From Bacteroidota bacterium (GTDB lineage Bacteria > Bacteroidota > Bacteroidia > Flavobacteriales_D > Crocinitomicaceae), in assembly GCA_024280155.1 (NCBI GenBank), contig JAJRQQ010000096.1, positions 19,168 to 83,167 on the forward strand: 64,000 nucleotides of DNA. The letters run 5' to 3'. Shown here piece after piece: positions 1-64,000 of this stretch (position 1 is the first letter of the stretch; every line of letters starts with the position of its first letter). Position numbers and translations under genes: made by a program. The notes beneath the pieces are model-generated. The model was given only the letters and a program-made list of their open reading frames with translations, was not told where the DNA came from and ran no database searches.

Positions 1-846
1 AGAAGAATTTTTAATTGCTTCAGAGAATAAATAAGCAACTTGCTTTTCGGGGTCTGGCAAACTACCTTTTACGATAAAATCTTCTTTGTTTATAGGTAAA
101 GTTCCTGTAATAAATCGGTCGTTGGAGTAAGGTGCACCATAAATGTATGAATTATCTCCTCTTTTTTGAGAACTAAGAACATAATTTATTAACATCAATT
201 CAGGTACAAATGGAGTTATTTTTACCAAAACAGTCGATTGATTTACTTTTGTACCTGTTTTAAAATGCAATCGAATGAGGTTGTCTCCAATTGTTAATCC
301 TGAAGGACCTGCACCGTAATAATTCCCCATATCAACCCAACTCCATCCATCTGGAGCACCATTGTATCCAAATTCAGATGCATCTGCAATAATATTTCCT
401 GAAATTGATTTAATTCCTTTCTTCTTTAATTCGTTGACCCATTCTCGCAAAAAATCGTATTGATGTTCTTCTTCATTGAAGTATTTACTTCCTAAAGTTG
501 GGTCGCCTCCTCCGCGTATCCAAATATTTCCGTTGAGAACACCATTTGAATCGATTATCCCATCTGTGTAGACACGAGTTTTTGCCCTGTAATTTGGGCC
601 TAAAATTTCTAAAGCAGTAGCAGTAGAGAATAATTTTGTTGTCGATGCAGTAGGCATTGTTCGTTCACTACCGTATGAATAGATTGTTTTTTTAGTCGAT
701 AAATCAACCAATTTAAAACTTACCGAAGCATTTTTATGTTGATTATCATTGATGAAATGTTGCACAGAATTTTCAATTGTTCCGTGTGCAATTGTTAAAT
801 TTAACCCGTAGAATAGTGTTATAAGGAATAGACTTAGTATCTTCAT
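1..846 (-). CDS. dacB: D-alanyl-D-alanine carboxypeptidase/endopeptidase, PBP4 (S13) family, partial
   Basis: Periplasmic penicillin-binding protein that trims or cleaves peptidoglycan stem peptides. It is absent from the ORF track because it runs off the window edge: the reading frame is open from an ATG at 846 down to base 1 (282 codons), so the C-terminal part is missing. A signal peptide covers about residues 1-20. The SxxK active-site motif is visible as STTK at residues 68-71, in the context 'MPTASTTKLFSTATALEIL'. The following 'GDPTLGS' and the region around 'IADASEFG' match the long insert domain typical of PBP4/DacB. It is divergent from the glycosyltransferase at 932, so the 85-base gap probably holds both promoters. 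The family call is firm; the exact physiological role is inferred. Confidence 0.88.
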   Translation of the reverse strand, partial: MKILSLFLITLFYGLNLTIAHGTIENSVQHFINDNQHKNASVSFKLVDLSTKKTIYSYGSERTMPTASTTKLFSTATALEILGPNYRAKTRVYTDGIIDSNGVLNGNIWIRGGGDPTLGSKYFNEEEHQYDFLREWVNELKKKGIKSISGNIIADASEFGYNGAPDGWSWVDMGNYYGAGPSGLTIGDNLIRLHFKTGTKVNQSTVLVKITPFVPELMLINYVLSSQKRGDNSYIYGAPYSNDRFITGTLPINKEDFIVKGSLPDPEKQVAYLFSEAIKNSS

Positions 847-931
847 CAAAATTTTTTGTTAAAATTCGTCAAGAATTCTCAATGAATGTGCCAAAAGTCA
901 AAAACTTTTAAACAATTGAGTAAGAATAATT

Positions 932-2134
932 ATGGCAACGTATAAAAGGAAAATTAAGGTATTGCGTATCATCAATCGATTTAACATTGGTGGTCCAACC
1001 TATAATGCAACCTTTTTAACGGCTTTTTTAGGAGATGATTTTGAAACAATGCTCGTTGGTGGAATGCCTGAAGAAGGAGAATCTGATTCTTTGTATATTC
1101 TTGAGAAATATAATGTTACTCCATTTTTAATGAAAGAAATGGTACGTAAGCCAAGTTTAAAAAATGACAAGGCAGCTTATCGAAAGATTAAAGATATTAT
1201 CGAAGAATTTAAGCCGGACATTGTTCATACTCATGCATCTAAAGCAGGTGCATTAGGACGAAAAGCGGCTAAATCTTGTGGTGTCCCAATTATTTTGCAT
1301 ACATTTCATGGACACGTTTTTCATTCTTATTTTGGGAGAGTAAAAACGGCCATTTTTAAGCAGATAGAGAAATTTTTAGCCAGGAAATCAGATGTTATTG
1401 TTGCTATTTCAGATATACAAAAAGAAGAATTAACCAAAACCCACAAAATTTGTTCTCCTGAAAAGGTAAAAGTGATTCCTCTAGGATTTGATTTAAAAGT
1501 GTTTAAGGAGAAGAAAGAAAGTGAACGTAAGCGTGTTAGAGCTTATTATGGCATTGAAGATGATGAAGTTGCTGTAGCAATTATTGGTCGTTTAGCCCCT
1601 GTAAAAAATCATCATCTTTTTCTTGAAGTGATAGATGACGTTCTTCAAAAAACATCGAAGAAAGTGAAATGTTATATTGTTGGTGACGGAACTGAGCGAG
1701 AGGATATTGAAGAAAAAGTAAATAAAATCAATCAGAAGTATAATCATGTGATACAAATGACGTCTTGGATAAAAGATGTGGCAAGTTTTAATGCAGGAAT
1801 GGATGTGATTTGTTTGACATCTAAAAATGAAGGAACTCCAGTTAGTTTGATTGAAGCTCAAGCGTCCGGTGTCCCTGTTGTAACAACTGATGTTGGTGGT
1901 GTTAGAGATGTTGTTTTGGAAGGTGAAACAGGTTTTGTTGTAGCGAGAAATAATAAAGAAAAATTCGCTAAAAAATTACTCGAACTCGTTGAGAATGAAA
2001 AAGAACGAGAAAAAATGTCACAAAATGGATGGAATCACGTAGAAGAGAAATTCCATTATACAACTTTGGTTAAAAATATGACTAATTTGTATCATGATTT
2101 AATAGAATTGAAAAAAAATGAATTGGATTTATAG
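932..2134 (+). CDS. Glycosyltransferase family 4 (GT-B fold)
   Basis: Probably transfers a nucleotide-activated sugar to a lipid-linked acceptor during exopolysaccharide or O-antigen-like polymer synthesis on the cytoplasmic face of the membrane. The N-terminus 'VLRIINRFNIGGPTYNATFL' is the donor-independent GT4 domain with its glycine loop. 'IVHTHASKAGALGRKAAK' and 'IGRLAPVKNHHLF' follow, and the C-terminal EX7E-type motif is 'SKNEGTPVSLIEAQASGVPVV'. 400 aa is normal length for the family. It overlaps the next gene (wza-like) by 17 bases, indicating one operon with the export machinery. Sugar specificity cannot be read from the sequence. Confidence 0.88.
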   Translation: MATYKRKIKVLRIINRFNIGGPTYNATFLTAFLGDDFETMLVGGMPEEGESDSLYILEKYNVTPFLMKEMVRKPSLKNDKAAYRKIKDIIEEFKPDIVHTHASKAGALGRKAAKSCGVPIILHTFHGHVFHSYFGRVKTAIFKQIEKFLARKSDVIVAISDIQKEELTKTHKICSPEKVKVIPLGFDLKVFKEKKESERKRVRAYYGIEDDEVAVAIIGRLAPVKNHHLFLEVIDDVLQKTSKKVKCYIVGDGTEREDIEEKVNKINQKYNHVIQMTSWIKDVASFNAGMDVICLTSKNEGTPVSLIEAQASGVPVVTTDVGGVRDVVLEGETGFVVARNNKEKFAKKLLELVENEKEREKMSQNGWNHVEEKFHYTTLVKNMTNLYHDLIELKKNELDL

Positions 2135-2891
2135 AATACTATTTTTATTATCGTTTGCTTCAACTTTACTGTTTCAAAGTTGTGGTATAAACAGTAACTT
2201 AATGTTTAAACAAGCAAAAGGGGAGGAAAACAATGATTCTATTCCTTTAAGACCTGCAGAAGCATATCGCATATCTCCAGATGATAAAATTACGTTCACT
2301 TTATCAACAAATAATGGTTCTGATATCATTGAAGGAGTTACAGGGATTTCAGATGACTCAAAAAGACAAACGAAGGCAACTACAGAATATTTAGTTCGAA
2401 GAAATGGAGAAGTTGAACTGCCTGTTTTAGGAATTGTTCATGTGACAGGATTAACAGTTGAGGAATGTGAGGATACATTGATTCATTTATTCTCTTCAGA
2501 ATATCAAAAACCATACGTTCAAGTTAAAATAACCAATCAAAGAGTGATTGTTTTTCCAGGAAATGGTTCTGATGCAACTGTCGTTCAGCTAAAAAACTCG
2601 AATACAACTTTGATGGAGGCATTGGCTTTAGCTGGGGGCATAACTGACAGAGGGAAAGCAAATACAGTGAAACTGATGCGAAAGGTGAATGGAACTCGTC
2701 AAGTTTATGTTATTGATTTGTCCACAATTGAAGGATTAAAATATGTGGACATGATTGTTCAGGCAAATGATTATATTTACGTTGAACCAACACCTGAAAT
2801 TGCAAAGGAAATAGCACAAGATGTTGTTCCAATTGTTTCTCTTTTGTCGAGTGCAATTGTTATTTTTACAGCCATTAATTTTTTGAAATAA
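2118..2891 (+). CDS. Wza-like outer-membrane polysaccharide export lipoprotein
   Basis: Forms the outer-membrane exit channel for the polymer made by this operon. It has a lipoprotein signal with lipobox 'LLFQSC' (lipidated Cys22). A Poly_export domain follows at about residues 50-140 ('YRISPDDKITFTLS', 'RNGEVELPVLGIVHVTGLT'). An SLBB-like beta-grasp segment comes next ('TTLMEALALAGGITDRGKAN'). The hydrophobic C-terminal helix at about 237-256 corresponds to the membrane-spanning helix of Wza. At 257 aa it is shorter than E. coli Wza (about 380 aa), as is common in Bacteroidota, where one SLBB repeat is usual. It overlaps the GT upstream and is followed one base later by the Wzc-like kinase. 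Confidence 0.88.
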   Translation: MNWIYRILFLLSFASTLLFQSCGINSNLMFKQAKGEENNDSIPLRPAEAYRISPDDKITFTLSTNNGSDIIEGVTGISDDSKRQTKATTEYLVRRNGEVELPVLGIVHVTGLTVEECEDTLIHLFSSEYQKPYVQVKITNQRVIVFPGNGSDATVVQLKNSNTTLMEALALAGGITDRGKANTVKLMRKVNGTRQVYVIDLSTIEGLKYVDMIVQANDYIYVEPTPEIAKEIAQDVVPIVSLLSSAIVIFTAINFLK

Positions 2892-2892
2892 A

Positions 2893-5304
2893 TTGAGTAA
2901 TAAAAGTCTTTTCATAAATAAAACGTATGATCCTCTCATTCTGAGAACGATTCTAAAAAGGTATTGGTGGTGGCCATTCTCTTTTGTTTTACTGTTTAGT
3001 TTTCTTGCATTTTTCTACCTGAGATACACTAAACCAGTGTATGAGTCTTCGATGGTTTTACAACTTTCTGATAAAGATAATGCGAAAGAAATTCTTGATT
3101 TTGAGAACATGAATTCACGAGATAATCAACTTTCAAGTGTCACTGAGTTATTGCGCTCTGAGTTACTTTTTCAGCGTGCTATAAAGAGCATGAAAATGAA
3201 TATCAGTATGTATTCTCGTGGAAAGGTGTTAACAGAAGAACTTTATTTGAAGAGTAATTTTTATGTTCAACCATACGAATTAAGTGATTCTTCCATTATT
3301 GGAAAAGAAATTAATTTCCAATTTAAAGGAGAGGATGTTACTTTAACCTACGAACATGGAGGGAAACAAAAGGAGTTATCAGGCAAAGTCAATAGTCATT
3401 TAAAGAATGAAGATTTTGATGTTGTCTTGAAAGTTGTTGATAAAAAAGGATTCAAAGAGACCACGCATGAAAATGAATTGTTTTTTGTGTTTAACAGTAT
3501 TCAATCGGTGACAGATCGATTGAAAGATGGGTTAAAAGTAATGCCCTTAGATGTCAATGCAAAGACAATCTCGATTTCTTTTAGAGGGTATAATCCTCAA
3601 TTATGTCGTGATGTTACTTTGGCAATTTCAAACGCATTTATTTCTTTCGATGAAGAAAATCAGCGAAAAGGTTCTGAAAATATTTTAAATTTCATTAATG
3701 TTCAGTTGGATTCTCTTTCGATGGAATTGAAAGCTTCTCAAGATAGTTTAATGTTGTTTCAAAGAGTACAAAATTTACCTGATCCTGAATCAGCAAATCT
3801 TGAATTTAATGAAAATGTCAATAAACTTCAAGATCAATTGTATACGCTCGAAGAAGAATTAAATTCTTTGGAAAGTGTACATAGAATGCTAGCCAAAAAT
3901 CCGGACAGATTAGAAGTGTATCGACTTTTACCCGAAATGTTAGGTAAAAGCTACGAAGAATCTTTGGTGAAAAGAATTGAAGAACTACATCTTTTGTTGG
4001 AACGAAAAGAAGATTTATTGTACAAAGTAACCGAAGACAATTCTGAAATTAAACTTTTGAATAATAAAATTCAAGCAAAGATTAATTCGATTCAGATGAG
4101 TATTGCTGCAATTGAAAATCGTTTGACACAAAATGCTTCTGTAATTAAAACAAAAATTAATGCTTACCAGAATAAAATATTTGAATTACCAGAAAAGAAA
4201 ATGGAGTTCAACCGCTTAAAAAATATTCAAGATTTAAATGACAAATATTTCACATTACTAACTGAAAAGAAAGTGCTTTATGCAATTTCCGATGCTGGTT
4301 ATGCTTCTTCAAATAGAGTGTTGAGTCAACCAAAAGTATCTGGTGTACCTGTTGAACCAAGTCGTAAGTTTATTTACAGCACATTTATCTTATTTGGTGT
4401 TGTGATTGGTTTAGGAGTAATGTTTCTAAAATATTTGATGTTCAATGAAATCAATATGATTGAGGATTTAGAAAGCATTTTACCTCCTCAAGCTTCAATT
4501 TTGGGTGGAATTCCATTGTTCAAATACAATATGGAGTTCTCAAAATTAATTGTTGCAGAAGCACCGAAGTCATCCATGGCAGAATCCATGCGTAAGATTC
4601 GAACGAACTTGAGCTATATCAATCCAGATTATAAAACGATTGCCATTTCTTCTTCGATTTCCGGAGAAGGTAAAACATTCGTGGCATTGAATTTAGCTGG
4701 AATTATTGCGATGTCAGGTAAGAAAACGGTGCTATTGGATTTAGATTTACGTACACCGAAAATTCACCTCGGAATGAATGTGGATAATATCAATGGGATG
4801 AGTTCATTGATTGTTGGGCAAAGTAAAATGGAGGATTGTATTCACAATATGGGAATTGATAATCTAGATTTTATTACCGCAGGTCCAACACCACCAAATC
4901 CTTCTGAATTATTATTGAGTCAACGATTTAAAGACATTATTGAAGAATTAAAATCGATGTACGATGTAGTGATTATTGACAACCCTCCGGTAGGATTAGT
5001 TTCGGATGGTGTGAGAAATTTAACGGATGCGGATATTCCTATTTATGTCTTTAAATCACATTATTCTAAACGTAATTTTGCTAATCGTGTCAAAGAGTTA
5101 TTTGAGGTGCAGCAATTAAAATCGTTGAATGTTATTCTAAATGGATTACAACTGTCTAAATCTTCTGCGTATGGCTATGGCTATGGCTATGGTTATGGGG
5201 ATTACGGAAATGGGTATATGGAGGATGACACCAAAGTTTTCAAAGAAGCTGCAAAACAAGCGAAATGGTACCGAAAAATCTTTAAAAAGAATGGAAATAA
5301 ATAA
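2893..5304 (+). CDS. Wzc-like polysaccharide co-polymerase with BY-type tyrosine kinase domain
   Basis: Inner-membrane protein that controls chain length and export by cycles of autophosphorylation. It has a first membrane helix at about residues 25-50, a long coiled-coil Wzz/GNVR region to about 470, and a second helix at about 485-510 after the proline-rich 'SGVPVEPSRKFIYS'. The cytoplasmic kinase has Walker A 'SISGEGKTFVALN' (about 588-600), Walker A' 'VLLDLDLRTPK' and Walker B 'VVIIDNPP'. The tail carries a tyrosine cluster (YGYGYGYGYGDYGNGY, about 757-772), the usual autophosphorylation site. The start is TTG at 2893, one base after the Wza stop; no better ATG exists. The tyrosine cluster is encoded by a tatggc hexanucleotide repeat, which can change length only in frame. 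Confidence 0.9.
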   Translation: MSNKSLFINKTYDPLILRTILKRYWWWPFSFVLLFSFLAFFYLRYTKPVYESSMVLQLSDKDNAKEILDFENMNSRDNQLSSVTELLRSELLFQRAIKSMKMNISMYSRGKVLTEELYLKSNFYVQPYELSDSSIIGKEINFQFKGEDVTLTYEHGGKQKELSGKVNSHLKNEDFDVVLKVVDKKGFKETTHENELFFVFNSIQSVTDRLKDGLKVMPLDVNAKTISISFRGYNPQLCRDVTLAISNAFISFDEENQRKGSENILNFINVQLDSLSMELKASQDSLMLFQRVQNLPDPESANLEFNENVNKLQDQLYTLEEELNSLESVHRMLAKNPDRLEVYRLLPEMLGKSYEESLVKRIEELHLLLERKEDLLYKVTEDNSEIKLLNNKIQAKINSIQMSIAAIENRLTQNASVIKTKINAYQNKIFELPEKKMEFNRLKNIQDLNDKYFTLLTEKKVLYAISDAGYASSNRVLSQPKVSGVPVEPSRKFIYSTFILFGVVIGLGVMFLKYLMFNEINMIEDLESILPPQASILGGIPLFKYNMEFSKLIVAEAPKSSMAESMRKIRTNLSYINPDYKTIAISSSISGEGKTFVALNLAGIIAMSGKKTVLLDLDLRTPKIHLGMNVDNINGMSSLIVGQSKMEDCIHNMGIDNLDFITAGPTPPNPSELLLSQRFKDIIEELKSMYDVVIIDNPPVGLVSDGVRNLTDADIPIYVFKSHYSKRNFANRVKELFEVQQLKSLNVILNGLQLSKSSAYGYGYGYGYGDYGNGYMEDDTKVFKEAAKQAKWYRKIFKKNGNK

Positions 5305-5836
5305 AACCGAAATAGAAGGATTACTCATTTTTACTCCTCGAAAATTTGAAGATGATAGAGGGTATTTCTTTGAAAGTTTTAATCAATCTATTTTTGATGA
5401 GGCTACAAACAATAAATTCTCTTTTGTGCAGGACAATCAATCGTTTTCAAAAAAAGGAGTTTTAAGAGGGCTGCATTTTCAAAACCCGCCATTTGCTCAA
5501 GGGAAATTGGTACGTGTAATCAAAGGTGCTGTTCTAGATGTTGCTGTAGATATTCGTAAAGATTCTAAAACGTATGGAAAGTATGTGAGTATTGAGTTGT
5601 CTGAAGAGAACAACAAACAATTTTGGATTCCTCCTGGATTTGCTCATGGTTTTATTACCTTAGAAGATGATACGATTTTTTCATATAAATGCACCAACTA
5701 TTATGCTCCTCAAAGTGAAGGTACAATACTTTGGAGTGACATTGATTTAAACATTGATTGGAAATTGAAACCAATATTTGTGAGTGATAAAGATGAAATT
5801 GGGACAGAATTCTGTAACTTCGCAACTCAATTTTAA
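5291..5836 (+). CDS. rfbC: dTDP-4-dehydrorhamnose 3,5-epimerase
   Basis: Cupin-fold epimerase of the dTDP-L-rhamnose pathway (RmlC). It converts dTDP-4-keto-6-deoxyglucose to the L-lyxo isomer in the cytoplasm. The catalytic His is seen in 'LRGLHFQNPPFAQGKLVRV' (about His62), with 'GAVLDVAVDIRKDSKTYGKY' and 'WIPPGFAHGFITLED' completing the family signature. I choose the ATG at 5291 rather than the track start at 5141 because it gives the standard start 'MEINKTEIEGLLIFTPRKFED' and the normal length of 181 aa. It overlaps the kinase gene by 14 bases. rmlA, rmlB and rmlD are not in the window and must lie elsewhere. Confidence 0.9.
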   Translation: MEINKTEIEGLLIFTPRKFEDDRGYFFESFNQSIFDEATNNKFSFVQDNQSFSKKGVLRGLHFQNPPFAQGKLVRVIKGAVLDVAVDIRKDSKTYGKYVSIELSEENNKQFWIPPGFAHGFITLEDDTIFSYKCTNYYAPQSEGTILWSDIDLNIDWKLKPIFVSDKDEIGTEFCNFATQF

Positions 5837-5843
5837 ACTACTC

Positions 5844-6928
5844 GTGGAAATTAAACTTTTTCAAATACTTGGCTTTCTGCTCGGAGGTGCTGTTGTTGCG
5901 TATAGCATTAATGTTTTATTATTACGATTTTCTCGTTCTTTAGGAATTCGTAATAAAAATGATGTGACAGTAAGATGGAGCCAAGAATCGAAACCTTCTT
6001 TAGGTGGAATTAGCTTCTTTATTGTATTTGTCTTTTCTGCAATTGCATACATGATTGTATTCAGCGATGCACCCAATATTTTTCAGAACAAACAATTTGT
6101 AGGTTTATTTGTCGCAGGTTCTTTGGCTTTTTTAATGGGATTAGCTGATGATGCCTATAATACACGTCCGTTGATTAAACTTGTTGTGCAAATTTTATGT
6201 GGAGTATTATTTGTTCTAACGGATACAACAATTGATTTCTTTCATATTTGGTATTTAGATGATATATTGACTATTTTCTGGGTAATACTTATTATGAATT
6301 CATTGAATATGCTGGACAACATGGATGGAATAACAGGAACAACTGTTTTTTTTATATTGATTACCTGCTTATTCTCTGCTTGGATTGTTCTTCCATTCAA
6401 TGCCAATATTTGGGTACTTGTTTTGGTCTCTGTAATTGGGGCTGTTCTCGGTTTTCTAAAAATGAATTTACATCCATCACGCTTGTTTATGGGTGATGCA
6501 GGTTCACAGTTTATCGGGCTTTTCGTTGCTTTTTTGGGATAAAATATCTTTGGAATATTGGGGTTGCTAATCCGTTGGCAGAGCATCCTTCGTGGCTCGG
6601 AATGATGGTTGTTTTTGTAGCTTTTACTCCTGCAGCAGTTGATACTGTAACAGTTGTGATTAATCGACTAAAAATTGGACAATCTCCTATGGTTGGAGGG
6701 AAAGACCATACGACTCATCATTTGGTTTATGCAGGTCTGAGTGATTTTAAAGTTTGGCTCGTGTTTTTATTAATAGGCTTTCTTTCTTCTTTATTTGCTT
6801 TGGCAATGATTAATTTAATCACGTTAGAAACCTATTATCCTGTGCCATTTTTTGTGATTTATTCAATCTTTGTGTTTGTTTTATTGTATAAAAACACCAT
6901 CAAATATAAAGCACCTACTCAAAATTAA
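5844..6928 (+). pseudogene. Undecaprenyl-phosphate glycosyl-1-phosphate transferase (WecA/MraY superfamily), frameshifted
   Basis: Polytopic enzyme that starts polymer synthesis by moving a HexNAc-1-phosphate to undecaprenyl phosphate. The first part holds 'GGISFFIVFVFSA', 'GLADDAYNTRP' (Asp-rich motif), 'NMLDNMDGITG' and 'FMGDAGSQFIGL', all superfamily hallmarks. It stops at 6540-6542. The remainder, including the substrate-binding 'GGKDHTTHHLVYAGL', continues in another frame to 6928. Inserting one T in the T6 run at 6530-6535 restores one protein of about 361 aa. Start: GTG 5844, eight bases after rfbC; an ATG at 5793 inside rfbC is the alternative. The break is a sequencing error, a true mutation, or (least likely) programmed slippage. 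Confidence 0.8.
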
Positions 6929-6930
6929 TT

Positions 6931-8124
6931 TTATTCTTCTCTCTTTTTACTTCTGAAATAAATCAGTAACAAACCTACTAAGATTATTGCACTTGCCCCT
7001 AGAAGAGTCGTGTCATAATAAGGAATAGAGATTGAAAAATGTGAAAAAGCAATTCCTTGTGCAAATAATAATACCTCAGAAGAAATAAATCCGAGAAAAT
7101 AGAAAATCACCCCTAATTTATCCAATTGTATTTTTAAAATTGTTGAGAATAAGACAAAAATCATTGGGCTTAAAAAACCTAAAGTAAATAAGTGTATATA
7201 ACCGATAATGTAATTTGCTTTGAAACGGATGACATGCTCAAATAAATCGGGGAAGATGCTAAAAAACTGAAGCAATACTTTTATCGTAAACGCTGAAAAA
7301 GCAAAAATTAAGATAAATCGAACTTGCTTTCTGAGTTGTGTGGAGAACGTTTTTTGTGTGATTTTTAAAAGGTAGAAGAGAGAAATGACTTGTAAAATGG
7401 CTGATAAAATGGCAACAAATTGGATGCCCCAATGATTTTCACTCCAAAGTAAAGATAAGCTATAACCTAAAATACAAGAAACTGTTGTGAGGGTGTAAAA
7501 AGGAGTTAGCAATTTCAAAGAATCTTTGTTTAGTTTCTTCGAAATGTATCGGAAGAAAATCCCGAACAGTGTACAAATAAAAAAGCCATTGTATAAAAAA
7601 TGTAGATAGAAATAAATGGTATTGTGATACAACTCATGTTTTCCAAATTTTGCTACGATAATTCCGACCATCCAAATTGCAAGACTGGATAAGAAATAGA
7701 ATAAAATTCCTGTTTTTATAAAGAGAGAAGGAATACTTCGATTGTTTTTTATTTCTTTTAGAGTTGAAATGAGGTAAAAGTAACTCGTCAATAGGAAAAT
7801 GGATAAAAACAAGATGGAAAAGAAATGGTATCCTTGAATAGGAAAGCTGATGAGTAATCCAAATAAGGAAAAAACCATGATTTTGAAAAACCATTTGAGC
7901 TTTTGAGATTCATTTAACTTTTTAGGGAAATATTCTTGAGCAATTAAACTTATAACAGCTAAGAAACCCCAACCTAAGAAAGCAACATGTGAATGTCCTT
8001 CGAGAATGTTCTTGTAATTAAAAGGTATAAAATCTACGTGTTTATAGATCCGTAAAGTCAACCCATAGAATGCGGAAAGAATAAAAAATATTCGGGCAAT
8101 CTTTATTTGTTGTTGAATACGCAT
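6931..8124 (-). CDS. Polytopic membrane protein, haem-copper-oxidase-subunit-I-like, linked to nor genes
   Basis: About twelve hydrophobic helices across 397 aa. Histidines sit where haem-copper oxidase subunit I and NnrS-like proteins carry haem or metal ligands: 'ILEGHSHVAFLGW' (His44, His46), 'FYLHFLYNGFFICTLFG' and 'IIGYIHLFTLGFLSPMIF'. The full CuB/FeB ligand set (HH pair plus Glu) is not visible, so I do not call it an oxidase. It is divergent from norC across a 140-base promoter region and converges with the WecA gene, ending two bases away. Its position implies a role in NO response, for example haem handling or NO protection, but this is inference. Many Bacteroidota nor loci carry such a gene. 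Confidence 0.6.
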   Translation of the reverse strand: MRIQQQIKIARIFFILSAFYGLTLRIYKHVDFIPFNYKNILEGHSHVAFLGWGFLAVISLIAQEYFPKKLNESQKLKWFFKIMVFSLFGLLISFPIQGYHFFSILFLSIFLLTSYFYLISTLKEIKNNRSIPSLFIKTGILFYFLSSLAIWMVGIIVAKFGKHELYHNTIYFYLHFLYNGFFICTLFGIFFRYISKKLNKDSLKLLTPFYTLTTVSCILGYSLSLLWSENHWGIQFVAILSAILQVISLFYLLKITQKTFSTQLRKQVRFILIFAFSAFTIKVLLQFFSIFPDLFEHVIRFKANYIIGYIHLFTLGFLSPMIFVLFSTILKIQLDKLGVIFYFLGFISSEVLLFAQGIAFSHFSISIPYYDTTLLGASAIILVGLLLIYFRSKKREE

Positions 8125-8185
8125 TTCATTTTTTTAAATGACAGAGTCAAAGGTAATCGTTTTATAACAATTATCAATCAATAAA

Positions 8186-8229
8186 CTGATGTATGTCATA
8201 TAAAAGGATGATACGTGGTTGTATATTTG
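8186..8229 (+). promoter_or_regulatory. Candidate nor promoter: Crp/Fnr-type dyad plus Bacteroidota -7 box
   Basis: The dyad CTGAT-GTAT-GTCAT (8186-8199) has the TGA-N6-TCA core of Crp/Fnr-family sites, including the DNR/NnrR type that answers NO. Downstream, TATATTTG (8222-8229) matches the Bacteroidota -7 consensus TAnnTTTG. No TTTG -33 box lies at the expected spacing. If transcription starts about seven bases after the box, the dyad centre is near -43, which is the class II activator position. The norC ATG follows at 8265. This is a pattern match only. Confidence 0.5.
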
Positions 8230-8264
8230 TCAAATAAATTAATACGAATTAAAAACGACAAAAT

Positions 8265-8708
8265 ATGCTATCGAAAAAACAAGCTCGAGCATTCTTTCTC
8301 GGAGGAACAGTAGTCACCTTTTTAATATTTATTGGGTTGACTGTTTATTCTTTAGGGGAAGCTCAGGATCAAACAAATATCGAAAACATGACAGAATCTG
8401 TTGTCAGAGGTAAAGTTATTTGGGAACAAAACAACTGTATGGGATGTCATACCTTACTTGGTGAGGGTGGTTATTACGCTCCAGAGTTAACAAAGGTTTA
8501 TGACAGGAAAGGTGCTAATTACATCAAAACTGTGGTAATGTCTAAGACACCTTGGGCGCCAAACGGACGTCAAATGGTAGATTATGCTATGTCTGAGGAC
8601 GAAGCAAATGATGTTGTTGAGTTTTTCAAATGGATTGGTGAAATAGACCTTAATGGATTTGAAACAGTTGTTTCGCCTCTTGCTGAAACAGATAATGAGT
8701 TAGAATAA
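8265..8708 (+). CDS. norC: Nitric oxide reductase cytochrome c subunit
   Basis: Membrane-anchored c-type cytochrome that passes electrons to NorB for reduction of 2 NO to N2O. It has one N-terminal helix (about residues 11-30) and a periplasmic domain with a single haem c site, 'NNCMGCHTLLGEGGYYAPEL' (Cys58, Cys61, His62). The 'MGCHTLLGEG(G/A)Y' run is diagnostic for NorC. The likely axial methionine lies in 'PNGRQMVDY' or near it. 147 aa is normal. It is first in the operon, directly downstream of the candidate Crp/Fnr-type promoter, with norB beginning 16 bases later. Confidence 0.93.
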   Translation: MLSKKQARAFFLGGTVVTFLIFIGLTVYSLGEAQDQTNIENMTESVVRGKVIWEQNNCMGCHTLLGEGGYYAPELTKVYDRKGANYIKTVVMSKTPWAPNGRQMVDYAMSEDEANDVVEFFKWIGEIDLNGFETVVSPLAETDNELE

Positions 8709-8724
8709 TTTAAAAAATAGAAAT

Positions 8725-10062
8725 ATGAAATATAAATCGCAAAAAGTAGCGTATTGGTTTTTTGCATTATCAATGCTACTGTTAACATTACAATTGGTTT
8801 ATGGTTTTATCATGGGGTTTGCGCACGCAGGTGCTGATGGATTGCATGAAATCATTCCTTTCAACACTGCAAAAGCAGTTCATACCAATTTATTAGTTGT
8901 CTGGTTGCTTTCTGGTTTTATGGGAGCAGCATATTACATTATTCCTGAAGAATCACAGCATGAATTAGTGAGTGTGAAATTGGCGTATGTTCAATTGATT
9001 TCCCTTGCTTTAGTTGGTGTTGCTGCTATCGTTGGTTATCATTTTAACTACTGGGAAGGTCGAAAATTCTTAGAGATCCCAAGACCACTTGATTATTTAG
9101 TGGTGGTAAATGTCTTAACATTCTTGGGTATTATTCTAGTTACTTTATGGAAAGGAAAAAGAAGAACAACAACTGCCCTCGTTTTATCTATGGGGCTTTT
9201 ATTTGCCGCTTTATTGTACTTACCAGGTATGATTGAATTTGACAGTCAAGTAATGGATTCTTTCTTCCGTTGGTGGGTTGTTCACTTATGGGTTGAAGGT
9301 GTTTGGGAATTAATTATGGGTGGTATTTTATCATTCTTGTTAATTAAACTAACAGGTGTCGATCGTGAAGTAATTGAAAAATGGCTTTATGTAATTGTTG
9401 GTTTGACATTCTTATCTGGAGTTCTTGGTACAGGTCACCACTATTACTATATTGGTGTCAACAAAATTTGGTTAATTGTTGGTGGAATTTTCTCAGCTCT
9501 TGAGCCACTCGCATTCTTAGCAATGGCATTGTTCGCTGTAAACATGTACCGAAAAGGAGAGAAAAAACATCCGAATAAAATTGCCCTTTATTGGACAATT
9601 GGTTCTGCGATTGTTTCTTTCGTCGGTGCTGGTTTGTTAGGTTTTGCTCACACATTACCTCAAACAAATTTATATACTCACGGAACATTGGTTACTGCGA
9701 TGCACGGTCACTTGGCATTCTGGGGAGCATACGCAATGATTGTTTTTGCAATCATCAGTTATGCACTTCCCAATATGACAGGTCGTAAATTTTACGATAG
9801 TGCAATGGGTAGAATGGCATTTTGGATGTCTAACATCGGAATGGTCGGAATGACAGTTGCTTTTGGTGTTGCAGGTGTTGCTCAAGTGTACTTAGAAAGA
9901 AAAATGAAATTAGACTTCATGTTTGTACAAGATGAAATCGAAGTTCATTTCTGGGTATTGATTACTATGGCAACATTGTTTAGTACGGGGATTACTTTGT
10001 ATATCATTGAGTTTATTAAGCATGGTAAGCCAACTGATGAAGCACTCGAAGTTTCAGAATAA
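8725..10062 (+). CDS. norB: Nitric oxide reductase cytochrome b subunit (cNOR catalytic subunit)
   Basis: Catalytic membrane subunit of cNOR with about twelve helices and the haem b / haem b3 / FeB centre. The ligands are visible: His53 in 'AVHTNLLVVWL'; 'VVHLWVEGVWELIMGG', containing a FeB His and the essential Glu; the His pair in 'GTGHHYYYIG'; and 'AMHGHLAFWGAY' for the two haem-ligating histidines. 445 aa matches cytochrome-c-dependent NorB and lacks the N-terminal extension of quinol-dependent qNOR, which agrees with the adjacent norC. The start ATG at 8725 has 'aaaaaatagaaat' upstream, without a strong Shine-Dalgarno, as is usual in Bacteroidota. Confidence 0.95.
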   Translation: MKYKSQKVAYWFFALSMLLLTLQLVYGFIMGFAHAGADGLHEIIPFNTAKAVHTNLLVVWLLSGFMGAAYYIIPEESQHELVSVKLAYVQLISLALVGVAAIVGYHFNYWEGRKFLEIPRPLDYLVVVNVLTFLGIILVTLWKGKRRTTTALVLSMGLLFAALLYLPGMIEFDSQVMDSFFRWWVVHLWVEGVWELIMGGILSFLLIKLTGVDREVIEKWLYVIVGLTFLSGVLGTGHHYYYIGVNKIWLIVGGIFSALEPLAFLAMALFAVNMYRKGEKKHPNKIALYWTIGSAIVSFVGAGLLGFAHTLPQTNLYTHGTLVTAMHGHLAFWGAYAMIVFAIISYALPNMTGRKFYDSAMGRMAFWMSNIGMVGMTVAFGVAGVAQVYLERKMKLDFMFVQDEIEVHFWVLITMATLFSTGITLYIIEFIKHGKPTDEALEVSE

Positions 10063-10084
10063 GAATTAAAATTTAGTATATTTG

Positions 10085-10117
10085 AATCAGAGTGGGAATT
10101 CGTTTCTCACTCTGATT
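10085..10117 (+). terminator. Strong hairpin between norB and norQ (attenuator or processing element)
   Basis: AATCAGAGTG and CACTCTGATT form a perfect 10-bp stem. It can extend inward by three more pairs and one G-U wobble around a small TTCGT loop. Only a short T-rich stretch follows ('gtaatttt'), and norQ starts nine bases later. It therefore looks like a leaky terminator or mRNA-stabilising structure that lowers norQD relative to norCB. Confidence 0.55.
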
Positions 10118-10125
10118 GTAATTTT

Positions 10126-10908
10126 ATGACCATGAATAAAGCTCCTTTTTATAAGTCAATTGGTAAAGAAATAGATGTTTTTAAACATTCTTTTACCAAT
10201 AAAATTCCTTTTTTGCTTAAAGGACCAACAGGGACAGGTAAATCTCGTTTCATTGAGTTCATGGCACATGATTTAGAGAAAGAATTGATTACGATTGCTT
10301 GCCATGAGGAAACTTCAGCAACAGATTTAATTGGTCGTTACATCATAAAAGGAGCTGAAACTGTTGGGATGGATGGCCCATTAACGAAAGCGGTTAAAGA
10401 GGGGGCAATTATTTACCTTGATGAAATTGCAGAGGCTCGACCAGATGTTATCGTAGCGATACATTCATTGACAGACCACCGACGAGAATTGTTCATCGAT
10501 AAATTAGGTGTAACTGTTAAAGCACACGAAGATTTTATGCTCGTTGCATCGTATAATCCAGGGTATCAACGTGGATTTAAAGAGTTGAAACCATCAACTC
10601 GACAAAGATTTGTTGCTGTTTCTTTTGATTACCCTTCCAATGATTTGGAAATAGAAATTGTTATAAATGAAACAGGTGTTGAGAAAGATATCGCTAAGAA
10701 ACTCGTAAATATTGCAACGAAAATTAGAAATTTAACAGAATTAGGATTGACAGAGACTGTTTCTACTCGATTGCTTGTAGATGCAGGTAAGTTAATTCAA
10801 AGTGGTTTACCGAAAAGATTGTCTGCAAAAGTCGCTATTGTAGAACCACTTACCGATGATGCTGAAATCATCGAAGCATTGACAGACTTGTGTGACTTAA
10901 TGATATAG
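10126..10908 (+). CDS. norQ: NorQ/CbbQ-type MoxR AAA+ ATPase
   Basis: AAA+ chaperone that works with the VWA protein NorD to activate NorCB, probably by metal or cofactor insertion. Walker A is 'LLKGPTGTGKSRF' (GPTGTGKS at 33-40) and Walker B is 'GAIIYLDEIAEA' (Asp99-Glu100). 'HEETSATDLIGRYIIKG' is typical of the CbbQ/NorQ branch, as are sensor 1 'VASYNPGYQ' and the arginine-finger region 'PSTRQRFVA'. 260 aa is the family length. A second ATG six bases in (10132) could be the true start. norD follows three bases after the stop, so the two are translationally coupled. Confidence 0.92.
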   Translation: MTMNKAPFYKSIGKEIDVFKHSFTNKIPFLLKGPTGTGKSRFIEFMAHDLEKELITIACHEETSATDLIGRYIIKGAETVGMDGPLTKAVKEGAIIYLDEIAEARPDVIVAIHSLTDHRRELFIDKLGVTVKAHEDFMLVASYNPGYQRGFKELKPSTRQRFVAVSFDYPSNDLEIEIVINETGVEKDIAKKLVNIATKIRNLTELGLTETVSTRLLVDAGKLIQSGLPKRLSAKVAIVEPLTDDAEIIEALTDLCDLMI

Positions 10909-10911
10909 CAG

Positions 10912-12678
10912 ATGTCTTTAGACGAACTCCTCTTCTCGAAATTTGCCAATTATTTTAAAAGAAGAAAGCGAGATTCCATTGCTGCTAAAAAGCATTTGGT
11001 CGATTTAGAGGATGTCAAACAACGACTCACTATTTTTGCACGTGCAATTACCGGAGAATCAATCGAAATTTATCCAGCAGAACGTGAAGGTGGATACAAC
11101 AATATTAATTTTTTCTTACCAGTTTCAGTCGATTTCTTCACTACAGTTGAAGAAAATGCACAGTTTTATCTTTATCGTGTTCTTTATTTATCCATTCAGC
11201 GAAATTTAAACCTGAATTGGCCAGACCAAAATGAGCATTCTCTTGAAGAATCGAGAAAACAAGCATCGAATTCTTCTGAGACTGTGTTAAAAGTTTTGAA
11301 CGAGAATTTTCCCATTACAATTTCAATTCATCAAAAGTTTAAAACACATTTTGAATCAATCACTCCTCAAAATAAACCAACAGATTATAGTTTTCTTTAT
11401 GGGAAGTGGATGAAAAATAGTCCAATTGATTCTAATGGTAAACAGTTGAAAAATTTTAACGAAAAAGGTAAAAAAGCAATTGAGGAGGAGATAAAAACCA
11501 TTCTAAAAGCAAAACCGGTTGAAGAAATCATTGTAACGGAAGTTGATAAGAAACAGCAAGAGGATGCAACATTGATGCATCAATTTGAGAAAGTAGAAAC
11601 GGCTGAAGAATATGAAGGTGGTGCAAGAGATTTTGATGGGGATGATGATTTGGAGAGTCATAGCAATGCCCTCGAAGATTTAAACATGAAATATGTTGTT
11701 CGTGTAGATGATGCTGTTCATTCAGTTTATCAAGCTGATTTTATTGATAACACAACGGTTTCTGAAAGTGCAACGATCGAAACGGATGATTCTTTCCTAT
11801 TCTACGATGAATGGGATTATTCAAAAAGAGAATACAAACCCGATTTCTGTAAAGTTTTCGTAAAAAAACAACAGGAAACAAATCTTTCTTTTTACAAAAA
11901 AACCTTGAGTGAGAATCGTTCAACTTTATTAGGCTTGCGTAAAATGCTAACGAATGTAAATAATAAATACCAACAACAAAGAAGACAAAATCAAGGAGAT
12001 GAATTCGACTTGGATGCATTGACTGATTTATATGTTGATGTTCATTCTAATCATACGCCCTCGGAGAATATTTATATTTCAAAGCGAAAAAAAGAGAAAG
12101 ATTTATCGATACTTCTACTGTTGGATATAAGTTTATCGAGCGATGGTTATGCTGCCGGAAATAAAGTGATTGATGTCGAAAAACAAGTGTCTATTATTTT
12201 TGGAGAAATTTTGAATGAGTTTAATGTTGACTTTTCAATTAATTGCTTCTTTTCTAAAACGAGAAATCATTCTTCGTATTTAACAGTTAAAGATTTTGAT
12301 GAGGAATGGGATAAATCGAAATATAAAATCGGTGCAGTTGCCCCAGAAGCATATACAAGAATTGGTGCCGCAATACGACATTCTGGAACTCTGTTGGATG
12401 AACGTCCTACAAAAAACAAATGGGTAATTCTTATTTCTGACGGAAAACCGAATGATTATGACAAATACGAAGGGAAGTATGGTGTGAATGATGTGAAACA
12501 AGCATTGAGAGAATTGAATCAGAAGAACATTAATTCTTATGCATTAGCTATCGAGGCACAAGCAAAATATTATTTGCCTCAAATGTTTGGAGTGAATCAT
12601 TACCAAATTCTCACAACTCCTGTTGAATTATTACAATCACTTGTTACTTTGTACGAGAAAATTAAATACCAAAGTTAA
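10912..12678 (+). CDS. norD: NorD-type activation protein with VWA domain
   Basis: Partner of NorQ in activating nitric oxide reductase. The C-terminal von Willebrand A domain starts at about residue 398, with MIDAS motif 'LLLDISLSSDG' (DxSxS, from Asp405). It continues with 'YTRIGAAIRHSG' (MIDAS Thr region) and 'WVILISDGKPNDYDKYEG', which is characteristic of NorD/CbbO. The long N-terminal part is helical and highly charged, with acidic stretches around residues 235-260. 588 aa is within the NorD range. There is no signal peptide, so it acts in the cytoplasm. Confidence 0.9.
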   Translation: MSLDELLFSKFANYFKRRKRDSIAAKKHLVDLEDVKQRLTIFARAITGESIEIYPAEREGGYNNINFFLPVSVDFFTTVEENAQFYLYRVLYLSIQRNLNLNWPDQNEHSLEESRKQASNSSETVLKVLNENFPITISIHQKFKTHFESITPQNKPTDYSFLYGKWMKNSPIDSNGKQLKNFNEKGKKAIEEEIKTILKAKPVEEIIVTEVDKKQQEDATLMHQFEKVETAEEYEGGARDFDGDDDLESHSNALEDLNMKYVVRVDDAVHSVYQADFIDNTTVSESATIETDDSFLFYDEWDYSKREYKPDFCKVFVKKQQETNLSFYKKTLSENRSTLLGLRKMLTNVNNKYQQQRRQNQGDEFDLDALTDLYVDVHSNHTPSENIYISKRKKEKDLSILLLLDISLSSDGYAAGNKVIDVEKQVSIIFGEILNEFNVDFSINCFFSKTRNHSSYLTVKDFDEEWDKSKYKIGAVAPEAYTRIGAAIRHSGTLLDERPTKNKWVILISDGKPNDYDKYEGKYGVNDVKQALRELNQKNINSYALAIEAQAKYYLPQMFGVNHYQILTTPVELLQSLVTLYEKIKYQS

Positions 12679-12743
12679 TTATGAACACGTTCAAAATTGA
12701 TTGTAACAGATAATATTAGGTTGGTAAGTCAATAATTTAAAAA

Positions 12744-13253
12744 GTGATGTTAAAACCTTATTTGTTAATTTTATGGATTATTTTTCTTTTCTCCTGCCAA
12801 GAAAAAGGAATAAAGTATAATCAAACGATTATTGATGAGTTCCAAGTGAATAAAGATTTTCTTGAAACAATAGATGATGCTGAAAAAGCATTGATTTGTG
12901 GTTATTTATACGCGTACGGTAACGAATGTATTGATACATCTACGAGTGCTAAGTGTAAAGTATTAAAGGAACTTAATATAACAAACGAATGTGAATCGAA
13001 ACATTTGAGTTTTTTAAGTCAATGGTTCGAAAATGATGTTATTATGTTCTATAAGTTTAAAAATTGTCCCAATTTAACTCATGATTCACCCATACAAAAC
13101 GAGATAAATGAAATGAAACTCTACAGACATAATGACACATTAATAATTACCGTCTTGGTGAAAGGAATAAATAATTTAGAAGAGAAAAACTGGAGCAGTC
13201 GTCAAACAGAGAAGTTTTTAATAGATAATAAAACATTTAAAAAAATACAATAA
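12744..13253 (+). CDS. Uncharacterised lipoprotein within the nor operon
   Basis: Not recognised. A lipoprotein signal with lipobox 'FLFSC' (Cys18) is followed by about 150 residues containing five further cysteines: 'LICGYLYAYGNECIDTSTSA', 'KCKVL', 'NECESK' and 'NCPNL'. These suggest disulphides or metal binding in the periplasm. The stop overlaps the start of the norE-like gene by one base (TAATG), so it is co-translated with nor genes. A role in NorC folding, haem ligation or periplasmic NO defence is possible but only inferred. The second Met (12747) is an equally good start. Confidence 0.6.
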   Translation: MMLKPYLLILWIIFLFSCQEKGIKYNQTIIDEFQVNKDFLETIDDAEKALICGYLYAYGNECIDTSTSAKCKVLKELNITNECESKHLSFLSQWFENDVIMFYKFKNCPNLTHDSPIQNEINEMKLYRHNDTLIITVLVKGINNLEEKNWSSRQTEKFLIDNKTFKKIQ

Positions 13254-13834
13254 TGGAAGAAGTAAAAATTGATCACAAAAACATCTTTTACCCACCCGGT
13301 GGTATTTTGATTTGGATACTAATTTTCTTAGAATTAATCACTTTTGGAATGGCATTACTTGCCTTAGCTTATTACGCGAAACAATCTCCAGAAGAATTTC
13401 ATGAATCGCGTTTGTTGTTGAATCCTGTTTATGGGACAATTAATACGATTTTTCTTTTGACAAGTGGCTATTTTATGGCGAAATCAGTCGGCTTTTATAA
13501 AAAGAATGAGTTGAAAAAAACCAATCAATATTTAAAACTGACTATGATTGGAGGTCTACTATTTTTAATCTTAAAATCAGTAGAATATTGGATGAAAATT
13601 GAGCATGGTTACACGATGGGGTACGATACATTTTTCAGTTTTTATTGGATGTTGACTTTATTTCATGTTATTCATGTTGTCGTTGGTTTGGTGATTCTTG
13701 TTTCAGTTTATTTTGGAATCAATAAAAAAGATAGTGACACTAAATTAGAAGACGTCGAAGCAAGTGCAGCATTTTGGCACATGTGCGATTTAATCTGGCT
13801 GATATTGTTCCCAATGTTATATTTAATTCTATAA
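13253..13834 (+). CDS. norE: NorE-like cytochrome c oxidase subunit III family protein
   Basis: Five-helix membrane protein of the COX3 superfamily, the kind found as NorE in nor clusters, where it increases NO reductase activity in vivo. Motifs seen are 'FYPPGGILIWILIFLELITF', 'TIFLLTSGYFMAKSV', 'TMIGGLLFLILKSVEYW' and 'TLFHVIHVVVGLVILV' with the histidine helix; it ends with 'FWHMCDLIWLILFPMLYL'. 193 aa is typical. It overlaps the upstream lipoprotein gene and is followed two bases later by the norF-like gene. Confidence 0.82.
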   Translation: MEEVKIDHKNIFYPPGGILIWILIFLELITFGMALLALAYYAKQSPEEFHESRLLLNPVYGTINTIFLLTSGYFMAKSVGFYKKNELKKTNQYLKLTMIGGLLFLILKSVEYWMKIEHGYTMGYDTFFSFYWMLTLFHVIHVVVGLVILVSVYFGINKKDSDTKLEDVEASAAFWHMCDLIWLILFPMLYLIL

Positions 13835-13836
13835 TA

Positions 13837-14082
13837 ATGAAAGATTCAAATACAAAAACGTTGATTATTCTACTGGTTTTAACAGTAGCTGTAGGTATTC
13901 TTTCTGGTTTGGAAAGTGTGAGTCCTTTTTGGTTTATGCTAATTTTAGGACTTTCCTGTATAAAGTTTCTTCTTGTTGCTTTTCAGTTTATGGAACTTAA
14001 AAAAGCGCATGCAGCTTGGAAAGTTTTAATCGTTGCTTATTTACTGATTTTCTTTAGCGCAGTCTCGATTGTACTGATTTAA
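13837..14082 (+). CDS. norF: NorF-like / cytochrome c oxidase subunit IV-like small membrane protein
   Basis: 81-residue protein with three hydrophobic helices, including 'LIILLVLTVAVGILSG', 'FWFMLILGLSCIKFLLVAFQ' and a C-terminal helix. 'KFLLVAFQFMELKKAHAAWK' is the signature stretch of the small COX4-like/NorF family. The track start (13774) lies inside norE; I use the ATG at 13837, two bases after the norE stop. The gene converges with the glycosyltransferase on the other strand, and the two coding ends overlap by 29 bases. Confidence 0.75.
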   Translation: MKDSNTKTLIILLVLTVAVGILSGLESVSPFWFMLILGLSCIKFLLVAFQFMELKKAHAAWKVLIVAYLLIFFSAVSIVLI

Positions 14083-14698
14083 AGACAGGGACTTCTATTT
14101 TATCCAGTAAGAATTTTACACTCGATTTTTCCAAATCTTCAAGCGTGTCAATATCATTTAGCTCAATTAATATTGATATTGATATATCATTGACCTTTAA
14201 ATCGTGAAAAGTTTTTTTTAGTAGAGTAGAGGTACTCCATTCTTTGTCATCAAAAATAGTGGAATGTAGTTTCTTCATTCCCAATAAATAATAACCTCCA
14301 TCTTCTGCAGGGCCAAAAACGGTATCAGAGAGGTCTAATTCTTCAAATGCCTGCGTTATAATTTGAGCAGATAAATCAGGGATGTCTGTTCCAATTCCAA
14401 CAACTTTTTCATAACCTTTCTCAAAACTTATTTGAAAAGCATCTTTCATTCTTTCACCTAAATCATTGCCCTTTTGAACAAATTTTGGTTGTTTTTGCCA
14501 CTTTGTTCCAATAATGACATCTGAAAAATAGATATGTATATCACAATCGGAAACCTGAGCAGTGTTTTCTTCTGTTCGTTGCACTAAGAATTTATATACC
14601 TCAAAAGCATTGACATCTCCTATAGATTTAGCAAGGCGAGTTTTAACCTTTCCAAGCTTGATGTTTTTAGCAAAGACGATAAGAAGATTTTTGGACAT
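14054..14698 (-). CDS. TIGR04282-type glycosyltransferase (DUF2064)
   Basis: Small GT-A-like nucleotide-sugar transferase. The N-terminal signature 'LLIVFAKNIKLGKVKTRLAKSIGD' (seen in parts), 'GNDLGERMKDAFQ', 'GIGTDIPDLSAQIITQAFEE' and 'VFGPAEDGGYYLLGMK' identify the family. Members are sometimes paired with the arsenosugar radical SAM enzyme ArsS, but no arsS or arsM is present here, so an arsenosugar role is not supported by context. 214 aa is normal. Its 3' end overlaps norF by 29 bases. It probably forms an operon with the rhodanese upstream (five-base gap). Confidence 0.8.
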   Translation of the reverse strand: MSKNLLIVFAKNIKLGKVKTRLAKSIGDVNAFEVYKFLVQRTEENTAQVSDCDIHIYFSDVIIGTKWQKQPKFVQKGNDLGERMKDAFQISFEKGYEKVVGIGTDIPDLSAQIITQAFEELDLSDTVFGPAEDGGYYLLGMKKLHSTIFDDKEWSTSTLLKKTFHDLKVNDISISILIELNDIDTLEDLEKSSVKFLLDKIEVPVFKSVQSRLR

Positions 14699-14703
14699 AG
14701 ATT

Positions 14704-15195
14704 TTAATAAACAACCGTTCCTTCAGTAACCCATTTTCCCCAATCAGGATTGTAACCATGGATACGTTCTGTTTTATTTCCTTTCATGTCCACCAATGGG
14801 TAATGCATGTTTGCCCAATAAAACAATCCACCGTATAAATTAACAACGTTTGTAAATCCTTCTTTTACGAGCATCTTACCAAAAGTTTGACTTCTTGCTC
14901 CAACCGAACAATAGACAATAATCAATTGATCTTTCCGCAATTTATTTAATGAAGAAATGGTTGACCCATCAGGTTTCATTCTCGTTGCTCCTTGGATATG
15001 ACTTACGTTATATTCATTTACTTCACGAATGTCTAAGAAAATAGCATCCTTCTTACCGATATGTTTTAAGGCATCCTCAATTGTAATGGTTGGAAAACCA
15101 TCGTAATATTGATCAAGCATTTTTTTGTATTCTGCTGATTGACTGAAAACACTCGTGGTTAACAGTATTGAAAGAGATAATAAAAATAATTTCAT
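14704..15195 (-). CDS. Exported rhodanese-domain protein
   Basis: Single-domain sulfurtransferase-like protein, exported by a signal peptide ('MKLFLLSLSILLTTSVFSQS'). The rhodanese fold is shown by 'AIFLDIREVNEYNVSHIQGA' and the active-site loop 'YCSVGARSQTFG' with Cys96, followed by 'GFTNVVNLYGGLFYW'. I start at the ATG 15195 because it gives the signal peptide; the track start at 15243 overlaps a decayed reading frame. The substrate is unknown; periplasmic rhodaneses may handle sulfane sulfur or simply bind. It is co-oriented with the TIGR04282 gene. Confidence 0.82.
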   Translation of the reverse strand: MKLFLLSLSILLTTSVFSQSAEYKKMLDQYYDGFPTITIEDALKHIGKKDAIFLDIREVNEYNVSHIQGATRMKPDGSTISSLNKLRKDQLIIVYCSVGARSQTFGKMLVKEGFTNVVNLYGGLFYWANMHYPLVDMKGNKTERIHGYNPDWGKWVTEGTVVY

Positions 15196-15230
15196 AGCTT
15201 TTAAACGTTTTAAAATAAAGTTCCTTACAA

Positions 15231-15410
15231 TTATGGTTGACAAATTAATGTATCATAAATAGGAGAATAACCTGCCCAAACTCCTAGCGCACCACCCGTA
15301 ATATTGTTGGGTATGTTTGTAGGAGTCGCAAAAGGGTTACCCGCGGTTGCCAATTCTTTAATGCTACTCCTTTGTTTTTTAATTAAAAAAAAGTCTCGTT
15401 TGCACTTAAA
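15231..15410 (-). pseudogene. Remnant of the C-terminus of a DUF4249-type outer-membrane lipoprotein
   Basis: A 59-codon open stretch without a start reads 'RSSIKELATAGNPFATPTNI', then 'NITGGALGVWAGYSPIYDT', then a stop at 15231-15233. The pattern NPFATPTxIPxNITGGxLGVxAGYS is what I recall from the end of DUF4249 proteins, which usually sit beside TonB-dependent receptors. No receptor or N-terminal part is present; the frame closes at 15411-15413. This explains most of the 15244-15600 gap between the rhodanese and the histidine kinase; beyond it there is only A/T-rich sequence and a promoter box. Confidence 0.5.
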
Positions 15411-15592
15411 TTAATGTTTACAAAAATATTAAGTACAACAATTAAGAATATTTTAAAAAACCTGCTCAAGGTTTACAAAGTTAAAAATTTAACACGGATT
15501 ATCTTTTTTTTTAATTTATATAAAAATAATAACGTTAATTCGAGTATAATAATCTTCAAACTTTCAAATTATCAATCTTTTACAAAAAACTG

Positions 15593-15600
15593 TATCTTTG
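15593..15600 (+). promoter_or_regulatory. Candidate -7 box TATCTTTG upstream of the histidine kinase
   Basis: TATCTTTG matches TAnnTTTG exactly and ends nine bases before the ATG at 15610. No TTTG -33 box is seen at 19-21 bases. If this is the promoter, the mRNA would be leaderless or nearly so. Confidence 0.4.
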
Positions 15601-15609
15601 TATATAGAT

Positions 15610-17688
15610 ATGAAACAAAACCTAACCATACTGTTCTTCCTATTACTATTCGTTCATCAATCACTTGGACAAATCTCAAAAAAAGACAGTTTACAATCTT
15701 TAATTGATTCATCAATTGTTCAAGAAGACATTCTAAACTGGAAGATTGAATTACTCAAAATTGAGGAAGACACGGCTGTTTTTAATTGTCAAGTAAAAGA
15801 TTTTGTCGGCAGTATACCTTCGGGAAATCAAGTACAATCGGTAGCTCTCTATAATCTTGCCAATGTTTTTTATAAAAAACGAAATTATAAAGAAGGTCTT
15901 GTTTTTGCCGAGAATGCGATTACTCTTTTTGAAGAATTAAATGATGAAAAAAGTTTAGCCAATTCATTCCTTCTAAAAGGGAGTTTTGAAGATAAAATGT
16001 CAAAATACGATAAGGCAATTTTATCTATTCAAAAAGCAGTAAGTTTTTATTATTCTGTTGAGAACTATAAAAAACAAGTTGATTGCCTCAATAAAATGGG
16101 GATAATTCATAAGAAAATCGGGAATTTTACAGAAGCCCTCCTTCTATATCATCACGCTTATGAAATTTGTGTAAACGAAGGAATTGAAGATAGAAAAGGG
16201 GCTACTTGCATCAATATTGGTGTAGTACTTAAGAAAGAGAAAAAATATGAAGATGCTCTTGAGTATTATTTTAAAGCGGAAGAAATTTATTCTAAGCAAG
16301 CAAATAATTTTTCAGGTTTAGCGAACGTGTACAATAATATAGGGAATGTTTATCGATTGCAAGGACGACATCATAATGCGTTGAGCTATTATCACTTAGC
16401 GATTCAAAACAGATTGTCTGCCGGACAAGAAAAAAGATTGAGTTATACTTATAATAACATTGCTTTGGTCTATATGGATATGGGGAACTCATCTAAGTCG
16501 TTAGAGTACCTTTTGAAATCAGAGGATTTAAAGAAACAATACAACAATGAAGAGTCACTTTCTTCGACTTATTTGAATATCTGTGAATTATATTTAATCA
16601 ATAAGGAATACAAAGAGTTTAATTTTTATTGGAAAAAATCTAGATCGCTTGCTCTTAAGTATCAACAAAACGATATTCGAAGGAATTTATTGGTATTGAA
16701 AAGTCGTTACGAATCCGAAGTTGGCAATTATAAAGCCGCTTATATTTACCTATCGAGTGTGTATGAAGAATTAGATACTTTGGATATGCAATCTCAAAAG
16801 ATGTTGAATTCTGTACTCCAAGCTCAATTTGATGATCAGCAAAACAAGAATGAAATTCATGAATTAAGTGATGCGATTTTATTATTAGACCAACAAAAAG
16901 AGGAGATCGAAAAGAAAAAGGATGCTCTCATGTATTCTGTGATTATTTTAGCTGTACTTTCTATGTTTTTCATCATTTTAGTTGTTCTTCTTGTGAAAAA
17001 ACAAAGAATATTAAAGGAAAAAACGATTGAATTAGCCGTTACTAATGAACAATTGAAAGCCAGTACAGTTAGCATTGAAGAAAAAGAATTACTGTTAAAA
17101 GAAATTCATCATCGAGTGAAAAACAATTTGCAAATCATCCAAAGTTTAATTCGTCTGCAAAATTCTGAAGAAAAAGAATGCCTAAATAGTGATATGCTTA
17201 CCGATTTTGAATTACGGGTTTCTTCGATGGCGTTGGTGCATGAATCTTTGTATAAAAATGGCGACCTGGCAACGATAAATGTGAAAGAATATTTTGATGA
17301 TTTGACCGATAATCTCGTTGGTGTTTACCAATTGGAACACGATGTGGAAATTGATAAAAATATTAAAGTAGATGAGTTAGACATCGATACTTTAGTTCCA
17401 TTGGGCTTATTGTCCACAGAAATCATATCAAATTCACTTAAATATGGTGTTGCATCACTGAAAAATGGAAAAATCACTGTATTTTTGTCCTCTTTGGAAA
17501 ACAAATGGTATGAATTGATTATTCATGATAACGGAAGTGGTTTTGACATGAGTGAAAAAATGGATAAAAACACCCTTGGAATTGAATTGATTTATACCTT
17601 GGTAGAACAATTAGACGGTGAACTCGAATTCTCCAATGATAACGGAGCGAGTTATAGAATAAAATTTAAAGCACAAGCAAAAAAATAA
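15610..17688 (+). CDS. TPR-containing sensor histidine kinase (HisKA_2 type)
   Basis: Membrane sensor kinase. It has a signal peptide (about 1-21), a periplasmic array of tetratricopeptide repeats (about 95-390; for example 'YNNIGNVYRLQGRHHNALSY', 'TYNNIALVYMDMGNSSKSLE'), a short coiled coil, and one membrane helix at about 440-462. The cytoplasmic dimerisation/phosphoacceptor helix is 'LLKEIHHRVKNNLQIIQSLI' (His at about 500), followed by HATPase_c with 'LSTEIISNSLKYG' (N box) and 'IHDNGSGFDM' (G box). This is the common Bacteroidota TPR-HisKA_2 architecture, usually paired with a LytTR or LuxR-type regulator; none is adjacent, so it is an orphan here. ATG 15610 is preferred over the track TTG at 15598. 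It is followed four bases later by pheT. Confidence 0.9.
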   Translation: MKQNLTILFFLLLFVHQSLGQISKKDSLQSLIDSSIVQEDILNWKIELLKIEEDTAVFNCQVKDFVGSIPSGNQVQSVALYNLANVFYKKRNYKEGLVFAENAITLFEELNDEKSLANSFLLKGSFEDKMSKYDKAILSIQKAVSFYYSVENYKKQVDCLNKMGIIHKKIGNFTEALLLYHHAYEICVNEGIEDRKGATCINIGVVLKKEKKYEDALEYYFKAEEIYSKQANNFSGLANVYNNIGNVYRLQGRHHNALSYYHLAIQNRLSAGQEKRLSYTYNNIALVYMDMGNSSKSLEYLLKSEDLKKQYNNEESLSSTYLNICELYLINKEYKEFNFYWKKSRSLALKYQQNDIRRNLLVLKSRYESEVGNYKAAYIYLSSVYEELDTLDMQSQKMLNSVLQAQFDDQQNKNEIHELSDAILLLDQQKEEIEKKKDALMYSVIILAVLSMFFIILVVLLVKKQRILKEKTIELAVTNEQLKASTVSIEEKELLLKEIHHRVKNNLQIIQSLIRLQNSEEKECLNSDMLTDFELRVSSMALVHESLYKNGDLATINVKEYFDDLTDNLVGVYQLEHDVEIDKNIKVDELDIDTLVPLGLLSTEIISNSLKYGVASLKNGKITVFLSSLENKWYELIIHDNGSGFDMSEKMDKNTLGIELIYTLVEQLDGELEFSNDNGASYRIKFKAQAKK

Positions 17689-17692
17689 TAGA

Positions 17693-20128
17693 ATGAAGAT
17701 TTCTTACAATTGGTTAAAAGAATATGTTGCGATTGATTTAGCGCCAGAAAAAGCATGTGAGATTCTGACGGATACAGGTTTAGAAGTGGAAGGATTGCAC
17801 AAAATTGAAGCCGTGAAGGGTGGATTGAAAGGTGTAGTTGTGGGAGAAGTTTTAACTTGTGAAAAGCATCCCGATGCTGACCGGTTGAATGTTACAACTG
17901 TAAATGTCGGTGGAGAAAAACCTTTGCAAATCGTTTGTGGTGCACCAAATGTTGCCGCAGGACAAAAAGTAATCGTAGCAACAGTAGGTTGTACTTTATA
18001 CCCAACGCCAGAAGAAGCGTTTAAAATTAAGAAATCTAAAATTCGTGGTGTAGAATCGTTTGGAATGATTTGCGCCGAAGATGAATTGGGTTTAGGCGAA
18101 TCGCATGATGGAATTTTAGTTCTTCCAAATGATATTGAAGTAGGAACACCTGCTGCAACTTATTTTGAGTTGGATGATGATTATGAAATAGAAATTGGAT
18201 TGACTCCAAATCGTGCCGATGCAATGGGACATGTTGGTGTAGCCAGAGATTTAGTCGCTTTCTTAAATGTACACGAGAATGCAAATCTTTCACTGAAAAT
18301 GCCATCAATCGATGCGTTTAAAGGTGATAGTAATGATTTGAAAATTGATGTTTCTGTAGAGAATGAAGACGTATGTCCTCGTTACATGGGAACAACGATT
18401 AAAGATGTGAAAATTGAAGCGTCTCCCGCATGGTTGCAAAAACGTTTACGCGCTATCGGACTTTCTCCAATTAATAATGTCGTGGATGCAACGAATTATG
18501 TGATGCACGAATTAGGAACTCCATTACACGCATTTGATGCAGATAAGTTGAATGGTAAAATTGTAGTCAAAACCGCCAGTGAGAATGATAAATTTAAAAC
18601 GCTGGATGAGGTCGAAAGAGAATTGTCTTCGGAGAATTTAATGATTACAAATGGCGATGAGAATTTATGCATCGCAGGTGTTTTTGGAGGACTTGACTCT
18701 GGTATTTCGCAGAATTCAACCAGTATTTTCTTAGAATCGGCGTATTTCAATCCTGTTTCTGTAAGAAAAACAGCAAAATTTCATGCGTTGAATACAGATT
18801 CATCTTTCCGTTTTGAAAGAGGTGTGGATCCAAACATGACGGAGTACGCTTTGAAAAGAACAGCATTGTTAATTCAAGAAATAGCAGGAGGAACAATTGC
18901 AATGGATGTGGTTGACACCAATCCAAACCCTATTGATTCTTGGACGGTTGATTTTGATTTTGAGCGATGCAATAAACTAATCGGTCACGATTTACCCAAA
19001 GAAATGGTGGTAGATATTTTGACTAATTTAGACATTAAAATAATTGAAGAAAATGGAAGTTTAACAAAATTGTCCATTCCAACTTATCGTGTGGATGTGA
19101 CTCGTGAGGCAGATGTTATTGAGGAGGTGTTGAGAATATATGGCTTTAATAAAGTGCCTATTCCAGAAAAGTTAAATTCATCGATTTCCTATTTCCAAAA
19201 ACCCGACAAAGAAAAGGTGCAAAATGTTATTTCTGAAATGTTGGTCGGACTTGGATACACCGAAACACTCAATAATTCTTTGACTAAATCGGCATACATT
19301 GATGAGTTAGCAGGTGAAATTCTCTCAAATGAGAATAGCGTTAAAATGTTAAATCCACTGAGTCAAGATTTGGACGTGATGCGACAATCAATGATTTTTA
19401 ATGCATTGGAAATGGTCGCCCATAATCAGAACCGACAAAATTCAGATTTAAAATTATATGAATTCGGTAAAACCTATCATAAATATGAATCGGGTTATAC
19501 CGAAAATAAACGTTTGATGATTTTAGCGACAGGCAAGAAGGAACGTGAAAATTGGAATTCTTCAAAAGATGATAATTCTTTCTATACGATAAAAGCAATT
19601 GCCAACGCTGTATTGAAAAGATTAGGGTTAGTTGGTTTGTTGAAGGAAAAAGCATTGAAAAAATCATTACTCCAAGACGGTGTTCAACTATTTGTTCTGA
19701 AGAGTAAAATTGGAGAAATTGGATGGGCATCTTCTAAAATGAAAAAACATTTTGGAATTAAGAATGATGTATTTATTGCAGATTTAGATTGGGATGCAAT
19801 TCTCGATGCGCTTAAATTCTCTAAAATTAAATACACAGAATTACCGAAAACTTTTGCAGTGCGAAGAGATTTTTCTTTACTACTCAATAGTGAAGTTCAA
19901 TTCTCCGAAATTGAAAATATTGCACGTTCTTGTGATAAGAAAATTCTAAAAGAAATTGGTTTGTTTGATGTTTACGAAGGGAAGAATTTACCTGAAGGTA
20001 AAAAATCGTATGCAGTCTCATTTAAATTTCAGGATGCAGAAAAAACCTTAAAAGACCAACAAGTTGATGCAGTAATGAATAAAATCAGAACGCAACTCGA
20101 AGGTCAATTAGCAGCAGAACTTCGTTAG
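17693..20128 (+). CDS. pheT: Phenylalanyl-tRNA synthetase beta subunit
   Basis: Bacterial PheRS beta chain that pairs with PheS (not in the window) to charge tRNA-Phe. Domain order is standard for 811 aa. It begins with 'MKISYNWLKEYVAIDL'. The EMAP-type tRNA-binding domain (about 40-155) contains 'CEKHPDADRLNVTTVNVG' and 'IVCGAPNVAAGQKV'. The B3/4 editing domain follows, with 'NVVDATNYVMHELGTPLHAFD', then the B5 domain, the catalytic-like core with 'SFRFERGVDPNMTEYALKR', and a C-terminal FDX-anticodon-binding domain ending 'TLKDQQVDAVMNKIRTQLE'. It is full length with no lesion, and is followed two bases later by the YcxB-like gene. Confidence 0.96.
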   Translation: MKISYNWLKEYVAIDLAPEKACEILTDTGLEVEGLHKIEAVKGGLKGVVVGEVLTCEKHPDADRLNVTTVNVGGEKPLQIVCGAPNVAAGQKVIVATVGCTLYPTPEEAFKIKKSKIRGVESFGMICAEDELGLGESHDGILVLPNDIEVGTPAATYFELDDDYEIEIGLTPNRADAMGHVGVARDLVAFLNVHENANLSLKMPSIDAFKGDSNDLKIDVSVENEDVCPRYMGTTIKDVKIEASPAWLQKRLRAIGLSPINNVVDATNYVMHELGTPLHAFDADKLNGKIVVKTASENDKFKTLDEVERELSSENLMITNGDENLCIAGVFGGLDSGISQNSTSIFLESAYFNPVSVRKTAKFHALNTDSSFRFERGVDPNMTEYALKRTALLIQEIAGGTIAMDVVDTNPNPIDSWTVDFDFERCNKLIGHDLPKEMVVDILTNLDIKIIEENGSLTKLSIPTYRVDVTREADVIEEVLRIYGFNKVPIPEKLNSSISYFQKPDKEKVQNVISEMLVGLGYTETLNNSLTKSAYIDELAGEILSNENSVKMLNPLSQDLDVMRQSMIFNALEMVAHNQNRQNSDLKLYEFGKTYHKYESGYTENKRLMILATGKKERENWNSSKDDNSFYTIKAIANAVLKRLGLVGLLKEKALKKSLLQDGVQLFVLKSKIGEIGWASSKMKKHFGIKNDVFIADLDWDAILDALKFSKIKYTELPKTFAVRRDFSLLLNSEVQFSEIENIARSCDKKILKEIGLFDVYEGKNLPEGKKSYAVSFKFQDAEKTLKDQQVDAVMNKIRTQLEGQLAAELR

Positions 20129-20129
20129 A

Positions 20130-20651
20130 ATGAGAGAAGAATTTAAACTAAAGTTCAACCGAGAGGATTTCGAAGCAATTTATTTCCGTGACAATACAGG
20201 AAGTGTATTTTGTGGACCAACAACCAAGAAAGCATTTTATGTGTTTGTAATAATGCTATTGATTACAATTGGTTTGTCTTTTTACGCTGTTCCCAACGAA
20301 CAAGATGCAATTTTCTTCATCAGTTGGGCCCTTTTAGGACTTATTGCAATGAATTTTGCGAAAAAAGCAGGGGCAATTATTCGATGGAAGAAATCAATTC
20401 AGCTTTTTTTTAAGGAAGAAGAGAATTTTAAGACCATGCAATTAATTCTTACAGATGATGGAGTCTCAATTCTACGAGATGATAAAGAAGTCTTTGAAAA
20501 CTGGACAGATATTCAACGCTCAGAAATTACCGAAACATTCATTTGGCTGGAAGGAAAAGTGCATACCGTAATACCAAAAGGAGCTTTGGAAAAAGGCGTT
20601 TTTGAGAAAGTGAAAAAGATTGTAGAGAAGAAATTGAAGACCATAAAATGA
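20130..20651 (+). CDS. Two-helix membrane protein, possibly YcxB-like
   Basis: 173 aa with two adjacent membrane helices at about 30-75 ('AFYVFVIMLLITIGLSFYAV', 'AIFFISWALLGLIAMNFA') and a cytoplasmic beta-rich tail ('LILTDDGVSILRDDKEV', 'WTDIQRSEITETFIWLE', 'VIPKGALEKGVFEKVKKIV'). That layout, with 'vip' strands and a final amphipathic helix, resembles YcxB-domain proteins of unknown function. Its stop overlaps the bioD ATG (ATGA), so it sits in a pheT-bioD transcription unit. Confidence 0.5.
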   Translation: MREEFKLKFNREDFEAIYFRDNTGSVFCGPTTKKAFYVFVIMLLITIGLSFYAVPNEQDAIFFISWALLGLIAMNFAKKAGAIIRWKKSIQLFFKEEENFKTMQLILTDDGVSILRDDKEVFENWTDIQRSEITETFIWLEGKVHTVIPKGALEKGVFEKVKKIVEKKLKTIK

Positions 20652-21253
20652 AACAATATTTCATCACAGGAATTTCCACAGAGGTCGGAAAAACAATCGT
20701 AAGTGCCATTGTTGCATAATCTTTAAAAGCAAGTTATTGGAAACCTATCCAAGCAGGAGATTTACACCAATTGGATTCAGGAACGGTAAAATCTTTAACG
20801 GAGAACGTGAAAATTCTACCTGAAGGAATGACATTGACTGAACCGATGTCGCCACACGCAGCGGCAAAAATAGATGGAGTTGAAATAGACCTTTTTGATT
20901 TTCAATTGCCGGAGGTTGAAGGGAATCTCATAGTTGAGGGTGCCGGTGGATTAATGGTTCCGCTAAATGATGATGGTTTAATGATTGTTGATTTAATGGA
21001 AGAATTTGCATTGCCAGTGATTTTAGTTTCTCGTCACTATTTGGGCAGTATCAATCATACACTTTTATCCATCGAAGAATTGCATAACCGTGGATTAGAG
21101 ATTGAAGGAATTATTTTCGTTGGTGAAGAAAATAAAGCGACCGAAGACATTATTTTATCTTATTCTAATTTGAGAATGATTGCCAGAATCCCTGAAGTTG
21201 AAAATATTGATAAAAAATTCATTCTTCAACAAGCCGATAAGATAATTTTGTAA
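20648..21253 (+). pseudogene. bioD: Dethiobiotin synthetase with an in-frame stop
   Basis: BioD closes the ureido ring of biotin using ATP and CO2. From the ATG at 20648 the frame reads 'MKQYFITGISTEVGKTIVSA' (P-loop GISTEVGKT at 8-16), then TAA at 20717-20719 (codon 24). It continues in the same frame with 'SLKASYWKPIQAGDLHQLD' and 'EGAGGLMVPLNDDGLMIVD', ending at 21253 with a total of 201 codons, the usual length. The stop sits where related proteins usually carry Glu or Gln, so a single G-to-T change (GAA to TAA) is the simplest cause. The track ORF at 20771 is only the tail. Without readthrough the enzyme is lost. bioA follows. Confidence 0.85.
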
Positions 21254-21387
21254 TCCCAGAATTTTTGAGATTAAGAACGAAATCGTAAATTCGAAGCGAT
21301 AACTCTACGTTGCGAAAGAGTAATTTACTTCGAACACGCTCAGTATAAATTTCTTGTTTTTTTACCAGTATTGAGTTTGTCAAAATA
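21254..21387. repeat. REP-like palindromic intergenic element between bioD and bioA
   Basis: 'ACTTCGAACACGCTCAGTAT' (from 21327) and 'CCAGTATTGAGTTTGTCAAA' (from 21365) are imperfect inverted copies, separated by a T-rich loop. They resemble the 'TTCGACnnnGCTCAGT' dispersed repeats seen in many Bacteroidota genomes. A further small hairpin (ACTCT...AGAGT, about 21302-21321) lies beside it. A related half-copy occurs at 49663. Confidence 0.5.
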
Positions 21388-21439
21388 TGCTCTGGGAAAA
21401 GTAAGAAGTATAAAATTAATGCATATTTTTATATCAGAT

Positions 21440-22708
21440 ATGACACTACAAGAAAAAGATAAAAAACACGTTTGGCACCCTTTCACACAACATTTTACCG
21501 CCAAAGAACATTTAGAAATCGTTTCTGCTAAAGGAATTTACCTCACAGATGTCGATGGGAAACAGTATATTGACGCCAATTCTTCTTGGTGGGTAAACAC
21601 GCACGGACATGCGCATTCTCATATTGGAGATGCAATCAATCAGCAATTTAAAACGATGGATCATATCGTTTTTGCGGGCGTTACTCATCCTAAAGCTGTC
21701 GAATTAGCGGATCGAATTACAAATCTTTTACCCGAACATTTAGAAAAAGTATTCTTTTCTGATAATGGCTCAACTGCAACAGAAATTGCCATGAAAATGG
21801 TTATTCAGTTTTTTTACAATCGTGGAGAGAAGAAAACTAAGTTTTTAGCGATGAATGGATCGTATCACGGAGATACTTTTGGCGCAATGTCGGTTGGACA
21901 GCGAGGTTATTTTAATAAACCTTTCGAATCTGTTTTCTTTGATGTAGATTACATTCATTTTCCAACTTCGGAGAATGAAGAATCAATTTTGGAGAATACC
22001 AAAAGTCTGTTTCAAAGCAATGAATTTGCAGGAATGATTATCGAGCCATTGGTGCAAGGTGCAGCAGGAATGCGGATGTATTCGTCCGAGTTTTTAGATA
22101 AATTAACGGAGTTAGCTCATTCTTTTGGCGTTAAAGTCATTTTTGATGAGGTAATGACAGGTTTCGGTAGAACAGGAAAGTTGTTTGCAACCGATTTTTG
22201 TGAAAACAAACCAGATATCATCGCATTATCGAAAGGACTTACCGCAGGTGTGATGGCGTTAGGTTTGACAGTTGCCTCAAATGAAATATACGAAGCGTTT
22301 CTCTCTGACGACATTGGAAAAGCGTTATTGCACGGACATTCTTTTACTGCAAATCCTATTGCTTGTGCTGTTGCTTGTGCAAGTTTAGACTTGTTTGAAG
22401 AAGAAAAAACGTGGGAGAATATTGAAAATATTGTTTCTTGGAATGCTTCATTCGCAGAAGAATTAAACGAATTGAAAAATGTGGAGAATATCCGTCAACA
22501 AGGAACAATTCTCGCTTTTGAAGTCAAAACTGGGGAAGGAAACTCCTATTTTTCTGATGTGAAAACAAAAGCATACGATTTCTTTCTTGAAAAAGGAATT
22601 TTACTCCGTCCTTTGGGAAATGTAATTTTCATCAATCCGCCATATTGCATAACGAAAGAAGAATATTTGCTAATTTGTGAAGCGATAAAAGAATTTTTAA
22701 AAAAATAG
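21440..22708 (+). CDS. bioA: Adenosylmethionine-8-amino-7-oxononanoate aminotransferase
   Basis: PLP-dependent class III aminotransferase making 7,8-diaminopelargonate from KAPA and SAM, the step before BioD. It starts 'MTLQEKDKKHVWHPFTQH', the diagnostic BioA opening ('HVWHPFTQ' region binds substrate). 'NSSWWVNTHGHAH', 'GSTATEIAMKM', 'VIFDEVMTGFGRTGKLFAT' and the PLP lysine in 'IIALSKGLTAGVM' (Lys265) are all present. I choose ATG 21440, not the track start 21371, which would add 23 residues from the repeat element. 422 aa is normal. It is intact, in contrast to bioD upstream. Confidence 0.93.
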   Translation: MTLQEKDKKHVWHPFTQHFTAKEHLEIVSAKGIYLTDVDGKQYIDANSSWWVNTHGHAHSHIGDAINQQFKTMDHIVFAGVTHPKAVELADRITNLLPEHLEKVFFSDNGSTATEIAMKMVIQFFYNRGEKKTKFLAMNGSYHGDTFGAMSVGQRGYFNKPFESVFFDVDYIHFPTSENEESILENTKSLFQSNEFAGMIIEPLVQGAAGMRMYSSEFLDKLTELAHSFGVKVIFDEVMTGFGRTGKLFATDFCENKPDIIALSKGLTAGVMALGLTVASNEIYEAFLSDDIGKALLHGHSFTANPIACAVACASLDLFEEEKTWENIENIVSWNASFAEELNELKNVENIRQQGTILAFEVKTGEGNSYFSDVKTKAYDFFLEKGILLRPLGNVIFINPPYCITKEEYLLICEAIKEFLKK

Positions 22709-22714
22709 AAGGAT

Positions 22715-23122
22715 ATGAAAATATACGAAGGTTCATCGAGTAACTACAGTGACATTATTTGTAATATTAAAAATGATAAAGTTTATGCGGAATCATCAAA
22801 TAATCACAGTGATATAATTTGCAACATTGATGATGATAAGATCTACAAAGGTTCTTCTCGAAATTATTCTGATATTCTTTACAACATCGATGATGATAAA
22901 GTTTATGAAGGTTCGTCGAGCAACCATTCTGATATTGTGATGAACTTTAAAAAGGATAAAGTGTACAAAGGCAGTTCCCAGAATTATTCAGACATTCTTT
23001 TTACGATTAAAGACAAGAAAATATACAAAGGCAGCTCAACGAATTACAGTGATATGTTGTTTAATTGTAGTGATGATTTTTCTCAAAAGGAGTTTGTTGC
23101 AATTTTATTTGCGATGAATTAA
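22715..23122 (+). CDS. Small six-repeat protein, putative beta-propeller/'beta-flower' type
   Basis: 135 aa built almost entirely from six tandem units of about 19-20 residues with consensus K-[IV]-Y-x-G-S-S-x-N-[YH]-S-D-I-[IL]-x-N-I-x-[DN]-D. The units begin at KIYEGSS, KVYAESS, KIYKGSS, KVYEGSS, KVYKGSS and KIYKGSS. It ends with a short tail 'SQKEFVAILFAMN'. No signal peptide or membrane helix is present, so it is cytoplasmic as annotated. The repeat suggests a closed ring of short beta hairpins; I recall similar uncharacterised proteins with five or so repeats and an 'EFVAILYA' tail. It begins six bases after bioA, but functional linkage is unknown. Confidence 0.75.
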   Translation: MKIYEGSSSNYSDIICNIKNDKVYAESSNNHSDIICNIDDDKIYKGSSRNYSDILYNIDDDKVYEGSSSNHSDIVMNFKKDKVYKGSSQNYSDILFTIKDKKIYKGSSTNYSDMLFNCSDDFSQKEFVAILFAMN

Positions 23123-23193
23123 GATTAGTTTTTTGTTTGGAATAAACTTTGCTAACTGAAATCCAATCATATAAATTTAACACCGTATTATTT

Positions 23194-23949
23194 ATGTCTA
23201 AGGGAATAAGTTTAATAATTATCATCTCATTTTTTCTTGTCAGTCAATCTTGCCAATCTCAGGAAGACATGATTAAACGGAATAAAGTTGAAGAGTATGT
23301 TTCAGGAATTGAGACTCCAAAAGTAGAAAGTGTTTCAAAAGGAAGTGTTTCTAATGGTTCTTTAATTAATGGAGTGCTATTCCCTTTTTCTGGGCCTAAT
23401 TTCCAATACTTTGATACTATAAGTTATATAAATAACCGTGCTTTTTTAAATTCAAACATTCTAAAAAGTGTATTAGAAACGTATCATGTATTTGAAAAAA
23501 TCATTCCTAATAGGTTCTTTTATTTAATGGAGTGTTCAAATCAACATGGAGGGAAAATGTCACCTCACCGAACACATCAAAATGGATTAAGTGTGGATTT
23601 TATGATGCCATTAATTAAGAATAATTTACCTTTTTATGAGCTAGACCTTCTTGGGAAAGATCATTATTTGTTAACATTTGATAATGATGGTCGATATTCA
23701 GAGGACAATTCTGTTGAAATAGATTTTGATTTAATTGCTCATCATTTATTGGTGTTAAATGAAAAGGCGAAACTTTATGGGTATAAAATTTCAAAAGTGA
23801 TTATTAAAATTGAGTTTAAAGATGAACTTTTTAATTCAAAATATGGTCAAGAATTAAAAGATAGTGGAATTTATATTGTAAAAGCTTTATCGCCTTTAAT
23901 CAATTCATTGCATGATGAACATTATCATGTTGATTTTGAAAAATTGTAA
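23194..23949 (+). CDS. MepA-like (M74) penicillin-insensitive murein endopeptidase family lipoprotein
   Basis: Probable LAS-type zinc peptidase acting on peptidoglycan cross-links at the cell envelope. The ATG at 23194 gives a lipoprotein signal with lipobox 'LVSQSC' (Cys20). The ligand-bearing stretches are 'MSPHRTHQNGLSVDFMMP' (H-x3-G-x2-V-D as in MepA 'SHQTGLDVD') and the closing 'HDEHYHVDF'. Between them lies a long segment with 'VIIKIEFKDEL'. 251 aa from this start is in the family range. The track start at 23149 would place the signal peptide internally. Role by family only. Confidence 0.68.
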   Translation: MSKGISLIIIISFFLVSQSCQSQEDMIKRNKVEEYVSGIETPKVESVSKGSVSNGSLINGVLFPFSGPNFQYFDTISYINNRAFLNSNILKSVLETYHVFEKIIPNRFFYLMECSNQHGGKMSPHRTHQNGLSVDFMMPLIKNNLPFYELDLLGKDHYLLTFDNDGRYSEDNSVEIDFDLIAHHLLVLNEKAKLYGYKISKVIIKIEFKDELFNSKYGQELKDSGIYIVKALSPLINSLHDEHYHVDFEKL

Positions 23950-24272
23950 AATCAATCCCTCGTTTCCTCTATCGCTTCCAAAATAATTTCCCCAGCCATT
24001 TTAATCTCCTCTTCTGTTATGTTTATAGAAAGAACAGAGTGATTTTCGATGATGTTCGAAACGGTATGTCATACCTTCTTGGTCAAAAAGAATATAAACA
24101 CTTTCGAGCTTTACCCGTATTTGACTTTTTCATTAGGTGAATGTTTCTATCGTCAAATTGCCCTTTATTTTCAATGATATTCTGCGTGATTTGCGGTTTT
24201 TGACCATATATTCTGTGCATGAGAATAGGTGGCAGAAATGAGAAAAAGTAGGAGAGTAATTGTAGTTTTCAT
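23950..24272 (-). pseudogene. Decayed remnants: N-terminus of a large secreted protein (DUF7948-like) joined to an unidentified C-terminal fragment
   Basis: An ATG at 24272 opens a clean signal peptide ('MKTTITLLLFLISATYSHAQ') and then 'NIWSKTANHAEYH', stopping at 24171-24173. In another frame it continues 'ENKGQFDDRNIHLMKKSNTG', then in a third 'LESVYILFDQEGMTYRFE'. ENKGQ(F/W)D...LYILFxxEGxTYxF is the start of large T9SS-exported proteins with a DUF7948-type domain. Nearer 23950 another frame reads 'ITEEEIKMAGEIILEAIEE' followed by TRD and a stop: the end of some other, unidentified protein. At least two frameshifts and a junction make this genuine decay rather than one sequencing slip. It fills most of the 452-base gap before 24402; the rest is A/T-rich. 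Confidence 0.5.
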
Positions 24273-24401
24273 AAAAAAGTTTTGTATACAAATATACGTT
24301 AACTCCATACTTGAGTTGTGAGGATTCCCTCCTCAATTTTAGTGTTTTTTTAGTAAATAATTAAAGAAAATATAAGTACTTAATTTTGATTAGAAATTAA
24401 A

Positions 24402-26650
24402 TTAATCTCTCACTAATTGTAGGAAACCATGTCCTTCAACTTCATCACCGTTCACACCTGTTGCAACGTAACGGTAGAAATAAGTTCCTTCACCAGCTTC
24501 ATTTCCATTTTTCAAAGTACCATCCCAACCAGCAGTTGGTGCGGCTAGAATGTCTATGTTTTGGTCATACAATACATTCCCCCAACGGTTCACGATTACT
24601 AATTCTAATTTTACGGTGTTCTCTGTTCTAATGAAGAAAACATCATTTTGCCCATCACCATTTGGTGTTATCACGTTTGGAGGGAAAGCTGCAGGCACAG
24701 GGTAGGTACAAGAACCATCATTTTGTACGGCATTTGGATCATAGTTTTCGGCATTAGGGTCTGTACAACCACAAGCAATTACATTAATGTCAACATAAGC
24801 GGTGTCCGAACATGAACTTACATCATAAGCTACGAGCATTACTTGAGAGGACGATGAGAATGTGTGAGTTTGACCGCTTAAGTCACTCACATTAAATGAA
24901 GTTCCGTCTCCAAAATCCCATAGATAAGTAGATGAATTTTCGCTACTATTCGTGAATACAACTTCTATAGGATCGCACCCTGCAACGGCAATTGCATCTA
25001 AATTTGCAATAGGTGGATTATTCTGTTCTACAAAAACACTATCATTTGCAGTACAAACATTATCTGTGATTGTGAAATAGTACCAACCAGAAGGGATGTC
25101 TATCCAGGTACTCCCATTCCATTGGTTAGGGCTGTTAGCTCCAGGGCCAGTAAAGTTAAAATTAGGAATTCCAGTTATGTTACTAGGGTCAATATGTGCA
25201 AATGCAACACCATCAGCAATACAACTACTTGATGGATTTTGTGTCATAGAATCAATCACAAGTGTCTGATTCGAAATATAAGTGACTGAATCATAAAAGT
25301 TAGCGCCACAACCATCTTGAATAGTAACGAAATAAGTCATTGTATCTATATTGTTCCCTAAATGAGGTAAGGTTGAAATTGTATCTGTCGATCCAAAATC
25401 CCAAAGAACGGTAAATGGAGGTATTGAATTACTAAAATTTGAAATAGTATCATACTGGTCAGTTGCAATGCAATTTGTAATGAGTGTGTCACTATGAGTC
25501 CATTGTAAATCATATTCATTTGTAATATATAGGAGAATTGAATCATATATTGAATCTCCACAGATTGTAATATTATAAAAACCAATTTCAATCGTTTCAA
25601 TTGGTTCGGTCATGCCGTCAGCCAAAGGATCAATGACGAGAGTAACAGAGTCTACACCAACAGGGAAATATACCGTATCTGTAAATGCTGATGTTAAATC
25701 AGTAAGAGGGTCTACAGTTCCGTTTATAATTAATGGAATTGTGTCAGCAACAATTGTATCTACAGAAGGTCTAACAAATAACAATGTTGAATAGGTGCAT
25801 CCTTCTGCTAATAAACTATCAGAGAATGAATTTGAAACAGAAGAATTCGTTGATAAATTAACTAAGTTAGAAGAAAAACTTTCTGCCTCCAGAAAAACTC
25901 CAGAATCCAATGATTGATCCCCAACATTTGATATTCCTAATTTAATATGATATTCCTGTCCACATTGAAGTTGAGCAGCAGCAGTAAAGACAATTGACGT
26001 ACCGTCGTACTGGATCGAATTACCATAAGCTGCCCCACCAACATTATCTACATAATAAGCTGAGTTTGTTGTTGGGTTTAGATTTAAAATAGAAATTGGC
26101 GTTGTGGTTCCTGGTAAAGTTGCAATATTGACACCGCCATTGAGATATGGGCCTGCGAATCCTGGTCCAGATATAAAAAATCCAAACACATCATAAAATG
26201 AAGTTCCATAATCATTAGGGTATTCTTCAGAGGCAAACATGTATTTAAAATTTAAAGTGTCTCCTGTAGCAATAAAATCAAACTCTAAAACAACACCATT
26301 TGTAATTGTATTTGGTGTAATTGCTGCCATATCTAGATCATTAACAATAAATGTACCTGCATTATCGCTTAAGCTTCCACTATTATTAGGGCCTGCAGCA
26401 ACCGTCCCTGCACCCGTAGATAATAAAACACCTCGACTAATAGGAAAGTTGTTGGTTCCTGTATTGAAAGAAGTGACATTTACTTGAGGGGTTATGGCGT
26501 TTGCAGATGTTCCGTTATATAAGATATTTGAAGCTACGATTCCATTTCCTAAAAGAACATTTTGGATTAATTGTTCAGGCGTTTGCGTACTATTAATAGT
26601 GATTTGTCCAAAACTATCAAAAGACTACAACAAACTTATTTTAGTTGCAT
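24402..26650 (-). CDS. Secreted choice-of-anchor-L protein with PKD domain and T9SS type B sorting signal; 5' end disrupted
   Basis: Large cell-surface or secreted protein. The choice-of-anchor-L region is at the N-terminus ('FKYMFASEEYPNDYGTSFYD', 'DVFGFFISGPG'). Calx-beta-like and Ig-like segments follow, then a PKD-like repeat ('TYLWDFGDGTSFN') and the motif 'CGCTDPNAENYDPNAVQNDG'. It ends with a CHU_C/type B sorting domain ('VITPNGDGQNDVFFI', 'VIVNRWGNVLYDQN', 'GEGTYFYRYVATG'). The track begins at Met 26330, but the frame is open to 26624 and reads normal N-terminal sequence ('STQTPEQLIQNVLLGNGIVA'). A TAG at 26625-26627 and a one-base deficit in T4 at 26639-26642 separate it from a plausible signal-peptide ATG at 26650 ('MQLK..ISLL.SFDSFGQ'). 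Possible substrates or adhesive role are unknown. Confidence 0.75.
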
Positions 26651-26726
26651 CAAAGAATAAAAAAAAATAAATATAATTAATATATTGGATAATTATAGCG
26701 AATTTTGAAGGATAAAAATTGAATAC

Positions 26727-28121
26727 ATGAAAAATACACAAGAATATATCACAAAGAACAAAGAGAAATTCGTCCAAGAATTAATTGAATTACTTAAAAT
26801 ACCATCAATCTCTGCGGATGCTAATTATGCTAACGATGTTAAATTAACTGCAGATTCTGTTGCTAGTAGTTTAAAAGAAGCTGGGGCAGACAATGTTGAA
26901 ATATGTGAGACTGCAGGACACCCTATTGTTTATGCAGAGAAAATAATAGATGCTAATTTGCCAACAGTTTTGGTTTATGGTCATTATGATGTTCAACCTG
27001 CAGACCCAATTGATTTATGGACGAGTCCTCCGTTTGAACCTGTCATCAAGAAAACTGAAATTCACCCAGAAGGCGCAATTTTCGCACGTGGAGCTTGTGA
27101 TGATAAAGGTCAAATGTTTATGCATGTTAAAGCTTTTGAAGCAATGATGAATGCGAATGAATTGCCTTGTAATGTGAAATTCATGATAGAGGGTGAAGAG
27201 GAAGTTGGAAGTACAAATCTGGCTATTTTCGTAAAGAATAATCATGATAAATTAAAAGCAGATGTGATTCTTGTTTCTGACACTGGGATGTTGGCAAATG
27301 ATACACCATCAATTACTACTGGGTTAAGAGGTTTGAGTTATGTTGAGGTTGAAGTGACTGGTCCAAATCGAGATTTACATTCTGGCCTTTATGGAGGTTG
27401 CGTTGCAAATCCAATCAATATATTGGCAAATATGATTGCTTCTTTGCATGATGAGAATAATAAAATAACTATTCCTGGTTTCTACGATAAAGTAATTGAC
27501 CTTTCAGATGAAGAAAGAGCTGAGATGGCAAAAGCACCTTTCAGTAAAGAGGCGTATTGCAAAGCGCTAGATATTGATGAGGTAATGGGAGAAGCAGGTT
27601 ACTCTACACCAGAAAGAGGGGCTATTCGCCCGACGTTGGATGTCAATGGGATTTGGGGAGGTTATACGGGTGAAGGTGCAAAAACGGTTATTGCATCGCA
27701 AGCTTTTGCAAAAATTTCGATGCGTTTGGTTCCGGATCAAAGTTCTGAAGAAATCACCAATCTTTTTGTGAAACATTTTGAATCGATTGCGCCGAAAGGA
27801 ACAAAAGTGAAAGTGACTCCTCATCATGGTGGAGAACCTTCAGTTACTCCAATTGACTCTGTAGGTTATAAAGCGGCAGCAATTGCATATGAAAATACAT
27901 TTGGAAAAAAACCTATTCCAGTGAGAAGTGGAGGGTCAATTCCTATTGTTGCAATGTTTGAAAAAGAATTGGGGTTGAAATCGATTTTAATGGGATTCGG
28001 ATTAGACAGTGATGCGATTCATTCTCCAGATGAACACTATGGGTTGTTTAATTTTTACAAAGGAATTGAAACTATTCCACATTTTTTCGTTGAATATACA
28101 AAGCTTTTAAAATCAAAATAA
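26727..28121 (+). CDS. M20-family dipeptidase (CNDP/PepV-like)
   Basis: Cytoplasmic di-zinc metallopeptidase, most like Xaa-His or broad dipeptidases of the M20 family. Metal-site residues are visible in order: 'VYGHYDVQPADP' (His and catalytic Asp), 'ARGACDDKGQMFMH' (bridging Asp), 'MIEGEEEVGSTNLA' (catalytic Glu and ligand Glu), 'VSDTGML' (Asp) and 'SDAIHSPDEHYGLFN' (His). The lid domain includes 'TGPNRDLHSGLYGG', the dimerisation signature. There is no signal peptide. 464 aa is typical. Its last base is shared with the start of the LEA-2 lipoprotein gene (TAATG), indicating co-transcription. Confidence 0.9.
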   Translation: MKNTQEYITKNKEKFVQELIELLKIPSISADANYANDVKLTADSVASSLKEAGADNVEICETAGHPIVYAEKIIDANLPTVLVYGHYDVQPADPIDLWTSPPFEPVIKKTEIHPEGAIFARGACDDKGQMFMHVKAFEAMMNANELPCNVKFMIEGEEEVGSTNLAIFVKNNHDKLKADVILVSDTGMLANDTPSITTGLRGLSYVEVEVTGPNRDLHSGLYGGCVANPINILANMIASLHDENNKITIPGFYDKVIDLSDEERAEMAKAPFSKEAYCKALDIDEVMGEAGYSTPERGAIRPTLDVNGIWGGYTGEGAKTVIASQAFAKISMRLVPDQSSEEITNLFVKHFESIAPKGTKVKVTPHHGGEPSVTPIDSVGYKAAAIAYENTFGKKPIPVRSGGSIPIVAMFEKELGLKSILMGFGLDSDAIHSPDEHYGLFNFYKGIETIPHFFVEYTKLLKSK

Positions 28122-28570
28122 TGAAATATTTATTCCTTCCCTTCATATTGTTATTAATTACTTCTTGTACATTCTACGAGCCAGAATACCGTGGTGGAGA
28201 AAGTGTGCAAATGGGACAACTAAAAGGGAGGGAATTAACACTTTCTGTTTCTGTTGATTTATACAATGAGAATAAATTTGCCATTACAGTAAAGCCATCT
28301 ACGTTCGACGTTTACCTTGAGGACACCTATATTGGAAAAGTTCATTTGGATGAAAAGTTAAAAATGAAGCGCACAAGTATTACGAGAATTACAGCACCGT
28401 TGACTGTAACTTTGGAGAATGGGGTAATGTTTAAGTTGATTCGCTTAGCAAATCAAAAGAAGATTAAAGTCAGAATAAAAGGAGACGTGAAAGCAGCAGT
28501 CTTATTAATAACAAAAAAGCTACCTGTTGACGAGACAAAAACCATTAACGGAATTAAATTGAACCTTTAG
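28121..28570 (+). CDS. LEA type 2-like lipoprotein
   Basis: Lipoprotein (lipobox 'LLITSC', Cys16) with one Ig-like LEA-2/WHy domain: 'LTLSVSVDLYNENKFAITVK', 'FDVYLEDTYIGKVHLDEKL', and a C-terminal strand region ending 'KTINGIKLNL'. Bacterial LEA-2 lipoproteins are envelope proteins of unsettled role, sometimes linked to desiccation or envelope stress. 149 aa is the family length. It overlaps the convergent 78-aa gene by 17 bases. Confidence 0.75.
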   Translation: MKYLFLPFILLLITSCTFYEPEYRGGESVQMGQLKGRELTLSVSVDLYNENKFAITVKPSTFDVYLEDTYIGKVHLDEKLKMKRTSITRITAPLTVTLENGVMFKLIRLANQKKIKVRIKGDVKAAVLLITKKLPVDETKTINGIKLNL

Positions 28571-28790
28571 GTAATTTAATTCTCAATGGTTTTAAATCAA
28601 TTTTTTTTGCGAAAGTTGTTTGAATAATCTTAGGATATTTTGCACCGAATTCTACAATACACCATTCTTGAAATTTCTGAACTTCATCTGTATTATTTAA
28701 CCACTTTAAGATTTTTCGAAGTTCTTTTTGAAAAAGAGCTTTATCAAAGCTAACTGCACGAAGAATTTTTTTTGAGAAATCTAATGACAT
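28554..28790 (-). CDS. Small conserved hypothetical protein
   Basis: 78 aa, basic and mainly helical, beginning 'MSLDFSKKILRAVSFDKALF' and containing 'ELRKILKWLNNTDEVQKFQE'. I recall similar uncharacterised short proteins in Flavobacteriales with the same 'SFDxxLFxKELRKxxKWL' core, so I treat it as real. No domain is recognised and there is no signal peptide. It converges with and overlaps the LEA-2 gene end. Confidence 0.6.
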   Translation of the reverse strand: MSLDFSKKILRAVSFDKALFQKELRKILKWLNNTDEVQKFQEWCIVEFGAKYPKIIQTTFAKKIDLKPLRIKLPKGSI

Positions 28791-28867
28791 AGTATTGTTG
28801 TTTTGTTCCTCTAAATTTAACGAATTTATTTTAATTTTCGTGTGTCAAAAAATGTTAAAAAAATAAT

Positions 28868-28895
28868 AAGTCCGCTATCACGAGGATGCGGACTT
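28868..28895 (-). terminator. Rho-independent terminator downstream of the Omp28-like gene
   Basis: AAGTCCGC and GCGGACTT form a perfect 8-bp stem with a 12-base loop. On the minus strand the stem is followed by TATTATTTTTTTAAC, a good U tract. It lies 24 bases beyond the stop of the Omp28-like gene. Confidence 0.75.
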
Positions 28896-28918
28896 AAATT
28901 AGTTTTCACCAATGTGTT

Positions 28919-29857
28919 TTACTGAATATGTTGTTCAATGACTTGGTAAATTTCTTCTGTAACTGCATCTCGAACAAAAATAAGCACATGCATATTCTGT
29001 GGATTATAAACTACAGGTAGTTTATATGAATAATTGTAATGATATTTACCATTTGAATCTTTATGTGCATCATCCAGTGTTTGACCGAAGGCATAGCCGT
29101 CAATACAAGTTCTCATAACATTATGATGAATGTAATTTGAGTTGGTAGATCCATCAGGCATCTTCTGAGGTTTTATAATGGAATCTTCACAAACATATAC
29201 TACAATGCTTAAATCGTTTGTTAAAGTTGCATCAAGGACATCAATTTCGGTATGAAGAAAGTAGCCTTCTGTTGAAGGGAAGTAATTTGAAGCAGCCTGA
29301 ATGTTGACTTTCAAATCATTTGCTGTTAATGCAGTTGTTGTTGCGTTACTCCAGTTCCCCGGGCTTGAAGTCACTTGACCATTCCCATCATCGATTCGAC
29401 TAATTGTTCCTTTTGGATTTCCTGTAAAAATTGTTCCAGGCCAATCATTTCCGAAATAAATACCAATTTCTAAACCTTCAGGACAAGTAAAATCATGTGT
29501 ATATGTTGGAGGGACAACTGCTTGAAAGTCTCCAATTCCATCAGGCCCTGTATGGATTGCTGTAGAAAAAACTCGGCCAGGATTTGTTTGTTCAATGTTC
29601 TTTGCTTCTGTAGCGGCAGGTGGACAAAATGTACACCGATGGCCTGTAAAGTCTTCGATTAAAATATTTCTATTTGTATTCGTGTTTGCTGTAAACACTG
29701 GCCAAAGTCCATTGTTTGCATATGTAGTACTGTCTCCGTTAGGGTAAAGACTCCATTCTAAAGTCGTGTTTCCCCCTTGGGGATATGCATTGTCTACTTT
29801 ATCACATGAGGTGAAAAGTATTGCCGCAATTGAGAGTATTAAAAATATTTTTTTCAT
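28919..29857 (-). CDS. Omp28-related outer-membrane lipoprotein with thioredoxin-like CxxC
   Basis: Bacteroidota-specific Omp28 family. It has a lipobox 'AILFTSC' (Cys18), then 'NILIEDFTGHRCTFCPPAAT' with a redox-type CTFC (Cys75/Cys78) at the start of a thioredoxin-like fold. The C-terminal part is beta-rich ('HNVMRTCIDGYAFGQTLD', 'NMHVLIFVRDAVTEEIYQ'). 312 aa is normal. It is last in the tlpA-DUF6029-omp28 unit (three bases after DUF6029) and is followed by a terminator. The CxxC and the tlpA partner suggest a role in periplasmic or outer-membrane thiol chemistry, but the substrate is unknown. Confidence 0.82.
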   Translation of the reverse strand: MKKIFLILSIAAILFTSCDKVDNAYPQGGNTTLEWSLYPNGDSTTYANNGLWPVFTANTNTNRNILIEDFTGHRCTFCPPAATEAKNIEQTNPGRVFSTAIHTGPDGIGDFQAVVPPTYTHDFTCPEGLEIGIYFGNDWPGTIFTGNPKGTISRIDDGNGQVTSSPGNWSNATTTALTANDLKVNIQAASNYFPSTEGYFLHTEIDVLDATLTNDLSIVVYVCEDSIIKPQKMPDGSTNSNYIHHNVMRTCIDGYAFGQTLDDAHKDSNGKYHYNYSYKLPVVYNPQNMHVLIFVRDAVTEEIYQVIEQHIQ

Positions 29858-29860
29858 AAT

Positions 29861-31540
29861 TTAAAAACTTTGAGTAAATGACAATGTTAAACCATTGGAG
29901 GCTGGTACAAATCGGCAAACACCACCAACGCAAAATAAACCAGCACGTTGTCGTCCATAACCAAGGGTGATACGTGTAGCATCCTTAATATACCCAAAAG
30001 TCCCGTATAAGTAATGTGTACGGTTATTAACGTTAGAATTACCATAGTTGTATTGGTCAATGATACTAATAAACCATCCTGGAGAAATACTGTATTCAAT
30101 TACAGCAGTAGCCCAATTACCATTATCGTTTATGTTTCCATAATCGTCATCTTCAATAAATAAACCTTGAAGCTCTACTCGTACAGAGTGTTTCTTATTA
30201 ATTTTATAACCTGCGGCAATTACGCCGATGTTTGATTTTATTAATCCATGAGCATTCCCAGTAACTTTTGCAACATCGTTATTCAAAACGATATTAAAAT
30301 AGCTCACTTTTAGGTTAAATTTTTTGGAGAATTTTTTATAGATGCTAAAATTGATATCTCTCCAATACAGGCTATCAGACATGTCAAAAGGGCCTGAAGT
30401 ATACGTGACTCTGCTAGAGTCATTAGGGTTAATGCCGTTTGTATTTTGATTTGGTCTATACGCGATTGAGAAATTACCATTCAATGTCATCCCATATTTC
30501 CCACCTAGTGGTGTTTTACGTTTAATTGTATATAAAACCTCTGCTTGATAAGCAATTTCACCTACGGGTTGCGTTGCATAAGGATAAAGTGTTGCCACTA
30601 AATTATAAGTATGCGTTTTATTCATCGCAGGCAAATAATTAATAAAAACATCCTGTAAATCTTTATCTCTATCCGAACGATAACTCATGTTGTCTACTGA
30701 TTTTGCAGAAAGTATTATTCCTAATCCTTTTTGAGAATATCCGAAATTAATCAAAGCAGCATGTCCGTAATTATAGATATAAGCATTATCAGAAGAAGGG
30801 TCCTGACCTTTTACAACATATTCGCCACCTAGGTTAAACCTTTTGTACCTCAAATCAATTCGACCACCATAAACACCAACATTTTCTGGAAGAATCAAGT
30901 CTTGGCGATTATCCTTTTGGTATTTACTCACAAAAGAACCACCAAGAGTAACTTTAAACTTCGATTTTTCAAAATTAGGAATCACTGAATTCAAATTAAC
31001 TTCACCATCAATTCCTCGGACAATTCCATCAGCATGGACAATTTTCCCTTCTTCAAAAGACAGACGCTGTTTCCCATAAACACCTTTTATGGTAACACCT
31101 TTGTATGGTCGTAAAATTATACGAGCACCATCCAAGAAATTATCGTAACCTAAAGAACGGTCTTCGTATGTTCTGAGTGCCATTCCTGAACCAAATTGTT
31201 CGTAGATAGAACCGATGGTAACATCTACCCAATCGTTAGTGTATCCAACATATCTCATTCCTAATCCAGTTCCATCAAATCTATTTGGGTATCCTTGAAT
31301 ACGAGGCAAATAAGATTCCATTCGCATTCCAGCTTTAAAGTTTTTATAAGTTACAAAAACATTCATGTAAGAATTAATCAACGCTTTTGAATCAGGCTGT
31401 GTAGCATCGATCAACGGATCCTCATTTAAGTACTGAAAAATAGATTCGATGTTGCCCGTAATATTGAGGCCATCATCTTGTTGGCTGTATCCAATATAAG
31501 AAGTCGCAACAATAACAGTTGTTAAAAGTAAAATTTTCAT
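29861..31540 (-). CDS. DUF6029-type outer-membrane beta-barrel protein
   Basis: 559 aa with a signal peptide ('LLLTTVIVATSYIGYSQ') and a long series of alternating amphipathic strands with aromatic ends, typical of a large beta barrel ('RMESYLPRIQGYPNRFDGTG', 'DVTIGSIYEQFGSGMALRTY'). It ends in an aromatic residue ('NGLTLSFTQSF'), as outer-membrane proteins do. I recognise it as the DUF6029 family, which in Flavobacteriales regularly lies between a TlpA-like thioredoxin and an Omp28-like lipoprotein, the same order as here. Function unknown; perhaps the outer-membrane partner of the Omp28 lipoprotein. Confidence 0.78.
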   Translation of the reverse strand: MKILLLTTVIVATSYIGYSQQDDGLNITGNIESIFQYLNEDPLIDATQPDSKALINSYMNVFVTYKNFKAGMRMESYLPRIQGYPNRFDGTGLGMRYVGYTNDWVDVTIGSIYEQFGSGMALRTYEDRSLGYDNFLDGARIILRPYKGVTIKGVYGKQRLSFEEGKIVHADGIVRGIDGEVNLNSVIPNFEKSKFKVTLGGSFVSKYQKDNRQDLILPENVGVYGGRIDLRYKRFNLGGEYVVKGQDPSSDNAYIYNYGHAALINFGYSQKGLGIILSAKSVDNMSYRSDRDKDLQDVFINYLPAMNKTHTYNLVATLYPYATQPVGEIAYQAEVLYTIKRKTPLGGKYGMTLNGNFSIAYRPNQNTNGINPNDSSRVTYTSGPFDMSDSLYWRDINFSIYKKFSKKFNLKVSYFNIVLNNDVAKVTGNAHGLIKSNIGVIAAGYKINKKHSVRVELQGLFIEDDDYGNINDNGNWATAVIEYSISPGWFISIIDQYNYGNSNVNNRTHYLYGTFGYIKDATRITLGYGRQRAGLFCVGGVCRFVPASNGLTLSFTQSF

Positions 31541-31558
31541 AAGATTTTTCAGAAACGA

Positions 31559-32059
31559 TTATTCTGCCAATTTTAAAATTTCTTCATAAAGGTGGTCTTC
31601 ATCTCCGAGAGCAAAGTTGTTGTGAGAATAAACAATGTTTCCTTCTTTATCAATTAAGAATGTGTGAGGAACATTATTTACCCCCATGGCACGTTTAAAG
31701 TCCCCATTAGGGTCCATTAAAATAATATATTCCCATGACTTCCCATTAACATACATTGATACAGCGTTCATTGTTTTTTGATCGTCAACAGAAACGGCAA
31801 CTAGAGTAACTCCTGTTGCATCTTGCCAGTCAGGATATAATTCGTGAATTGTATTTAGCTCTCTTTTGCATGGAGAACACCAAGTTGCCCAAAAACTGAT
31901 TACAATTGGTCCTTCCAAACCTAATTCAGCAGTGTTAACGACATTTCCCTCCATGTCTTTTAATTGAACAGAAGGAAGTTGTTTTTGTTTTTTTTCTTCT
32001 TGAGCATTCACTCCTATAGCAAGAGTAAGGATAGTAAAAAGTAGAATAATTTTTTTCAT
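31559..32059 (-). CDS. TlpA/ResA-like periplasmic thiol-disulphide oxidoreductase
   Basis: Thioredoxin-fold protein with a signal peptide (about 1-20, 'LAIGVNAQ') and active site 'SFWATWCSPCKRELNTIHE' (WCxxC motif, Cys61/Cys64). The cis-Pro loop 'GVNNVPHTFLID' is also clear. It probably acts as a reductant in the periplasm. It is first in an operon with the DUF6029 barrel (18-base gap) and the Omp28-like lipoprotein, so it may keep the CTFC of the latter reduced; this is inference from context. Confidence 0.88.
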   Translation of the reverse strand: MKKIILLFTILTLAIGVNAQEEKKQKQLPSVQLKDMEGNVVNTAELGLEGPIVISFWATWCSPCKRELNTIHELYPDWQDATGVTLVAVSVDDQKTMNAVSMYVNGKSWEYIILMDPNGDFKRAMGVNNVPHTFLIDKEGNIVYSHNNFALGDEDHLYEEILKLAE

Positions 32060-32319
32060 GATAAGTATTTTATATGTTTTAGCGAAGCAAGATTTTCAAA
32101 AAGCTTGCCAGAAGACAAAAATAAGATATTTATTGATTATATGTAGTGTAAATATCAAGTGTATTCTTGAATTCCTAAAATAGTTCTAGCTCTCAAATTG
32201 TTGAATTAGGATTTCAATAGTAAAGAGATATTATTTGTTTTTTTAACAATTAAAAGGTACGATTCATGTTTGAATTCTTTATATTTGATGATTATTATAA
32301 TGAAACAAAAAAATACAAT
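32060..32319. promoter_or_regulatory. Divergent promoter region between tlpA and the T9SS cargo gene
   Basis: 260 bases without a gene. TATATTTG at 32280-32287 matches the -7 consensus for the rightward gene, 32 bases before its ATG; no -33 box is at the right spacing. For the leftward operon, A/T-rich sequence precedes tlpA but no clear box is seen. No inverted repeat or other structure was noticed. Confidence 0.4.
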
Positions 32320-33063
32320 ATGAAAAAAACAATACTTTCTATCATTGCTGTTATAGGTTTTTCGACCTTATCTGTAGCGCAAATTGAAATCTATAAAACA
32401 GGAACATCAACGGATATTTCCGGTTCTGAATTAGTTGTTCAAGCTTGGAACGGACAAGAGCATCACAATGATTTTTACATTGTAAACTCAACACAGATGG
32501 CTCAAAATTGGAATGTTACTCGTGTAAAAATCAATGAGAATCCAAATTGGTCAGATTATATTTGTTGGGGACCTCAAGGTGGGTTTGGAAATTGTTACCC
32601 AGCTTCTGGAATGACGGCAACTTCTTGGGCAACACCAAGCAATGATGCGCCAAATGTAGCCGTAGGTGATACAGCAAAACTGTCTTCTTATATTACACCA
32701 GATTATTCTGTGAGTTCTGCAAATGAAATTTATAGATACTATGTTGGTACAGATCAAAATCCTAAAATGGATTCTGTTGATGTAAGATTGGTATTTGTTG
32801 TAGGTTTAGATGAAGTAACACCTACTTTATCTGTGAATATTGCTCCAAATCCATCGAATGAATATTTCGTAGTTTCCGCAACAGGAACTCAGGCGTCTTC
32901 AATTAAAGTAGTAGATGTTCTTGGAAATGTTATTCTTTCTGAAAAAATGACAACTGCTTCTAAAAAAGTAGATGTTACTGCTTTTAGAAATGGTGTTTAC
33001 TTCGTAATCATTGAGTCTGATGAAGCGAAACCTGTAACTAAAAGAATTGTAGTGAGACACTAA
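32320..33063 (+). CDS. Secreted protein with T9SS type A sorting domain
   Basis: Exported through Sec (signal peptide 'MKKTILSIIAVIGFSTLSVA') and then T9SS. The C-terminal sorting domain of about 75 residues is clear: 'NIAPNPSNEYFVVSATG', 'IKVVDVLGNVILSEKM', 'VDVTAFRNGVYFVIIES', and final basic 'KPVTKRIVVRH'. The remaining 150-residue passenger ('ISGSELVVQAWNGQEHHNDF', 'WSDYICWGPQGGFGNCYPA') has a lone pair of cysteines and looks like a beta-sandwich; no enzyme motif is recognised. The start at ATG 32320 is chosen because it begins the signal peptide. It has its own terminator at 33086. Confidence 0.85.
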   Translation: MKKTILSIIAVIGFSTLSVAQIEIYKTGTSTDISGSELVVQAWNGQEHHNDFYIVNSTQMAQNWNVTRVKINENPNWSDYICWGPQGGFGNCYPASGMTATSWATPSNDAPNVAVGDTAKLSSYITPDYSVSSANEIYRYYVGTDQNPKMDSVDVRLVFVVGLDEVTPTLSVNIAPNPSNEYFVVSATGTQASSIKVVDVLGNVILSEKMTTASKKVDVTAFRNGVYFVIIESDEAKPVTKRIVVRH

Positions 33064-33085
33064 TTCTTTATTATACTTATTAAAA

Positions 33086-33115
33086 AACCATCATCGTTTA
33101 GGTGATGGTTTTTTT
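33086..33115 (+). terminator. Rho-independent terminator after the T9SS cargo gene
   Basis: AACCATCA / TGATGGTT 8-bp stem with a nine-base loop, followed by TTTTTT. It lies 22 bases beyond the stop at 33063 and is preceded by an A run, so it could also act on the other strand. Confidence 0.8.
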
Positions 33116-33185
33116 ATGGCCTCATTTTTTTACGCCTCCATCTTAGGAAATTTAGTATCTTTACTTTCCAACAATTAAAAACAAT

Positions 33186-33986
33186 TTGAATCAACTAAAA
33201 GAAATACATCAAACGGCTATACATGCTTCTATCGAAGCAGCGGAAGTATTGATGGAATTTTATCGTACGGATGTTGATGTGAATATTAAAAAAGATGGTT
33301 CTCCTGTAACGCAAGCAGACCTCGCTTCTTCAAAAGTGATTTTCGATATTCTTTCTAAGACAAATATTCCCATTCTTGGAGAAGAACACAAAAATAAAGA
33401 ATTCTCTGAACGTTCAAAATGGAAACAAAATTGGTGCGTTGACCCACTTGACGGAACTAAAATGTACATTCAAAAAAATGATGAATTTGTTGTTAGCATT
33501 GCTTTAATTGAGAATAATAAAACCATTTTTGGTGTCTTGGCAAGTCCTGTGAGAGAGAAAGTATTAATTGGTGGACAAAATCTAGGGGTTTATTTACTTG
33601 ATTTTAAGGATGAAAATTCAATAGAAAATTGGAGGAAAATAGAAACTGTAAAAACAAAAAATAATCCACTCGTTGTTGCTTGCTCACGTTCTTTTAGTCA
33701 ACTTAACGTTGATTATGCTAAGATCATAGAGAAAGAATATGGAGATTTCGAATATCTAAAAATGGGGTCTGCACTGAAATTCTTTGAATTAGCAGAAGGA
33801 AATGCAGATATGTACATCCGATTCGGACCAACAATGGAATGGGATATTGCTGCTGGTCAAGCGATTTTAGAAGAGTTAGGTGGAGAAGTTAGAAGTGTAA
33901 AAACGGGCGAAACCTTGACGTATAACAAAGAGAATTTATATAATCCGCCGTTTATTGCAAAAACGAATGCATTACTCAAGAAATGA
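33186..33986 (+). CDS. cysQ: 3'(2'),5'-bisphosphate nucleotidase (CysQ)
   Basis: Lithium-sensitive phosphatase of the inositol-monophosphatase superfamily that removes PAP made during sulfate assimilation. The metal-site motifs are present: 'KKDGSPVTQADLASSKVI', 'ILGEEH' (Glu), 'WCVDPLDGTKMYIQKNDEFV' (DPLDGT) and 'TMEWDIAAGQAILEELGG' (WDxAAG). 266 aa is typical. The start is TTG at 33186; no in-frame ATG lies before the conserved N-terminal helix. It overlaps the next gene by four bases (ATGA). Confidence 0.9.
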   Translation: MNQLKEIHQTAIHASIEAAEVLMEFYRTDVDVNIKKDGSPVTQADLASSKVIFDILSKTNIPILGEEHKNKEFSERSKWKQNWCVDPLDGTKMYIQKNDEFVVSIALIENNKTIFGVLASPVREKVLIGGQNLGVYLLDFKDENSIENWRKIETVKTKNNPLVVACSRSFSQLNVDYAKIIEKEYGDFEYLKMGSALKFFELAEGNADMYIRFGPTMEWDIAAGQAILEELGGEVRSVKTGETLTYNKENLYNPPFIAKTNALLKK

Positions 33987-35530
33987 AATTACTGTTTTTA
34001 ATAGGATGCCTTTCTTTGGGAATTTACACTTCTGCTCAACAACTTTTACCCTTACATTCTTTCTATAAAGACCAAGTTTTTGCAAATAAGTTAGATAAAT
34101 CACTTAATAATGGCAGCTTTTTTCCAATCAATGAGTTGGACTATAATTTGATTTCTGCCATCAATGATTCTTCAAAACAATATTACGATTTTACTTATAT
34201 TCTCTTCCAAAAACATTTGATTGAGGTAAAAGGAGAAGATTATACACTTTCCATCGACCCTATTTTGGACATGTCTTTGGGTAAGAATCTGTCGGATACT
34301 GTTTCTCGAAAACTATTTCAGAACACAAAAGGAGTAAGAATTCAAGCTACATTATTTAAGAATTTTGCATTTTCAGCGAGTATTTATGAGAATCAAGCGC
34401 GGTTTAACCCCTACGAAAATCAATATTATTCTGCGATTGGAGAATTGTACCCTCAAGCAGATTCAACTTATCTCACTCAAAATGCTGTCGTTCCAGGTGG
34501 TGGGAGAACGAAACCGTTTAAAGGAGACGCGTTTGATTATGCAGCCGCTGTTGGATATTTCGTCTATTCTCCAGTAAAAAATGTGCAAATTACAGCAGGA
34601 AATAATACTCAATTTATTGGAGATGGCTACCGATCTGTTTTACTTTCGGATAATTCCTTTTTTGCACCTTATTTTCGAATAGATTGGCAATTTCATCCCA
34701 AATTTTCATTCTCTTATTTGCGTTCAAAACATCTGAACTTAATGAGGAGAATGGTAAGTAGTTCTGTGGAAGTAAACTATGAACAAAAAGGATATTCGGT
34801 CAATTATTTCACGTATAAACCAAACGAAAAACTCAATATTAGTCTATTTGAAAGTGGAAATTGGAATCGTGGAGATTCTTTGTCGAGTCGTGCTGCCCAT
34901 CCTTTGTTCTACAATCCTGTGCCTTTCGTTTCAGGTCTTGCTTTAAAGAATAAAAACGAAGTGGTTTCACTATTGGGATTGAATATAGGATTCCAATTGG
35001 CAAAAAATCATCGTGTTTACGGACAGGTGGCCATGAATGATTTTAATTCGTCAAAACTTGCAGGACAAATTGGTTATCGAGGATACAATTATTTTGGAAT
35101 TGGCGATTTCATGTTGCAAGTAGAATACAATTATGTTGCCCAAGAAACGTATGAAGCTGATAATCGAAGATTGAATAATGTTCATTTTAATTTACCCGTT
35201 GCACACATCAAAGGAAATGGATTTCAAGAGTTTTTAATACGTACAAATTATGAGTACAAAAGAATGTATGTTGATGTTTTGGCAACGTATTATATGCTTT
35301 CAAATTATTCTAATGAATCTTTACTACCGGTTTACGAAAGTTTTGCGAGAAACTCTAATCAAATTTTTTATTCTTCTGTCGAATTGGGCTATCGTTTCAA
35401 TCGTAAAATGAATTTAATGATTTTTGGAAATTGGACCTATCGTACAGAAACGAATTCAACTCTTCTCGGAACAAATAGTTTTCAAGTCGGAATAAGAACA
35501 GGATTTATGAATCAATACAAAGGATTTTGA
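33983..35530 (+). CDS. RemB/Wzi-like outer-membrane beta-barrel protein, first of two tandem copies
   Basis: 515 aa with a signal peptide ('LFLIGCLSLGIYTSAQQ') and a barrel rich in aromatic strands. The core 'AGNNTQFIGDGYRSVLLSDN' followed by 'FAPYFRIDWQFHPKFSFSYL' resembles the gliding-motility RemB / capsule-assembly Wzi-type barrels of Bacteroidota. The last residues 'SFQVGIRTGFMNQYKGF' form the final strand with terminal Phe. It shares this core with the next gene, so the two are paralogues. It starts within the cysQ stop and its own stop overlaps the next ATG (TGATG). Whether it serves gliding or surface polysaccharide attachment cannot be told. Confidence 0.7.
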   Translation: MKLLFLIGCLSLGIYTSAQQLLPLHSFYKDQVFANKLDKSLNNGSFFPINELDYNLISAINDSSKQYYDFTYILFQKHLIEVKGEDYTLSIDPILDMSLGKNLSDTVSRKLFQNTKGVRIQATLFKNFAFSASIYENQARFNPYENQYYSAIGELYPQADSTYLTQNAVVPGGGRTKPFKGDAFDYAAAVGYFVYSPVKNVQITAGNNTQFIGDGYRSVLLSDNSFFAPYFRIDWQFHPKFSFSYLRSKHLNLMRRMVSSSVEVNYEQKGYSVNYFTYKPNEKLNISLFESGNWNRGDSLSSRAAHPLFYNPVPFVSGLALKNKNEVVSLLGLNIGFQLAKNHRVYGQVAMNDFNSSKLAGQIGYRGYNYFGIGDFMLQVEYNYVAQETYEADNRRLNNVHFNLPVAHIKGNGFQEFLIRTNYEYKRMYVDVLATYYMLSNYSNESLLPVYESFARNSNQIFYSSVELGYRFNRKMNLMIFGNWTYRTETNSTLLGTNSFQVGIRTGFMNQYKGF

Positions 35531-36954
35531 TGAGGTTGATTTTTTACATATCGTTTTTGTTGCCAGTTCTTGCCTTTGGACAGAATGATGTCGGTAGAAT
35601 TTTTGAAGAAATGCCTTCGGATTCGATAGAGAAAAGGACATTGAAAACGCATACGACTTTAGGACCAAAAGTTCGTCAACAAAGCAAATCTTTGGGGGAT
35701 AAAAAGATTCAATTAACTCCTTTGGCAGATTTGAATTACATTCAAACAACTCATTCTCTGTTTAAACTTGGTTTGGGGATAGAAGTGGAAGGTCGAATCA
35801 AGGATAAATTCTATTATCGTCTAGCCGGTGTTGAAGGAATTAGTCAAACAGATGCCTTTTATTCTCCGAAAACTTATGTTGCAGATTCAAACGGACAATC
35901 TTCAATTTATACCGATTTACATGGGAGAATCTCTTATACACCGAATCATATTTTCAATTTTCAGGCAGGTTTGGACAATAATTTTATCGGAGAAGGGACA
36001 CGTTCAATGTTTTTGAGTGATTATTCATCTTCTTTTCCTTTTGGACAAATTCGTATGCGTTTTTGGAGAATTGAATACAGTATTTTGTATCAGTTTATGC
36101 GTGAACAAAATGTGAGTCCAGCAACAAATAAATGGAACGGGAAATTTGCATCCAGTCATCACCTTTCTTTCAATGCAGCAAAATGGTTGAGCATTGGTTT
36201 CTTCGAATCGGTGATTTTTCAGCCAAAAGACACATTGAATAATAGAGGTTTTGAAGTAGAATACCTGAATCCTTTTATCATGTATCGACCGCAAGAATAT
36301 ACTTTGGGGTCATCGGACAATGTTCTAATTGGTATAGATTTGAATGTGTATTTAAAACGAACTACGATTTATACTCAATTCATTATGGATGAATTTGTTC
36401 TGTCTGAAATTAGAAACAAGACAGGTTGGTGGGCAAATAAATACGGTGGGCAATTAGGAGTAAAAGGTCGTTTTAAAAAGGGGAATCATCATTTTTTCTA
36501 CCGTTTGGAATATAATTTTGCACGACCGTACACGTATGCACACATTTCTCCAGAATTGAATTATGGAAATCAAGGAATGCCATTGGCACATCCTTATGGC
36601 GCAAGTTTCTTCGAAATTCTTGGTGTAGTGAAATGGCAACACGAAAAATATTACGCTAAATTATTCACCAATTACTATTTGAGAGGAGAGAATTACAATA
36701 ATTTCAATTACGGAGCAGATATTTACGATCCTTATATCAATCGTCCTTATGAATATGGACATTTTATCGGTCAAGGAGCAGGATACAACGGAACGAAAAC
36801 AATTTTAACTTTTGGTTATCGTGTATTGAAAAATGGAAATCTCAATGCTTTTGTAGAAAATCATTTTAACGCATCAACCATAGACAATAAACTACATTAT
36901 AATCTTGTAATTGGATTGCGTTCTATGCTTTGGAATGATCGAAGAAATTATTGA
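35530..36954 (+). CDS. RemB/Wzi-like outer-membrane beta-barrel protein, second tandem copy
   Basis: 474 aa from ATG 35530 (the track uses a TTG three bases earlier). It has a signal peptide ('LIFYISFLLPVLAFGQ') and repeats the family core as 'QAGLDNNFIGEGTRSMFLSD' then 'FPFGQIRMRFWRIEYSIL'. The C-terminal half carries 'YRLEYNFARPYTYAHISPEL' and 'GYNGTKTILTFGYRVLKNG', closely resembling Wzi-like capsule-assembly barrels. The pair is co-translated. Compared with the first copy the C-terminus is longer and more conserved-looking, suggesting divided roles after duplication. Confidence 0.72.
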   Translation: MRLIFYISFLLPVLAFGQNDVGRIFEEMPSDSIEKRTLKTHTTLGPKVRQQSKSLGDKKIQLTPLADLNYIQTTHSLFKLGLGIEVEGRIKDKFYYRLAGVEGISQTDAFYSPKTYVADSNGQSSIYTDLHGRISYTPNHIFNFQAGLDNNFIGEGTRSMFLSDYSSSFPFGQIRMRFWRIEYSILYQFMREQNVSPATNKWNGKFASSHHLSFNAAKWLSIGFFESVIFQPKDTLNNRGFEVEYLNPFIMYRPQEYTLGSSDNVLIGIDLNVYLKRTTIYTQFIMDEFVLSEIRNKTGWWANKYGGQLGVKGRFKKGNHHFFYRLEYNFARPYTYAHISPELNYGNQGMPLAHPYGASFFEILGVVKWQHEKYYAKLFTNYYLRGENYNNFNYGADIYDPYINRPYEYGHFIGQGAGYNGTKTILTFGYRVLKNGNLNAFVENHFNASTIDNKLHYNLVIGLRSMLWNDRRNY

Positions 36955-37110
36955 TTTACTTTCTTTTTCCCTAATTTTATTTCAAGTACAAGTTTAAATG
37001 AATATTGACTTGCAAAAGCACCTCTTCCACCATTTCCAATTAATGCATTTTCAACAGTTAGAGTCGTGAAATCAATCAATGTATTTTCGATGTAATCGAG
37101 CAGAGAAACT
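36955..37110 (-). pseudogene. Possible C-terminal remnant of a beta-barrel protein downstream of alr
   Basis: A frame different from alr reads 'LLDYIENTLIDFTTLTVENA', 'LIGNGGRGAFASQYSFKLVL' and 'EIKLGKKKVNQ' before a stop near 36955. It is about 50 codons without a credible start, overlapping the last bases of alr. The amphipathic ending resembles the last strands of an outer-membrane protein. No family recognised; it may be noise. Confidence 0.25.
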
Positions 37111-39327
37111 CGTCATAACTTCGTACGAAATTGTGTTCATTTGTTTTGCAAGTGATAAAACAGATTGATGCTCTCCGATAATTTCAACTTTGTCTCCTTC
37201 CTGTGTATTGATACCAGAAACATCCACCATAATCATGTCCATACAAATATTTCCTACCAAAGGGCAGAATGAATCTTTAATGTAAACGCCAAAATTATTT
37301 TCGCCCAATCGTCTTGCTAAACCGTCAGCATAACCAATGGGTATAATGGCAATTTCCATGTCTTTCTCTGCGAAAAATGAACGATTATAACCCACAGATT
37401 CTCCTTTTTCAATTCTCTTAAGCTGAGAAACTGAACTGTACCAAGAAATTGCTTGTCGTAATTCTTTCTCACCATTTACCCCATACATTCCAATTCCCAA
37501 ACGAACCATATCGAATTGTGCAGAAGTGTAATTTTTTATCCCCTCAGAATTGAGAATGTGCCGCAGAATAGGGTAGGAGAATTCTTTCGAAATAAGTGTC
37601 GATAATTCTCCGAAAATTTGAATTTGTTGCAAAGTAAAATCAGAATGAATGACATCACTTTCGGCTAAATGAGAATAAATACTCTGAATTTTAACCTCAG
37701 GTTGTGCATGTAAAAAAGCAATCAATTCTTTGAGCTCATCTTTCACAAATCCCAAACGATTCATGCCTGTTTCAATTTTTAAGTGAATGGGATAATTGAA
37801 TTTAGAATGGAGAATAAGTGTTTTAACAAAAGCATCCAATTGTTGCAAAGAAAATATTGCAGGTTCTAAATTGTATAAAATACAGTCGTTGAATGATTGT
37901 TCCTCACAGTTCATCACTAAAATAGGAGTTTTAATTCCTTTTTCACGCAATTCAACGCCCTCGTTTGTATAGGCAACTCCGAGATAATCCACACCTAAAT
38001 TCTCTAAAAATCGACCAATGTTTTTTGCATCAGAACCGTAAGAAGATGCTTTAACCATGCAAAGTAACTTCGTAGATTCGTTGAGCTTAGATTTAAAAGA
38101 TTGAATGTTATGGCGAATGGATTTCAAATTAAATTCCAAATACGTTTGATGATTCACAGCTTTCATTTGCTGGGCAATTTTTTCCATTTTAACATTTCGC
38201 GCACCTGTAATTAGAATGCTTGAATTTTCAAAATTGCTCTTGAAATTCTCTGTATCTTGAATAAAATGAACGTCAATTGGCTTATATTTCGCAAAAATCG
38301 ACTGAAATTTATCTTTTTCTTCTGTTCCGATTAAGACAATACGTTTTTTATTTCCAGCGTTTGCCAATTGGTAAGCCAGCGAATGTTCGAGAGAATCGAT
38401 GTCTAAATTGTACGTGTCATTGATGATGGAATTGTTGTTTTTACCATCGAAAATTTCCATTCTTTGTGCAAGTGGCGAAAGAAGAGGGATGCGTTTTTTT
38501 ATTGCTTCATCTGATAACCCAAGAATTTGGGACATCCGAATAGCTAAAGAAACATTCTGTTGACTAATCACATCTTTTTTCAATGAAAAGTCATCTAAAA
38601 AATGAGAAAGGATATTTACTTTTTCTGCATTTGAAGATTCAATTTTCTGCGGAAAATTTTCTCATGTATAGACGAAATGAACACCGTTGAAAAGAGTTAT
38701 TTTTTCATTAAAATGTTCTTCTTTTGAAGAAAAAAGTTCTCGGTGAGCATTTCCAAATGAAGTGAAAATTCCGTGCGTTGGTTGAATGATTTCTCGTTTG
38801 TGTTGAATCGTTCCTTTTTCTCCTATGCCGACCTCTATGATTGCAACATCTGTTTTGTCGTTTATTTCTAAAAGAGAAAGTGCAACGCCCAAATGAGAGT
38901 TGTAACTTTTTGGACTTCGAGCAACCACTTTTTCTTTATTGAGAAGCGTCGATAACCATTCTTTGATTGTTGTTTTTCCATTTGAACCCGTAATAGCAAC
39001 AACAGAACAATTGAATTTTAAACGATGATATTTTGCGAAATTTTCAAGTGCAGAAAGTGAGTCGGATACAACGATTTCATGTGCATTCTCTAAATGTGTA
39101 CACGAATTTTTCTGTTCAACAACAAAATGACGAACACCTTTTTTGTATGCATCTTCGATAAATGACTTTCCATTTCTGAAACTTCCGTTGAGGGCAAAGA
39201 AAAGATTGTTTGAACCGTTAATGATTTTTCGAGTGTCAAAAGAAATTGAATGAATAAGCGTAGTGTCATCGCTATTTTGTTGAGCAATGATTTGCGAAAT
39301 CTCATTAAAAGTATAATTCAGTTTCAA
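37072..39327 (-). pseudogene. MurF-alanine racemase fusion (UDP-MurNAc-tripeptide:D-Ala-D-Ala ligase + Alr) with in-frame TGA
   Basis: Bacteroidota often fuse MurF (cytoplasmic ligase adding D-Ala-D-Ala to the muramyl tripeptide) to alanine racemase. The N-terminal half has the Mur ATP site 'VVAITGSNGKTTIKEWLST' and 'SYNSHLGVALSLL', and runs to 'HFVYT' before TGA (38662-38664). The same frame then continues 'ENFPQKIESSNAEKVNIL' into the rest of MurF and a complete Alr: PLP lysine in 'LCMVKASSYGSDA', 'VRLGIGMYG', catalytic Tyr region 'VGYNRSFFAEKD', and 'GNICMDMIMVDVSG'. The total of 751 codons is shorter than the fusions I recall (about 815), the deficit lying in the MurF middle domain around the stop. 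Track ORFs 37072-38583 and 38662-39327 are its two halves. The start overlaps the tdk stop by four bases. Confidence 0.82.
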
Positions 39328-39899
39328 TGGGCAATTTTATTGTAACACGAACGACAAAGTGGTTTATATTCTTCCACAGCACCAACGAGAACTTGTTCTT
39401 CTTGCTCGACAGTTCGGTGAGAGAATTGTGCTAAGTTGCCACAAGATACGCAAATTGCATGAACTTTTGTAATGTATTCTGCGATACTTAGTAAGTGAGG
39501 CATTGGACCAAAGGGTACGCCTTTAAAATCCATATCCAATCCTGCAACAATCACACGAACTCCTTTTTTTGCTAAAAAATTACACGTCTCTACAATTCCT
39601 TGGTCAAAAAACTGTGCTTCGTCGATGGCAACAACAGGTTCATTCTTCCAAATATCGAGGATAGCTGATGCATCTTTTACTGCAATTGCATTGAACGACG
39701 TCCCTTGGTGACTCACTACGTTATTATCATGGTAACGGTCATCGACAGTTGGTTTTACGAGTAAAATTTTCTGATTGGCAAATTCTGCTCGCTTTAAACG
39801 ACGAATTAATTCTTCTGTTTTTCCAGAAAACATTGAACCGCAAACAATCTCTATCCATCCGTGTTGATTTTTCCCATCTGGAAAGTGCTCTAAAAACAT
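39324..39899 (-). CDS. tdk: Thymidine kinase (type II)
   Basis: Salvage enzyme phosphorylating thymidine with ATP. P-loop 'CGSMFSGKTEELIRRLKRA' (GSMFSGKT at 21-28), Walker B-like 'VVAIDEAQFFDQGI' with catalytic Glu, lasso 'IVAGLDMDFKGVPFGPM', and the zinc site formed by 'CVSCG' and 'CRSC'. The N-terminal 'MFLEHFPDGKNQHGWIEIVC' is usual for Bacteroidota Tdk. 191 aa. It is the first gene of an operon with murF-alr. Confidence 0.95.
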   Translation of the reverse strand: MFLEHFPDGKNQHGWIEIVCGSMFSGKTEELIRRLKRAEFANQKILLVKPTVDDRYHDNNVVSHQGTSFNAIAVKDASAILDIWKNEPVVAIDEAQFFDQGIVETCNFLAKKGVRVIVAGLDMDFKGVPFGPMPHLLSIAEYITKVHAICVSCGNLAQFSHRTVEQEEQVLVGAVEEYKPLCRSCYNKIAH

Positions 39900-39977
39900 A
39901 GTATTTCTTTTTGTGTTTTCAACAAATCACCAAGGATAAAAGAATGAATATTTTTCTATTCTTGTAGAAATCTTCGG

Positions 39978-39985
39978 TAACTTTG
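39978..39985 (+). promoter_or_regulatory. Candidate -7 box TAACTTTG for the 40076 gene
   Basis: TAACTTTG matches TAnnTTTG and lies 90 bases before the chosen ATG in the divergent gap after tdk. No -33 partner at standard spacing. Moderate support only. Confidence 0.35.
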
Positions 39986-40075
39986 AACGACTAAGTTCGT
40001 TATTTTGTTGCTTAAAAAATAGACATCGTTAGCAACTTGGTCAAAATGTTGAAAAGTCAATTTATTTATACTGGA

Positions 40076-40960
40076 ATGGAGAATTTAAAAACATACAAAA
40101 ATCAAATCGAAGAAGTTCAGCATTTGGTGAACGAATTAGAAAAAGGAAATCTTTCTAAAGAAGATTTAGTGAAGTTAGAAGCACTCACAAGAATGATACA
40201 TGAGCGAAGTATTATCTTGAAGTACATTGCGTTGGGTGGTAATTCTTCAGAAGTAATTAAAGATGTTGCTCTCCAAGAAGAGAAAACTGTTGAAGAAGAG
40301 AAAGAAGACGAACCGATTTTATTTGAAATTCCCAAAGAGAAAAAAGTAGAGATTGACATTTTTGCTGATATGAAGAAAGAGGATGAGGAAGTTGAAGTTC
40401 CTTCGCCAATTTCGGATATCATGGATGATTTAATGAAAGAGGAACCAAATTTTGTGAATGAAACCATTGAAGAGGAATTGACACAAAAAGTAGTGCATGA
40501 AATGGAAGAACAACACAAAGAAGATGAAATGATCATTGAGAGTGTTATCGAAGAAATGGAGGAAATCTCAATTACAGAACGCGTTGTTGAAGAGATGGAA
40601 GAAATAGAAATCTCCGAAAAAGTGGTGGAAGCAATGGAAGTTGTCGATTCTTCGGATGAAAATAAAACCTTTTTAGAGCAATTGAATCTAAACGATGATT
40701 CTTTACATGCCATGTTCAGTTCTTCTAAAATTGACACTTTAGTTGGGGCATTCAGCTTGAACGAGAAATTACGTTTTATGAATGATTTATTTGACGGTTC
40801 GAGTGAGGATTTCAATGAAACGATTAAAGTGCTTGATTCTAAAGATGACATTCAAAGTGCAAATGCAAAAATCAATGAATTAGCACTGAAATTTGAATGG
40901 GATTCAGAAGATGAAGCCGTTGCTGAATTTGTTTCATTTGTAAATCGTCGTTATGCTTAA
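40076..40960 (+). CDS. Acidic conserved Bacteroidota protein of unknown function
   Basis: 294 aa, strongly acidic. The N-terminal 60 residues are helical ('NQIEEVQHLVNELEKGNLSK'). A low-complexity Glu-rich middle (about 75-215) contains repeated 'EEMEEI' segments. The C-terminal domain is conserved: 'LNEKLRFMNDLFDGSSEDFN' and 'WDSEDEAVAEFVSFVNRRYA'. I recall that C-terminal motif (INEKFLFINELF...) from uncharacterised Bacteroidota proteins. There is no signal peptide. ATG 40076 is preferred to the track start 40037, whose extra residues look non-coding. It overlaps the M28 peptidase gene by eight bases, so the two are co-transcribed. Confidence 0.65.
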   Translation: MENLKTYKNQIEEVQHLVNELEKGNLSKEDLVKLEALTRMIHERSIILKYIALGGNSSEVIKDVALQEEKTVEEEKEDEPILFEIPKEKKVEIDIFADMKKEDEEVEVPSPISDIMDDLMKEEPNFVNETIEEELTQKVVHEMEEQHKEDEMIIESVIEEMEEISITERVVEEMEEIEISEKVVEAMEVVDSSDENKTFLEQLNLNDDSLHAMFSSSKIDTLVGAFSLNEKLRFMNDLFDGSSEDFNETIKVLDSKDDIQSANAKINELALKFEWDSEDEAVAEFVSFVNRRYA

Positions 40961-42209
40961 AATTACATTCATATTTCTTCTTCTTTCGTTCAGTTCTTTC
41001 GCACAACTTGATGAGGTTCGAAGAATTACTAAAGAATTGTGTTCACCTGAATTTCATGGAAGAGGTTATGTGAATAAAGGAGATTCTATCGCTGCGGCTT
41101 ATTTATCGGAAGAATTTAAAAAAGCGGGTGCTCAACCTTTTTGCGACGATTATTTGCAACATTTTACCATGAATGTCAATACTTTTCCAAATGAAATGGA
41201 GGTGAAGCAAAAAGATTATTCGATGGTTCCTGGGGTTGATTTTTCTATTAATCCAAATTCAAAAGGAATTAAAACGACACTTTATCCGATTGAAATTCCA
41301 GAAGATAAAGCATTGGACATTGAGTTTTTGAAAACAGCAATTGGAAAAGCAAAATCAAGTTTTAAGCAACACGCATTGGTTTTTTCTTACGCAACGATTT
41401 CTGCTGATTCTGTCCAAAAAGTCAAAGGATTGATTTATGAAATTGCGACCATTCTTCCGGTAATAGAATTGGTGGATGAAAAATTTACATGGTCAGTAGG
41501 ACAGGACCAGAGTTTGTTTCCGTACTTGCAAATTCAAGATTCAATTTATCAAAAAGGAGAACCTTTGGAGGTAAATATTGATGCACAACTGTTGGAGAAT
41601 TATGAAACGCAGAACATTGTAGCTTTCTTACCGGCAAAGATTAAAAAAGCACCGTATTTGGTTTTTACAGCTCATTACGACCACCTCGGACAAATGGGAA
41701 AAGACACCTATTTCCCTGGAGCAAATGACAATGCTTCGGGTACAGCAATGTTGATTACCATGGCGAAGTATTTCAAAGAAAATCCGAGTGATTACAACAT
41801 ATTATTTATAGCTTTTGGAGGAGAAGAAGTGGGCTTGTTGGGTTCAAAATATTTTGTGGAACATCCTCTTTTGAAATTGAAAAAAATAAAATTCCTCATC
41901 AATTTAGACATCATGGGGAGCGGAGAAGAAAGCATTACTGCGGTCAATGCCACGTTATTTCCCGAAGAATTTGAACTTTTGCAAGAAATCAATCAAGAGA
42001 AAAATCTTATCAAATTGATAAAAAGCAGAGGGCCAGCAGCAAACTCAGACCATTATTGGTTTACAGAAAAAGGAGTTCCAGCATTTTTTATCTACACCAC
42101 AGGTCCAAACCGACATTATCACGATGTTTTTGACACCTACAAAGAATTAACTTTTAGTGAATACGATGATATTACAACCTTATTGATTGAGTTTGTGAAG
42201 AGGATTTAA
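40953..42209 (+). CDS. Secreted M28-family zinc aminopeptidase-like protein
   Basis: Exported peptidase (signal peptide 'MLKITFIFLLLSFSSFAQ') of the M28 clan. The di-zinc site is complete: 'TAHYDHLGQMG' (His), 'FPGANDNASGTAMLI' (bridging Asp), 'AFGGEEVGLLGSKYF' (catalytic Glu and ligand Glu), 'NLDIMGSG' (Asp) and 'SDHYWFTEKGVPAFFIYTTG' with a final His in 'RHYHDVFDTY'. A PA-like insert precedes it. 418 aa is normal. It likely degrades peptides in the periplasm or outside the cell. Confidence 0.9.
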   Translation: MLKITFIFLLLSFSSFAQLDEVRRITKELCSPEFHGRGYVNKGDSIAAAYLSEEFKKAGAQPFCDDYLQHFTMNVNTFPNEMEVKQKDYSMVPGVDFSINPNSKGIKTTLYPIEIPEDKALDIEFLKTAIGKAKSSFKQHALVFSYATISADSVQKVKGLIYEIATILPVIELVDEKFTWSVGQDQSLFPYLQIQDSIYQKGEPLEVNIDAQLLENYETQNIVAFLPAKIKKAPYLVFTAHYDHLGQMGKDTYFPGANDNASGTAMLITMAKYFKENPSDYNILFIAFGGEEVGLLGSKYFVEHPLLKLKKIKFLINLDIMGSGEESITAVNATLFPEEFELLQEINQEKNLIKLIKSRGPAANSDHYWFTEKGVPAFFIYTTGPNRHYHDVFDTYKELTFSEYDDITTLLIEFVKRI

Positions 42210-42277
42210 TCGTAGTGAAATCTATATTTTAGAATTCGTATTTCATTCGCTAAAACTTGATAGATTATTATTCAAAT

Positions 42278-43023
42278 TTATTCAAAGTTTCTCAAAAATT
42301 TTTCTACAGCTTTCCAGTATTCCTCGTGTCCTTTTTTGTCTTCCCAGAGTGCTTTTGAACCGTGAAATCCACGATTTTTAGGGATGAATTTTGTTTTTTG
42401 GGAAGTTATGTTCTCGTAGAATGAAATCCATTTTTTTCTTCTCTCTTTGCGGAAGTTATAAATACAGGGCATTTAATTTGAGAAACAAAAGTAGCAATTT
42501 CTTCCCCTTCAATCTTAAAATATTCCCCGGGAGAAAACGAAAGAATGCCGTCAATTAATTCTGGATGTTTAGCCCCCATATACAAAACCAAAACTGAACT
42601 GTATGAGCTTCCCCAAACAATGATTTTTTTAGCTTTCAATTCGTTTTTGACATATAAAATGGTTGCTTCTAAATCGGGAATAGCATCAGTGTATTTTGTC
42701 GGCAAATCTTTCTTTTTAGCTCGTTTATGTGTTTCGTTTACAACCCCACGAGATTTCATTCCTGAGCGTTGGTCAATAGCAATGCAGTTAAATCCTAATT
42801 CGTTCAGTTTAGGTGCAATTGGACGATAAGATCCACGACTAAAAATAGCTTGATGAAACAAAATGATGTACGTATCACTATTTTCGACGTTATTGTATAA
42901 ATCGGCGGTGATTTCTAATCCATCAGTAGATGGGAAAGTGATTGTTTTCCCAGTGAACGAATCTTTTTGTGCAGATACTGTAAGAAACAGAAAGCTGAAT
43001 AAAGATAGTGCGATTGTTTTCAT
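42278..43023 (-). pseudogene. Secreted alpha/beta hydrolase, frameshifted in an A7 run
   Basis: The signal peptide ('MKTIALSLFSFLFLTVSAQ') is followed by an alpha/beta hydrolase core: 'TYIILFHQAIFSRGSYRPIA' and 'FNCIAIDQRSGMKSRG'. The nucleophile elbow is 'VWGSSYSSVLVLYMG' (GSSYS, Ser). The acid residue probably lies after 'CPVFITSAKRE'. The frame then fails at 42431-42437 (T7 on the + strand) and the rest continues in another frame as 'KKWISFYENITSQKTKF', then 'NRGFHGSKALWEDKKGHEEY' with the catalytic His in 'GFHGS'. One extra base in the run restores a 248-aa protein. Track ORFs 42406-43023 and 42278-42472 are the halves. Substrate unknown. Confidence 0.75.
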
Positions 43024-43080
43024 TGCTTTTATTTTTGTTAGAATGGTATTGAGACGTTTTTCAACCTAATTCTTTACAAT

Positions 43081-45114
43081 CTATTGTTCAATTAGCCCAC
43101 TTTTTCGCAACAAAGCAGCTGTTTTTGGTTCTTGCCCTCTAAATGCTTTGTACAATTCCATTGGGTGCTTGCTTCCACCTTTACTCAAAACATTCTCTCG
43201 AAAAGAAGTTGCAATTTCTTGGTTGAAAATTCCATTCTCTTGGAAGTATTCAAAAGCATCTGCTTCGAGAACTTCTGCCCATTTGTAACTGTAATAACCT
43301 GCAGCATAACCACCGGCGAAGATGTGAGAAAACGCACAAGAAGTCAATGTTTTTTCGTTGAATGGAAACAGGGTCGTATTCTTTGTGGCTTCTTTTTCAA
43401 AATCAAGCACAGAAGTGGATTTAATTTCTGCCTGATTGTGCCATGCCATATCCAATTGACCTAAACTTGTTTGTCGAACCGTTTGGTACGCACTTAAAAA
43501 CTGTGCGCTGTCTTTTATTTTTTGCACATATTCCATTGGGATAATTTCACCTGTTTCGTAGTGTTTTGCAAATAATTCCAACGCTTCTTTTTCATAGCAC
43601 CAGTTCTCCATCAATTGAGAAGGCAATTCTACAAAATCCCAAAAAACGGATGTTCCAGAAAGACTTTCGTAATAACCATTGGCTAACATACCGTGTAAAG
43701 CATGCCCGAACTCGTGAAAAAGTGTCGTAACTTCATTAAATGTCAGTAAAGAAGGTTTAGTATCTGTGGGTTTAGTGAAATTACAAACAATCGAAATGAA
43801 AGGACGTTGATTTTTTCCGTCGTATTTATTTTGGGAACGATAAGATGTCATCCAAGCGCCACTTCTTTTACTTTCTCTTGGAAAGAAATCTGCGTAAAAC
43901 AAAGAAAGGAATTTACCTTTTTCATCTTTCACTTCGTAAGTCATCACGTCTTCGTGATAAAGAGGAAGGTCATTTCGCTGATGAAAAGTAATTCCATATA
44001 ATTTCTTAGCAACTTGAAAAGCACCATAGAGAACGTTCTCTAATTTGAAATAAGGTTTTAATAACTCATCATTGATGGCAAATTTTTCGTTTTTCAGTTT
44101 TTCACTGTAGAAAGAGAAATCCCAAGTTTCTATTTTAAAATCAGCCCCCATTCGAGTCGCCATGTCTTGAATTTCTGCAATTTCTTCTTTCGATTTCGGC
44201 AGCGCAACCTCTAACAATTCTTCCCAAAGATGATAAACACGAGAAGGTTTCTCAGCCATTCTTTCTTCAAGAACAAAATCAGCGTAGGTTTTGTATCCGA
44301 GTAAATTTGCTTTCTCTAAGCGTAGAGCAACGATTTTTTGGATATTATTTTCGTTGTTGAAGTCGTTTTTATTGAATCCTCTCGCGCCAAAAGCTTCACT
44401 GAGTTGCTTTCTCAACGCTCGATTCTCGGCATATTGCATGAATGGAATGTAAGATGGATAATCAAGTGTAAATAACCAAGCGTTTTCATTTCCTTTCGAT
44501 TTTGCTAACATTTTTGCAGCTTCTCGAACACCTTCTGGGAGTCCGGCTAAATCTTTTTCGTCTTCAATCCACATTTCAAATTGCTGTGAATCTTTCATCA
44601 CATTTTCAGAGAATGTAAGCGTTAATTTAGCTAATTCTGTATTGATTTCTTTAAGTCTTTCTTTTTCTTTTCCTTTTAAGTTTGCACCACTACGAACACA
44701 CCCTTTATACGTTTTTTCGAGCAGGTAAATTTGCTCGTCGTTGAGTGTTGTTCTATCCTCATTTTCAAAAACCTCTTTTATTGCTTTGAATAAATCTTCA
44801 TCCAAAGAAATTTCATTTGAATATGCGGTTAGTTTTGGAGAAATTTCCTGGGCTAACTTTTGCATTTCATCGGAAGTATTGCAACTGTTTTGGTTGAAAA
44901 AAACAGTGGATACTTTTCCTAATAATTCACCACTTCTTTCGAGCGATTCAATCGTATTCGAAAAGGATGGAGTTGCTTTTTTGACCTTTTCAATTTCTAA
45001 CTTACCCAGTTTAATACCCTCTTCAAAAGCAGGTAAATAGTGTTCTAGCTTGATTTCATCAAAAGGAATTGCTTCAAAAGCCGCAGTATATGGTTGCAAG
45101 AATGGGTTTTTCAT
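43081..45114 (-). CDS. M3-family zinc oligopeptidase (Dcp/PrlC-like)
   Basis: Cytoplasmic thimet-oligopeptidase-family enzyme degrading short peptides. Zinc site 'TTLFHEFGHALHGMLANGYY' (HEFGH at about residue 465) with the third ligand in 'DFVELPSQLMENWCYE'. The N-terminus 'MKNPFLQPYTAAFEAIPFDE' and the conserved end 'FSHIFAGGYAAGYYSYKWAE' fit peptidyl-dipeptidase Dcp more than PrlC. 677 aa, intact. There is no export signal. No operon partner is evident; lysS lies downstream on the same strand's far side with a 136-base gap that shows no structure. Confidence 0.92.
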   Translation of the reverse strand: MKNPFLQPYTAAFEAIPFDEIKLEHYLPAFEEGIKLGKLEIEKVKKATPSFSNTIESLERSGELLGKVSTVFFNQNSCNTSDEMQKLAQEISPKLTAYSNEISLDEDLFKAIKEVFENEDRTTLNDEQIYLLEKTYKGCVRSGANLKGKEKERLKEINTELAKLTLTFSENVMKDSQQFEMWIEDEKDLAGLPEGVREAAKMLAKSKGNENAWLFTLDYPSYIPFMQYAENRALRKQLSEAFGARGFNKNDFNNENNIQKIVALRLEKANLLGYKTYADFVLEERMAEKPSRVYHLWEELLEVALPKSKEEIAEIQDMATRMGADFKIETWDFSFYSEKLKNEKFAINDELLKPYFKLENVLYGAFQVAKKLYGITFHQRNDLPLYHEDVMTYEVKDEKGKFLSLFYADFFPRESKRSGAWMTSYRSQNKYDGKNQRPFISIVCNFTKPTDTKPSLLTFNEVTTLFHEFGHALHGMLANGYYESLSGTSVFWDFVELPSQLMENWCYEKEALELFAKHYETGEIIPMEYVQKIKDSAQFLSAYQTVRQTSLGQLDMAWHNQAEIKSTSVLDFEKEATKNTTLFPFNEKTLTSCAFSHIFAGGYAAGYYSYKWAEVLEADAFEYFQENGIFNQEIATSFRENVLSKGGSKHPMELYKAFRGQEPKTAALLRKSGLIEQ

Positions 45115-45250
45115 AATTTACGTTAAGTTATTCGTAATGTTGTTAATTTCTAGAATAAGAGAACGTAAAAATAAGGAGAAAATTGAGAGGAAGGTAATTA
45201 CTTAGAAAATCATTTTAAGAAAACCATCCAACTCTTCCTCGAAACCGAAA

Positions 45251-46959
45251 TTATAGTATTTCCACAAACAATCCTTCGTCTGTCTTAGTTACTTTGGTTA
45301 AACCGTGTTTCGCCAATCCTTTGATTCCTTTATCCCATTGTTTGTTGCTTAAACCAACTTGAGATTTCAGTTCATTCAAGTCCATTTTTTGTTCTTTGGA
45401 AAGAATGTCAAAGATGATTTTTTCATTCTCTGTTAAATCAGGACCTTGTTTTCCAAAAACTTCTGGTTTCATTTGAGGGAAGAATAAAACTTCTTGAATA
45501 GAAGGGTTGTTGGTTAAAAACATAATCAGGCGATCCATTCCGATTCCCATTCCACTCGTTGGCGGCATACCATATTCTAACGAACGCAAGAAATCTTGAT
45601 CGATAAATTCACTTGCCTCATCGTCACCTTTTGCGGCTAATTTAATTTGTTCTTCAAAACGTTGGCGTTGGTCGATTGGGTCATTCAGTTCAGAATATGC
45701 ATTCGCAATTTCTTTTCCACAAACCATTAACTCAAAACGTTCTGTCAAAGTTGGATCATCTCGGTGTTCTTTACACAAAGGCGACATTTCTTTTGGGTAA
45801 TCAGTAATGAACGTCGGTTGAATGTAGTTTCCTTCACATTTTTCGCCGAAAATCTCATCGATTAATTTCCCAACACCCATTGTTTCATTCACTTCAATTC
45901 CCATTTCTTGGCAAGCAGCACGTAATTCATCTTCTGTTTTACCTTTGATATCGAATCCTGTGAAATCAATAATCGATTGACGCATCGTAATACGTTTATA
46001 CGGCGCTTTGAAGTTGATTTTATGTTCACCAAAAGTTGCTTCAGAAGTTCCATTTACCTCAATTGCACAGTGTTCGAGCAATCGTTCAGCAAAATCCATC
46101 ATCCAGTTGTAATCTTTGTATGATACATAGATTTCCATGGCTGTAAACTCAGGGTTATGGGTTCTGTCCATTCCTTCATTTCTGAAATTCTTCGAGAATT
46201 CATAGACACCATCAAATCCTCCAACAATTAATCTTTTCAAGTATAGTTCATTGGCAATTCTCATGTACAATGGAATATCCAAAGCATTGTGGTGTGTTAT
46301 AAATGGACGAGCAGCAGCACCACCCGCAATGGATTGTAAAATTGGTGTTTCAACCTCCATGTAACCTGCTTCATTAAAGAAGTTGCGCATGGCAGTGAAT
46401 AATTTTGTTCTTTTTATAAAAATTTCTTTCACCTGCGGATTCACTACTAAATCAGCGTAGCGTTGTCGGTATCTTAATTCTGGGTCGGTAAAAGCATCGT
46501 GCACATTTCCTTCAGCATCTGTTTTTGGAAGAGGCAAAGGTTTAGTGATTTACTTAACAGTGTTAATTCTTTTACTTTAATAGAGGTTTCGCCCACTTTG
46601 GTTTTAAAAACAATTCCTTTAACACCGATAAAGTCACCTAAATCCAATAGTTTTTTGAAAACTTGGTTGTAGAGTGTTTTATCTTCACCAGGACAAATTT
46701 CATCTCTATTTACATAGATTTGAATTCTTCCTTCGGCATCTTGTATCTCAGCAAAAGCAGCTTTCCCCATGTCACGATTAGACATCATTCTTCCTGCAAT
46801 GCAGACTTCTTTGCCATCTTCGAACTTCTTCTTTATATCGGTAGAATAATCAGTTACCGGATATAAATCCGCTGGATAAGGGTTGATTCCCAAATCACGT
46901 AATCGATTCAACTTTTCTCTACGTTGAATTTCTTGATTAGAAAGTTCTAATGTGCTCAT
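45251..46959 (-). pseudogene. lysS: Lysyl-tRNA synthetase, class II, with an apparent one-base frameshift
   Basis: Essential class II LysRS. The N-terminal OB-fold part is 'NRLRDLGINPYPADLYPVTD', 'VCIAGRMMSNRDMGKAAFAE'. The catalytic core has motif 1 near '[20 protein letters not shown]', motif 2 '[20 protein letters not shown]' and motif 3 '[15 protein letters not shown]'. The frame shifts at 46541-46543 ('AAA' on the coding strand): one more A turns 'SKSLN' into '[16 protein letters not shown]', which is the expected sequence. An extra C-terminal domain of about 75 residues ('[20 protein letters not shown]') is a winged-helix-like extension that I recall from Bacteroidota LysRS. Because the gene is essential and the rest is intact, sequencing error is the likely cause. 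Confidence 0.9.
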
Positions 46960-47041
46960 AATATTTATTTGTGGGGCAAAGATAAGTTTCTTAGCTTAAA
47001 ATGAATCAATGAAGAATAAAAATTAATCAGAAGAACAAAAA

Positions 47042-47070
47042 ATCCCATTCTAACAATGCTAAAATGGGAT
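47042..47070 (-). terminator. Rho-independent terminator after the small acidic lipoprotein
   Basis: ATCCCATT / AATGGGAT 8-bp stem with a 13-base loop. On the minus strand it continues into TTTTTGTTC. It lies 21 bases beyond the stop of the lipoprotein gene and separates it from lysS. Confidence 0.78.
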
Positions 47071-47090
47071 AAATTAATCTTAAAGGGAAT

Positions 47091-47384
47091 TTATTTTTCC
47101 ATCAACTCGTTGATTTCAGTTTGAGCTTCTTCTGTTTTTTCTTCGATGATTTCTTTTGCTTGTTCTTCCAATTCGACCATCGCTTCTTCTTGAACCTTAT
47201 CAAATTGTTCGTTGGTTGATTTTTCTAATTCTTCAAAAGCAGCATCTGTTGATTCTTTCAAATCTTCAAAAGCAGCATCTATTTCTTGTTCAATTTGCTC
47301 ATCTGTTTTTTCTTCACTAGAACTACAGGCAGTCATAGAAACTGCAGCAATTAATGCCATTCCAAGGATAAATTTTCGTTTCAT
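47091..47384 (-). CDS. Small Glu-rich coiled-coil lipoprotein
   Basis: 97 aa. Lipobox 'AAVSMTAC' (Cys20) is followed by an unbroken charged helix with heptad-like spacing ('DAAFEDLKESTDAAFEELEK', 'EQFDKVQEEAMVELEEQAKE'). It contains a near duplication 'DAAFEDLKEST'/'DAAFEELEKST', 11 residues repeated in tandem. Architecture recalls Lpp-like or membrane-tether lipoproteins, but there is no C-terminal Lys motif for peptidoglycan linkage as in Lpp. Function unknown. Single gene with its own terminator. Confidence 0.7.
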   Translation of the reverse strand: MKRKFILGMALIAAVSMTACSSSEEKTDEQIEQEIDAAFEDLKESTDAAFEELEKSTNEQFDKVQEEAMVELEEQAKEIIEEKTEEAQTEINELMEK

Positions 47385-47461
47385 TTTGTTGTTGTGTTAA
47401 TTGATTTAGAGTATAATAATAGAAAAAAATCTTCATATTTCATCTTTAACTCATTTTTTTC

Positions 47462-47469
47462 TATTTTTG
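47462..47469 (+). promoter_or_regulatory. Candidate -7 box TATTTTTG for sod
   Basis: TATTTTTG matches TAnnTTTG and ends 26 bases before the sod ATG at 47496. No TTTG -33 element at 19-21 bases. Placement relative to the gene is good. Confidence 0.45.
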
Positions 47470-47495
47470 TAGAAACATTCTAAATAAGAAAAATT

Positions 47496-48095
47496 ATGTC
47501 ATTTGAATTACCAAAATTACCTTACGCTTATGATGCGTTAGAACCACATATTGATGCAAGAACAATGGAAATCCACCATTCTAAGCATCATCAAGGATAT
47601 ACAAACAACTTAAACAATGCAATTGCAGGGACTGAGTTCGAAGGAAAAACAATCGAAGAAATCTTGGCAGGTTGTAAAGATAATCCAGCAGTTAGAAATA
47701 ACGGTGGGGGATATTGGAACCATGACCTGTTTTGGAAAGTAATGTCGCCAAATGGTGGTGGAGAGCCAACAGGAGAATTAGCAGATGCAATTAATTCAGC
47801 ATTTGGTTCTTTCGCAGAATTTAAAGAAGCTTTTTCTAAAGCAGCAGCGACTCGTTTCGGTTCAGGTTGGGCTTGGTTGTGTGTTGTTGACGGAAAATTA
47901 GAGGTTTGTTCTACAGCAAATCAAGATAATCCATTAATGGATTTGGCTTGTAAAGGTCAACCAATTATGGGACTTGATGTTTGGGAACATGCTTATTATT
48001 TAAACTACCAAAACAGAAGACCAGACTATATCAATGCGTTTTTTAATGTGTTGAATTGGGAAGAAGTTGCGAAGAATTTTGCAGCAGCAAAATAA
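47496..48095 (+). CDS. sodA: Superoxide dismutase (Fe/Mn family)
   Basis: Cytoplasmic enzyme dismutating superoxide. It opens '[20 protein letters not shown]'. The metal ligands are seen in '[17 protein letters not shown]' (first His, with the His-Tyr pair), '[11 protein letters not shown]' (second His) and '[20 protein letters not shown]'-type 'DVWEHAYY' (Asp and His). 199 aa is normal. Residues distinguishing Fe from Mn are not decisive by eye; 'NGGG' after the second helix is compatible with either. Monocistronic, with a terminator after it. Confidence 0.95.
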
Positions 48096-48115
48096 GTAGT
48101 AACAAGTTAAATTTT

Positions 48116-48146
48116 AAATGCGGTGAGGAAACTTGCCGCATTTTTT
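48116..48146 (+). terminator. Rho-independent terminator after sod
   Basis: AAATGCGG / CCGCATTT 8-bp stem with a 12-base loop, then a T-rich stretch (TTTTGTTTT), 20 bases beyond the sod stop. Confidence 0.82.
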
Positions 48147-48218
48147 GTTTTCATAGTTTATTTAGAGTGTGTTTATGTAACCTGATTACACTTTCTCGTT
48201 TAAATGTAAAACAACCCC

Positions 48219-49094
48219 ATGAAAACAATCCTTTCCACATTTATTCAAACTATTTTTTTAACCACTTTTTTATTCTTGATTTTTTCTAACTCCTCAACGC
48301 CTGTTGTTCGGGAATTTTCAATATTTGATGCAATCAATAATAAAAGTATTACAGCTCAATTCGAATCAATTGGAAAATACAGTGGGAATTCAGTACACTC
48401 TAAGCTAGTGAACAATACTTCATCTGATATAAAATTGCTTATTCCTGCAGGGACTCTCTATATTCCTGAAAATGATGGAGAGCAAACTTTGATTCAATTA
48501 GAAGATGATTTCATTGTGATACATAAAAATGAGACAATTATTCATCGATTCTCAGGTTTTTGTACGGAATTTAACGATCGTGTGCCTACCACGCAAAATT
48601 CAATGCGTATTGCACAAAATAAAAATCAAAAACTGGGGAAATTGATACAGTACATGAAAGGAAAAGATATTGATCATGAAGCTTATCAAGGAGCTGTTTG
48701 GGCAATTACAGATAATGAGAATGTCTCAAACATTTCTGCGAATAACGATGAAACTGAAGAATTAAAAAATTATCTTTTCACTTTGACAGGGCAAAAAAAA
48801 GAATGGTATAGCTCTCCACAAGATATAACTGTATCTAATGGAAGAATTGTTCGGGAAACCGTTTTAATAACAGGGGAGTTAAAGTTTGATTGTGCCAGAG
48901 GGACCAATGTTTATCAAGATATTCATAAAGAGGATGGTGAGGATGTACATATTAGTAGTCGATATATGACGGCAAAATATGGTAAGGTTACTTATACCTT
49001 TACTCTAAAGGTGAGGGGATGGGATGAAGGCAAGTATTACATCCGAATTCATGACGGCTCTAATGAAATCACACGCTATTATTTCGAAGTGTAA
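48219..49094 (+). CDS. Secreted protein of unknown function, possible thioester-like domain
   Basis: Not firmly recognised. A signal peptide or anchor ('TIFLTTFLFLIFSNSS') is followed by a beta-rich domain ('VHSKLVNNTSSDIKLLIPAG'). Then come 'FSGFCTEFNDRVPTTQNSM' and, about 50 residues later, 'YQGAVWAITDNENVSNISA'. A Cys after an aromatic residue plus a downstream Q-x-A-[IV]-W motif is the layout of Cys-Gln thioester (TQxA-type) adhesion domains, so an internal thioester is possible but unproven. A final beta-sandwich ('VTYTFTLKVRGWDEGKYYIR') ends the protein. There is no T9SS sorting domain. Only two cysteines are present (FC and FDCARG), so a disulphide is the alternative. Confidence 0.5.
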   Translation: MKTILSTFIQTIFLTTFLFLIFSNSSTPVVREFSIFDAINNKSITAQFESIGKYSGNSVHSKLVNNTSSDIKLLIPAGTLYIPENDGEQTLIQLEDDFIVIHKNETIIHRFSGFCTEFNDRVPTTQNSMRIAQNKNQKLGKLIQYMKGKDIDHEAYQGAVWAITDNENVSNISANNDETEELKNYLFTLTGQKKEWYSSPQDITVSNGRIVRETVLITGELKFDCARGTNVYQDIHKEDGEDVHISSRYMTAKYGKVTYTFTLKVRGWDEGKYYIRIHDGSNEITRYYFEV

Positions 49095-49191
49095 CGTTAA
49101 TTCTCCCAAATCATTTTCTCTCAGTACAAAAGTTAACGTCATTTCGTTAGTAACTTTGCAAAATCTAGGTCAAAACCCTTTTGATTTTTCT

Positions 49192-49199
49192 TAATTTTG
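49192..49199 (+). promoter_or_regulatory. Candidate -7 box TAATTTTG for the dut operon
   Basis: TAATTTTG ends 22 bases before the dut ATG; a second match TAACTTTG sits at 49151-49158. Neither has a -33 partner at standard spacing. Confidence 0.4.
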
Positions 49200-49221
49200 T
49201 TAGTTGAATGAAATTTGAGAA

Positions 49222-49656
49222 ATGAAAGTTAAAATTATCAACCAATCGAATCACGAATTACCGGCCTACGAAACTATTGCTTCTGCCGGACTAGACGTTC
49301 GTGCAAATATTCAAGAAAGCATCACTTTAAAACCTTTGGAAAGAACACTTGTGAAAACAGGTCTTTTTATGGAAATACCCGTAGGGTATGAATGTCAAGT
49401 GCGACCTAGAAGTGGTTTGGCATTTAAAAAAGGAGTGACTGTTTTGAATGCACCTGGAACAATCGATGCTGATTACCGTGGAGAAGTTGGCGTAATTCTT
49501 ATCAACCTTTCGAATGAAGATTTTGTGATTGAAAACGGAGAGAGAATTGCTCAATTAGTGTTTGCTAAAGTAGAGCAAGCAGAATGGGAGAATGTGGAAG
49601 TTTTAACAGAAACGGAACGTGGTGCTGGCGGATTTGGAAGCACAGGAGTGAAGTAA
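49222..49656 (+). CDS. dut: dUTP pyrophosphatase
   Basis: Trimeric dUTPase hydrolysing dUTP to dUMP and pyrophosphate, keeping uracil out of DNA. All five motifs are present: '[10 protein letters not shown]' (1), '[20 protein letters not shown]' (2), '[18 protein letters not shown]' (3, catalytic Asp), '[13 protein letters not shown]' (4) and the C-terminal P-loop-like '[13 protein letters not shown]' (5). 144 aa, complete. First gene of the conserved dut-nucleotidyltransferase-TPR-DUF4292-M23 row. Confidence 0.96.
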
Positions 49657-49662
49657 GATTTG

Positions 49663-49689
49663 CCCTTCGACAAGCTCAGGGCTCGGTGA
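49663..49689. repeat. Dispersed 'CCCTTCGACAAGCTCAGGG' repeat
   Basis: CCCTTCGACAAGCTCAGGGCTCGGTGA between dut and the nucleotidyltransferase gene matches a short interspersed sequence that I recall from many Bacteroidota genomes. It is related to the arms of the element at 21327. It lies in an operon gap and could form a CCCT...AGGG hairpin. Confidence 0.55.
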
Positions 49690-49709
49690 TTTAAGAAATA
49701 AAAGATAAA

Positions 49710-50729
49710 ATGAAAATAATTGTACCAATGGCAGGTCGAGGTTCTCGACTAAGACCACATACTTTAACTGTACCAAAACCATTAATTCCAGTGGCAGGTC
49801 AACCAATTGTGCATCGATTGGTAAAAGATATCGCAGAAATAGTGAATGAACCTATCGAAGAGGTAGCATTTATTCTTGGTGACCCTGCATTTTTTGGTGA
49901 TGAGGTCATTGAAAGTTTAAAAAAATTAGCGAACGATTTAGGAGCGAAAGCATCAATTTATCGCCAAGATGAACCGTTAGGGACCGGTCATGCAATTATG
50001 TGTGCGAAAGAATCTCTTTCTGGTCCTGCCGTTGTGGCTTATGCGGACACATTGATTCAGGCGACTTTTGAGTTAGACCCTACAGCAGATGCTGTGATTT
50101 GGGTGAAAGAAGTTGAACGGCCTGAAGCTTTTGGTGTTGTAAAACTGAATGACAAAGAAGAAATCGTTGAATTGGTAGAGAAACCAACAGAATTTGTGAG
50201 TAATAAAGCTGTGATTGGCATCTATTATTTCAAAGAAGTCGGAGAATTGAAAGCTGAACTTCAACATGTTCTCGACAACAACATTATCAATGGTGGAGAA
50301 TACCAAATCAATGATGGAATCAAAGGAATGATGTCCAAAGGAAAGGTATTTAAAACGGGAGCTGTTGACCAATGGATGGATTGCGGAAATAAAAAAGTAA
50401 CCGTAGAAACCAATCAGCAAGTATTGAAAAACGAACAAGCAAAAGGTGTGAATACCATTCATTCTTCAGTGACATTGAAAAATTCTAAAATCATTGAACC
50501 TTGTTTTATTGGGGAGAATGTAAGATTGGTAAATTCTGTGGTTGGACCATTTGCATCAATTGGAGATAATTGCGAGATCGTTTATTCTGTCGTGAATAAT
50601 TCAATTGTTCAGCATGAAACAACGATAAAAAACATGGTTATGCGTGACTCGATGATTGGTTCTAAATCAAAAATCAATGGTTTGGCGCAGGATTTGAGTC
50701 TCGGCGATTATTCTTTCATGAATGATTAA
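49710..50729 (+). CDS. Sugar-1-phosphate nucleotidyltransferase with C-terminal left-handed beta helix
   Basis: Rossmann-type NTP transferase. Signature 'PMAGRGSRLRPHTLTVPKPLI' is the G-x-G-x-R...PK nucleotide loop (seen here in 20-residue form). 'DEPLGTGHAIMCAKESL', 'VVAYADTLI' (metal Asp) and 'PEAFGVVKLNDKEEIVELVE' follow. The C-terminal 90 residues repeat hexapeptide-like turns ('SVTLKNSKIIEPCFIGENVR', 'VVGPFASIGDNCEIVYSVV'), a short beta helix as in GlmU/RmlA-long types. The sugar cannot be assigned. It overlaps the TPR lipoprotein gene by eight bases and is part of the envelope row. Confidence 0.85.
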   Translation: MKIIVPMAGRGSRLRPHTLTVPKPLIPVAGQPIVHRLVKDIAEIVNEPIEEVAFILGDPAFFGDEVIESLKKLANDLGAKASIYRQDEPLGTGHAIMCAKESLSGPAVVAYADTLIQATFELDPTADAVIWVKEVERPEAFGVVKLNDKEEIVELVEKPTEFVSNKAVIGIYYFKEVGELKAELQHVLDNNIINGGEYQINDGIKGMMSKGKVFKTGAVDQWMDCGNKKVTVETNQQVLKNEQAKGVNTIHSSVTLKNSKIIEPCFIGENVRLVNSVVGPFASIGDNCEIVYSVVNNSIVQHETTIKNMVMRDSMIGSKSKINGLAQDLSLGDYSFMND

Positions 50730-52433
50730 ATCTTTTTTCTATATCGCTTTTCTTATTGTCTTCACATTTTCATGTGGAACAGCTAAAGAAGTGGCGAAAG
50801 AGGAGAGTATCGAAACGCGAAAAGCCAATCAAAAACATATTTCATTATTTCACGAGGGGGTTCGACAAAAACTCAAAGGAAATACTGACGGTGCGATTGA
50901 GAAATTTGAAGCTTGTTTAGCCATTAAGCAAGATGATGATGCGGTTTATTTTGCGTTATCAGAATTAGAATATACCCGAAAGAATTACAATTTATCAGCA
51001 GAATACATCAAAAAAGCGTATGAAATTGATCCCAATAATTCACGTTATATTCAAGATGTAGCCTATCAATATTACGAAAAGAAAGACTATGAGAATGCGA
51101 GTCTTTACTTTAGTAAGCTGGTTGAAATTGATCCCCATAAAGTTGAATGGGTGTATGGCTATGCACAAACATTGGTTCAAAATGGCGAGTATAAAAAAGC
51201 AATCGAAACGCTCGACCAAATGGAGTCTTTGATTGGAAAAAATGCTCAATTATCCGTTGAAAAATATCATTTATATCGAAAATTAAAGAAACCTGAATTG
51301 GCTTTGAATGAATTGGATGAAGGACGAAAAGTCTTTCCAGATGATGCTCAATTGATTGGTACAATGGTCGATTATTACATTGAAAATAATGAAGAAGATG
51401 AAGCCGTAGAAATGTTAGAGAATTTGGTTCGAGTTTCACCTGAAAATCATTCTGCACAATTGGCATTAGCTGATTTCTATTTTGCAAAAAAGCAGGAAGA
51501 ACTAGGGTTTCAACATCTAAAATTGGCTTTTCAGTCAGAAAGTATGGAACTGGATGATAAGATGAAAATTGTGATTGACTTGAGTGGTGAAAAAGAAGTT
51601 GTCGATGAAAACGCCTTTGATTTAGCGAAAGAAATGGTCATTCTATATCCAGAAGAAGCAAAAGCTCATTCGATTTATGCAGATTTCTTATTGCAGAAAG
51701 GAGAAGAAGATGAAGCATTGAAAGAATATAAAAAAGCGATAGAATTTGATGATGCACAATTTCCCATTTGGAATCAAGTGTTGATGATGGAATACAAAGC
51801 GGGAGATTTTGAAGCATTGTACAAAGACAGCAAAGAATGCTTAACTCTTTTTCCAAGTATTTCGTCAGTTTACTTGTTGAATGGGGTGAGTGCAAATAGA
51901 ATAAAAAAATATGAAGATGCCATTGACGTACTTTCTTCAGGGAAAGAATTAGTCATGAAAGACCCTCGATTAAAAGCGGAGTTTTACGGTCAACTAGGTG
52001 ATAGTTATTTTGGGTTAAATGAAATTAAATTAGCGAAAGAAAGTTACCAAAAAGCGATGAATTTAGACCCTGGAAGTGGATTATTGGTGAATAATTATGC
52101 TTTTCAGGTGGCAAAATCAGAGGTAAACATTGACCAAGCCAAAAAATGATGGAGGATTTGCTTTCCTCTTCCCTAAACAGTTACGTTTTCATTGACACTT
52201 ATGGTTATGTACTTTTCCAGAATGGAGAATACAAGGAAGCGAAGAAGCAATTTGAAGATGCGATGGTTATTAACCCGACAGATGTTGTAGTAATGGAACA
52301 TTTAGGAGATGTTTATTATAAATTAGAAGAAGAAAATAAAGCCATCGAATGGTGGGAAATGGCAAAAGAGAAAGGTGCAAAGAATTCAATTTTGCTAAAA
52401 AAAATAGAAGATAAAAAATATTATGAAGAGTAA
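50722..52433 (+). pseudogene. TPR-repeat lipoprotein, frameshifted in an A6 run
   Basis: Lipobox 'VFTFSC' (Cys18) is followed by many tetratricopeptide repeats ('AEYIKKAYEIDPNNSRYIQD', 'LGDSYFGLNEIKLAKESYQK'). The first track ORF stops right after 'NIDQAKK' (TGA 52147-52149). The second (52146-52433) begins 'MMEDLLSSSLNSYVFIDTYG' and completes the last TPRs. One more A in the run 52141-52146 gives '...QAKKMMEDLL...', a seamless repeat of 571 aa. The TGATG overlap could also permit re-initiation and two polypeptides. Conserved Bacteroidota neighbourhood (between a nucleotidyltransferase and DUF4292) suggests an outer-membrane biogenesis role; function unproven. Confidence 0.78.
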
Positions 52434-53229
52434 AAACCTTTATATCTGGATAGGTTTAGTGGCTATGTTTTTAGTGTCTTGTGCAAAGACATCTGTTGCT
52501 GATGGTGAGAAATTGACCAAAAAGAAGGATGGTGAATTAAGAACGGCTTTGGAAGATATTTCACAAGATTCTTTTGATTATTTCTACGCTAAAATAGGAA
52601 CGAAATACAAAGATTCTACACAGAATGTGTCCTTTAAGATTTCAGTAAGAATGAGAAAGGATAGCGTCGTAAATACACTTTTAACATACGCGCGCTTGCC
52701 GATTTATAATACATTAATCACTCCAGACACCATTAAGATGGTTGATAAACGAGATAAGTGTGTGATGACTGAAAGTTTGAATTATTTCAGAAAGAAATTT
52801 GCCATTGATGTAGAGTTTCAAAACATTGAGGAATTCTTTTTTGGCAATCCAATAGCATTTGATGTGAATAAGAAATACTATCGTGTCAACGACGCTTACA
52901 ATTACATTTTATGTTCACACAAAAAACATGAGATTAAAAAGAATATCAGAAAAGATAAAAGAGAAATTATCACGTATTATACTTTGTCAGATGATATGAA
53001 ATCATTGAAACAGCAAAGAATAGTTTCTCCCATTGATACCACTACGATTGTGATTGATTATGTGGAAAGAGCTTGGGTTGGCGATGTTTTTTTACCTAAA
53101 AAAGTTGAAATTACAGTTCAAATGCCTCGTCAAGAGCTTTATGTATTTCTTGATTATAAAAAAATACGTTTGAATAAAAAAGAGAAGATTCATTTTGTAA
53201 TTCCAGAAAAATATGGTGAATGTAAGTAA
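52423..53229 (+). CDS. DUF4292-type lipoprotein
   Basis: 268 aa; lipobox 'MFLVSC' (Cys20). The body is beta-rich with 'LTYARLPIYNTLITPDTIKM', 'FFFGNPIAFDVNKKYYRV' and 'PIDTTTIVIDYVERAWVGDV', ending 'KIHFVIPEKYGEC'. This is the DUF4292 family, whose fold resembles LolA/LolB-like lipoprotein carriers; that similarity is recalled rather than measured. Overlaps both neighbours by 11 and 17 bases, showing tight coupling. Confidence 0.82.
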   Translation: MKSKNLYIWIGLVAMFLVSCAKTSVADGEKLTKKKDGELRTALEDISQDSFDYFYAKIGTKYKDSTQNVSFKISVRMRKDSVVNTLLTYARLPIYNTLITPDTIKMVDKRDKCVMTESLNYFRKKFAIDVEFQNIEEFFFGNPIAFDVNKKYYRVNDAYNYILCSHKKHEIKKNIRKDKREIITYYTLSDDMKSLKQQRIVSPIDTTTIVIDYVERAWVGDVFLPKKVEITVQMPRQELYVFLDYKKIRLNKKEKIHFVIPEKYGECK

Positions 53230-54472
53230 ACTTCTTCTGCTTTTTTTGTTGCTCACTTTCGGTGTTCATGCTCAATCTACGAGTGAAAAATTGAAACGTG
53301 AACAAGCTCGTTTGGAACGTAAAATTGCTGATACAAAGTTGTTGCTTTCCAAATCAAAATCGAATACTGAGGCATCGCTGAATGAATTAAAAATGATTGA
53401 TAATCAAATCATTTATCGTGAACAATTGTTGAAGAACTATGATAATCAAATTCGTGGGGCAGAGTTAAGTATTGAGAAGAAAGGACAAGAAATTGAAGCG
53501 CTTTATGATAAGATTGAGCGGTTGAAGGCACAGTATAAGAAGTTACTCATTTATTCTTACAAGCGTAGAAACAAGTTCAGTAAGATGATGTACGTTGTTT
53601 CTTCAGACAGTTATCATGAGGCCTTAAAAAGAAAAAAATATTTAGAAAGAATTGCAGAGATTCAGCAGAAACAATTCTTAGTGATTCAACAAAATCAAGC
53701 ATTGATAAAGTTAGAAATTGCGGATATTGAAAAGGAAAAAACGTACAAGCAAAAAGTAATTGCTGAGAAGAGTAAAGAAAAAGCGGCTATTTTAGAAGAC
53801 AAGAAAAAACAAGAAGAAATTTATATCGCTTTTAAAGCACAGGAAGACCAATTGGTTGCGAAACTGAAAGAAGAAGAACGCAAAAAACAAGTGCTCAGAA
53901 AGAGAATTAATGCCGCCATTCAGAAAGAAATTGCGGAAGCGGAAGCAAGAAGACGAAAAGCCGAGGCAGCTCGAAAGAAAAATACAGCCAGTACGACACC
54001 TGCAACAAAACCTGTTTTTGCAGAAACCAAAGAGTCTATGCGTTTGAATAAATCTTTTGAAGGCAATAAAGGACGTTTGCCTTGGCCAGTTGCCAAAGGA
54101 ACAATCACAGAAAAATTTGGAAAAAATCCTCATCCAACTTTGAAAGATGTTTATACGAACAACCGAGGAATTGATATTTCTGCACCCAAAAATGCGCAAG
54201 TTAGAGCCGTATTTGATGGAGGAGTGACAAGTGTGTTAAATATTCCAGGTGCCGGAAAAGTGGTAATTATCAAACATGGAAACTACCGGACAGTTTACAG
54301 TAATTTAAAAGACACTTATGTAACCAAAGGAGATGTTGTCACAACGAAAAAAGTAATCGGTTCTTTGCTGTCAAAAGATGGACAGTCCGTTTCTGTTGCT
54401 CACTTTGAATTGCATAAAGTTTCAGGGAACAATGTAGAATGTCTTAACCCAACATTATGGGTAACGCATTAA
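53213..54472 (+). CDS. EnvC-like murein hydrolase activator with degenerate LytM (M23) domain
   Basis: Periplasmic coiled-coil protein that probably activates cell-wall amidases at division. A signal peptide ('LLLLFLLLTFGVHAQ') is followed by about 230 residues of charged coiled coil. A Lys/Ala/Arg-rich linker comes next, then a LytM domain at about 300-419 ('TITEKFGKNPHPTLKDVYTN'). Zinc ligands are partly lost: the usual H-x-G-I-D reads 'NNRGIDISAP' (Asn for His) and the HLHFE motif reads 'SVAHFELH' (Val for the first His). This is the EnvC/NlpD-like non-enzymatic state. 419 aa is typical. Overlaps the DUF4292 gene by 17 bases. Confidence 0.88.
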   Translation: MVNVSKLLLLFLLLTFGVHAQSTSEKLKREQARLERKIADTKLLLSKSKSNTEASLNELKMIDNQIIYREQLLKNYDNQIRGAELSIEKKGQEIEALYDKIERLKAQYKKLLIYSYKRRNKFSKMMYVVSSDSYHEALKRKKYLERIAEIQQKQFLVIQQNQALIKLEIADIEKEKTYKQKVIAEKSKEKAAILEDKKKQEEIYIAFKAQEDQLVAKLKEEERKKQVLRKRINAAIQKEIAEAEARRRKAEAARKKNTASTTPATKPVFAETKESMRLNKSFEGNKGRLPWPVAKGTITEKFGKNPHPTLKDVYTNNRGIDISAPKNAQVRAVFDGGVTSVLNIPGAGKVVIIKHGNYRTVYSNLKDTYVTKGDVVTTKKVIGSLLSKDGQSVSVAHFELHKVSGNNVECLNPTLWVTH

Positions 54473-54532
54473 CCGTTGTATATTTTCTCATTCTCACAAT
54501 TCTTCCTTACATTTACCCCTAAATATTTTAAA

Positions 54533-55303
54533 ATGGCTCAAAAAATTCAAACTGCAGAACGTGTTTCTCATTCAGATAAATCCGATAATTTTGTTTTTCA
54601 GCGCAGTTACTTGGCGTATGTTGAAGCAGCGAAATTGGTTTCAGGAAAGGTGCTCGAAATAGGAACGGGGAGTGGTTATGGAATTGAGTTAATTTCTAAA
54701 AATGCGGATTCTTTCTTAACGATTGATAAGTTTGAGTCGCCAGTTGGGTCAGAAGCGAGTAATAATATTGAGAATGTTGAGTTCCGTCAAATGAATGTTC
54801 CACCATTGACTGGCTTAGCGGATAATTCATTCGATTTTGTTGTTTCTTTTCAGGTAATTGAGCATATCAAGGACGATGCTGCGTTTGTCAAAGAGATTCA
54901 CCGTGTATTGAAACCAGGAGGAAAATTTATTCATACGACACCCAATATTAAGATGTCGTTGACTAGAAATCCATGGCACATTCGTGAATATACTGTACAG
55001 GAATTGTATGATTTATTGATGAAGGATTTTAAATCGGTTGAGAAAAAAGGTGTTTTTGGGAATGAAATTGCGATGAAATATTACGCAGAAAACAAAGTAT
55101 CGGTGAAGAAAATAATGAAGTATGATATTTTCAATCTTCAGTATAATTTACCGCGTTGGATGTTGCAAATCCCTTATGACATTTTAAATAGAAGAAATCG
55201 AAAAAATTTAAGTGACAAAGGAGCGCACATTAAGTTGGAGGATTATTTCGTAGCTGAAGCCAATGATGAGTGCATCGATTTGTTTTATATAGCTGAGAAG
55301 TAG
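54533..55303 (+). CDS. Class I SAM-dependent methyltransferase
   Basis: Rossmann-fold methyltransferase with motif I 'VLEIGTGSGYGIELI', acidic loop 'FLTIDKFES', and motif IV/post-motif 'FVVSFQVIEHIKDDAAFVKE' then 'IHRVLKPGGKFIHTTPN', of the UbiE/Methyltransf_11 type. The ATG at 54533 ('MAQKIQTAERVSHSDKSDNF') is chosen over the track start 54476, whose extra N-terminus is A/T-rich and unlike coding sequence. 256 aa. Substrate unknown; it ends the envelope row, perhaps independently transcribed given the 60-base gap after envC. Confidence 0.82.
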   Translation: MAQKIQTAERVSHSDKSDNFVFQRSYLAYVEAAKLVSGKVLEIGTGSGYGIELISKNADSFLTIDKFESPVGSEASNNIENVEFRQMNVPPLTGLADNSFDFVVSFQVIEHIKDDAAFVKEIHRVLKPGGKFIHTTPNIKMSLTRNPWHIREYTVQELYDLLMKDFKSVEKKGVFGNEIAMKYYAENKVSVKKIMKYDIFNLQYNLPRWMLQIPYDILNRRNRKNLSDKGAHIKLEDYFVAEANDECIDLFYIAEK

Positions 55304-55430
55304 GGGCAACGTACCAAATTTTCAGTTTACTCCTATGTTTACTTATTGTGATCATCTTTATTTTTAGCAATATCTACCAAATGCACTACATTTTTTTGTG
55401 CCATGTTATTTTCATAATAGATATTCAATT

Positions 55431-58400
55431 TTAATGTTTCATTTTAGCTTTATCAAACTGATAATCTTTAAACTTTACCTTAAATAGTATTGCATAAACT
55501 ACCGGAACGTATAGTAAAATAATTATTGTACCAAAGGTAAGCCCGAAAATAATAGCCAAAGACAAAGGCTGCCACAACAAACCACCGCTAATTAACAAAG
55601 GCAACATTCCTAACGAGGTGGTAAGCGTAGTTAATATTACTGGGCGGAATTTATGATTCGCTGCTTTCATAATTGCATCTTGTTCTGAGAGTTCCGGGTT
55701 CTCTTCTTTTTCTCCAGCAATACGATCAATTAAAATAATTGCGTTGTTTATTACAATACCTGCTAAGGCAATAATACCTAATATACCAAAGAAACTAACA
55801 AATGTACCGCCAATATACCAACCTATAACCACACCAATTACGCCAAGCGGTATGGTAGAATAGACAATGAGTGATTTTCTAATCGAGTTAAACTGCAACA
55901 CCAAAAGGATTAAAATGATGCCGAACGAAAGAGGTAACCAATCTACAATTGCGCCAAGGTTGTCGTTTTTGTCTTCATCTTCGCCACCAAACTCATATTG
56001 GTAATCACTTTTCCATGTAGTTTTTTGCTCTTCTAACCAAGGAGTAATGTCTGTAAAAATATCTTTGGCGGTATATCCTGTTTGTAGATAACTTCCAACG
56101 GTCATAGTGCGGGTTAAATCTTTACGGATAATTTTTGCGAACTGCCAATCAACCACAATTTTGGCAACTTGCGAAAGTGGTACGTTTTGGCGTGTAATGG
56201 GCGAGAAAATATTAAAACTTTCAATGGTTTGAATATCATACTCATTGCTGTTTTTAACCTTCATGTAAATGGGAATGCTTTTATCTTCTTCCCTGAAATT
56301 ATCAACTTTAACACCCGACAAGCCTGCATTTAGAGCCATTGCAATATCTTTGTTAGTAAGTCCTTCGCGTTGTGCTCTATCTTCATCTATTTCCACAATC
56401 AGTTTTTTGATTTTTGGTCCCCAGTTATCGGTAATATTTTGGGTGCCTTTTGTTTTTACCAATTGTTCTTTAATTGCTTTTGAAATAAGTGCCAACTCTT
56501 CGGGGCTTTTACCCGAAACTCGAATTTCGACAGGTGTACCCGATGCACCTGCACCAGTTAACCGGTTTACACGAATATCGGCATCGGGGAAATTGTCGAA
56601 ACAATATTTGTCTAGCTTGGCAATTACATAATCATTATCTCTATCGCCTGTGGTGTTCAGAAGCATGTGTGCATAGCTCGAAATTGCTTCATTTTTAAAA
56701 TATCCTAAATCGTAAGGTTCGGGACCTTCGCCAATAAATGATGAGAAATCCAGAACGCCGGGGGTGTTGTCTTGTGTAACAACTAGCGAGTCCAAAATAT
56801 ATTTTTCAATATCGGCTATAGCCGATTCGGTAATATCAATTTGTGTACCTGAAGGAAATATCACATCTACAGTTACCAGGTTTCGGTCGCTATCAGGCAC
56901 AAGTTTAAACGGAAGAAAAGGCATTAAAATAATTGACAGGGCAAACATTACGAAAATAATAATAACAAAAGGGATTTGTGCCTTGCTCAATATACGGAGT
57001 AAAATTTTATTGTACCAGATGTTAATATTGTTCATCATTCTGTCAACAAACCCCTCTTTTTCTTTCTTATTCTTTTTTGCTTTTATCATTAGCAAAGCCA
57101 GTAAAGGAACAAATGTAAAGGTTAAAAACCATGAGCTTAACAGCGATATGGAAACCACGGAGAACAGTGGTGATGCCATTTCACCCATTGGGGTTTCGGC
57201 TAACGCGAAAGATAAAAATGCCGCCGAAGTCGTAAGCGTGGAAATCAACAGAGGAATCATCAGTATCTTACAGGCATCAACAGCAGCTTTAAATGTAGGT
57301 TCTCCTTTTTGTACACGCACAAGAATTTGCTCAGCCATTACAATCCCGTTATCTACAAATAATCCTAAGGAGATAATTAATGCGGCAAGCGATACTTTGT
57401 TAAGTCCCAAATCAATTAAATTCATAAAAAAGAAGGTGCTTAAAATTACCATCGGCACAAGCGTGGCAACCAACGAGCCCGTTCTGAAACCTAGAAAAAA
57501 TAACATCACGGCAAGTACAATTAGTACCGATTGCAACAAACTGATTAAGAAATTATTTACCTGCATATCCACAATCTTGTCTTGTGAGGCTATCCTAACT
57601 AGTTCAACACCAATCGGTAGTGTTTTATTTATTTCGGGAATTATTTTTTCTATATCATCGCCCAAGCGGACAATATTTGCCCCCTTTTTTAGCGAAATAA
57701 ATAGTGAAATTGCATCCTTCCCGTTAATTTTTACAATTTTGTCCTTCGGGTGGATATAATCCTGATAAATATTGGTTATATCACCAAGAAAAATGGTTGT
57801 ACCTGTTCCAGTTGGTATCAGCGTCCGTTTTAAGTCTTCAATACTTTCATAACTCCCTGTTGGTTCAAGGATTATTCGTTTTTTACCTACATTTACTTCG
57901 CCACCGGGGTAAAGAATATTTGTTGCAGAAATAATACCTGTCAAACGGCCAACATTTAATTTGTAGCGTGAAAGTTGCTGGTCGTCGAACTCAATAATAA
58001 TGCGCTCTTCCTGCACGCCACCGTACTTTACTTTGGCGGCATCGGGTAAAAGCAATAGTTTGTTCCTTATGTCCTTGGCATAATCTTCCAAAACATTGTA
58101 GGGAACTCCATCGCTTTCAACACCTAAAATAATCCCAAAAACAGTTCCTATGTCCTTGTCTTTAACAATAGGGCCCATAATGTTTTTCGGAAGCATTGGG
58201 CGCACTTCGTTTACTTTATCTTTAAGCTCATCCCAAATAGGTTGCAGCTGGTCTGCGTTAACGTAATCTTTTAGCTTTACTGTAATTACAGATAAACCTG
58301 TTCTTGATTCGCTTTCAATACTTTTCACTTCAACCATTTCCCGAATTGCTTCTTCCAGTTTTTCGGTTACCAACGACTCAACCTCTTTGGGCGAAGCACC

Positions 58401-58556
58401 CGGGAAACGAGTAACCACAGAAGCTATCCGGATGGTATAGGGTGGCATACTATCTCTGGAAAGGTCAAAATAGTTACTAATACCTACTGCGCTGATAATT
58501 AGCAGAGTAATTATTGCTATCCGGCTGTTTTTGAGTGTTATTTCTGTTAAATTCAT
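55431..58556 (-). CDS. RND-family efflux permease (AcrB/MdtB-like)
   Basis: Inner-membrane proton-driven pump of 1041 aa with the expected order: TM1 'LTEITLKNSRIAIITLLIIS', two large periplasmic loops, and TM2-6 and TM8-12 clusters. TM4 reads 'SLGLFVDNGIVMAEQIL', where AcrB has two adjacent Asp (D407/D408); here there is one Asp followed by Asn. TM10 has 'GIVINNAIILIDRI' where AcrB has a Lys. So the relay differs from classical drug pumps, and substrate cannot be assigned. It is last in an operon tolC-hlyD-RND on the minus strand; a 127-base tail region follows with only a 21-codon frame of doubtful value (55339-55404). Confidence 0.92.
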   Translation of the reverse strand: MNLTEITLKNSRIAIITLLIISAVGISNYFDLSRDSMPPYTIRIASVVTRFPGASPKEVESLVTEKLEEAIREMVEVKSIESESRTGLSVITVKLKDYVNADQLQPIWDELKDKVNEVRPMLPKNIMGPIVKDKDIGTVFGIILGVESDGVPYNVLEDYAKDIRNKLLLLPDAAKVKYGGVQEERIIIEFDDQQLSRYKLNVGRLTGIISATNILYPGGEVNVGKKRIILEPTGSYESIEDLKRTLIPTGTGTTIFLGDITNIYQDYIHPKDKIVKINGKDAISLFISLKKGANIVRLGDDIEKIIPEINKTLPIGVELVRIASQDKIVDMQVNNFLISLLQSVLIVLAVMLFFLGFRTGSLVATLVPMVILSTFFFMNLIDLGLNKVSLAALIISLGLFVDNGIVMAEQILVRVQKGEPTFKAAVDACKILMIPLLISTLTTSAAFLSFALAETPMGEMASPLFSVVSISLLSSWFLTFTFVPLLALLMIKAKKNKKEKEGFVDRMMNNINIWYNKILLRILSKAQIPFVIIIFVMFALSIILMPFLPFKLVPDSDRNLVTVDVIFPSGTQIDITESAIADIEKYILDSLVVTQDNTPGVLDFSSFIGEGPEPYDLGYFKNEAISSYAHMLLNTTGDRDNDYVIAKLDKYCFDNFPDADIRVNRLTGAGASGTPVEIRVSGKSPEELALISKAIKEQLVKTKGTQNITDNWGPKIKKLIVEIDEDRAQREGLTNKDIAMALNAGLSGVKVDNFREEDKSIPIYMKVKNSNEYDIQTIESFNIFSPITRQNVPLSQVAKIVVDWQFAKIIRKDLTRTMTVGSYLQTGYTAKDIFTDITPWLEEQKTTWKSDYQYEFGGEDEDKNDNLGAIVDWLPLSFGIILILLVLQFNSIRKSLIVYSTIPLGVIGVVIGWYIGGTFVSFFGILGIIALAGIVINNAIILIDRIAGEKEENPELSEQDAIMKAANHKFRPVILTTLTTSLGMLPLLISGGLLWQPLSLAIIFGLTFGTIIILLYVPVVYAILFKVKFKDYQFDKAKMKH

Positions 58557-58597
58557 ATTCTTTTTTAATAAAAAGTGGTTTTTTTGTTTCCGGATAA

Positions 58598-59677
58598 CTA
58601 CTGTGCTAGTAACCTTACTTTTCTACCATCGTACATAAAACTTAAACCGGCAGTGATAATTGTATCATCGGTACTCAATCCTTCATTTATTTTATAACCT
58701 GTTGCTGTTAGTTCACCAAGGCTAACATTTTTACGTTTGGCGATATAAACACCTTCCTCGTCACTGATTTTTATTATGTAAACAAAATCGCCGTCTTGAT
58801 CGTGTGCCACAGCATCTGATGGGATAATCAGGTCTTGGTTTGCATTTTCTTCTTGTGCAAAAACCATTTCAATGGTACAAGCCATTCCTGCTAGTATATC
58901 GTCATTTTTGTCTGTAAGGTCAATAATTAATGGGTATGTAGATGCACCACCCGTACTACGGCCAATTTCTGAAACTACGCCTTTAAAAATTTTATCGGAA
59001 ATAGTCGCAAATTTTATACTTACTATTTGCCCAATTTCTACACTTTTTATAATGTTTTCGGGAACTTGTGTCCTAATTTCGGTTTTTCCATTTGAAGAAA
59101 ACATTAAAACAGGCCGTCCCGCACCAATCATCTCGTTTTCTTTCGCTATTATTTTTGAAATAGAACCATCAAAAGGTGCGATTAATTTGGTGTAGTTTAA
59201 TTGGTTGCGTGCGCTGCTTAATTGAGATTGAGCTGTTTTAAGCATTGCTTTTGCCGACTCGTATTGTGCCTTTACTTTTTCAAAATCACTTAAGGAAGCA
59301 TTATTGTTGGCGTACAACTTTTCTATACGGTTGAATGCTAATTTTGCACTCGAGACTTGTATTTCAGCGTTCTTTTTTGAAGCCTCTACCTTTTGGTAGT
59401 TAATACGATAATCATCGCTGTTTACCTGAGCTATAATCTTGTCTTTTTTTACATGTTCACCCAATTTAAAATGTATTATTTCAAGTGTACCGCCTACCTT
59501 AAAACTTAATTTTACCTCGTTCTCAGCTTGTGATATTCCTGCAAAAGTCCGTTTCCCAGCTATCGCTGATTCACTGATTTTCTGATAAAAAACGGGGCGT
59601 ATTGCTTCCGTACTTTCTTCGTTGCTGCCACATGATACAATAAAAAGTGACAAAATTATTCCAATGTAAAATTTCAT
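58598..59677 (-). CDS. RND efflux periplasmic adaptor (membrane fusion protein)
   Basis: Links the inner-membrane pump to TolC. Lipoprotein signal 'ILSLFIVSCGSNEE' (Cys16). Lipoyl/beta-barrel half motifs: 'LSFKVGGTLEIIHFKLGEHV', 'QVNSDDYRINYQK', hairpin helices about 85-160 ('SLSDFEKVKAQYESAKAMLK'), return strand 'YTKLIAPFDGSISKIIAKEN', then a beta barrel and membrane-proximal domain ('IPSDAVAHDQDGDFVYIIKI'). 359 aa is normal. It lies 41 bases upstream of the permease start. Confidence 0.92.
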   Translation of the reverse strand: MKFYIGIILSLFIVSCGSNEESTEAIRPVFYQKISESAIAGKRTFAGISQAENEVKLSFKVGGTLEIIHFKLGEHVKKDKIIAQVNSDDYRINYQKVEASKKNAEIQVSSAKLAFNRIEKLYANNNASLSDFEKVKAQYESAKAMLKTAQSQLSSARNQLNYTKLIAPFDGSISKIIAKENEMIGAGRPVLMFSSNGKTEIRTQVPENIIKSVEIGQIVSIKFATISDKIFKGVVSEIGRSTGGASTYPLIIDLTDKNDDILAGMACTIEMVFAQEENANQDLIIPSDAVAHDQDGDFVYIIKISDEEGVYIAKRKNVSLGELTATGYKINEGLSTDDTIITAGLSFMYDGRKVRLLAQ

Positions 59678-59791
59678 TTTTTGTGTTTTAGGTGATGGAT
59701 TTGTGTGTTTTTCATGATTTTAAAAACTGTACTTTGATTAATATTCGACCCTACGAGTGTTTTTTAGCCCTTGTAGAGTTAGCTAATATTC

Positions 59792-62148
59792 TTAACGATG
59801 TTCTACTTTTAGTAAAAATTCTTGTAATTTATTTGTATAAGCCTTTTGCTCATCTTCTGAACTCAGAAAAATAAACTTTCCTTGAAGACGCTGAACCTGA
59901 ATAAAATCCATAATGTATTGATAGTAAGCAATATCAGCCATAAGTTTTGTTCGTGTCATAATGTTCTGTGCGTCGATTAATTGAATTAAATTAACTGCAC
60001 CTTGAAAATAAGCATCTTGTACCAATTTAAAATTATTTTCGGCAGCTGTTGCTGCATTTTTCGATAATTCCAATTCTAAATACGAAGTCCTTAATTTCTG
60101 TACATTCGTACGCACACCTGTTTCCAAAGTGTTGTTCAGCTCTTCTTTCTGATAGTTTATTTTATCCATTTCAATTACCGATTTATTCATCTCAGCATTG
60201 GCTTTTCCACCTTGAAATATTGGAATTTTTAAACTAATACCCAAATTATAAGTCATGTCATCGGGGGGCGGCGGAACCGGCATATTTGGTGGTAGAATTG
60301 TGCCTTCACGGATAAATGCCTGATCAGCGCTTCCCATTAGTGCAATTTCGGGAATATACCATTGTCGTTTATATAGTGTGTTTTTCCGTTCAATTACCCT
60401 GGCTATAGCCATCAACTGTTTAATTTCAGGTGAATTTGTTTTCATTTCCTCAATAATGAACGAGGCATATTTTTCGGTCAAAATCGGATTTTCAAATATC
60501 TTCGTTAGCAATTCCTGATTAAGTAAAATGGTTTTGTCAATTGAATTTGAATCGGGTACATTTATACTGTTGTCTATGGTACTGTTAAGCTGCTGGTTTA
60601 TTTGATACATATTTGTTCGGAACACGGTATATGCATCGTTGAATTTTATTTTATTAATGTTTAACTCGCTTGTCCAGCGGTTTACATCAGAAATACCACT
60701 TTGTCCAGCTTCTTCTTTTGCTTTTGCCATTTGAAGGTTTTGCATGGTGGCATTGATGTTCTCACTCTGGATCAATAAATTACACTTTGAAAATAGAAGG
60801 CGTATATATGCACCCGACATGTTTGCCACAATATCTAGTACGGTTTGTTCGTCGTAAAAGCGTTTGTTGTCTGCAAGCAGTTTATTGATAGCAATATTTG
60901 CATAAACTGATTCGGAAAAAATAACTTGTTTTAAAGAAGCCGAACCGATTAAGGTAAATGCGCCCCTTTGTCCCATTGCTGCTTCAACCAAGTTGTTGCT
61001 TAACCAAACAGTACTTCCGCCAACGCTTATTTGTGGCATAAGGTTCGATTTAGCAATCCTTACATTTTTTTCGGCGATTTCAATATCTTTTTGGCCATTT
61101 TTCCTTGCAGGTTGTTTTCAAGAGCCTCGGCAATAGCTAGTCTCAAGTTCAGTTCTTTTCCAGTTGGAAAATTGGTAGCATTGATTAAAATAGATTCATT
61201 TAATATGTTCCATTTCGGGAATTTATTCGTTGACCGGATACTTTCCATATTTATAATAGGTACTCGCCGTGCATTTTCAATAGATACTGGAATATCTGAA
61301 GGGTTTGTACCTTCACTAATTTTCATAATCCGCAAAGCAACCTGGCGTGCCAGTTGCTGAAAAGTAAATTCTGGGCTTAGTGTTACCGTTGCTCCCATGT
61401 TTAAATAAGCCACACCACTTACTGCAAGCGATGGGATGTGTCGCTTGTTTAGACCGTTAAACAACTTCAATATTTCCGTTTTAGAAAGCCCGACTAAAGG
61501 TAACACCATTGCAGCATCGGTATTTTTAGGCATTTGTGCTAAAGCAGAGCTGCTACTATCGTCAACAGAAACAACAGAAATATTAAATTTTGTATTGTTC
61601 TGTTTCAAATATTCGGTAAGCTGCGGAAAATTTTCATTTAATGCTTTAGGTATGAGAATAGCAAGTTCTTTTGCTTCAAACATTTGAGAAAACTCATGGA
61701 TGTCTGTTTTTAGTTGTATGATTGATTCAATAAAGGTAAAATTATCGATTCCGGTAGCGTTTCCTTGTTTTAATTGAAGGTTTTGAAAATCCTGGTCGAG
61801 TATATTTGCGGCAATAACCGGTTTTGAAAAATTTTTAAAACCAGATATATCGTTCGAAGATATATAACCTAAAGTTACTAATAAGGTAACATCCGGGTCG
61901 GCCATTAACTGTTGGTTATTTTGTATGACTCTGGCTCTCTCCCAATCTGCATCTAGATCTTTAAAATTCACCTTGAATTGTGATTTGGTCAGCGCAACAA
62001 TTTCTTCTTTCAGGTAGGTGTTAAATTCGTTAAATTCTGCTGAATTTGCATCTTTGCTAATGCCTATAGTAATTTCAGGTTGTGTTTGAGCGATTATATT
62101 TGTTGACATCAACAAAGTACTCATTAAAAGTATTGTATAGTATTTCAT
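59792..62148 (-). pseudogene. ABC-type substrate-binding domain fused to TolC-like outer-membrane factor, one-base frameshift at the junction
   Basis: The first track ORF (61060-62148) has a signal peptide ('LLMSTLLMSTNIIAQ') and a two-lobed ABC_sub_bind-like domain ('LLVTLGYISSNDISGFKNF', 'LAILIPKALNENFPQLTEY', 'PSLAVSGVAYLNMGATVTLS'). It ends with 'LNLRLAIAEALENNLQGK', which is already the start of a TolC fold. The second (59792-61039) continues TolC ('MPQISVGGSTVWLSNNLVEA', 'LSKNAATAAENNFKLVQDAY'). One more base in the T5 run at 61098-61102 (+ strand) joins them as '..NNLQGKNGQKDIEIAEKN..'. The result is about 785 aa in one protein: binding domain plus outer-membrane channel. Proline-rich 'PPNMPVPPPPDDMTY' lies in the TolC part. 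First in the RND operon. Confidence 0.75.
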
Positions 62149-62533
62149 TTATTTAACATGTTTTATCTTTTTTTAATAACCAAATAGAATCATACTATAT
62201 GTATGGTTCTAAAATGAGGCATAACACATGAGGTAAAGTTATGTAAAAAATGTTTTGGTTGCTATTGTTTTATGAATTTTTAGCTAATGTGTGTGTTTTG
62301 GTTGCGACACTCAACTAATCGTGCTTTTCCAATCAAACACTTACAAATTGGCTATTTTTGACTCCTAGGAGAATTCATTTTGTACAAATGGATATATTGA
62401 ATGGAATAACACAAATAATACATTCAAGTTTAGGGTATTTTACACCGTTTGAAATTAAAGTAAAATAAATAGTCGCAAAACTTGTAGGTAAAGTTCTGTA
62501 AGTCGTTTACTCGACTGTCCTTCGTAATTTTTA
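62149..62533. promoter_or_regulatory. Intergenic region upstream of the RND operon, with an operator-like palindrome
   Basis: 385 bases without a gene. AGAATCATAC-TATAT-GTATGGTTCT (62186-62210) is a 10-bp inverted repeat with one G-T wobble, 38 bases upstream of the tolC-fusion start, a typical place for a repressor operator. A second small repeat CATAAC...GTTATG lies at about 62221-62244. Near the ATP-grasp stop, AGTCG...CGACT (62501-62516) is a weak hairpin. No regulator gene is adjacent. Nothing coding was seen. Confidence 0.4.
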
Positions 62534-63694
62534 TTATCTAATATACTTTGTCAAATCAGAATTTAGCATTTCATTTAGTTCCTTTTCGTTCCCCATACTT
62601 GTTTCAGTAAATAAGAGTCCAAATTCACTGTATTTATTGAAGTCAAATTCTCTAATAACTAATACATTTTCTAAATCTTGCTTTAGCATCTCAAAATCAA
62701 ACTGAGTAATTTCTGATGGATTAATACCGGAGTTATTATTTAATGAAATAATACTATAAATTTTATCTTCTTTATTTTTGAATATTTCTTCCCAATTCGG
62801 TTTTTTATTTTGAATAAAATATTGGTATGAATTAAATCCAAAAGCATGCCAAGAAAGATCTCCAGTAGTACACCACCCCCCAAATCTTTCCGGATTTATT
62901 TCTATTGGTTTTATCATTCCTTTTTCATCAATCCGTAACTCTAAATGTAAGGGGAAGTTTTTTAACTTTGCTTTTTCCCCTATCGGTTTTAAAAACTCCT
63001 CAATGACTTTTTTGTACTTACTAATTATGTGTTGAGACGTGGAGTAAACTCTGTCGCTTACATCTGTATTCGAAGAGAACTTATGATGTAGAATATTCAG
63101 AATTACAACATCTCCGATATTATTAAAATAGGCATCTATAGCAAATTCTTCTCCCTTTATATATTCCTCTATAATGAAGGTGGAAGCATCCATTACTTCT
63201 TTAGGGTAGATACTTTTGAGGTTGTCAAAGTTTAACTCTTTTTGAGCAGTATCCCAATCGGCCTTGTTGTTTATCACATGTACCCCAATACTAAAAAAAC
63301 CTAAAGATGGCTTAATAACAAAAGGCAGTACTAATTCAGCTAAATCTAATGTTTGAATTTCATCTATTTTAATTTCCCTAAACATAAAATTGGGCAACAA
63401 GTCTTTTGTTAGTTCTCTAAATTTAAGTTTGTCTTTAAATAGCCTTATTTGGTTAGGAAGGTTGGTTTCCTTTAAATTGTTGAAAATCCAGAGTAATGAA
63501 TTCTCTGAATTTGTATAAACAAGAGGGTTTGGGCTATTTGTTAATTTCTTTATTGCATCCTTTTCAGAAATCCAATTCAAAGAATCATCATTAATTAATG
63601 ACTTTGCTTCTTTAGTGAAAATAACTTCAAAATTATTTTCTTTAATTGTTTTTATCAGAAAATCCGAAATATATGGTTGGTCTATAAGTATCAT
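62534..63694 (-). CDS. ATP-grasp ligase of unknown substrate
   Basis: 386 aa ATP-grasp protein, a family that ligates a carboxylate to an amine or thiol via acyl-phosphate. N-terminal pre-ATP-grasp region, then lysine-bearing nucleotide strand 'LVLPFVIKPSLGFFSIGVHV', 'STFIIEEYIKGEEFAIDAYF' (adenine hinge and Glu), and the Mg site 'LHLELRIDEKGMIKPIEINP' followed by 'ERFGGWCTTGDLSW' (E...E-x-N-x-R). Layout is like peptide/amino-acid ligases (BacD or carbamoyl-phosphate-like single domains). No partner biosynthesis genes are visible. An attC-like inverted repeat begins 11 bases before its ATG. Confidence 0.8.
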   Translation of the reverse strand: MILIDQPYISDFLIKTIKENNFEVIFTKEAKSLINDDSLNWISEKDAIKKLTNSPNPLVYTNSENSLLWIFNNLKETNLPNQIRLFKDKLKFRELTKDLLPNFMFREIKIDEIQTLDLAELVLPFVIKPSLGFFSIGVHVINNKADWDTAQKELNFDNLKSIYPKEVMDASTFIIEEYIKGEEFAIDAYFNNIGDVVILNILHHKFSSNTDVSDRVYSTSQHIISKYKKVIEEFLKPIGEKAKLKNFPLHLELRIDEKGMIKPIEINPERFGGWCTTGDLSWHAFGFNSYQYFIQNKKPNWEEIFKNKEDKIYSIISLNNNSGINPSEITQFDFEMLKQDLENVLVIREFDFNKYSEFGLLFTETSMGNEKELNEMLNSDLTKYIR

Positions 63695-63705
63695 TTTTTT
63701 ATTCT

Positions 63706-63797
63706 GTCTAACGTTTTTATATCGTTCTGAAAATCAGTTGTTAGTAATTTTGTTTTTCAGTGTTGTTTTTCTATTTTTCCTTTGTTAAACGTTAGCC
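63706..63797 (-). repeat. attC-like imperfect palindrome beside the ATP-grasp gene
   Basis: On the minus strand GGCTAACGTTT (63797 downward) and AAACGTTAGAC (ending 63706) are inverted arms with a perfect 9-bp core (CTAACGTTT/AAACGTTAG), spaced over 92 bases. GTTAGAC fits the integron core GTTRRRY, and its partner GTCTAAC fits RYYYAAC; the outer arm GGCTAAC deviates by one base. The ATP-grasp ATG follows 11 bases after GTTAGAC, as in a gene cassette. Confidence 0.35.
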
Positions 63798-64000
63798 TAA
63801 AGTCATTAATTTCCCTTCTTTTCGAAATGGGAGGAATTAAAGCTAACGGGAGTCTGCGTACAAACTCCATTTTCTTTTTAAAATTAGCATTTATTTCGCA
63901 CATACTTCTCTTCTAACGAAAGATCTTTTCCACGTTAGAATAAATACCCCACCTACATTTTTGGATTTACATCGTCTGAATGTGTTTAAAATGATTGTAT
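63798..64000. repeat. Non-coding tail with further CTAACG/CGTTAG inverted repeats
   Basis: TTCTAACG (63911-63918) and CGTTAGAA (63933-63940) form a perfect 8-bp inverted repeat around AAAGATCTTTT. CTAACG recurs at 63843, followed by GGAGT...ACTCC (63849-63868). No open reading frame of note. The cluster of CTAACG words matches the arms of the attC-like element next to it. Confidence 0.4.

Follow-up and report, generated by a model that had tools for sequence, protein, structure and literature searches.

Outer membrane channels of the TolC/OprM family (PF02321) are built from two OEP repeats, serve as channel subunits and are encoded in operons together with an adaptor and an RND permease. They are usually seen as passive ducts that are opened by the adaptor. 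MexJK and TriABC of Pseudomonas use OpmH as their partner, and we know of no case in which their operons bring along a channel fused to a substrate-binding domain. An accessory component of the channel is known from E. coli, where the lipoprotein YbjP binds TolC in a 3:3 complex at the equatorial belt (PMC13082787, PMC13095208). Cells that had lost YbjP showed no efflux phenotype when examined under standard conditions (PMC13082787). The substrate-binding proteins of family PF04392 (ABC_sub_bind) with the structures 3lkv, 3lft and 6hni, i. e. VC_1101, TrpX and CD0873, bind Phe, Trp and Tyr (PMC6816091).

In the window, i. e. the whole stretch of 64,000 nucleotides that was analysed, these two protein families meet in one gene. 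An ORF for a domain derived from an ABC substrate-binding protein (PF04392, ABC_sub_bind; hereafter SBD) and an ORF for a TolC-type channel lie head to tail on the minus strand, followed by the genes of an adaptor and an RND permease:

62089-62148, minus strand: probable type I signal peptide, residues 1-20, without lipobox cysteine (predicted from the sequence)
61060-62148, minus strand: ORF of signal peptide and SBD, 362 aa; its 3' end leaves the frame past the break
61234-62067, minus strand: SBD, residues 28-305 (ABC_sub_bind match by Pfam; profile-profile match over 280 columns)
61150-61182, minus strand: linker of about 11 residues from the SBD to the first TolC helix (alignment of the 16 intact fusions)
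61088-61102, minus strand: single-base frame break; homologues are intact at this site (alignment)
59792-61039, minus strand: ORF of the TolC-type outer membrane factor with two OEP repeats, 415 aa; the frame is open upstream to the break
58598-59677, minus strand: periplasmic adaptor (RND_mfp), 359 aa, with lipoprotein-like signal (TIGR01730, 241.8 bits; cut-off 94.9)
55431-58556, minus strand: RND permease (1041 aa) whose nearest relatives of solved structure are MexK and TriC

Compared with TolC/OprM, the fusion carries about 330 extra residues between the signal peptide and the first helix.

One gene split by a single-base frame break

The N-terminal ORF matched ABC_sub_bind with 41.2 bits (Pfam cut-off 25.9; profile positions 6-275 of 293) and the C-terminal ORF matched OEP with 108.2 bits (E 5.8e-31) in two stretches, i. 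e. with both repeats. A match of the N-terminal ORF to prok_STING (E 0.042) was below the cut-off and was disregarded. Upstream of its ATG the C-terminal frame stays open and encodes the first TolC helix.

An intact relative of 789 aa, 69-79% identical to the window fusion, is encoded in the Bacteroidetes MAG Dive100_bin4.30 (L005). The whole gene is colinear with L005 over 2.36 kb at 73% nucleotide identity, and the only internal indel is one base. It maps to about 61093-61094, next to the T-run 61088-61092, with a second T-run, 61098-61102, a few bases away; this position was placed from one relative, and both candidate sites adjoin T-runs. The sequence-only reading of this locus had suspected a frame error, and the one-base break is indeed present in the sequence; that reading had placed it at 61098-61102. 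On either side of the break, purifying selection acts on the codons (dN 0.20 and 0.13; synonymous sites are saturated). Colinearity and restrained nonsynonymous change indicate a coding capacity for one chain, now or until recently. The two ORFs are parts of one gene.

Taken literally, the window sequence has two separate genes, one for a binding protein and one for a TolC subunit. This is extremely improbable: in each of the sixteen relatives the fusion is a single ORF, the N-terminal ORF ends out of frame in a gene with no other internal indel relative to L005, and the C-terminal ORF would begin within the first TolC helix and lack a signal peptide. Given the purifying selection on both flanks, the break is either a recent mutation or an assembly error. 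As the genome is a draft of 114 contigs with a completeness of 88.8%, both are equally likely. A programmed frameshift was also considered; it is not needed, because the relatives carry the fusion in a single frame.

Distribution and single origin of the fusion

Sixteen intact fusions of 723-891 aa were found, 13 of them in Bacteroidota, the phylum in which the sequence-only reading had proposed to look, one in Campylobacterota and two in Fusobacteriota. Their PF02321 scores range from 135 to 182 bits. Besides L005, the fusion occurs with 795 aa in two genomes from the same genus as the window and with 805-891 aa in three remoter Bacteroidota genomes. When 395 genomes of the class were searched with a profile, seven further cases of 772-798 aa were found. 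It is uncommon in this class (8 of the 395 genomes, the window's genome counted). Three fusions came from annotated plasmids: that of Sulfuricurvum kujiense, WP_041667226.1, is labelled ABC transporter substrate binding protein, and the two of Cetobacterium somerae are labelled TolC family protein.

The N-domains of the Cetobacterium proteins are short and diverged and gave no Pfam match. With a profile of the Bacteroidota members they scored 24.9 and 4.2 bits, compared with 207 bits for Sulfuricurvum. The Cetobacterium proteins join the fused clade in both trees described below, and these N-domains are probably SBDs as well. The clade is spread over at least two phyla, probably three. The N-domains of several relatives score below the Pfam cut-off of ABC_sub_bind, and databases therefore list these proteins as plain 'TolC family'. 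By this drift under the threshold, fusions evade annotation.

The first tree contained 17 fused channels together with 20 unfused ones sampled from genomes that hold fusions. In it, all fused channel parts lie on one side of a branch with a support of 99/100; the unfused channels fall outside this clade. A second tree was built from 17 SBDs, 21 stand-alone binding proteins and seven kinase sensor domains. Here the SBDs form one clade (100/99), apart from the stand-alone binding proteins and the kinase sensors. The two trees are concordant in small subclades. When the window channel part was searched against 295 class genomes, matches in the window's own genome not being counted, two fused proteins matched with E values of 1e-70 and 2e-49, and one unfused frame followed only at 6e-13. 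Thus the clade is marked by the fusion. The close channel homologues in the class genomes are all fused, contrary to the possibility raised beforehand that the homologues might always be separate genes. The linker has a length of 8-12 residues in all 16 intact fusions.

With 16 intact copies, in which each domain forms a single supported clade, the fusion is far beyond chance. It is an old, conserved and overlooked variant of the TolC family and not the binding protein of an importer. In a literature search that covered few subscription journals, no report of the domain pair or of the fusion was found. The architecture thus appears to be undescribed, albeit present in databases under generic names.

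Genes adjoining the fused channel

At 15 of the 16 loci, adaptor and RND permease genes directly follow the fused gene, and the RND operon recognised in the window by the sequence-only reading conforms to this arrangement. Among solved structures, the window RND permease is closest to MexK (E 5e-142) and TriC (6vej; E 2e-140), with MdtB next (E 2e-71). It thereby resembles the pumps of MexJK and TriABC; here, the operon begins with the gene of the fused channel. The gene neighbourhood indicates that the fused channel works with an adaptor and an inner membrane transporter. In the window, the fused channel, the adaptor and the MexK/TriC-like permease would together form a tripartite exporter.

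The remaining locus is that of Sulfuricurvum, where the fused gene is followed by an adaptor, an RbbA-type ABC protein and an ABC-2 permease, with TetR regulators flanking. Since this operon encodes an ABC exporter, the SBD goes with the channel and not with one type of pump. Genes for an importer permease or ATPase were neither present in the operon of the window nor seen next to the fused genes.

In seven fusion operons a fourth gene comes after that of the RND permease; it encodes about 220 aa with an Ion_trans_2 pore motif (PF07885; checked in three). This gene is absent from the window operon and from L005. Its positions are:

L046: 13316-13969
L047: 8281-8931
L062: 13061-13750
L063: 13051-13689
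L064: 13046-13657
L065: 13353-14021
L067: 14190-14807

A second type of fusion, with an RND permease and an OEP channel domain in one chain, was also encountered:

L105 (the window's genome, contig C108): 2265-5672, 1135 aa, copy ends at the contig end
L104 (G815): 3988-8346, 1452 aa

Position and possible role of the binding-protein domain

Along its entire length the SBD matches 3lkv, 3lft and 6hni (E 4e-12 to 9e-9), and a profile-profile alignment with the stand-alone binding proteins covers 280 columns and both lobes. Unlike TrpX, CD0873 and VC_1101, it is not a lipoprotein, has no adjacent importer genes and is fused to a channel. The ligand contacts common to TrpX-type proteins (T108, A127, T129, D152 and N233 in TrpX numbering; PMC9382623) were mapped onto the alignment by residue spacing. 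The contact Thr is present in 20 of the 21 stand-alone proteins and in only one of 15 SBDs. The SBDs mostly have Gly at the position of A127 and a hydrophobic or aromatic residue at that of T129, whereas the position of N233 is variable. D152 is replaced by Asn in all 15. Four of the five contacts are thus not retained in these SBDs, and the Asp has become an invariant Asn, which makes it unlikely that the SBD binds aromatic amino acids in the known way. Possibly, it retains an altered ligand site, since one of the cleft loops, [ST]GxxN[FL][TS]Y, shows very high conservation; the others are variable. A comparison of the conservation of the cleft loops with that of the rest of the SBD gave p = 0.28 (controls 0.03-0.12), a test with low power even in stand-alone binding proteins. 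Structure models from alignments of two to three rows reached a pLDDT of 35 for the L005 protein and 44 for its N-domain; with the latter, a fold search returned single lobes of binding proteins at a TM of about 0.16. These models were too poor for interpretation and the fold match was disregarded; the position and the cleft of the SBD are accordingly derived by homology.

Sensor domains of histidine kinases also belong to PF04392 in Bacteroidota, and the generalisation of the sequence-only reading that ABC binding domains normally serve import is therefore too narrow. Like the SBD, these sensors are put to a use other than import, are placed N-terminally of another machine and lack the known ligand contacts. 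Unlike the SBD, they are on a separate branch of the tree and their output is a kinase, not a channel. They recur in this phylum (L036, L037, L040, L042-L045).

Where the SBD is attached can be deduced from TolC, in which a beta strand comes after the first helix. This helix spans from the equatorial to the membrane domain (PMC13082787). Going in this direction, its N-terminal end should be at the equatorial belt, on the outside of the duct, and so should the attachment point of the SBD. With a signal peptide, a two-lobed SBD, a short linker of near-fixed length and a TolC-type channel subunit in one chain, and with a channel which we infer to be trimeric, three SBDs, each joined to the first helix at its lower end, would form a ring outside. 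The linker would oblige them to remain close to the equatorial belt. YbjP on E. coli TolC is an analogous arrangement of three accessory domains round this belt, as far as the predicted position of the SBD is correct; YbjP is a separate lipoprotein, whereas the SBD is part of the channel chain. To our knowledge, the two are not related in sequence.

The best interpretation, to which we give about an even chance, is that the SBDs constitute a collar outside the trimeric channel which positions or opens the duct, with or without a ligand. The SBD would then be a repurposed domain with a part in placing, holding or opening the channel, perhaps triggered by a ligand in the periplasm that is not an aromatic amino acid. 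The SBD would neither feed a solute to an importer nor sit in the lumen. Such a collar explains the geometry, the indifference to the pump type, the lost ligand contacts and the maintained selection. As YbjP is dispensable under standard conditions, the collar may be dispensable, too.

The main rival of the collar is a gate that senses a ligand: the SBD would close on a periplasmic small molecule, be it a substrate or a signal, and this motion, transmitted via the linker to the first helix and the equatorial belt, would favour opening of the channel or docking of the adaptor. All that is required is contained in the single chain with its short linker, the coiled coils of TolC pivot about the equatorial domain upon opening (PMC13095208), and both the kinase sensors of the same family and the nearly invariant cleft loop would be in line with sensing. 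Yet most of the known ligand contacts are lost and the remaining cleft loops vary, and we consider a gate of this kind rather doubtful. A ligand-gated exit duct of RND as well as ABC exporters, in which a periplasmic small molecule acts through the linker on the equatorial hinge of TolC and thereby opens the channel or permits the pump to assemble, seems unlikely.

RND pumps can draw substrate from the periplasm, and they load it at the permease close to the inner membrane. The SBD descends from a solute-binding protein and could in principle bind the exported compound in the periplasm and pass it to the pump, as had been suggested from the sequence with the capture placed in the exit duct. 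However, the N-terminus of TolC is outside the channel, the SBD would be on the outer membrane side, the canonical ligand residues are not kept and the same architecture serves an ABC exporter. Because RND pumps load near the inner membrane, substrate capture fits less well than a collar or a gate, and we regard it as improbable.

Alternatively, the SBD could be an inert or stabilising domain, an old fusion that is kept only as an aid to folding, outer membrane insertion or contact with the peptidoglycan. Its nonsynonymous rate is about 1.5-4 times that of the channel part, the cleft loops show no special conservation and the N-domains in Fusobacteriota are barely recognisable. In contrast, purifying selection on the SBD is clear, nine positions (E27, G72, P88, N114, A190, G230, R246, G258 and N278 in L005-domain numbering) are invariant across 15 diverse members, and loss of the domain was never seen among the close homologues in the class genomes. 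We regard an inert or stabilising domain as improbable.

If the SBD acts on the channel as a gate or a collar, it would give the exit duct an input of its own or represent a built-in form of the collar of E. coli TolC.

Two further observations were made in passing. Bacteroidota reading frames of 592-1271 aa (L007, L009, L016, L026) contain one to three ABC_sub_bind matches, some of them in tandem. At 2118-6542 the window holds the apparent start of an exopolysaccharide export and synthesis cluster with Wza-like, Wzc-like and RfbC-like proteins, as judged from the translations, and overlapping ORFs at 5141-5304 and 5784-5836.
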